Shown one piece after another: positions 1 through 25,991 of a DNA stretch of 25,991 nt (positions within the stretch are counted from its first letter, which is position 1; each line of letters opens with the position of its first letter). A model generated the notes under the pieces. That model was not told the origin of the DNA. It worked only from the letters and a program-made list of their open reading frames with translations, and searched no databases. Source of the DNA: a virus; IMG/VR virus record IMGVR_UViG_3300007734_000523, positions 1-25,991 of that record; one strand, written 5' to 3'. The position numbers and the translations under genes were made by a program.

Positions 1-182
1 AAGCGTCTCATCTGCCCCCTAGTATATGATGGGGTCTTGTTGCAACAACATCCAATATTGTACGCCTCTCTAGAATCTAGGCTCACGCTTTTGTAATAAT
101 CTACTGCGTGTGTATGGCCAAATAAGACTGCCCCTGCTCCGTAGGCATCGGCGTGTTGCTTCGCTCCGTGGAGACTGGCTCC
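1..182 (-). pseudogene. Metallophosphoesterase C-terminal part, in frame beyond an amber codon; runs off window
   Basis: Directly after the TAG at 183-185 the same reading frame stays open for 60 codons to the window edge. It encodes GASLHGAKQHADAYGAG, then VLFGHTH, then a Cys-rich stretch (GCCCNK). GHTH is the final metal-binding motif of calcineurin-like phosphoesterases, and the H-rich helix before it also fits the family. This segment is therefore the natural second half of the gene at 183-629. No obvious ribosome site or start codon supports separate translation at the junction. It is either the remnant of a nonsense-mutated gene or the readthrough part of a longer protein. A sequencing error at the TAG is the other explanation. 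Confidence 0.7.
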
Positions 183-629
183 CTATCCATGAACGACGGT
201 GAGAGAACCATTCTGATATACTCCCGCCGTTGAATCATAGGGGTACATCTTGCCCCTAGTCTCCTTCATAATCGTTTCGATATTGTTGCAACCATCTAAA
301 GCATAATCCCTTGCCAATCCACTTCGGCTGTTCCTAGCCATATCAAAAATCCGCTCATCGTGGTTGCCCCTTAAAAAGATTCTCTCATCCCCGAACTTAA
401 AGAACTCTCGAATGAACTCCTCCCCACAATCCCAATCCTTCTGAAGGCTCGATGCTTGCTCCTCATCCCCCGCCCCCTTTCTGATCGCCCTAAAATCCCA
501 GAGGTCACCGATGCAAACGACTAGATCGGGTTGATATTCTTTTGTGAAAGCGAGCAGAGCTTTTACCGATGGGGCATCTTGTTCATCGCCGTGGATATCG
601 CCACAAGCAACGAACTTAATTGGCTTCAT
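183..629 (-). CDS. Calcineurin-like metallophosphoesterase, N-terminal part, ended by in-frame TAG
   Basis: The 148-residue product has the ordered metal motifs of the metallophosphoesterase superfamily: GDIHGD (about 10-15), GDLWDF (41-46), RGNHDE (87-92) and VVHG (145-148). The usual last motif, GHxH, is missing because translation ends at a TAG, yet it occurs in the same frame just downstream (GHTH, within 1-182). Enzymes of this superfamily hydrolyse phosphomono- or diesters with two metal ions; the phage substrate is unknown. The start overlaps the stop of the MazG-like gene as ATGA, suggesting translational coupling. As written the protein would lack a complete active site, so it is probably inactive unless the TAG is read through. 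The family call is strong; functional status is uncertain. Confidence 0.82.
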   Translation of the reverse strand: MKPIKFVACGDIHGDEQDAPSVKALLAFTKEYQPDLVVCIGDLWDFRAIRKGAGDEEQASSLQKDWDCGEEFIREFFKFGDERIFLRGNHDERIFDMARNSRSGLARDYALDGCNNIETIMKETRGKMYPYDSTAGVYQNGSLTVVHG

Positions 630-985
630 AGGGGAGGTTTAGTTTGTCCAGTTAGAGTTGTGTAAATAAGATTGCAACACTCTCTAGCACGAGGGTTTGT
701 CAATGTTTCATCCGTGCATCCATCCCTTGCTAATTCCAAAACTATATGCATTTGTGAGCGAAGCGTGAGCAGATAGGTTAGCTGATCAGTTGCTTCCTCA
801 ATCGCATTCTCAACAAGCCTCACCGCCGGCATCTCCCAAAGTTTTGTCCCGCCGTGTTCCTCGACTCCTCGCTTATATTTTTTATCCATCGACTCTACCG
901 CCGCCATTTGCAAAGTCGTTAAATGCAGTTCGTGTTTTTGTGTAAAATGCTTTTTGGGTTTCTCCACTACCTTTTCTGATGTCAT
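626..985 (-). CDS. MazG-like nucleotide pyrophosphohydrolase-type protein (tentative)
   Basis: A 119-residue protein with KYKRGVEEHGG near residues 36-46 and a helix ENAIEEATDQLTYLLTL near 59-75. A Y-x-x-G-x-x-EHGG segment followed by an acidic EExxDxxxYL helix resembles the metal-binding helices of small all-alpha MazG-type NTP pyrophosphohydrolases, which phages often carry to adjust nucleotide pools. The acidic motif is shorter than the classical EExxE...ExxD pattern, so the catalytic assignment is tentative. The start ATG follows the endolysin stop by a few bases, with AAAAGG immediately before it, closer than a normal Shine-Dalgarno spacing. Its stop shares bases with the metallophosphoesterase start, so the two are likely co-translated. 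Confidence 0.5.
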   Translation of the reverse strand: MTSEKVVEKPKKHFTQKHELHLTTLQMAAVESMDKKYKRGVEEHGGTKLWEMPAVRLVENAIEEATDQLTYLLTLRSQMHIVLELARDGCTDETLTNPRARECCNLIYTTLTGQTKPPL

Positions 986-989
986 CCTT

Positions 990-1496
990 TTATCTGCTAG
1001 ACCACGGACGCTTACTGACTAGAGAAACTTTTTGATTATTCACCTCTTGCTTTTGTGGAGACACCAACTCCCTCCACCCAGAAATGTTTGCGTCCTCTAA
1101 ATGTGGTTGCTCCCAGTCGAGGTGTCGGAGCTGGTGCTTCTCTGCAATCTTCTGGCAAATGGAATAGGTCTGGTCATCCTCCCAAGAGGCCACTAAATCA
1201 CCGCTAGGGGTTCGGGCTAGGGGTACATAGTCTATTGCGTGAGACCCTACGCCAAGGTCAATGTGGAGCGATTGCGGGGGTATTCCACGAGCGTTTGTTA
1301 CTTTCCTCCCTGCCTTTGTTCGGCCTTGAGCGTAAAGTTCTTCTTGTTCTTGGGGAGTACGCACCGAACAGTAGATCAGAACTGGAATCTTTTTGCTCAT
1401 CAACTCGGAGTACCAAGCCCCTACCCTCTTCCCAAAACTAGGCTCGCACTTTTCTATGTGGCCTCTTGACCTTTCCACCGCCTCCCGAATCGTCAT
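990..1496 (-). CDS. Endolysin, peptidase M15-like (D-Ala-D-Ala carboxypeptidase / L-Ala-D-Glu peptidase type)
   Basis: A 168-residue protein with the M15 zinc-peptidase layout: SVRTPQEQEELYAQGR (44-59), QSLHIDLGVGSHAIDYVPL (75-93) and LDWEQPHLE (126-134). H78, D89 and H132 are the likely zinc ligands. Such enzymes cut the peptide stems of peptidoglycan to release phage. No signal peptide is visible, so it would need a holin for export. H78 and D89 are 11 residues apart; the common SxHxxGxAxD pattern gives 7, so there is either a four-residue insertion or H86 takes part. The last 20 or so residues look like an unstructured tail. Its ATG shares one base with the upstream lipoprotein stop (TAATG). 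Position next to holin-like and spanin-like genes supports the lysis role. Confidence 0.85.
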   Translation of the reverse strand: MTIREAVERSRGHIEKCEPSFGKRVGAWYSELMSKKIPVLIYCSVRTPQEQEELYAQGRTKAGRKVTNARGIPPQSLHIDLGVGSHAIDYVPLARTPSGDLVASWEDDQTYSICQKIAEKHQLRHLDWEQPHLEDANISGWRELVSPQKQEVNNQKVSLVSKRPWSSR

Positions 1497-1774
1497 TACT
1501 GGTCAAGCCTCTTTCGGAGTTTTTCATTTTCCTCCACGAGTCGAGAAATCGTTTTGAGTGCTTGCCCAAAAAGCTGGCGGTATTCGTCTGGGGTTGCTTT
1601 CGTTCTGTCGAGCTTGTCCCACCGCATAATGAAATCGCTAATCGAATCTTGGTTCGGGACTTCGCCAATGTCGTAGGGGCGGGTGGTTGCACACCCACAA
1701 ATTAAACTAGCGGCGATGAATCCAAGAATCGACTTCCGAATCACGGAGACGGCGGTTGTAAGCAATTTCTTCAT
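1496..1774 (-). CDS. Lipoprotein, o-spanin-like, partly overlapping the upstream membrane-protein gene
   Basis: A 92-residue protein with a basic N-terminus (MKK, RK at 13-14), a hydrophobic stretch near 15-25 and a lipobox-like ICGC ending at C28, so it should be lipidated in the outer membrane. The C-terminal half is charged and helical (SRLVEENEKLRKRLDQ), suitable for a coiled coil. The first 68 bases overlap the end of the 53-residue membrane-protein gene in another frame, the arrangement typical of Rz/Rz1 spanin pairs, which fuse inner and outer membranes in the final step of lysis of Gram-negative hosts. It is longer and less proline-rich than classical Rz1, so an unrelated phage lipoprotein cannot be excluded. 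Confidence 0.6.
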   Translation of the reverse strand: MKKLLTTAVSVIRKSILGFIAASLICGCATTRPYDIGEVPNQDSISDFIMRWDKLDRTKATPDEYRQLFGQALKTISRLVEENEKLRKRLDQ

Positions 1775-1868
1775 CGTCTCGTTCTTTTCTTGTCTTGGCT
1801 CTGTTCTTTGTCCACCAAGCTACAATCCCAATCAATCCAGCAATCGAGGCAAGAATGGCCTCCCACAT
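1707..1868 (-). CDS. Small membrane protein with charged tail, i-spanin-like or holin-like
   Basis: A 53-residue ORF (MWEAILASIAGLIG...) with one N-terminal transmembrane segment at about 2-19 followed by a strongly charged helix (KNRAKTRKERDDEE) and an RR end. The ATG lies 2 bases after the stop of the holin-like gene. The gene ends with TAG inside the lipoprotein gene, overlapping it by 68 bases in a different frame. A single-pass membrane protein whose gene overlaps that of a lipoprotein is the hallmark of two-component spanins. It is much shorter than lambda Rz, however, so a membrane-anchored partner of another kind is possible. I found it by reading the minus strand between the neighbouring genes. 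Existence as a gene is well supported by spacing; function is inferred. Confidence 0.6.
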   Translation of the reverse strand: MWEAILASIAGLIGIVAWWTKNRAKTRKERDDEEIAYNRRLRDSEVDSWIHRR

Positions 1869-1870
1869 TG

Positions 1871-2041
1871 TTATTTCCGTGAGAACTTCGAGAGGAACGA
1901 AACGATCTTGGTCAGCGTTGCCTCTGGCTCGTCACCGGGAATCAAAGAAGCAACGGCAATCACGGCAGAGAGGAGGGCAACCAACGCCCCCAACCAAGCA
2001 AATACATCTTGAGACTGAACGAAGGCTAGTAGTTGGTTCAT
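1871..2041 (-). CDS. Holin-like small membrane protein
   Basis: A 56-residue protein starting MNQLLAFVQSQDVFAWLG. A hydrophobic segment at about 15-33 (ALVALLSAVIAVASLI) is followed by an acidic turn (PGDEPE) and a basic C-terminus (SKFSRK). One membrane span with a positively charged tail, small size and position directly before spanin-like and endolysin genes suggest a holin, which forms the membrane lesion letting the endolysin out. The start has no Shine-Dalgarno; before it are TTCTT, a run of eight C, and a TTGACA box (2055-2060) whose TGA is the stop of the upstream gene. A different membrane role cannot be excluded. Confidence 0.55.
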   Translation of the reverse strand: MNQLLAFVQSQDVFAWLGALVALLSAVIAVASLIPGDEPEATLTKIVSFLSKFSRK

Positions 2042-2056
2042 AAGAAGGGGGGGGTG

Positions 2057-2701
2057 TCAAAGGGTTATTGGCTGACCAGTAGATGTATTGTAAGTGCCTC
2101 CATAAGACCAATACTCATTGGCGTTTAGAGATGCAGAATATGGTATTCCATCAAATCCAGAATACAGTTTCATTGATATGGAATATCCCAAAAAGTTAAT
2201 TACAAAGTTACCCGCCTCGTAGGTAGTAGAAGAAGAATAAAGCGTTACTCCAGCCCCAAATTCTCCAGTTGAATAATCACTAAACTGACCATTGAAAAAT
2301 AGGACTGGATAATACAAACTTCCTATTTGCAATAATCTCAAAGGTGTTGAAATGAACTGTCCAGAAAATAAGTTAAAATCAATAATCTGACTAAAGCTAT
2401 CAAACCCATCGTCGTTATAAAAAACATTTTCGTATCTGTATCCATCAACGCATACCAACCCATCCTCGCTTTCTGGAAGAGGAGATGAGTTGCCTCTATT
2501 CAACGAAAAGGGTTGAGAGGTTGGGGTTAGAGTGTCTTGAAATGTCCATTTTTTAACTCTCCAAAAAAGGGAAATTGCTTGCTCAAGAGTTAGTCCAATA
2601 GGGTAATAAGTTCCCCCTTGATCGTCAGTTGGAACAGAGACTCTTTTTGTAATGCAAAAGGGGAAGTACCCGCTGTAACTAGCGTGAAGAACTTTACCCA
2701 T
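2057..2701 (-). CDS. Tail-tip or fibre-associated protein of unknown function
   Basis: A 214-residue protein with no family I can name. It has a segment LTLEQAISLFWRVKKWTF (about 37-54), then a region rich in aromatic residues, Gly, Ser and Thr (YSTGEFGAGVTLYSSSTTY) that suggests beta structure. No signal peptide or membrane span is seen. It follows the long fibre gene and precedes the lysis genes, a position often used for fibre chaperones, tip proteins or receptor-binding subunits. The leader carries GAAATCCTT immediately before the ATG, the same 12-base sequence (including the ATG) as before the gene ending at 9884, and no Shine-Dalgarno. The AT-rich composition matches the fibre gene. Confidence 0.6.
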   Translation of the reverse strand: MGKVLHASYSGYFPFCITKRVSVPTDDQGGTYYPIGLTLEQAISLFWRVKKWTFQDTLTPTSQPFSLNRGNSSPLPESEDGLVCVDGYRYENVFYNDDGFDSFSQIIDFNLFSGQFISTPLRLLQIGSLYYPVLFFNGQFSDYSTGEFGAGVTLYSSSTTYEAGNFVINFLGYSISMKLYSGFDGIPYSASLNANEYWSYGGTYNTSTGQPITL

Positions 2702-2712
2702 AAGGATTTCGT

Positions 2713-2728
2713 TTGGGCATCAGCCCAA
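2713..2728 (-). promoter_or_regulatory. Small intergenic hairpin between fibre and next gene
   Basis: A perfect 6-bp inverted repeat (TTGGGC, loop TGAT, GCCCAA on the minus strand) fills most of the 30-base gap between the fibre stop and the next ATG. No T tract follows, so it is not an intrinsic terminator. It could stabilise an mRNA 3' end or affect initiation at 2701. A chance hairpin of this size is possible. Confidence 0.3.
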
Positions 2729-2731
2729 GGG

Positions 2732-5700
2732 CTATTCTAAAACTCGCTTGGCCAGACTTACAGTAGCTTGTGCCACAACCTGCTCGTTCGTTCCGTCCGT
2801 CTCGTAGACTTCCATAAGGATGTCTCTTTGGGTGGCTGTGGATAGGATGGCATTGGCCGAAGCAGTTGTGATGTTAAAGATTAAGTCTAACTGATTTCTT
2901 TGTAATTGTAGAGTTTGTGGGATAGGAGGCTTGGGGAAAATAATTGTTGGGTTATCCGTAAAGCCATAGCCCTTATCCAAAACATTGATATTTTGTAACT
3001 GACCATTCTGTATTGTTGGGACATCTAGCCTAGCACCAGAACCAGTCGCATCTTGGATTGTCACGCTATAGTTATCACTAGTATAATAAGAGCCAGCACA
3101 AGTGATGGAAATAGAGGAAATAACAGCACCCGCCGGCGTTGGAACAGAAATAGATGGGGCTGAAGTATATCCCTTGCCGCTCTCGACAATAACATATTCA
3201 CCACTTAAATTCTCATCAACAACATAATTAACTTTTGCTGTCTGCCCCCCAGAGGGGGCTGTACCTACTGTGGCCTCGTATGTTCCGGGTGCGTATCCAG
3301 CACCCAAAGTTGTTACTGCTACTGACGAAAGCAATCCATTAGGTGCGTCTGGACTTGGTGCTGTTACAATAGGAGCAGAGGAATAACCAGCACCAGCATT
3401 AACTATCTGGAATGTATATTTAGATTCTGATTCTTTAATAAGATTTACAACTGCATTTCCCCCCGATTGTGGGCTTTGCCCAATTTGCAAGGAATAAGAT
3501 TGCCCAACTATGTAGCCGTTAGGACTATTTTGCAATTCGAGTGTTCTTAAAAATCCAGATTGGAATCTTCTGTCTGGGTCTGGTGCAGTTGCAACTTGCG
3601 TAGATTGATAACCGAAGCCGGGATTTTCAATAACTACATTTACAGAGCCAGAGCTAGATTGCGTAAATAATATTGAGGCTTGTCCACCATCAATAGGGCT
3701 GGTTGGAACTGAAAGTGAGAATTGTTGATCTATTGAATATCCTTGAGGCTGGGTCAAAACAGAAACACTTTTCACTTGTCCACTAATAAAGTTTGGTGCT
3801 GGGGCGGTAACAATAGGTGCAGAAGTATATCCACTACCACCATTTACAACTACAACTTGTGATCTGCTTCCATTTCTATCCACAACTAAATTTATTTGTG
3901 CTGGTGTTCCAGACGCAGGGGCTTGCACGGAACAGCTATATGTTCCATCTGAATACGATGCTGGCGTATTGCTCAAGCTGGCAGATCGAACTAGCCCCAA
4001 GGTTTGAACGCTTTGGAATGCAATATTTGTGCTTCTGGTATATCCAACGCCCCCACTACCCAATAGATATTGTACGGCGGAAGGGCCGGGTCGGGTTGCG
4101 ATGCTTGCGGGGGTAGAGAAGGCCGTATCAATAAAGCCGTCAGCAAGGGTCGCTGGCATAGTATAAACAGTAGTGCCACTAAATTCAAAAATAACTGGGT
4201 CACTAGATAATGCCCCAAGCTCAACTAGGTCATAAGATTTTGTATATGTTGATGGATATCCAGCACCAGCATCCAAGACCCTAAACTCTGGCGTATATCT
4301 GCCTCCTCCAAAATCTTGATAGCTACCATTGTTTCCCAAATCTAGAGAAGAAACTTGATAGGATGTGTCTCTTGAAGGAATAACAATCTCCATAACCGCA
4401 TATCTGGTTGGGACAATACTTCTATCTTTTGGAACAATCGCAACCAAGGCACTTTTCCCAGCAAATTTATCGTGCTGTGGGTTTGGAAGATTAGAAACAG
4501 CATTTGCATTAGCATTTGTAAGATTTCTTCTGCCAACTACAGTAACACCCTTGATATCTACTGGTGTTCCTTGAGGGAAATATTTTCTGTATTCCTCTGA
4601 AGTGATAGCTCCGCTAGTTAAGAGCGAGCTTCTTCCATATTCTGCTGGCCTAAATACCCTAGTTTGTTGAGGGTCATAAATAGAACCAGTTACAACAACT
4701 CCAATAGAGTTTAGTAATTGAGCCCCCCTTACAACTGCCGGTGTTTGTTGTGCCAAAGCAATTCTTGGGTCAGAACTATACGCACCGCCATTATAGTCTG
4801 CAAACACATAGCGAAACTCGTTATCAAGTGAATAGCCACCAGTAAGCCATTTGTGATTTTGAGTAAAAAATGTTCTGGTATTAAACCCAATTTTAAGACC
4901 CCCAAGATTGATCTTTGTTGCAGTTTCAGAAAAGGTTGCAACAGTATTTAATGCGACACCACCAAAAGCCCCACCTCCGACTATTGCTTGATTTCTATTT
5001 TGTGATAGCCCTTCTAAATTCGTTGTAAAACCAGTTTTTAATACTGGCAAATATGCTAAAATATCTCCGTGTGATACTGTTGGAGTTGCAGAATATCCGT
5101 ATCCAACATCGCTAACAATAATTCTCCATAGCGTACCATCCCCAGTATATTGTATTGATGCGATTGGTCTTTTAGATGTGGGGGGTGTCTGCCCTCCGTC
5201 TGGGTCGCTAAATTCAAGCGAAATCGTGTTTGTATTAACTCCCTTGCAACCCAAGTCTACAATTTGATTAGTAAGACTAGCCAATGATTTAGTGGGCTGG
5301 AAAAGCGTTACAGTCGGGGCATTTGTATATCCAAAGCCCCCGCTTGTTATTGTTAGTGACTGAATAAAACCACCACTTGCAACAACTGTTGCAACCGCTG
5401 TTCCGGCTGTTGGTGCGGCAAGTGTTACGCTTGGAGCAGTCGAATAGCCAGTTCCACCATTGGTGATAGTTATTTTATTGATTGAGCCGCTTACGGCTGA
5501 CGCAGTTGCCGCCGCAATAGTTCCAGTAGTTGCACTAAATACTAAATCAAATGGGCCGTTTGAATAACCAAATCCACCAGTAACAATCGATATTGTTGTC
5601 ACTACCCCAGCAGATATTGTTGCGGTGAAGCTTGCACCAGTTGTTATAGATGGAGAAACATTTAAGCTGTAAGTTCCATTTGGATATCCGCTACCCCTAT

Positions 5701-6331
5701 TTGCAATACTTATTCCAACAACCTCGCCAGCTAAAATAGAGGAAACAAAGGTTGCTGTTGTTGTCGTGTTTAATGATTGTGCTAGGTCTGGATTAACTCT
5801 TACTGAATTATCTGATAATTCATAACTAGCCGCAATCCCAGAATCTACATATTGAAGAGGTCGGGTTATGGTGGTTGGTGTGGGTATTCCAAACCCCGCT
5901 GTTATGCTTGCTGTGACTGGTGCAATATAATCGACATTTAATCTAAATACGCCAGTAACGATTGGGAAGGTTGCTATCGAAGAAATGATGTTAGCGGTTA
6001 CTGGTGTATATGTAAATATTCTGGCTGAACCAACTGTTCTTGCCGCTGGCGATGTTACTATGGTTGCGGTGGCTCTAGTTGTGTTGATTGGCTGTGTGCT
6101 GACGGCTTGACCATCTGCCAATTTTAATGCCGCAGTTCCAAGTCTGGCCTTAAAAGAACTATCATTGGCTGGCTGTTTGGAGCTAACAACATTTTTACTT
6201 ACTTGAAGAACATTAATTTTTAGATTCCTCTGCTCATCAGAAAATATTGTTGGCTTGCTAATTGGGATGGTGCTTTGACCATCCAAAAATCTCCCACTAG
6301 ACACATCGAGAAATAGCTCTTGAGAGTTCAC
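2732..6331 (-). CDS. Long tail fibre / tail-tip protein with many GxGY beta repeats
   Basis: A 1199-residue protein, the largest in the window. Residues 1-80 (MNSQELFLDVSSGRFLDG...) look like an attachment domain. From about residue 205 to 1130 short repeats recur with a core G-x-G-Y-x-x-A-P followed by V-T and a proline: GGTGYSTAPSV, GGFGYTNAPTV, GGSGYTSAPIV, GAGYSSAPIV, GKGYTSAPSI, alternating with GTY-type variants such as GSGYPNGTYS and GAGYAPGTYE. I count roughly 17 units. The last 60 residues (LQRNQLDLIFNITTAS...) form a separate cap-like domain. Extended beta repeats at this site in the operon fit a host-binding fibre. The start appears to be GTG, since an in-frame TAG lies three codons upstream, with TTGACA at 6347-6352. 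The gene is visibly more AT-rich than the head genes. It ends with TAG. Confidence 0.78.
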   Translation of the reverse strand: MNSQELFLDVSSGRFLDGQSTIPISKPTIFSDEQRNLKINVLQVSKNVVSSKQPANDSSFKARLGTAALKLADGQAVSTQPINTTRATATIVTSPAARTVGSARIFTYTPVTANIISSIATFPIVTGVFRLNVDYIAPVTASITAGFGIPTPTTITRPLQYVDSGIAASYELSDNSVRVNPDLAQSLNTTTTATFVSSILAGEVVGISIANRGSGYPNGTYSLNVSPSITTGASFTATISAGVVTTISIVTGGFGYSNGPFDLVFSATTGTIAAATASAVSGSINKITITNGGTGYSTAPSVTLAAPTAGTAVATVVASGGFIQSLTITSGGFGYTNAPTVTLFQPTKSLASLTNQIVDLGCKGVNTNTISLEFSDPDGGQTPPTSKRPIASIQYTGDGTLWRIIVSDVGYGYSATPTVSHGDILAYLPVLKTGFTTNLEGLSQNRNQAIVGGGAFGGVALNTVATFSETATKINLGGLKIGFNTRTFFTQNHKWLTGGYSLDNEFRYVFADYNGGAYSSDPRIALAQQTPAVVRGAQLLNSIGVVVTGSIYDPQQTRVFRPAEYGRSSLLTSGAITSEEYRKYFPQGTPVDIKGVTVVGRRNLTNANANAVSNLPNPQHDKFAGKSALVAIVPKDRSIVPTRYAVMEIVIPSRDTSYQVSSLDLGNNGSYQDFGGGRYTPEFRVLDAGAGYPSTYTKSYDLVELGALSSDPVIFEFSGTTVYTMPATLADGFIDTAFSTPASIATRPGPSAVQYLLGSGGVGYTRSTNIAFQSVQTLGLVRSASLSNTPASYSDGTYSCSVQAPASGTPAQINLVVDRNGSRSQVVVVNGGSGYTSAPIVTAPAPNFISGQVKSVSVLTQPQGYSIDQQFSLSVPTSPIDGGQASILFTQSSSGSVNVVIENPGFGYQSTQVATAPDPDRRFQSGFLRTLELQNSPNGYIVGQSYSLQIGQSPQSGGNAVVNLIKESESKYTFQIVNAGAGYSSAPIVTAPSPDAPNGLLSSVAVTTLGAGYAPGTYEATVGTAPSGGQTAKVNYVVDENLSGEYVIVESGKGYTSAPSISVPTPAGAVISSISITCAGSYYTSDNYSVTIQDATGSGARLDVPTIQNGQLQNINVLDKGYGFTDNPTIIFPKPPIPQTLQLQRNQLDLIFNITTASANAILSTATQRDILMEVYETDGTNEQVVAQATVSLAKRVLE

Positions 6332-6352
6332 TTTAGTCTATGCCCTTGTCAA

Positions 6353-6640
6353 TTACCGGCTCAAAACAACTATCTCGGCGGGAGTTCCATTTGAACAAAC
6401 TGTGAGCGTAACGGATGTAAAGTTGTCGGCAACTTGCCCTCCTGCTACGGCAATATTAACCCCTGCTGTTGCAGATATAACATAGCTTCCATCAGTTACC
6501 TTAATGTCGATATTTGCCCCTGCTACTGGGGTTCGTTGCCTTACTGCGGCCTCTAGGTCGTGAAGGTAGGTCTTTGTGATTAACCCAGTATCGGCCAATA
6601 CTGGAACTTTAGAAAAGGAGCTTCCAGTCCCAGATCTCAT
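6353..6640 (-). CDS. Small tail protein, unknown, coupled to upstream tail gene
   Basis: A 95-residue protein. The N-terminal half contains a helical segment LITKTYLHDLEAAVRQRTP (about 20-38), the C-terminal half beta-prone Gly/Val/Thr sequence (VISATAGVNIAVAGGQV). The ATG overlaps the preceding stop as ATGA, so it is probably made in step with the 220-residue protein. Its position between tape measure and fibre suggests a tail-tip or fibre-adaptor role. I do not recognise the family. Confidence 0.55.
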   Translation of the reverse strand: MRSGTGSSFSKVPVLADTGLITKTYLHDLEAAVRQRTPVAGANIDIKVTDGSYVISATAGVNIAVAGGQVADNFTSVTLTVCSNGTPAEIVVLSR

Positions 6641-7299
6641 AGAACTAATTGCATTTGGCCTTTTGTGGCCGATGCCCTAACCCTAAACAACCCACCGGCA
6701 GTCTCAACCGAAGAGCCTACAATGTTGATTGAGTTCACATCTATTCCCGGCCCGAATACTGGATATTGGACAGTTCCGATTACCGCAGACCTATCTGGCT
6801 TATTTCTAATGATCTGCACTTCTTGGCTTGCGACAATACTCCTCACTCTGTCTTGAACTGCCGTGACATCTTCGGTTTGGCTGTTGGTTGTGATTGTAGC
6901 TGTCGGGGACAACCATTCACAAATATAATTAACAGAAATATCTAGCTGTATTGTTTGAACAAACCCACTCACAATCTCCCTCTGGTATTGGTAGCTTGTT
7001 TCTAGGATATAAAGAGAATTATCGCCAGTCCCTCCCTCTGCTGATACTTGTAGCCTATAAAGACCATCAGAAGTATTGCCAGCAATATGACTCATATTCC
7101 GGCGAACCACACGGAAGTTTCCGGGGGGCTGGTCTGGAACTCCAACCAATACCTCATCTAAAGAGAAGTTTGAATTGAGTGCAGAGAACGAGCCAACAAC
7201 AGAGAATTGGAAGGTTGTAATCCCATCACGGCCATTGTCTGTTATGATGTCTGGCTCGTAATCGAACGATGATATGTTTGAAAGAATTGTTGTTGCCAT
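6637..7299 (-). CDS. Tail-tip structural protein, unknown family
   Basis: A 220-residue protein directly downstream of the tape measure, where siphophages encode distal tail or minor tail proteins. It is predicted to be mostly beta from alternating hydrophobic and polar residues (ILETSYQYQREIVSGFVQTIQLDISVN region, about 105-130), with a conserved-looking segment VRSIVASQEVQIIRNKPD near 151-168. No catalytic motif is seen. The start ATGG is preceded by ATAATAAATAT and no Shine-Dalgarno, closely matching the leader of the capsid protein gene. The stop overlaps the next start. Assignment rests on position. Confidence 0.55.
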   Translation of the reverse strand: MATTILSNISSFDYEPDIITDNGRDGITTFQFSVVGSFSALNSNFSLDEVLVGVPDQPPGNFRVVRRNMSHIAGNTSDGLYRLQVSAEGGTGDNSLYILETSYQYQREIVSGFVQTIQLDISVNYICEWLSPTATITTNSQTEDVTAVQDRVRSIVASQEVQIIRNKPDRSAVIGTVQYPVFGPGIDVNSINIVGSSVETAGGLFRVRASATKGQMQLVL

Positions 7300-7306
7300 A
7301 TATTTA

Positions 7307-8599
7307 TTATGTTGCTACTGCGGCTGGAAGCTTGTCAGACAATGCCTTGATTGCATCTAATAATGATTTTTGCATATCTGCTCCACCCCCACCCTTTGCT
7401 TTTTCTGCGGCAACTTGACTTGCTGGTGTCCCGCCCTGCATCGCTCCCAGCTTTTCAGATAGCAGGGGCATCTCCCCAGCGGCTTGTTGTGAGGCCACTT
7501 GTTCTCTCATTTGTTGGGATGTTACTGGGGGCAGTCCCTTGGCTTTACGCTTAATATTTTCCTCTGTTTTCATTCTCTCAAACACTTGGTCTTGTGTTCT
7601 AAAATCTTCTTTCTTGACCTCTCTAGCTCTTACCTTCCTAGCAACATCTAGGGCTTGTTGCCCTGCTCTGCTTGCACCCAATAGACCACCACCAGCTTCT
7701 TGTGATCGCTTCGCATCAGCCGCCCTCTCTGCTTTCTGTGCCCTAATCACATTGTTTTGTGATTTGTATATTTGAAGTTCCAGTTCGGCAGATTTTATGT
7801 TTCGTGCATTGATTTGCTCTTTATTGTTGCCCTCACGATTGGATGCAATAAGCGTGTCGAGAATCTTTATATTTTCATCTCTTAAAGCAACCGCTTGTTT
7901 CAGTTCCTCTTTAGCCAAGTCTACAAGTATCTGCCTCCCACCCTCTGTCTCATTGACAAATTTTAGAGTTTCTTGAGTCTGCTTTGAGAGGTTTATTGCC
8001 GATCTGCTTTGCTTTTCAATGTTTTTAATTTCATCTACTTCTTTTTGTTTGAGTTTAACAATTTCTTCTTGGACTAGAAGCTGGTCTTGAGCTTGTTTCA
8101 ATGCTCTTTCTGTGTCTCCAACTCCAAGGTTTATTCCTGTGAACTTCTCAATGCCTTTCAATATCCCACCAAATGCACCAAGCTGGGTAATCTTTCCTCG
8201 CAAAGATTCAATCGTGTCCTCGGTCTTTTCTAGGCCAGCTTGTGCTTGCTCAACGCTTGTACTCTTAAACGACATCTCGAAGGCATCTGACAAGGCTTTC
8301 TGGGATTGGTAGTAGTCTGTTGAGGCTTGCTTGACGGTCTCTCCGAACTTGTTAATTGAACCGAGAACAGCCGCCCCAAACAACCCGCCAGCACCCAAGC
8401 GAGCTAATGAGCCAAGAGACGAGCCAGCCTTTCCGGCATTAAGCCCAAGCGAGAGAAGGCTTTTCCCCAGTCGCTCGGTATTTCCACCAGCCCTCTTGAA
8501 TGTGTCGGATGTCTTGTTGGCCTCCCTCTGAAGGTCTTTTAACGCAGTTGTTCCCTTGCGTCCGTCAATTACTACCTCTCCCTCTAGCTTAAAGGCCAT
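7307..8599 (-). CDS. Tape measure protein (short)
   Basis: A 430-residue, largely alpha-helical protein. Residues 1-45 resemble tape-measure N-termini (FKLEGEVVIDGRKGTTALKD). A Gly/Ala/Leu-rich hydrophobic segment lies at about 52-82 (SLGSLARLGAGGLFGAAVLG). Long charged coiled-coil regions follow (about 160-300, rich in KQKEVDE and AKEELKQ types), with a Gln/Ala-rich C-terminus. Tape measures set tail length at roughly 0.15 nm per residue, which would give a tail of about 65 nm, short for a siphovirus. It lies directly after the chaperone pair and one basic protein, as expected. The ATG follows the upstream stop by one base (TAATATGG) with no Shine-Dalgarno. Confidence 0.75.
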   Translation of the reverse strand: MAFKLEGEVVIDGRKGTTALKDLQREANKTSDTFKRAGGNTERLGKSLLSLGLNAGKAGSSLGSLARLGAGGLFGAAVLGSINKFGETVKQASTDYYQSQKALSDAFEMSFKSTSVEQAQAGLEKTEDTIESLRGKITQLGAFGGILKGIEKFTGINLGVGDTERALKQAQDQLLVQEEIVKLKQKEVDEIKNIEKQSRSAINLSKQTQETLKFVNETEGGRQILVDLAKEELKQAVALRDENIKILDTLIASNREGNNKEQINARNIKSAELELQIYKSQNNVIRAQKAERAADAKRSQEAGGGLLGASRAGQQALDVARKVRAREVKKEDFRTQDQVFERMKTEENIKRKAKGLPPVTSQQMREQVASQQAAGEMPLLSEKLGAMQGGTPASQVAAEKAKGGGGADMQKSLLDAIKALSDKLPAAVAT

Positions 8600-8600
8600 A

Positions 8601-9299
8601 TTATCTCTTGAGCTTGTTAAGCCTCTCTTGTTCCTTGCGTTCTATATATGTTTTCATATCTTGCTCTTCTAATCGAAAGGCAAGTCGAAGTGGGGCAACC
8701 CCGATCTTATCGACTGCATTAGTCGTGTTTGCAAATATAGTTTTAATAAAGTTCCCTGCTCTTTGTGCTGGCATAGCGTATCCTTTCCCAGCGGTTGTCC
8801 TTGGGCTTGGAACTTTTTTAATATCAGACTTTGTATTTTTTATGCCTTGTTGTTTGTATCTATTCAAGGCTGGCAACCAACCGGCGACAATATAAGCACA
8901 AGACCGCCTTGCTGATTTTACAAAACTATCATACTTTTGTCCCATCTCTTTCCCGCCCAATCCGCCGCCACGCAATTTAGGGGGCAAGCTTTGTGGCCTA
9001 AATTTCCTTCTCCAATTAAATATCTTAAACCCTGCTGGTGTTCCCTTATAAAAGTCACGATTTCTTTTGGCTTTTGTCTCCCTACCGGTACCACCCCTTA
9101 GCCTTCTCACTTGTTGAATTGCACCAAGTTCTCTAACTACTCTTTCTGGGCTTGTTCTTTTTGTGTATTGCATCGCCTTCATAATAATGTTGGCGGCTCG
9201 TCTATTTACTTCAGTTAGAAAATCGGCATTACGCAATTCAATATACTTATCAATAGTTCTATTGAAATCCTTGGTATCTAGCCGAAATACATTAGCCAT
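8601..9299 (-). CDS. Basic tail-assembly protein of unknown function
   Basis: A 232-residue strongly basic protein starting MANVFRLDTKDFNRTIDKY. It is rich in Arg and Lys, with a low-complexity basic centre (about 70-120: RRLRGGTGRETKAKRNRD and PPKLRGGGLGGKE). The helical ends (AANIIMKAMQYTKRTSPERV; RLAFRLEEQDMKTYIERKEQ) recall small tail-completion or HK97 gp10-like proteins, but the likeness is weak. It sits between the G/GT chaperones and the tape measure. I prefer the ATG at 9299 over an upstream in-frame TTG at 9320: it has the AATAAATTTATGG leader shared with other genes here and begins just after the stop of the frameshifted T domain. TTGACG lies 15 bases upstream. Confidence 0.6.
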   Translation of the reverse strand: MANVFRLDTKDFNRTIDKYIELRNADFLTEVNRRAANIIMKAMQYTKRTSPERVVRELGAIQQVRRLRGGTGRETKAKRNRDFYKGTPAGFKIFNWRRKFRPQSLPPKLRGGGLGGKEMGQKYDSFVKSARRSCAYIVAGWLPALNRYKQQGIKNTKSDIKKVPSPRTTAGKGYAMPAQRAGNFIKTIFANTTNAVDKIGVAPLRLAFRLEEQDMKTYIERKEQERLNKLKR

Positions 9300-9306
9300 A
9301 AATTTA

Positions 9307-9887
9307 TTATCTATCGTCAAGAAGTGAGTCTAATATGTGCGTTGCATTTTTATTATGCCTTCTAACATCAATCCCTCTGTTAATCATTATAGCGTGTTCT
9401 AGCTGAACGAGTTGCACCTCTGCCATCTCCCACAGCACTTGCTCCGCTGTCCAACCGAACTCCTTTGCGAATAGCCAGACGGACGAAGCAATACCGGCTG
9501 GCTGTACTATTTTGGGGAGTCGCTACCCCCATTTGTCTGCACACGAGCTTCTGAAATTTCAGAGAAGATTTCGTCTACAATCTTTACCCCTTCGACAAAA
9601 TCGGCCTCATTGAACTCATCAGACCAATTCAGAACTGCCTCTCTAAATTTGGCCTTGTCCCAAGCTAACTTTACTAGCTCCGATCTTGGGTGGGTTAGGC
9701 AGTATAGGCTAGACCAGATAAAGAACTCTGTGGTATCTGCTTCCTCACGAATCTGGTTCATCACGATTCTTGTCCCAAGGGTGAACTTACCTACCTTGCT
9801 TCCCTTAAACATTCTTTCGTTTATGACGAATGATTTATCTAGGGATTTGTTCAGAATCTCCTCATCTTTTTGTAGGTCTAGGTTCAT
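9307..9887 (-). CDS. Tail assembly chaperone GT-type fusion, made by -1 frameshift
   Basis: If ribosomes slip back one base at the C CCA AAA heptamer (9510-9516), the 126-residue upstream protein is extended by 67 residues read from 9510 to 9307: IVQPAGIASSVWLFAKEFGW, a helix ending VLWEMAEVQLVQLEHAIM, then a charged tail to DSLLDDR. This second reading frame has no start codon of its own near the junction, is open for 67 codons exactly where the first frame stops, and lies between the G position and the tape measure. This is how lambda makes gpG and gpGT, where the T domain recruits tail-tube subunits to the tape measure. The total of 193 residues is shorter than lambda GT (about 280). Coordinates are for the joined product; the reading frame changes at the slippery site. 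Confidence 0.82.
9507..9887 (-). CDS. Tail assembly chaperone, G-type (unshifted product)
   Basis: A 126-residue, acidic, mostly helical protein starting MNLDLQKDEEILNKSLDKSF. A segment near 50-85 (REEADTTEFFIWSSLYCLTH) is typical in feel of tail chaperones: an acidic body with a conserved aromatic patch. It ends SDSPK followed by TAG at 9507, immediately after the slippery heptamer. In lambda-like phages this protein coats the tape measure before tube assembly. The ATG overlaps the preceding gene's stop as ATGA. Size (lambda gpG is 140 residues), position and the frameshift agree with the call, although overall sequence similarity to gpG is not evident by eye. Confidence 0.75.
   Translation of the reverse strand: MNLDLQKDEEILNKSLDKSFVINERMFKGSKVGKFTLGTRIVMNQIREEADTTEFFIWSSLYCLTHPRSELVKLAWDKAKFREAVLNWSDEFNEADFVEGVKIVDEIFSEISEARVQTNGGSDSPK
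9510..9516 (-). promoter_or_regulatory. -1 programmed ribosomal frameshift site C CCA AAA
   Basis: On the minus strand the codons read TCC CCA AAA TAG. The preceding C with CCA AAA forms an X XXY YYZ heptamer in the correct frame, abutting the stop codon. A one-base backward slip continues as ATA GTA CAG into a 67-codon open frame. No strong downstream stem or pseudoknot is obvious by eye. Confidence 0.82.
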
Positions 9888-10270
9888 AGGTATTTACTCA
9901 ATTTCTTTCGTAGTTCTGGGGATGCGTTCTTGCTAACTAGCAGGGTTGCTTTCCCAAACTGCTTTTTGATTAGGGGAGTTGCATTGTTCATAGCGTCCAA
10001 TAGACGCTCTCGGTTCTCTAGTACGGCTCTGCAATAGGCTATTGGGTCATCGTAGTTTGTGATTGCTGACCAGCCCTTTTCCCACATATCCACGATCTTT
10101 CCCCCAAGGCCACTAGGAAGGTCGCTAAAGAAGAATGTAACGCTTCTGCGGTTGTTATCGTCTGCGTCCTCAATGACGGCCATTGGCTCTTTCTCTCTGA
10201 ATGGGATGCCAAAAGTGGCAAGGGTTGAGGCGAGTTTGATGTTGCGAGTATAAAGGATTTTTTCTTGCAT
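9884..10270 (-). CDS. Tail-associated protein upstream of chaperones, unknown
   Basis: A 128-residue protein starting MQEKILYTRNIKLASTLATF. The N-terminal half is mixed beta (RRSVTFFFSDLPSG about 41-54); the C-terminal half is helical and basic (RAVLENRERLLDAMNNATPL; SPELRKKLSKYL). No catalytic motif or membrane span is seen. It lies between the tail-tube-like pair and the chaperone gene, with an ATGA overlap to the latter. Its ATG follows GAAATCCTT and lacks a Shine-Dalgarno. A tail assembly or tube-associated role is inferred from place only. Confidence 0.55.
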   Translation of the reverse strand: MQEKILYTRNIKLASTLATFGIPFREKEPMAVIEDADDNNRRSVTFFFSDLPSGLGGKIVDMWEKGWSAITNYDDPIAYCRAVLENRERLLDAMNNATPLIKKQFGKATLLVSKNASPELRKKLSKYL

Positions 10271-10289
10271 AAGGATTTCTAGGCTAAAA

Positions 10290-10643
10290 CTAACTTATAC
10301 CATCGTATCGAACTGCCGTGAAGGATACCGTCTCAAAGTTATCTGCACTACGATTTCTAGCTGTTTCGGTAATATAGGCCGCACCAGATAAATCGTAGTT
10401 GCTTCCGTTAGATACTGTGATAGTTGCCCCAACGCTACCGCTAAAGGTCGTATATGCACCCTCTACAGAGTAGGTGACTTTCTTATTGCGGAACACTACC
10501 GCAGTAACATCCCCGCCCTTATTCTTTAACTCAACTGCGTCAGCCGAGGCAGAGGATGAAATGGATTGAATCACCATCCCGGTCTGTGCAGAGGCAATCC
10601 CGAAGGCGAGGTCTGTGCTATTTCCAATGATTGTAGCGGCCAT
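10290..10643 (-). CDS. Tail-tube-like protein, copy 2 of a tandem paralogous pair
   Basis: A 117-residue beta-rich protein. It begins MAAT-IG like its neighbour at 10645-11001, and the two align along their length: MVIQSIS versus VVIQSFS near residues 23-30, VTAVVFRNKKVTYSVEG versus HSAVAFSAYKRNVSLSG in the middle, and FETVSFTAVRYDGIS versus FNSFDLSATAYDGLNT at the end. The closing pattern F-x-x-x-x-x-A-x-x-Y-x-G-I/L resembles small phage tail-tube proteins. Being just upstream of the chaperones is where major tail protein genes sit. It lacks a Shine-Dalgarno (ACATAATATGG). It ends with TAG. Confidence 0.6.
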   Translation of the reverse strand: MAATIIGNSTDLAFGIASAQTGMVIQSISSSASADAVELKNKGGDVTAVVFRNKKVTYSVEGAYTTFSGSVGATITVSNGSNYDLSGAAYITETARNRSADNFETVSFTAVRYDGIS

Positions 10644-10644
10644 A

Positions 10645-11001
10645 TTATGTATTTAATCCATCGTATGCGGTTGCGGATAGGTCAAAGCTGTTAAAGCCAT
10701 CGGCGGCTTGTGAGAAAGAAACATCGGTCACATAGTAAGTTCCGCTAGATACTGCGGCTGTGTTGCCAGTTAGGGCAAGAGTCCCACCAATTCCAGAGGA
10801 GGCAACTGCACCGCTACAATTACCAGAAAGACTAACATTCCTTTTATAAGCAGAAAACGCAACGGCAGAGTGAGTGCCATTGTGCTTTGATACTTCGGTT
10901 GTCTCGGCTGTGCTTGTAAGTGAGAAGCTCTGAATAACAACGCCAGTTTCAGCGGCGAGTCCAAAGGCAACGGAAGAAAGTCCTATACTTGTAGCGGCCA
11001 T
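10645..11001 (-). CDS. Tail-tube-like protein, copy 1 of a tandem paralogous pair
   Basis: A 118-residue beta-rich protein starting MAATSIGLSSVAFGLAAETG, paralogous to the gene directly downstream (one-base gap). Both contain V-V/M-IQS near residue 22 and a C-terminal A-x-x-YDG motif. Two tube-like subunits may form a mixed tube, or one may be the tube and the other a decoration or initiator subunit; the sequence does not say which. Translation signals are better than for copy 2: AAGGA 8 bases before the ATG and a TTGACA box at 11016-11021. Ala/Ser/Thr/Gly-rich composition suits a virion protein. Confidence 0.6.
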   Translation of the reverse strand: MAATSIGLSSVAFGLAAETGVVIQSFSLTSTAETTEVSKHNGTHSAVAFSAYKRNVSLSGNCSGAVASSGIGGTLALTGNTAAVSSGTYYVTDVSFSQAADGFNSFDLSATAYDGLNT

Positions 11002-11022
11002 TTGATATTCCTTTGTGTCAAA

Positions 11023-11277
11023 TTATCTAGGAAACACTCGAACCTTGATTAGCTCCCAGATTGTAGAGAATACAGCACCCGACACTAGGGCAACCAGCCA
11101 GAGCTTTGTTTTGATGGTGTGAGCGTCCCTCTCTAGGGTATCGACTTTTCCGTTCATCCTACCAGTCCATTCGGCTATTTCGCTAGTGTGACGCTCTAAA
11201 ACCGCAATCAGATTAACCTGCCTCTCTTCTATTCGGGCGAGTCTCTCCCGCAAGTCGGCAACTTGGTCTGCACTCAT
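11023..11277 (-). CDS. XhlA-like coiled-coil membrane protein
   Basis: An 84-residue protein. Residues 1-55 form a charged amphipathic helix (VADLRERLARIEERQVNLIAV), then one transmembrane segment at about 58-76 (KLWLVALVSGAVFSTIWEL), ending in a basic tail (KVRVFPR). The layout of an N-terminal coiled coil with C-terminal membrane anchor is that of haemolysin XhlA-type phage proteins that cooperate with holins. The ATG overlaps the stop of the 51-residue gene as ATGA. Finding it among tail genes, about 9 kb upstream of the main lysis genes, is odd. It could also be a virion-associated or superinfection-related membrane protein. Confidence 0.6.
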   Translation of the reverse strand: MSADQVADLRERLARIEERQVNLIAVLERHTSEIAEWTGRMNGKVDTLERDAHTIKTKLWLVALVSGAVFSTIWELIKVRVFPR

Positions 11278-11429
11278 AACCTTGCTTTCTCTGCACCGGG
11301 GGCAATCCGAACCATCTGCTCTCCCTTGTCGTTATAGAATATCTCTATGTAGCCCTCGGCCTCTAGGAACTTGAGGCTTGCCATAAAGTCACGCCAGCTA
11401 GGGGTATCCTTATCATCCGTGGCACTCAT
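11274..11429 (-). CDS. Small unknown protein (51 aa) in lipoprotein / XhlA-like cluster
   Basis: An ORF of 51 residues starting MSATDDKDTPSWRDFMASLK and continuing FLEAEGYIEIFYNDKGEQ. It starts on the base after the stop of the 43-residue lipoprotein gene (TGAATG) and ends in an ATGA overlap with the XhlA-like gene; this tight packing is the main evidence that it is real. The short product looks soluble, with a helix-strand pattern. No family is recognised. Confidence 0.5.
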   Translation of the reverse strand: MSATDDKDTPSWRDFMASLKFLEAEGYIEIFYNDKGEQMVRIAPGAEKARL

Positions 11430-11561
11430 TCATTTTGCCTTCCCAGCGTTCATAGCGTCCTCTGCCGCTGACATATCAGAATATCTTGGGAGTTGTGTGT
11501 CGGTTTCCGTGTGCCTTGGCGAGCAGGAGCAGAGGAAGAGGGTTAGTAGGAGGATGGGCAT
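11430..11561 (-). CDS. Very small lipoprotein, Rz1-like
   Basis: A 43-residue ORF: a hydrophobic start MPILLLTLFLCSCSP with a lipobox-like LCSC ending at C13, then a short polar tail (RHTETDTQLPRYSDMSAAED). If processed, the mature lipoprotein would be about 31 residues, in the range of Rz1-type outer-membrane spanins, though with few prolines. The ATG shares one base with the stop of the upstream gene (TAATG) and the next ATG follows its stop directly. Together with the XhlA-like protein it makes a second lysis-like group. There are few basic residues ahead of the hydrophobic core, so export is not certain. Confidence 0.5.
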   Translation of the reverse strand: MPILLLTLFLCSCSPRHTETDTQLPRYSDMSAAEDAMNAGKAK

Positions 11562-12037
11562 TAGGCTATCTTTGCAAATCTAATATATGAACCAGTTGAA
11601 AGGATTGTTGCATTTGCGGCATCCGTTGCGTTCCTTTGTGCAATTTGAAATCCAAATGTTTGTGATGAAGTCAATACAAGTGTCCCATTCAAAAATCCAA
11701 CACAAGCCGCCGCCGCCGCCCCAGTATTTATAGCCGCCAGTAAATTTGCATTTGTATCTGCCCTTCTTGACGCTCCTTGGTCAATCGTTAAGCTAAAATA
11801 TCCAGTACCTCGAAGTGATCGGACAATAAAACAACCCGATCCAGTAATAGAAGATAATTGTGTTTGAACACCAGCAGTTCCAGATGCCGTACTTCCACCA
11901 ACCCATCCATCATATTGATATGTTCCAGTAAGAAGAGTAATTTGAGTTGCAGATGAAACGAATGATGTCGATACGGCTTGAGTTAAAGTCGTATCGTAAA
12001 GAGTGAAGATTTGCGGAGTCGAACGAAAAAGTGCCAT
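11561..12037 (-). CDS. Virion-type beta-rich protein, unknown
   Basis: A 158-residue protein starting MALFRSTPQIFTLYDTTLTQ. It is rich in Ala, Ser, Thr and Gly, with alternating hydrophobic residues (TLLTGTYQYDGWVGGSTASG near 34-53; TLVLTSSQTFGFQIAQRNAT near 119-138), the style of phage structural proteins. A Shine-Dalgarno GAGGGAG lies 8 bases before the ATG. It follows the GTVT-repeat protein and precedes the small lipoprotein with a one-base overlap. Function unknown; perhaps a partner or cap of the preceding repeat protein. Confidence 0.5.
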   Translation of the reverse strand: MALFRSTPQIFTLYDTTLTQAVSTSFVSSATQITLLTGTYQYDGWVGGSTASGTAGVQTQLSSITGSGCFIVRSLRGTGYFSLTIDQGASRRADTNANLLAAINTGAAAAACVGFLNGTLVLTSSQTFGFQIAQRNATDAANATILSTGSYIRFAKIA

Positions 12038-12049
12038 CGCCCACTCCCT

Positions 12050-13069
12050 CTAGTGACTCATCCAGCTTGCGGTGCCTGCTGTTGCAAAAATAGCCGAAAG
12101 AGTTGTCGTAGTATAGTCGCACTCGTAGAAATCACCGCTCGATAGAGCTACCATAAATCCGCCTCCGAGTGTTGTCGCAGTTGCCCCTGCGTTCACAAAT
12201 AACTGCCCTGCTCCAAGATTGTAGACGGTAGCCATCTTGCGGGCGGTATTGGCGGGGACGAGTGTGGCTGAAGTTAGTGAGGTAAAACTGCCTGATGTTA
12301 TGGCCGAGGAAGAGATTGCGAGAGATGCCGTGACGCTTCCAATCTGTGCCGTCCCTGCTCCGATTGTTACTGTGCCACCGCCAATCGTGACCACGCCAAT
12401 TCGGTTTGTGCCAGTAGGTAAGGCAGAGCCGATGGTGACTGTGCCAGAGATGGGCATAACACCTTCGTTATTTATGAAATCAAAAATTCCGTTTTCTACC
12501 GCAGTTGTAAAACTAATTCCAGCATTTGCCGTCACCGTGCCAGCGATGGGGAAGTCACGATCAATTCCAAATGTAGTGCCATCGCCATCTTGAACAGCAC
12601 TAACAACTTGAATAACTATTGAATTTCCAACATTCGCCGTCACCGTGCCAGCAATCGTCTGTGTCCCATTTGGGTTGGCTGTGACTGTTCCAGCGATTGT
12701 AACTGTGTTTCCGATTGTGACTGTTCCCCTAATTGCCCCAAAAGTCACGGTTGAATCACTTGCATCTACCTTCATCGCACCGCCACTAGAAACGTGAACG
12801 ATATGGGCTGTTTGGTTTGAGCCGTCTTGATGGCCTCCAATCTTAACGAAGTTTAATGTGCCATCAGTAATTCCATCTGTCGCTACGCTCCTAGCTAAAA
12901 CATTGAGATTGGGGATTGTGACAATACTTCCGCTAACTGCGGTTGTGATATTAGAGATTGCGTTGCTCCCAAGGCTTACAACGCTATGGGCTACGATATG
13001 CTCTCCCCCAGTAACTACTGAAGAGAGGGTGGTCGCTGACTGATTTCCGTCTAATACTGATAGTGCCAT
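12050..13069 (-). CDS. Repeat-rich structural protein with GTVTI/GTVTA repeats
   Basis: A 339-residue protein. A conserved-looking head (MALSVLDGNQSATTLSSVVT) is followed from about residue 110 to 245 by short beta repeats of the type GTVTIGNTVTI, AGTVTANPNG, AGTVTANVG, SGTVTIGS, GGTVTIGAG, then a C-terminal domain (about 265-339) ending SWMSH. Such short valine/threonine repeats usually form beta-solenoid or trimeric fibre shafts, so a whisker, side fibre or decoration is plausible. It has the strongest Shine-Dalgarno in the window (AAGGAGG, 8 bases before ATG), suggesting high expression. The position between tail terminator and tail-tube genes is unusual for a host-binding fibre. Ends with TAG. 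Confidence 0.6.
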   Translation of the reverse strand: MALSVLDGNQSATTLSSVVTGGEHIVAHSVVSLGSNAISNITTAVSGSIVTIPNLNVLARSVATDGITDGTLNFVKIGGHQDGSNQTAHIVHVSSGGAMKVDASDSTVTFGAIRGTVTIGNTVTIAGTVTANPNGTQTIAGTVTANVGNSIVIQVVSAVQDGDGTTFGIDRDFPIAGTVTANAGISFTTAVENGIFDFINNEGVMPISGTVTIGSALPTGTNRIGVVTIGGGTVTIGAGTAQIGSVTASLAISSSAITSGSFTSLTSATLVPANTARKMATVYNLGAGQLFVNAGATATTLGGGFMVALSSGDFYECDYTTTTLSAIFATAGTASWMSH

Positions 13070-13085
13070 ATTCTCATCCTCCTTG

Positions 13086-13574
13086 TTAAATCGTGCCGAG
13101 ATAGAAGCTGTTTAAGAAGTCCGAGAAGTCGTAATTTCTCGTTCCGTCAGCAGTTGGGTCTGGGGTTACTATAAATGAAAGAGTAAGCCCCCTCTGCCAA
13201 GCCCTTTTGTCGGCTCGGATGGTGGGGGATTGGCTTGTAATTCTGCCCATAAATACCTTCAAATCAGTCAGTTTATCTTGAACTTTTGACTTTAATGTGT
13301 TGTTATTGCTATATAGGGTTGAAAAGATATTGTAATAATTGTCATCAAATATGGCTTGAGTAGTTCGTGTGGCTGAATCTGAATAGTTTAGTTCCACGCT
13401 AATCTCAAACACGCCAGAGTAAGGGATGATTTGCTGGCTTCCGATAGAGGCTTTAATCGTTGCGTATGGGAATAATCTTAATCCCCTCCTATTCGCTATA
13501 CATACATTAAGCCCCGAAATTGGCGTTAATAGGCTCGCCAAGGCATCCTCTATCTTAAACTGGGGGCCAATCAT
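13086..13574 (-). CDS. Tail-terminator-like / tail completion protein, copy 2 of a paralogous pair
   Basis: A 162-residue protein starting MIGPQFKIEDALASLLTPIS. I choose this ATG because it overlaps the upstream stop as ATGA; an in-frame ATG 14 codons earlier lies well inside the upstream gene. It is paralogous to 13571-13981: shared landmarks are IPYSGVF (residues about 53-59), SPTIRADKRAW near 117-127 and the L-x-x-PISG-x-NV/I opening. Size, a single N-terminal helix then beta strands, and placement just after the connector suit gpU/gpZ-type proteins that cap the tube and join it to the head. A C-terminal extension of about 30 residues (DPTADGTRNYDFSDF) is absent from copy 1. Confidence 0.55.
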   Translation of the reverse strand: MIGPQFKIEDALASLLTPISGLNVCIANRRGLRLFPYATIKASIGSQQIIPYSGVFEISVELNYSDSATRTTQAIFDDNYYNIFSTLYSNNNTLKSKVQDKLTDLKVFMGRITSQSPTIRADKRAWQRGLTLSFIVTPDPTADGTRNYDFSDFLNSFYLGTI

Positions 13575-13981
13575 ATGCTTGTGCAAGAAATGTCTATGGA
13601 GATGGTTTTTGCCCAAGTCCTATTCTCTGCCCTAATGTCTGGTGACTCTGATGTCACATTAGCCAAAAACACCTTGAGCGTTGCCGTGGTTAGAACACTA
13701 GCCAGATTAGGCTCTTGATACATCACTTGTAAAACCTCTTGAAACTTGGCATCAAAATCTGTTCTTGTAGTTGTGTCTGCCCTTGTTGCATAGGTTATTG
13801 TGGAAGGGCAACGAAATACCCCAGAGTATGGGATGACTTCCTCCGAGCTTATAGAGGCTTGAACTACTAGGTTTGGAAGTAGCCGCTGGCCTTCTGTATC
13901 GCTTTTGTAGATATTAACACCAGAAATACCCGCCAAGGCTGTTGCCAGCCCATTCTCAATCTGACGCTCGATTGAGATCAT
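13571..13981 (-). CDS. Tail-terminator-like / tail completion protein, copy 1 of a paralogous pair
   Basis: A 136-residue protein starting MISIERQIENGLATALAGIS. It shares with the downstream paralogue the order: N-terminal helix, LPNLVVQASI strand, VIPYSGVF (about 49-56), and SPDIRAENRTWAKTISIDIS at the C-terminus. The helix-then-beta architecture and gene place suggest a tail terminator or head-tail joining protein of the lambda gpU/gpZ sort. The start shares a base with the upstream connector stop (TAATG). Which of the two copies caps the tail, and whether the other binds the head side, cannot be told. Confidence 0.55.
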   Translation of the reverse strand: MISIERQIENGLATALAGISGVNIYKSDTEGQRLLPNLVVQASISSEEVIPYSGVFRCPSTITYATRADTTTRTDFDAKFQEVLQVMYQEPNLASVLTTATLKVFLANVTSESPDIRAENRTWAKTISIDISCTSI

Positions 13982-14301
13982 TAGGTCGTTGGGTCAGCTA
14001 TATCTATTGTGTAGCTAACACCATCTGCACTTTGTTGATACCCGGCTATCATCCTCTCTGCCGTCCCTACTGTTACATAAGCTCCAATCGTTATAGGGGA
14101 TGAAATAGCCGATGCTGGAACAACCATACTTTGAGTAACTCTTAAAATCTCTCCACCGACATCTAGTTCTTGAGCTATGGTTAGGTCTGTAATCGAAGCA
14201 GACACAGTAGATGAGCCTAGTCCAGTCACTACTGTATATAGGTCTCCAATCATATTCTGAAGGTCAGTAGCAAAGTAGGAGGTGCTGATGTTCCCAGCCA
14301 T
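13981..14301 (-). CDS. Head-tail connector / head completion protein (stopper-like)
   Basis: A 106-residue protein starting MAGNISTSYFATDLQNMIGD. After one helix it is beta-rich (EILRVTQSMVVPAS; ITIGAYVTVGTAERMIAGYQ; GVSYTIDIADPTT). A closing beta module with a G-x-Y-V-x-V turn resembles stopper proteins of the lambda gpFII type. Its place right before the tail terminator pair supports that. A TTGACA box lies at 14316-14321, its TGA being the stop of the upstream GT9-like gene, and TAAGGGGTGGG follows as a possible weak Shine-Dalgarno. It is the first virion gene after the glycosylation cassette. Confidence 0.55.
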   Translation of the reverse strand: MAGNISTSYFATDLQNMIGDLYTVVTGLGSSTVSASITDLTIAQELDVGGEILRVTQSMVVPASAISSPITIGAYVTVGTAERMIAGYQQSADGVSYTIDIADPTT

Positions 14302-14317
14302 AAACCCACCCCTTATG

Positions 14318-14986
14318 TCAATTTATCTCTACGCTATCCCAAATAAAGATATTATCCTTGGCGAATGGCTCTATGGTTTGCGGAAAATAAACAACCTTCT
14401 TATCTTTTCTCACACCAGCCGCTATTGCCATTTGCCCACTATCTATTGACCAGAACTCTTCAGCCCCTCGGATTGCCCTAGCCAACTCTGGAATGCTTGG
14501 GGCTGTGTAGGTTTGCAATCCCTTAATTTCTGTGCCTTGGCATAGGACAAAGAAGTTATCCCCACCGCACTTCTTCCTTGCTTCAACGATGATTTGCAGG
14601 GGGTCTCTCTTATGCCCTTGGCTTATTCCAAAGGGGGCAACCATATTATAGGTTTCTGGTAATCCTTTGGCTGGGGTATCGTCCAGCTTATCAAACAGAA
14701 TATCCTTTGGGTCTGCCTTGTTAATCTCTGGGTGGGCATATACGAACTCTGTCCAAGTCTTGCCAGAGAAACGATATTCTTGGTATTTGTTAGGCCAAAT
14801 TTCAAGGTCTATAACATCGCCCTTGCTCCCAACCTTCACATACGAAACCATCTCGAAGATGCCGTGGTATTGGGGCAAGCAATCAAAGAACACCTCGTAG
14901 CCTTGGTCGGCTAGATATTTGCAAGCTGGGAGGCAACGAATGATGTCTCCTAGCCTCTGGGAGTATTTGATTGTTTTAGCAGTCAT
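14318..14986 (-). CDS. Glycosyltransferase family 9-like (heptosyltransferase-type) protein
   Basis: A 222-residue protein. The N-terminus IKYSQRLGDIIRCLPACKYL (6-25) resembles the GDxxxxLPxxxxL motif at the start of GT9 ADP-heptose:LPS heptosyltransferases. The C-terminal part RAIRGAEEFWSIDSGQMAIA (near 167-186) resembles the nucleotide-sugar binding D-S/T-G-x-x-H/A region, where the usual His is replaced. It is shorter than typical heptosyltransferases (about 320-350 residues), so it is a compact or reduced GT-B enzyme. It overlaps the upstream glycosyltransferase by 11 bases. Acting with the cassette, it may modify lipopolysaccharide or a virion glycan; the acceptor is unknown. Confidence 0.6.
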   Translation of the reverse strand: MTAKTIKYSQRLGDIIRCLPACKYLADQGYEVFFDCLPQYHGIFEMVSYVKVGSKGDVIDLEIWPNKYQEYRFSGKTWTEFVYAHPEINKADPKDILFDKLDDTPAKGLPETYNMVAPFGISQGHKRDPLQIIVEARKKCGGDNFFVLCQGTEIKGLQTYTAPSIPELARAIRGAEEFWSIDSGQMAIAAGVRKDKKVVYFPQTIEPFAKDNIFIWDSVEIN

Positions 14987-15743
14987 CGGCTACGCTCTTA
15001 TCGTGTAGGTGAGGGAAGTATTCGCTCAATCGAACCGGGCCGATTGTCTTTTGTAATTCTTTCCATCCCTCCACCAATCCCTTGTATCCATAAAAATCTT
15101 CCTTAAACTCGACTTGCTTCTGGATTGCGTAGGCATAGTGATTGAATACTAGCCCCCAAGTTTCAGTCACTCCCCTTGGAACTAGGCGAGACTGGATGTT
15201 TAGGCGGGGGGGTTCGTGGCTTGTGAAGCATACATTCTTGCCCCACTTCCACGCCCTCATCCACTCATACCAGTTCGAGCCATAACCTTCTCTGGTAACT
15301 ACTCGTTTATTTTCGCCGACAAAGAAGTTACAATGGAACTGCATCGTTGCCCCTTCCTCTGCACCCTTGAGACATTCGTAAATCCCCTCAATCTGTTCTG
15401 CTCTCCACATCTCGTCAGCGTCCACCTCCATTACAACCCCATCATCTACGCCGAATAGGGCTTGCTGAATCATCTCTAGCTTTCCGTTAAAGGGCTTGCC
15501 TTGAGAATGAACAATCACATTCCCCCCTTGGATGCTATTGAGATATTCGTGTGTTCCATCTATGCTCTTGAAATCCTTGTGCCATTTGTCGGGAACTTGC
15601 TTACACCATCGAGTGCATCCCAGAGGCTCGCTAACTCCCTCGACAATCCTCCACCTCCAAGGAATCTTTAGCTTTTGAAATTCTGCAAGATGCTTGTCGA
15701 CAAAGGGCATCCCATTAAGAACGATGGTAAATATGGTTAGCAC
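14976..15743 (-). CDS. Glycosyltransferase, GT-A / GT2-like
   Basis: A 255-residue protein. It opens TIFTIVLNGMPFVDKHLAEF, the nucleotide-sugar binding strand-helix start of GT-A enzymes, and has MEVDADEMW (105-113) with a D-x-D metal/sugar-nucleotide motif at 108-110. C-terminal aromatic-rich segments (NWYEWMRAWKWG; WGLVFNHYAYA) could bind acceptor sugar. The start is GTG at 15743, overlapping the methyltransferase stop by 7 bases; the next gene overlaps its end by 11. No membrane segment is seen, so it is probably cytoplasmic. Substrates unknown. Confidence 0.7.
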   Translation of the reverse strand: MLTIFTIVLNGMPFVDKHLAEFQKLKIPWRWRIVEGVSEPLGCTRWCKQVPDKWHKDFKSIDGTHEYLNSIQGGNVIVHSQGKPFNGKLEMIQQALFGVDDGVVMEVDADEMWRAEQIEGIYECLKGAEEGATMQFHCNFFVGENKRVVTREGYGSNWYEWMRAWKWGKNVCFTSHEPPRLNIQSRLVPRGVTETWGLVFNHYAYAIQKQVEFKEDFYGYKGLVEGWKELQKTIGPVRLSEYFPHLHDKSVADDC

Positions 15744-16348
15744 AATTTGAAGATGGCCGCACCATTACGAACCGACCAATCCTCCCAAAGCAATTCCGCA
15801 AATCCCTTGAGCTTGTGGTAGTTCGCCCAGTTCTTAATATCGTTCACATCGTCCAAGGCGATAATTGCCTTCTCTGCTAGGAATGGCCTTACGCAACGAA
15901 GTTCGGACTCACCAGAAAATGGAGAGCCATCAATCAGCACGAAGTTAAAATCCACATTATGTTCAAAGTGGATGTCCTCGATTGCGTTCGTCGAGTATGG
16001 GTAGGCGGTCTCTAGGCAAACATTGTGCCAGCCTAGGATTGTTTCGATGGGGTATTGGTTGAGATTGGTTTTTGTGATTCGGTAGAACTCCTCGATGTCG
16101 TTCTTGTTCATCCAGAATTTCGACAAGGTTGCAGTTCCGTTGATGGCAACGCCTCCCCTTGCAGATAGGTTCATTGAGTGGCGGCCTATGCGGTCGGGAT
16201 GGTTCTCTATGCTGAATAGCCTTTTTGTTCTAATACATTGAGTTGAGCCATCGCCAGTTCCTCCCCCGATCTCTAGGCCAACATCTAGACCCTCGCTATA
16301 CTTTGCAAGGGCTTTTCCAAATGAATCGTGAATGGTTACTTCTTGCAT
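15737..16348 (-). CDS. SAM-dependent methyltransferase (class I, Methyltransf_24/FkbM-like)
   Basis: A 203-residue protein with GLEIGGGTGDGS (24-35) as the glycine-rich SAM-binding motif I, FVLIDGSPFSGESEL (136-150) and IIALDDVND (162-170) as later strands. The I-D-G...L-D-D pattern is typical of small-molecule or sugar O-methyltransferases rather than DNA methylases. Lying between two glycosyltransferase genes, it most likely caps or decorates a glycan. The start ATG has GAGGAG 10 bases upstream and overlaps the preceding small gene by 13 bases. Target inferred from neighbours only. Confidence 0.72.
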   Translation of the reverse strand: MQEVTIHDSFGKALAKYSEGLDVGLEIGGGTGDGSTQCIRTKRLFSIENHPDRIGRHSMNLSARGGVAINGTATLSKFWMNKNDIEEFYRITKTNLNQYPIETILGWHNVCLETAYPYSTNAIEDIHFEHNVDFNFVLIDGSPFSGESELRCVRPFLAEKAIIALDDVNDIKNWANYHKLKGFAELLWEDWSVRNGAAIFKLC

Positions 16349-16560
16349 TTTAATTTCTCCTCTAAAGCCTTGCTAATCACATAGGCAATTACTGCCTCTT
16401 TATCGTGCTTTAATGCAATCATCCCAGCTTTGTATAAATCCCTTTTTGCTTTCTCGTCACAGATCACATCCACCTCAACCATCGGCGGGACTGATCGAAC
16501 CTTTCCGAAGCGAATTATTCCAGCCTTACGATTGCCAGTTTTGGCTTTTGCGTTTTTCAT
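16336..16560 (-). CDS. Small unknown basic protein in the glycosylation cassette
   Basis: A 74-residue protein starting MKNAKAKTGNRKAGIIRFGK. I prefer this ATG to an in-frame ATG seven codons upstream because GGGAAGG lies 6 bases before it. The Lys/Arg-rich N-terminus is followed by a strand (VPPMVEVDVICDE) and a helix (DKEAVIAYVISKALEEKLK). This could be a small nucleic-acid-binding or ribbon-helix-helix-like fold, but no motif proves it. It overlaps the two-domain glycosyltransferase by 35 bases and the methyltransferase by 13, so it is translated with the cassette. Confidence 0.5.
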   Translation of the reverse strand: MKNAKAKTGNRKAGIIRFGKVRSVPPMVEVDVICDEKAKRDLYKAGMIALKHDKEAVIAYVISKALEEKLKCKK

Positions 16561-18184
16561 AGATCGCCTTCCCTTTCTCATAAAACTCTGGCTTGTTGTG
16601 GTTCTTTAATTGTTCGTCTGGGTTGCCCCCTGCAAACATAGGGTTCTCGTGCTTAAATACCAAGTCCCTAGCCTCAATTACGCAATCATCAGCATAGGCT
16701 CTATCCGTGAACTCGTTGTCTGAATAGATGCCATCACTATCTTGGTAGTCTGGGTGGAACATATAGCCCCCCTGCTTCCGTAGCCTCTTTTGCGTTAGGA
16801 TAGCCATACAAAGGAGTTTATCAGTTCGGAGGCCATCTGATACTGCCACCACCCTTTCGGCCTCTACATTGTCGATCTTGGAGCAAATTAGGGCATCCCA
16901 GTACCTAGGTGGACTCCAATCATCGCTCATTTGAATAAGAACCTCGCCCTTGGCTATTTTCGCCCCCGCATTCCAAGCATTGATGATTCCACCCGGATTA
17001 ACTCTTTTCCCCTCGTGTGGGGTATAATCCACCTTCTCATCCTCATCGACCATAAACAACCACTCGATTGCTAGGGGTTCTTTGGCTAAAGCCAACCATT
17101 GCATTTTCCGCTGGAATGCCAACTGGGGGCGGCCTCTTGTGGCGTGGATAACGCTGATCTTTGGCTTTGGATACATATTGGAAAGTTTCTGTGCTTCCTC
17201 TTTTTGTCCGTAGCAGATAGAGGCCATCCGATATCCATCGAGGGCTTGCCAATCATAGATTGCGTGAACTTGATTCCAGTAGTGAAGATTCGGCTTTGGC
17301 ATAGCCATACAAGCCCTTCCAGAGTGCCAAGCCTTTGGCCATTCTCCCCTAGCAGAATACTCTGCCATCAAATAAAAATAAGCCTCTCTGCGAATAGGAT
17401 TAACCCCAATCGCTTCCCCTAAATATCTGAATCGCTTTTCATTGGGCGAACATCTCCCAAGGTTGCATAGAAGTTCGTATTTAAGAGTTTCGTCTAGGTC
17501 TGGGAATGCCAACGCCCTTTCTCCCACTTCAATCGCTTTATCCACTTGCCCCCTCAAGAAAAACTCTTGGTGCTGATAATAAAGGTGGAATGGGGTAGAG
17601 GTTAGTTCGTCTGCTAGGATGCGATGGTTTCTGTCTGCCGAATCTGCCTTGCTGGTAATCGGGCGATGAATCCTAAATACTTTATCAATGGCTAGTAGTT
17701 TGTTCCTATCGTTTGGCTCAAGGGCTTCGTGAACTCGATTCCTCCACCTACCGCACCCCTTCCGCAAGGCCATCTCTCGAATGGGATTGAGTCCGGCATT
17801 CTCAACTAGATATCGAAAGCAAACAATTTCAGACCCAACTTTCTCGGCTTGTTCCAGTCCTTCTTGCAAAACCTTCTCCCCATCCTCTGCCATCACATCA
17901 TCGGCATCTACCCAAATAGACCACTCGTTCTTGCAAGCATCGAGGGCTGTATTTCTAGCAGAAGCAAAATCGTCTATGTGAGGCCAATCAGTTTTCTTGT
18001 TTTTGTAATGAATGACTTTAGCTCCAAGCGAAAGGGCGATCTCCTCTGTCTTGTCTGGCGTAGCTGACCCCCTAGCCATACAAACAATAATTTCTTCTGC
18101 GATGGGCTTAAAAGACTCAATGACTCGCTTGATGTGTGCTTCTTCATTTCCAGCGATTAGGTAAAGGGATATAGGGATTTTCAT
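16526..18184 (-). CDS. Two-domain glycosyltransferase with TPR-like middle
   Basis: A 552-residue protein. Domain 1 (1-130) is a GT2-type GT-A fold: ISLYLIAGNEEAHIKRVIES start, FASARNTALD (73-82) and WVDADDVM (91-98) with the DxDD metal site. The middle (about 195-335) is helical with TPR-like spacing (ALAFPDLDETLKYELLCNLG). Domain 2 (about 340-545) starts PKISVIHATRGRPQLAFQRK and has VLIQMSDDWSPP (415-426), a second GT-A-like site. Two catalytic-type domains suggest sequential sugar additions or a polymerising enzyme. It opens the five-gene cassette just after the capsid terminator. No Shine-Dalgarno; the leader holds TTGACA (18214-18219) and CTAGAAATCCTAG. No membrane segments. Confidence 0.75.
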   Translation of the reverse strand: MKIPISLYLIAGNEEAHIKRVIESFKPIAEEIIVCMARGSATPDKTEEIALSLGAKVIHYKNKKTDWPHIDDFASARNTALDACKNEWSIWVDADDVMAEDGEKVLQEGLEQAEKVGSEIVCFRYLVENAGLNPIREMALRKGCGRWRNRVHEALEPNDRNKLLAIDKVFRIHRPITSKADSADRNHRILADELTSTPFHLYYQHQEFFLRGQVDKAIEVGERALAFPDLDETLKYELLCNLGRCSPNEKRFRYLGEAIGVNPIRREAYFYLMAEYSARGEWPKAWHSGRACMAMPKPNLHYWNQVHAIYDWQALDGYRMASICYGQKEEAQKLSNMYPKPKISVIHATRGRPQLAFQRKMQWLALAKEPLAIEWLFMVDEDEKVDYTPHEGKRVNPGGIINAWNAGAKIAKGEVLIQMSDDWSPPRYWDALICSKIDNVEAERVVAVSDGLRTDKLLCMAILTQKRLRKQGGYMFHPDYQDSDGIYSDNEFTDRAYADDCVIEARDLVFKHENPMFAGGNPDEQLKNHNKPEFYEKGKAIYEKRKSQNWQS

Positions 18185-18219
18185 TTAGACTAGGATTTCT
18201 AGTTATTAAGGGATGTCAA
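18185..18219 (-). promoter_or_regulatory. Leader of glycosylation cassette with inverted repeat and TTGACA
   Basis: Between the terminator and the first cassette ATG the minus strand carries TTGACA (18214-18219) and an inverted repeat ACTAG-AAATC-CTAGT (18189-18203). New transcription would be expected to begin here after the terminator, and TTGACA matches a sigma70 -35 box. I see no convincing -10 hexamer at 16-18 bases, so a host promoter is not established. The inverted repeat could be an operator; 11 of its bases recur upstream of the gene starting at 10270. Confidence 0.35.
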
Positions 18220-18220
18220 T

Positions 18221-18262
18221 TAAAAGAAAAAGGGGGGATAGGTTATTCACCCATCCCCCCTT
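18221..18262 (-). terminator. Intrinsic terminator after the major capsid gene
   Basis: On the minus strand a 14-bp stem (AAGGGGGGATGGGT paired with ACCTATCCCCCCTT, one G-U pair, loop GAATA) ends in TTTTTCTTTTA. The stem lies at 18230-18262, starting 28 bases after the capsid stop. It is the only classical rho-independent terminator I find, and it separates head genes from the glycosylation cassette. Partial readthrough is likely, since all later genes share the same direction. Confidence 0.88.
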
Positions 18263-18290
18263 CTTCAGAGGAAACAACCAACAGCAATCT

Positions 18291-19256
18291 TTAGGCGAAG
18301 TTGGTGGTGATACGAACCGCCGCATTGGGGTCAATCACGACCTCATCGGTGTTCATACGCACCCGCAACACTTGACTACGACGAGCTTCGTCACGATAGC
18401 TTTCGCTAACGAAACCACCAGCCGAGTCACCCGACCAGACCAAGGTGCGTCCGATTCCACCGGCTGTGAACTCGCCACCAGACACTTGACCAACGATGAT
18501 CTTGGTATCTGGAACAATGAACGAGCCAGAGTAGCTCTTGTTCTTGCCAGCGGTGTTATAAGCCGCACGACCAACGAGGAGGTTCTGAACTCCCAGAGCC
18601 GCCGCAATCTCTTGTTCAGAGAGCAAGCGAGCACCAGTATTCGAGATAACTCCGAAGAACTGATTCTGCAAGAGGGTGGAGCGTCTGATCAACTCAAACA
18701 CATTGGCCGACATCGCAACGCAATTCGCTTCGTAACCATACTGGGCAAGAGCCAATTTGGCGGTTGCCACATCACGAGCCACATCGACTGTTGCGACTAA
18801 AGCTTGCGTATAGGCTACTGCACGAGTCTGATCAGCGATAGTGAACGGAGTCGTTGCATTCCAGAGAAGATCGGAAACCCGCTTCTCGTGGGAGAGCTTC
18901 AACTGACGGAGCAAGAACTTCGCAGTTTCGGCCTCATATGCAAAAAACCTGTTCAAATCTTTTGCACTATCATCCGGTACGAGTTCCTCAAGTCCTACCT
19001 CGTTAGTTGCGTAGTTTGCAGAGGCGAAGGAACGAATCCCTCGGCTGTAGCTAGCACCGCTTTCACGAGCGAGTGCGTTGTTGGAGAGCAATTCGCCACC
19101 AGCTAATTGAACTTTGAGATATGTTCCGCTTTTCGCGTCAACATTCTGCAAAGGGAGCAAATTCGCTCCGATCAAACCGACATCGGCTTGAGGGGCTTCG
19201 ATCAACGCTTGGTTGATGTCTGCCCGAATCGTTGTACCACCGCTTACGTATGCCAT
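18291..19256 (-). CDS. Major capsid protein (HK97-fold type)
   Basis: A 321-residue protein starting MAYVSGGTTIRADINQALIE. Features fit an HK97-like capsid subunit: an N-terminal helical arm, an E-loop/P-domain style region (GASYSRGIRSFASANYATNE; then a long helix AYEAETAKFLLRQLKLSHEK), an A-domain segment CVAMSANVFELIRRSTLLQN, and a C-terminal strand pair (VLRVRMNTDEVVIDPNAAVR). Gene order protease, decoration, capsid agrees. It lacks a Shine-Dalgarno and starts from GAATATAAATATATGG. The strong terminator directly after it suggests this is the end of a highly expressed transcript. No propeptide can be delimited with confidence. Confidence 0.85.
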   Translation of the reverse strand: MAYVSGGTTIRADINQALIEAPQADVGLIGANLLPLQNVDAKSGTYLKVQLAGGELLSNNALARESGASYSRGIRSFASANYATNEVGLEELVPDDSAKDLNRFFAYEAETAKFLLRQLKLSHEKRVSDLLWNATTPFTIADQTRAVAYTQALVATVDVARDVATAKLALAQYGYEANCVAMSANVFELIRRSTLLQNQFFGVISNTGARLLSEQEIAAALGVQNLLVGRAAYNTAGKNKSYSGSFIVPDTKIIVGQVSGGEFTAGGIGRTLVWSGDSAGGFVSESYRDEARRSQVLRVRMNTDEVVIDPNAAVRITTNFA

Positions 19257-19285
19257 ATATTTATATTCTTTCTGGGTTGGTTAAA

Positions 19286-19645
19286 TTACTGGGTTAGAGG
19301 AACTGCAACCTCGATGACTGCATCAGCAAGAGCAGTTTCGAGAGCAACTCCGACAACGCCGACATTGGCCGCCGCTGTGGTCACGAGACCAGAACCAGTC
19401 GTAGCAACAAGGTTGCCAGCGGTGATTCCGTACTCGGAAGTTGCAAAAAAGGTTGGGTAGAACAGCTTGACTGCTCCGTTATCGCCAGCCGCCACATCGC
19501 TGATGGTAGAACCAACGCAACGAGCAGAACCGGAAACAGCCGCACGAGCCGTGCCATCCGTATGAACCTCAACGAATCGGTAAGCCGAAATCGCAGAGGC
19601 AAAGTTAAAGGTGCGAACTGCACCGCCGTCAATGTTTGTAGCCAT
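19286..19645 (-). CDS. Capsid decoration / cement protein (DUF2190- or gpD-like)
   Basis: A 119-residue beta-rich protein starting MATNIDGGAVRTFNFASAIS. The body carries turns of the type ARCVGSTISDVAAGDNGAVK and ends with VGVALETALADAVIEVAVPL, the pattern (a recurring V-G-x-A plus V-x-V close) of small capsid-stabilising proteins placed between protease and capsid genes. It likely trimerises on the capsid surface. AAGGA lies 11 bases before the ATG. It could also be a target of the glycosylation cassette, being surface-exposed, but nothing in the sequence proves that. Confidence 0.7.
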   Translation of the reverse strand: MATNIDGGAVRTFNFASAISAYRFVEVHTDGTARAAVSGSARCVGSTISDVAAGDNGAVKLFYPTFFATSEYGITAGNLVATTGSGLVTTAAANVGVVGVALETALADAVIEVAVPLTQ

Positions 19646-19663
19646 TTTAGTATTATCCTTTTA

Positions 19664-20086
19664 TTATAGTTTAGTAATACCACGAGACAGAGCCTCGGAG
19701 TATTCTTTGGGGTTGGAGAGCATCACGGCTTTCATCGCCTTGAGCTTGCTTGTTCCGTAGTCGCTATGGGCGGCCACGAGAGCTTCAAAAGTTTTGGGTT
19801 CTTCCTTTTTCTCGGAAGGAACTTCGATTGAAGGGGAAGCGGGGATGGGCTTAATGCCGAACTCGGTTAGAACTTTCTTCACAACCTCGCTCATCTCTTC
19901 CTTGGTATCTTCTTTTTCAGAAGGCTCAACCTCAACCGAAATTTCGGGGGCGGGAGTCTCGGAGGGCTTCTTATCTTCGGCCATCTCCTCTTTCTTCACT
20001 TCTTCTTTGGGTTTCATCGCCTCTTCCAAGGCGGCGAGACGAACCTTAATTTCGTCCATATCTTTTTTGTAATCTGTGTTTTCCAT
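19664..20086 (-). CDS. Nested scaffold protein from an internal start of the protease gene
   Basis: An in-frame ATG at residue 224 of the protease-scaffold protein begins MENTDYKKDMDEIKVRLAAL, exactly where the protease part ends and the charged coiled-coil scaffold begins. AAGGA lies 10 bases upstream, and a TTGACA box (20104-20109) 17 bases upstream matches the leader motif of other genes in the window. A 140-residue free scaffold made this way would parallel lambda Nu3, which is translated from within gene C. Whether it is used cannot be proven from sequence. Confidence 0.55.
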   Translation of the reverse strand: MENTDYKKDMDEIKVRLAALEEAMKPKEEVKKEEMAEDKKPSETPAPEISVEVEPSEKEDTKEEMSEVVKKVLTEFGIKPIPASPSIEVPSEKKEEPKTFEALVAAHSDYGTSKLKAMKAVMLSNPKEYSEALSRGITKL

Positions 20087-20755
20087 ATTTGTTTTGTCCT
20101 TTTTGTCAAGTGGAGCTTCCTCCACGGCTTCTTTGGCTACGGCTGGGATGGTCTTGCCTCCCTGCACATAACCGAGTTTTTCCATGAACTTCACCATCTC
20201 CTCAAACAATCCGTTTGTGGCGGCTGGGCTGGAAACTAAATCAGCAGAGGCGATGCTCTGGGGGCGAATGTAATCCTTTCCGTTGATGGTCTCGGACTCG
20301 TTCACGAAGGCTAGGGAAACGCCGAACTGGTCGGGGGCTTCAGATGCCATCTCTTTGATTAGGCCGTAGTGGGGAGAGTTGCGGAGAAGGCGAAGGTCGG
20401 CCACTAGCTTATCTCCTTCGATGCGGGGGTTTCTGGCGAATCCGACAACCGCCTCCAAACCAGAGCCGTGATTCATCTTTACCTTCACGCCATTCTTGGC
20501 ACTCTGCATAAGTTTGAGGGCAGTCTCTAGGCTTGTTTTATCCACGAAAAGGTCGTGTCCCTTGGCCTCACCTACCTCCAAAATTGAAACTCCACCTAGC
20601 TCGGTTTCCTCTAGTTCCTCGTCCCGATAGGTTGAATAGGCAACCGCCGCCCTTTGCTGTTCTTCTGGAAAGTCGCTGATGGCTTGCTCGTCTCCCATAA
20701 AGCGGGAAACAAAGTCTTGTTCGGATTCGTCAGCGGAGGGAATGGGTAGGGGCAT
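19664..20755 (-). CDS. Prohead protease with C-terminal scaffold domain
   Basis: A 363-residue protein. Residues 1-45 hold a small phage-head motif (FVSRFMGDEQAISDFPEEQQ). The protease domain (about 50-190) has KMNHGSG with H96, FGVSLAF with S147 and SADLVSSPA with D172, a plausible Ser-His-Asp set of the HK97-type (S78-like) prohead protease family. From about 210 to 320 it becomes Lys/Glu/Pro-rich and helical, like lambda C/Nu3 scaffold, with a final globular end (FEALVAAHSDYGTSKLKAMK). It would cut scaffold and capsid arms during maturation. The upstream TTGACA box lies at 20771-20776, overlapping the portal stop. No Shine-Dalgarno is evident. Confidence 0.78.
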   Translation of the reverse strand: MPLPIPSADESEQDFVSRFMGDEQAISDFPEEQQRAAVAYSTYRDEELEETELGGVSILEVGEAKGHDLFVDKTSLETALKLMQSAKNGVKVKMNHGSGLEAVVGFARNPRIEGDKLVADLRLLRNSPHYGLIKEMASEAPDQFGVSLAFVNESETINGKDYIRPQSIASADLVSSPAATNGLFEEMVKFMEKLGYVQGGKTIPAVAKEAVEEAPLDKKDKTNMENTDYKKDMDEIKVRLAALEEAMKPKEEVKKEEMAEDKKPSETPAPEISVEVEPSEKEDTKEEMSEVVKKVLTEFGIKPIPASPSIEVPSEKKEEPKTFEALVAAHSDYGTSKLKAMKAVMLSNPKEYSEALSRGITKL

Positions 20756-20772
20756 AAATCATCGAGATTATG

Positions 20773-23700
20773 TCAAAGAAGATCGCCGTCTGCCTTGCGA
20801 TACGACTCCTTGACCTCTCCCCCACCAGCCATCTTGAGAAACTTGTTCACCCTAGCCATAGCCCAAGCGTTGCGTGAGTTAGGCTTTCCCCCGGTAATCG
20901 TTGGCCTAAAGCTGGTCGAGAACGCACCCGCCCCCCTTCTAAACACTTTCTTCAATGCTCCAAGGCTAGGGGCTTTCCTTGAGGGGTGCTTGTCTTTGAA
21001 CTCGGCAATCTTGTTCTTTAGTGCCTCCTCGTTCTCGGCTGAAATCTCAATGTCACCAGCCTTGCTTCTAGTGGATGCTGTGCCTTCTGGGTTCTCCTTT
21101 GAGCCTTTGATTCGTTCCTTTGGAGGGGCTGGGGTTTGGGAGACTGGTCGGGCTAGTTGCTTTTTGTCTGTAATCGGCCCACCCACAATCCAAGCGTCAC
21201 AAGTCCTTTTTGCCGCACACTTAAAGTCAAATATCTCGCAGTAGCCAAGATTGCCAGCTTTTTCAACCTCGCCAGCTTCAGTTCCTATTCCTTTTGAGAT
21301 ACAATCTAAAACTCTTTTGCGTTGGTCGAAGGCCGCACAATTCCCACAAAGCATCTTCTTGGCCGTTGCTACATCACCTTGGAACTCATCTGCCTTGGCT
21401 TTCCAATAATCTTCATTTGGTTCATTAGGATTGGCTGGGCCGTAGTTAGCGTCATCAACCGCTGTTTGCCTATTGGCTAGGTTGGTTTTGATGTCTTGGG
21501 TTGCGATTGGGCAAGAGGCTGGTTCTGCTAGTTCTTTCTTGTCCCTTGCCTCCATCTGTCCAACGACTTTCCTAGCCCAAGCATAGCCAGCATCGCCACC
21601 CCATCCATTCCAAGCTTGCCAGCCCTTGCCCTGCTCATCCCAAGTTGAACCTTTTTTATCGACTTCGTGCCTATCAAAAAAGGCTTTCATTCTGCGAATT
21701 GTGTCGGGAGACATCTTAACGCCATTCTGCAAATCCCTCGCTCTGGCGATGCCCACCGGAGTCATTCCTCGTTGGCTGGGTGGTTTCGTCTCCCTTACAT
21801 CCAAGGCTCTTTTAGCGGCCTCCCTTGCTCCTTGTGGTGGGGTAAAATCAATCCCATCATACTTTGCCAACTCAATCCCGCCCATCATTCCCTCGATGAG
21901 CATCTTGATGGATGAGGGGTCGAGGTTTTCTAAAACTTCTAAATTACTTTTTTTTTGAGTTGTGCCAGCGGGGGCGGGCGTGGGCGTAGGAGGTTCTGGG
22001 GCTGGGGGTGTTGAGCCTCCCGAAGTATCCTCGCCTTGGTCTTTTGCAATCTGCTGTTTCTCTTCCTTGGTCGTTGGAATGGTTGTGCCAACATTGACCC
22101 CAGCGATGATTGCCCTTGCTTGGTCTGGACTGATGGTTGGGAAAGCCGCCGTGATAATCGAAACCGCACCCTCCTTGGAAACTGCACCCATAGCAACTGC
22201 ATTGATAACATTGATAAGCGAAGCAACTTGAGCACCATTGAGTGAAGCACCTCCAAGCATATCCTCGTCCGAAGGCTGTCCAGCGGGTTTCTGCTCGCCT
22301 TCTGGCGTGGTTGCTTGTGCTTTTTGTGAATCTCTGGTCAATCCCTCTGCGGCGATGTCGGAAATAGTATCTGCTGAAACTTCGTATTCCCCTGCCAAGT
22401 CCTTCACCAGCTTGGCCTCAATCGCCCTTTGCCTCATAGCACTCTCGAAGTCTTGCCCTCGCTCGGCGTAGATGTCGGCGGCGGTGCGGAGTCCAGTCTT
22501 AAACTCGGAGATTGCGGAAGCGGATTCTCTCCCTAAATCAATAGAGACATTAGCCCCGAAGTTAAAGATTCCCCTAGTTGTTCTTGTCCCAACATTGTTT
22601 TCAATCAAACCCCTAGAAACTGCGTCTGCAATCACGATGTTCTTAATAGGGCGAAGAACTTTATCATCTAACAACTTCTGGTATCTGCGGAAGGTTCGTC
22701 CCGCTTGTTGCATTTCAAGGCGAGCAGTCGGGCCACTCATAGCGGAAGGGTCTACGGCAAATGAATATGGGATTCCAAGTCCAAGGCAAATGTTCCTCAA
22801 AAGAATCTTGTGGAACTCTGCAAACGCACCAGAGGGACGGCTCGGCCCATCTGGGAAAACAATATCTTCGCCCGGTTCTAGGTAAGAGATTTTTCCAGAC
22901 TCAATCGCTTCTAGTTTAATCGTGTTCCCATTCAAATCCTCATCGTTTGTGAGGCTAGACAAATCAGAAGCATTGTTGTTGTTCCTCTTCACGATTCCAG
23001 CTTGGGAACTTGCATTTTTAGCGGCCATTTTCTCAAAGTTGATAATGTCGTAGATGTCCGTTGCATCATTGATTGCAGTATGGAAAGCGGAGATTCCTCG
23101 GTACTGGTCGATGCGGAGCGGGTCGAATAAGTGGAATGCTTGGCTAGATGGAATGGTTGCTTGGTAGGTGTAGAAATCCCCGATGCTTCGGTTGTAGATG
23201 TCGTAGGCACTTGGAGCACCAGTATCACGATCAATATGGATTCCACCGATCAAATCTAGGCTTGTATAAACCTTAAATGGGTCTCCCAATCTATCTGCCT
23301 CGATGCCTTGAATCTTTAGATTGCCATCCTTATCTCGGACTAAAACGAAAAGAAAATCACCATCTCGGAGCATCGACATCATCGCCACTTGCATAAGGGT
23401 TGACCCAGTATGTCTTGTGGTTAGGTCGCACTTGTCCCACCATTCTGCCCAATATGCCTCGACCTCGGTATTGACTTCGGGGTTCTCGGTTCGGGCTTGG
23501 TAGGAGATATTGGCGGCGGTATGGGAAGCAAACTTCATTAGGATAGAGCGAACTAGGCCAACATTCTCTGCCAAGTCCCTCGCCCTTTTCATCAACTCTA
23601 CTCGGTCATAATTGGAACGATAATCTTCCGCACCAGAAAGCGAACTCGGCCCCTTGCGTTCCCTTGTATATTTAACTGCATCATAGGAGAAGTTGACGAG

Positions 23701-23790
23701 CTTTTGTCGTGCAATCATCCGATTAACTGCCCCTTGCGGGTTCAGAAAAGCAACGGCTTTATCTATTAAGTTTAGCTGTGCTTTTTTCAC
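20773..23790 (-). CDS. Lambda-family portal protein with long C-terminal multi-module extension
   Basis: A 1005-residue protein, about twice the usual portal length. Residues 1-470 match lambda-type portals: LAENVGLVRSILMKFASHTA, LRDGDFLFVLV, HLFDPLRIDQYRGISAFHTA, and a core ending RGIFNFGANVSIDLGRE. About 515-565 is a helical module seen behind many portals (ASLINVINAVAMGAVSKEG), then a Pro-rich linker (594-608). Beyond it: a module at 645-750 (ARARDLQNGVKMSPDTIRRM, WNGWGGDAGYAWA), a six-Cys module at 815-864, and at 930-1000 a DUF5824-like end (RRGAGAFSTSFRPTITGGKP, WAMARVNKFL). The start is GTG, overlapping the gpW-like stop as GTGA. An A9 tract falls at codons 612-615, between linker and extra modules. 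Confidence 0.85.
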   Translation of the reverse strand: MKKAQLNLIDKAVAFLNPQGAVNRMIARQKLVNFSYDAVKYTRERKGPSSLSGAEDYRSNYDRVELMKRARDLAENVGLVRSILMKFASHTAANISYQARTENPEVNTEVEAYWAEWWDKCDLTTRHTGSTLMQVAMMSMLRDGDFLFVLVRDKDGNLKIQGIEADRLGDPFKVYTSLDLIGGIHIDRDTGAPSAYDIYNRSIGDFYTYQATIPSSQAFHLFDPLRIDQYRGISAFHTAINDATDIYDIINFEKMAAKNASSQAGIVKRNNNNASDLSSLTNDEDLNGNTIKLEAIESGKISYLEPGEDIVFPDGPSRPSGAFAEFHKILLRNICLGLGIPYSFAVDPSAMSGPTARLEMQQAGRTFRRYQKLLDDKVLRPIKNIVIADAVSRGLIENNVGTRTTRGIFNFGANVSIDLGRESASAISEFKTGLRTAADIYAERGQDFESAMRQRAIEAKLVKDLAGEYEVSADTISDIAAEGLTRDSQKAQATTPEGEQKPAGQPSDEDMLGGASLNGAQVASLINVINAVAMGAVSKEGAVSIITAAFPTISPDQARAIIAGVNVGTTIPTTKEEKQQIAKDQGEDTSGGSTPPAPEPPTPTPAPAGTTQKKSNLEVLENLDPSSIKMLIEGMMGGIELAKYDGIDFTPPQGAREAAKRALDVRETKPPSQRGMTPVGIARARDLQNGVKMSPDTIRRMKAFFDRHEVDKKGSTWDEQGKGWQAWNGWGGDAGYAWARKVVGQMEARDKKELAEPASCPIATQDIKTNLANRQTAVDDANYGPANPNEPNEDYWKAKADEFQGDVATAKKMLCGNCAAFDQRKRVLDCISKGIGTEAGEVEKAGNLGYCEIFDFKCAAKRTCDAWIVGGPITDKKQLARPVSQTPAPPKERIKGSKENPEGTASTRSKAGDIEISAENEEALKNKIAEFKDKHPSRKAPSLGALKKVFRRGAGAFSTSFRPTITGGKPNSRNAWAMARVNKFLKMAGGGEVKESYRKADGDLL
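21948..21956 (-). promoter_or_regulatory. A9 slippery tract in portal gene
   Basis: On the coding strand, CAA AAA AAA AGT holds nine consecutive A at codons 612-615. It contains A AAA AAA in frame, suitable for -1 ribosomal slippage, and is long enough for polymerase slippage. A -1 shift or an inserted A reads AAG TAA and stops; loss of one A reads GTA ATT TAG and stops. Either yields a portal of about 615 residues without the C-terminal modules. Function as a recoding site is inferred. Confidence 0.5.
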
Positions 23791-24020
23791 GAGAACTTTG
23801 CGTAGGTTGTGCGGATACGAGTGCCATTGGCAGACTCAATGGCTAGGGTCAATTCTGCGATAGTATCACGAACTTCTCCGAGGTTCGCCCTTGAAAAAGA
23901 ACGACCCGCTATCGAATAGCTTGTACCCGCCACCGCTATCGCTTCAAGACAAGTGACATATTTATCACGCAGAGAAGTTAGGGTGGCTAGGGGTAAGCCG
24001 AGAAAATCACCCTTCGCCAT
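23787..24020 (-). CDS. Small head-tail joining protein, gpW-like
   Basis: A 77-residue protein starting MAKGDFLGLPLATLTSLRDK. A first helix is followed by a beta hairpin (GTSYSIAGRSFSRAN) and a second helix (LGEVRDTIAELTLAIESANG), then a basic tail (TRIRTTYAKFS). This alpha-beta-beta-alpha order, with a hairpin carrying a substrate-like SIAGRSF, is that of lambda gpW, which seals the portal. I choose the ATG at 24020 over an in-frame ATG four codons upstream because GAGG lies 6 bases before it. A TTGACA box is 13 bases upstream. It overlaps the terminase end by 14 bases and the portal start by 4. Confidence 0.72.
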   Translation of the reverse strand: MAKGDFLGLPLATLTSLRDKYVTCLEAIAVAGTSYSIAGRSFSRANLGEVRDTIAELTLAIESANGTRIRTTYAKFS

Positions 24021-25794
24021 TCTCAACCTCATCTGTCAAACTTGCGGGTGCAACTTTCAATCGTCCATATAAGGCCGCCCCAACGATGTTCATACATTCG
24101 CAATCCATTAAGTGATTATGCTTACCGACTTGCTTCCACACAAGCCTTTCCCTTCCAGTCATAGGGTTTTTCACCCTCACCTTTACCTCCGCATCAATGT
24201 GAACTCTCCAAACATCGGGTGTGTCTAGGGCTATGTAGCCGGGTTCTTTGATAAGGTTCGATAGGATGTCTTTGATGGATGGATTCGACCACCTCCAAAC
24301 TGGGCAGAACTTCCATTTCCACCCAGCCTTCGATTGAACTGCCTTACCACTAAAGGGGTCACCATTAGCGATTCGAGCATAGGGGCGTTGTAGTTTCTGC
24401 TCTCCTACAATCTCGGAGAAGCTCGTGCGATCTGAACCGACCAACGCCATCCAGCCATTCACACAACAATTATAGTACACCGATCTGGTTTGATCGCCCG
24501 AATCGCAAAAGACGCACTTTGATTCCACCCCAAACTCATCGGCTTTTGCTTTGATGTCGCCCCAAGTTTCTAGCCTCCCTGCCCACACGAGCCTTGACCT
24601 CCCCTCCAAATCCCAAGCTCTCACAACGCACCAAGCGTGGAATCCCCCAGCCTCTTGAATATCGCAAGCCATAATGAGCTTCTCGCCCATCCGAACTTCA
24701 CCCATCTTGTAATCACCCGCCACGATCTCCATCTTCTCGCTTTCGTGTTCCATCCAAGGCTCGGCTAGAACTCGGTTCACGAAGTCTTGTAGGCCGATGA
24801 TTCCGCTGTGCTTGTCTTGTAGCCATTTGCAAGCCAGCGACCCCCAAGACACCCAAGGGGCATATAGGCCATTAAGATGATAGGAGCGTCTAGCTGGTTC
24901 GCCCTTTAGATTGGTTACCCTCCACTCGCCCTCTCTCAACATCTTGGTTTTCTGTCCGTCTGTAATCTTGCCCTTACACTCCTCGCACTCGTAGTGAGTG
25001 CTAGATTTCACCAGCTTGAAATCATAAACTCCATCCTCAATCTTGGCGGCCTCGTCCCACTTCACTTGCCCCCAAACTAGCTTCTGCTTATGCCCACAAT
25101 GAGGACAAGGAACAAAATAGAAACGCATATCACCCTTCTGCCATTCAGACCAAATGATTGAGTCGGCAGTTGTGGGTGTGCTGGTCGCTATGATGAGATG
25201 GTTTGGGTAGGTGCTGACTCGTGCCTCTGCTAGTTGAACTGGGTTCGCCTCTCGCCCCGACCCTGCTTGCTCTGGGAACTTGTCCACCTCATCCATACAC
25301 AATAAGGCAATCGAGCGACTGGAAAGAGCCGAGGGGCTTGTGCCAGCCCACCACACCGAGCATCGCTTAAAGTGTTGTTCCAATATCTTTATCTTATCTG
25401 TATTCTCTGGTTTTTCCTTGGCTAGTGCAGGGCAATCGTCAATCATCGGCAACCACCTAGTTTCCGTGAAAGACCTAGCCAAATGTTCGCTAGGCATTAC
25501 CCACAAAGCGGGGCAAGGTCGCTCTGCTATGCGGTACGCTAGGCCAGCTAGAATAGTTGTGGTCTTGCTTGTTTGAGCCCCCCATACCAACACTACCCTA
25601 CGAATCGAATCATCGCCAAAAGCCTCTAGTGGTTCACGGACATAGGGCGTGAGCGTTGTCGAATATGCTCCGGGTATGTTTGTTACTCTTGCGGAAAGGG
25701 TGAGGTTTTTCTCTGCCCACTCTGGAATTGAGAGTTGTTCCCTTGGCTCAAACAAAAGACGAGCGAAGTTCTTGGCCTCATCGATCTGGTTCAT
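24007..25794 (-). CDS. Terminase large subunit, GpA-like
   Basis: A 595-residue protein. The ATPase part has a Walker A-like GAQTSKTT (72-79), a GpA-style variant, and Walker B LLCMDEVDKF (164-173, D168-E169). A zinc-finger-like set C230-x2-C233 and C270-x2-C273 (PCPHCGHKQ; YECEECKG) separates ATPase and nuclease, as in the GpA family. The nuclease has D378 (IMACDIQ), D431 (VFCDSGDQT) and D564 (NHLMDCECM) as likely metal ligands. It cuts concatemeric DNA and pumps it into the prohead through the portal. The gene starts directly after the methyltransferase stop and has no clear Shine-Dalgarno. Any small subunit lies outside the window. Confidence 0.92.
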   Translation of the reverse strand: MNQIDEAKNFARLLFEPREQLSIPEWAEKNLTLSARVTNIPGAYSTTLTPYVREPLEAFGDDSIRRVVLVWGAQTSKTTTILAGLAYRIAERPCPALWVMPSEHLARSFTETRWLPMIDDCPALAKEKPENTDKIKILEQHFKRCSVWWAGTSPSALSSRSIALLCMDEVDKFPEQAGSGREANPVQLAEARVSTYPNHLIIATSTPTTADSIIWSEWQKGDMRFYFVPCPHCGHKQKLVWGQVKWDEAAKIEDGVYDFKLVKSSTHYECEECKGKITDGQKTKMLREGEWRVTNLKGEPARRSYHLNGLYAPWVSWGSLACKWLQDKHSGIIGLQDFVNRVLAEPWMEHESEKMEIVAGDYKMGEVRMGEKLIMACDIQEAGGFHAWCVVRAWDLEGRSRLVWAGRLETWGDIKAKADEFGVESKCVFCDSGDQTRSVYYNCCVNGWMALVGSDRTSFSEIVGEQKLQRPYARIANGDPFSGKAVQSKAGWKWKFCPVWRWSNPSIKDILSNLIKEPGYIALDTPDVWRVHIDAEVKVRVKNPMTGRERLVWKQVGKHNHLMDCECMNIVGAALYGRLKVAPASLTDEVENGEG

Positions 25795-25991
25795 TTACGA
25801 GAATTGCAGTTCCTTTTGAAGATTGGCATTTTTCAAGAAGGAACACCCTTGCTTAAAATAGCTGTCCTTAAGTTCTGCCCCAATAAACTTTCTCTTCATT
25901 TTTAAGGATTGATAGCCCTCACTTCCTATCCCTGCAAATGGAGAAAATATAGTATCCCCAGCGTTGCTCCACATCACCAGACACCTCTCAA
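25795..25991 (-). CDS. DNA methyltransferase (N4-cytosine/N6-adenine type), C-terminal part, cut by window edge
   Basis: The last 64 residues of a larger protein; the frame is open through the right edge. It reads ERCLVMWSNAGDTIFSPFAG then IGSEGYQSLKMKRKFIGAEL. The SPFAGIGSEG stretch corresponds to the SAM-binding DPF-G-GS motif of beta-class DNA methyltransferases, and RKFIGAELKDSYF to the following strand where these enzymes end. The Asp of DPF is replaced by Ser, a variant I recall in phage methylases. It probably protects phage DNA from restriction or marks it. The stop abuts the terminase ATG. The catalytic DPPY-type motif is not in view. Confidence 0.85.
   Translation of the reverse strand, partial: ERCLVMWSNAGDTIFSPFAGIGSEGYQSLKMKRKFIGAELKDSYFKQGCSFLKNANLQKELQFS

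What the first reader, a model, noticed from the sequence alone, without database searches (positions are those of the whole stretch)
21948..21956. A9 tract at a portal domain boundary: one-base slip in either direction stops at once
The portal gene has nine consecutive A exactly between the Pro-rich linker (ending about residue 608) and three extra C-terminal modules. Zero frame continues to 1005 residues. A -1 ribosomal slip (or an added A) gives AAG TAA; a lost A gives GTA ATT TAG. All slips therefore produce a clean portal of about 615 residues, like the dnaX tau/gamma arrangement. A mixed portal ring of short and long subunits could carry a limited number of the extra modules at one vertex.
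Basis: partly seen in the sequence, partly recalled or inferred. Interest (0 to 1): 0.72.

Follow-up and report, generated by a model that had tools for sequence, protein, structure and literature searches.

The report
A9 slip-stop site in phage portal
A run of exactly nine A's in a phage portal gene, kept letter for letter in relatives and followed by stop codons in both other reading frames, looks built to make a short portal without cargo alongside a long one that carries extra modules or enzyme-like effectors.

Summary
Window 21948-21956 (- strand) is A9 in codons CAA AAA AAA AGT. Gaining an A gives a stop at once (TAA); losing one gives TAG two codons on. Length alone is unremarkable, but the conservation is not. 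In 180 distinct relatives of the portal ORF there are 151 A9 runs, 15 A8 (elsewhere) and no A10+. In 143 of 151, stops lie within 5 codons in both other frames; 7.8% at random codons. At the QKKS junction the Gln, both Lys, Ser and Leu codons are invariant in 78 of 78 distinct sequences (AGT and TTA, 10% and 13% of their families), while nearby codons drift. A9 persists through four codon-phase switches on the core tree and recurs at other junctions. It precedes 138 of 139 distal cargoes (modules or swappable metallopeptidase, ADP-ribosyltransferase or ParB-like tails) but occurs in 2 of 25 complete portals without them. Best explanation: RNA polymerase slippage, as in Thermus thermophilus dnaX, yields bare and cargo-bearing portal subunits from one gene; ribosomal -1 slippage is the main rival. 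Slippage, two proteins and a mixed ring are inferred, not shown. Searches of the held papers showed no such portal.

The parts
20773..23790 (-). Portal gene, zero frame, 1005 aa (long form)
   Evidence: PF05136 E 1.5e-53; phrog_21 portal E 3.4e-58
22351..23790 (-). Portal core, about residues 1-480
   Evidence: Pfam 58-371; invariant columns run to about residue 477 in A1
21958..22350 (-). Variable region ending in the Pro-rich linker, about residues 481-611
   Evidence: translation; no invariant column between residues 477 and 623 in A1
21948..21956 (-). A9 slip run, codons CAA AAA AAA AGT (residues 612-615)
   Evidence: 151 runs of exactly nine and none longer in 180 distinct ORFs
21944..21946 (-). 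TAA stop reached after gaining one A (or after a -1 ribosomal slip): short form of 615 aa
   Evidence: sequence; same context in L002; AGT codon 78/78
21939..21941 (-). TAG stop reached after losing one A: short form of 616 aa
   Evidence: sequence; same context in L002; TTA codon 78/78
21535..21885 (-). C-terminal module 1, about residues 636-752
   Evidence: phrog_2859 E 3.7e-22, residues 643-750
21157..21522 (-). C-terminal module 2, Cys-rich, about residues 757-878
   Evidence: one of the phage DSL-LC01 genes under a match to residues 649-909 is annotated high potential iron-sulfur protein
20776..21138 (-). C-terminal module 3, about residues 885-1005, weak DUF5824 match
   Evidence: PF19141 E 0.0024, below cut-off

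Best explanation
The A9 run is a selected slip-stop element. RNA polymerase (most likely) slips on nine template Ts, so some portal mRNAs gain or lose an A. Because both other frames meet a stop within a few codons, those mRNAs encode a clean portal of about 615 residues; unslipped mRNAs encode the long form with the C-terminal modules. In relatives the same element stands before swappable effector-like domains. The likely purpose is dosage: most portal subunits build a normal ring while a limited number carry cargo, presumably inside the head. Shown: the element, its exact length, both stops, their conservation and their link with distal cargo. Inferred: slippage, its mechanism, two proteins, the mixed ring, the location of the cargo.
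For: Exact length: A-run counts in 180 distinct portal ORFs are A6 333, A7 86, A8 15, A9 151, A10+ 0; the 15 A8 runs lie in other peptides, none at a slip junction. Synonymous constraint in 78 of 78 distinct sequences: CAA, AAA, AAA, AGT, TTA; AGT is 10% of Ser and TTA 13% of Leu codons, and a Leu three codons later uses five codons. The TTA serves only the stop for a lost base, which -1 ribosomal slippage does not need (inference). Both stops within 5 codons in 143 of 151 runs over 31 sequence contexts; random codons 7.8%. Codon phase before module 1 changed at least 4 times on the core tree (90 rows) with A9 kept. Recurs at other junctions, e.g. L024 before its effector, L039, L044, L317, L374. 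Cargo link: 138 of 139 with distal cargo have A9 upstream, against 2 of 25 complete ORFs without. Flanks of 665 kb (redundant) held 2 A/T9 runs; in the larger set 4 distinct ones were found outside the portal ORF, 2 of them the same kind of junction. The effector linker in other phage genes: 0 of 32 loci had A8+ upstream in that ORF. Precedent: T. thermophilus dnaX (PMC5009743, passages).
Against: No RNA or protein data. Most A9 copies descend from common ancestors, so counts are not independent; on the tree only 6 supported independent pairs differ in cargo, A9 goes the same way in 4-5, never the opposite, median p 0.0625. L227 and L248 have a linker-led insert inside the portal linker and no A9; L212 and L223 have A9 but no distal cargo. 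L377, a distant portal (25% identical) with the same kind of linker, has no A9. In 8 of 151 runs one or both stops lie 7-15 codons away. 44 ORFs of the window's type (module 3, no terminal effector linker) keep A9, so cargo must include the modules themselves, whose function is unknown.
Confidence: 0.72

Rival explanations
1. Ribosomal -1 frameshifting at A_AAA_AAA (E. coli dnaX type) makes the short form; RNA polymerase is not involved.
For: Both codon phases offer A_AAA_AAA; the -1 stop is within 3 codons in most contexts. 70-mers downstream fold better than random in-ORF ones (mean -16.2 vs -13.1 kcal/mol). SD-like sequence upstream in 5 of 84 contexts against 10 of 463 random codons, if anything slightly more (p 0.064).
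Against: Only 7 A's are needed, yet exactly 9 are kept; the favoured A_AAA_AAG (recalled) is never used at the QKKS site (78/78 AAA). The +1-frame stop is conserved too. 79 of 84 contexts lack an SD-like sequence. No consistent downstream structure: over 31 contexts the mean z is -0.43 with 2 below -2, by a simple shuffle of my own; the seven folded by tool gave -0.37 (window), -0.81, -2.18, -0.01, 0.75, 0.15 and -2.16.
Confidence: 0.2
2. Phase-variation locus: replication slippage switches cargo on and off between genomes.
For: Homopolymers are typical contingency sites (recalled); both slips give a stop.
Against: No contig with A8 or A10 at the QKKS site: 53 of 53 A9; no A10+ and no junction A8 in 180 distinct ORFs. 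Contigs are consensus sequences, so rare variants within a population would not show.
Confidence: 0.03
3. The A-run is a recombination join for swapping cassettes, with no slippage.
For: It sits at module boundaries, and the tails are swapped freely.
Against: In most loci the effector starts at the GRDCG-type linker, about 150-400 aa after the A9. Recombination does not explain both stops, the exact 9, or A9 in different codon phases.
Confidence: 0.04
4. Coincidence or lysine requirement of the linker.
For: A run of this length is not rare by composition.
Against: AAA is only 50% of Lys codons in these ORFs; invariance extends to the AGT and TTA codons; flanks nearly lack A/T9.
Confidence: 0.01

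Closest known systems
Thermus thermophilus dnaX (tau/gamma by transcriptional slippage)
   Same: Run of nine A/T in one long ORF, stops near in both non-zero frames, long and short product of one gene (PMC5009743, passages)
   Different: Phage portal rather than clamp loader; the optional part is swappable cargo; slippage itself not measured here
E. coli dnaX -1 ribosomal frameshifting
   Same: Short product by a stop right after the slip site
   Different: Uses A_AAA_AAG plus stimulators (recalled); here AAG is absent at the QKKS site, an SD-like sequence is missing in 79 of 84 contexts, and the +1-frame stop is conserved as well
MuF polymorphic toxins and polyvalent head effectors (PMC5576092, PMC5512222, PMC9503650; passages)
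   Same: Variable C-terminal enzymes on a head/packaging protein; [quoted passage not shown]
   Different: Carrier is a lambda-family portal with a slip-stop element; 'frameshift' occurs 0 times in the main texts of these three papers
Phage T7 gp10A/10B and similar frameshifted capsid proteins (recalled)
   Same: Minor longer form of a virion protein in a mixed assembly
   Different: There the frameshift adds the extension; here the slip removes it

Membership tests
T. thermophilus dnaX-type transcriptional slippage | Run of 9 or more A/T in the coding sequence | tested here: met
   A9 in window; 151 runs of exactly 9 in 180 distinct ORFs
T. thermophilus dnaX-type transcriptional slippage | Nearby stops in both non-zero frames | tested here: met
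   sequence and same context in L002; 143 of 151 within 5 codons
T. thermophilus dnaX-type transcriptional slippage | Heterogeneous mRNA and two proteins | not testable with these tools
   needs RNA and protein data
E. coli dnaX-type -1 ribosomal frameshifting | Slippery heptamer A_AAA_AAR in frame | tested here: met
   A_AAA_AAA in both phases; AAG never at QKKS
E. coli dnaX-type -1 ribosomal frameshifting | Upstream SD-like stimulator | tested here: not met
   missing in 79 of 84 contexts; 5 of 84 vs 10 of 463 random codons, p 0.064; none within 18 nt upstream in the window
E. coli dnaX-type -1 ribosomal frameshifting | Downstream stem-loop | tested here: inconclusive
   lower mean energy than random in-ORF stretches, but mean z -0.43, 2 of 31 contexts below -2
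Phase-variable contingency locus | Run length varies between genomes | tested here: not met
   53 of 53 A9
Lambda-family portal | PF05136 domain beside a large terminase | tested here: met
   E 1.5e-53; GpA ATPase E 6e-64 in ORF 24007-25794
MuF polymorphic toxin | MuF domain on the carrier | tested here: not met
   Pfam scan of the window portal lists only PF05136 and a weak DUF5824
Head-carried polymorphic or polyvalent effector (functional likeness) | Swappable C-terminal enzyme domains on a virion protein | tested here: met
   in relatives: ART PF01129 E 1.6e-9 in L035; zincin-like fold. The window itself has no such tail

The most novel reading that the evidence does not exclude
A family of environmental phages meters the number of effector-loaded subunits at the single portal vertex by a hard-wired transcriptional slip-stop: nine A's plus a stop in each other frame, acquired or re-formed whenever cargo is fused to the end of the portal.
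Probability: 0.55. Interest if true: 0.85.

Novelty: new variant of a known kind. Interest (0 to 1): 0.76.

Why it matters
If true, it answers how a phage can hang bulky enzymes on a twelve-subunit ring that must still package DNA: one gene makes two portal forms at a set ratio. It would be the first mixed portal that I know of, would link recoding to virion-carried effectors, and gives a simple sequence signature (A9 plus both stops before cargo) to look for in other virion proteins.

Tried and rejected
Phase variation: judged very unlikely, no length variants among contigs. Chance: rejected. Recombination join: judged unlikely. Ribosomal or hairpin stimulators: SD-like sequence missing in 79 of 84 contexts; no consistent structure downstream (mean z -0.43, 2 of 31 below -2) or upstream (mean z -0.27, 2 of 31 below -2), although the window's own 80 nt upstream fold unusually well (z -2.87), which I could not extend to relatives. 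Host: genome contigs gave 8 loci from metagenome bins; L254 and L255 hold distant cores (36-38% identical, no run of 8 or more), so the host stays unknown; no tRNA in the window. Fold of modules 1-3: pLDDT 54, not used for a fold search. L102/L109, non-portal matches to the A9 pattern, lie in no ORF over 80 codons. Tree-based independent pairs: too few for significance. Literature: searches of the held open-access library for portal with frameshift, slippage or two forms (listings, plus passages of PMC8008677 and PMC4493119) showed no portal with a programmed short form; the library lacks most subscription journals. Passages of PMC3482391 were also seen.

Full report
What is there. The window is a virus record of IMG/VR type. 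On the - strand lies a 1005-aa lambda-family portal (20773-23790), upstream of it the large terminase (24007-25794). The A9 at 21948-21956 reads CAA AAA AAA AGT in frame. A gained A gives AAG TAA; a lost A gives GTA ATT TAG (same context in L002). So both slips end the portal at 615-616 residues, right after the Pro-rich linker. The run is the only A/T run of 7 or more in the window, but by composition alone it is not rare.

Conservation. Of these 80, 61 hold A9 at the junction before module 1, 7 hold it only behind module 1, and 12 hold none (my count). After further searches I had 286 portal loci, 180 distinct ORFs. Their A-runs count 333 of six, 86 of seven, 15 of eight, 151 of nine and none longer. 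The 15 A8 runs lie in other peptides, not at slip junctions.

Codons. In 78 distinct sequences with the peptide QKKS[NS]L the codons CAA, AAA, AAA, AGT and TTA are invariant. AGT makes up 10% of Ser codons and TTA 13% of Leu codons in these ORFs. The Leu three codons further uses TTA, CTG, TTG, CTT and CTA. AGT plus a following A(A/G) makes the stop reached by gaining an A; TTA-G makes the stop reached by losing one. Both stops are therefore held, not only the -1 one.

Other codon phases and places. In another group of portals the run sits in a different codon phase (GAT AAA AAA AAA G..), still exactly nine, still with stops in both other frames; on a tree of the portal core the phase changed at least four times among 90 rows. 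Relatives in which the run before module 1 is missing have A9 directly before the effector instead (L038, L039, L044, L060, L246 and others), e.g. GAT AAA AAA AAA GTA GAA ACT GAA and GAT AAA AAA AAA GTA ACT AAT, where the stops are made from different letters (TAG or TAA; TGA or TAA). L024 and L304 have a second A9 before an effector behind module 1; L317 has A9 right behind the portal core and another behind module 1 in its next ORF. Over 31 contexts, 143 of 151 runs have both stops within 5 codons; 8 have one or both at 7-15. At random codons of these ORFs the chance is 7.8% (set of 156 ORFs).

Cargo. Many relatives carry tails after a linker such as GRDCGQDEGGTFGPDN or DCGTGAGGFKxGNTC: an ADP-ribosyltransferase (PF01129 E 1.6e-9 in L035; L034 below Pfam's cut-off), an HEYGH metallopeptidase (Pfam matches weak), and weak ParB-like matches in L060. 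One common metallopeptidase folds well (pLDDT 89.8) and matches, weakly, the zinc metallopeptidase 4l7a (Foldseek E 3.4e-4, TM about 0.4) and, among predicted viral proteins, a phage protein named lethal factor (E 5.6e-6) and minor capsid or MuF-like proteins. Of ORFs with distal cargo (terminal effector linker or module 3) 138 of 139 have A9 upstream; the exception, L077, is cut by the contig end and has its A9 behind an internal linker. Of 25 complete ORFs without such cargo, 2 have A9. Sixteen ORFs, mostly cut by a contig end, could not be classed; 5 of them have A9. On the smaller set used for the tree, 98 of 98 against 2 of 21. The tree gives only six supported independent pairs, four to five concordant and none opposite, p 0.0625, so shared ancestry explains part of the table. 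The same kind of linker in 32 loci where it lies in other phage genes or a distant portal (L377, 25% identical) has no A8+ upstream in its ORF: the device belongs to this portal family.

Mechanism. Transcriptional slippage fits best. Nine A/T is a length reported to slip efficiently in bacteria, and T. thermophilus dnaX uses nine Ts with stops in both non-zero frames to make about equal amounts of two products (PMC5009743, passages). Exact length held across codon phases, and conservation of the +1-frame stop, point to the polymerase rather than the ribosome. An SD-like sequence is missing in 79 of 84 contexts (5 of 84 against 10 of 463 at random codons, p 0.064, so if anything slightly more common). 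Downstream stretches fold better on average than random ones, but against shuffles there is no consistent structure downstream or upstream (single cases, among them z -2.87 for the 80 nt upstream in the window). Ribosomal -1 slippage is not excluded. That slippage occurs at all is inferred.

Function. Portals form twelve-subunit rings (a passage of PMC4493119, speaks of a dodecameric portal); in known relatives the C-terminus points into the head (recalled). A ring of all-long subunits, 1491 residues each in L004, would be crowded. A mix of bare and loaded subunits would limit cargo. Portal-effector fusions are in print as part of polyvalent proteins (PMC5512222, PMC9503650, passages) and MuF toxins are the nearest system (PMC5576092, passages). 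I saw no report of a slip-stop in a portal (search listings).

Limits. Metagenome contigs only; host unknown; many sequences are close kin; effector function is by fold and motif only; the function of modules 1-3 is unknown and their model was poor.

Noticed in passing
L017, L020, L038 and others, downstream of portal ORFs ending GRLL(K/V)KTRG: A small ORF with an ITIDD motif lies within 700 nt after 10 of 18 complete portal ORFs with this metallopeptidase tail and after 0 of 137 others; a candidate immunity or partner gene. Contig ends may hide some.
   Followed up: partly
L015, L021, L024, L035 and others: Where an effector replaces modules 2-3 in the portal ORF, a separate ORF with module 2 often lies within 1,500 nt downstream (28 of 155 complete ORFs), sometimes with a second effector linker (L024 7096-8718, L281 4914-6575).
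   Followed up: partly
L375, L380, L386 and 29 other loci: The CGTGxGGFKxGNTC-type linker recurs, up to four times per ORF, in other phage proteins, like a general joint between domains.
   Followed up: partly
L227, L248: Linker-led insert inside the portal linker, before module 1, with no A9.
   Followed up: no
window 21957-22036: The 80 nt of transcript just upstream of the A9 fold better than all 200 shuffles (z -2.87); not a general feature of relatives.
   Followed up: partly
window 16526-18184: ORF on the - strand matching phage glycosyltransferases (phrog_13126 E 4.1e-24), close to the major head protein gene (18291-19256).
   Followed up: no
window 2732-6331: 1199-aa ORF with matches to head closure Hc2 and other large virion proteins.
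   Followed up: no
L201/L265: Portal ORF broken in module 2, with the usual A9 and effector continuing in another ORF 252 nt further.
   Followed up: no
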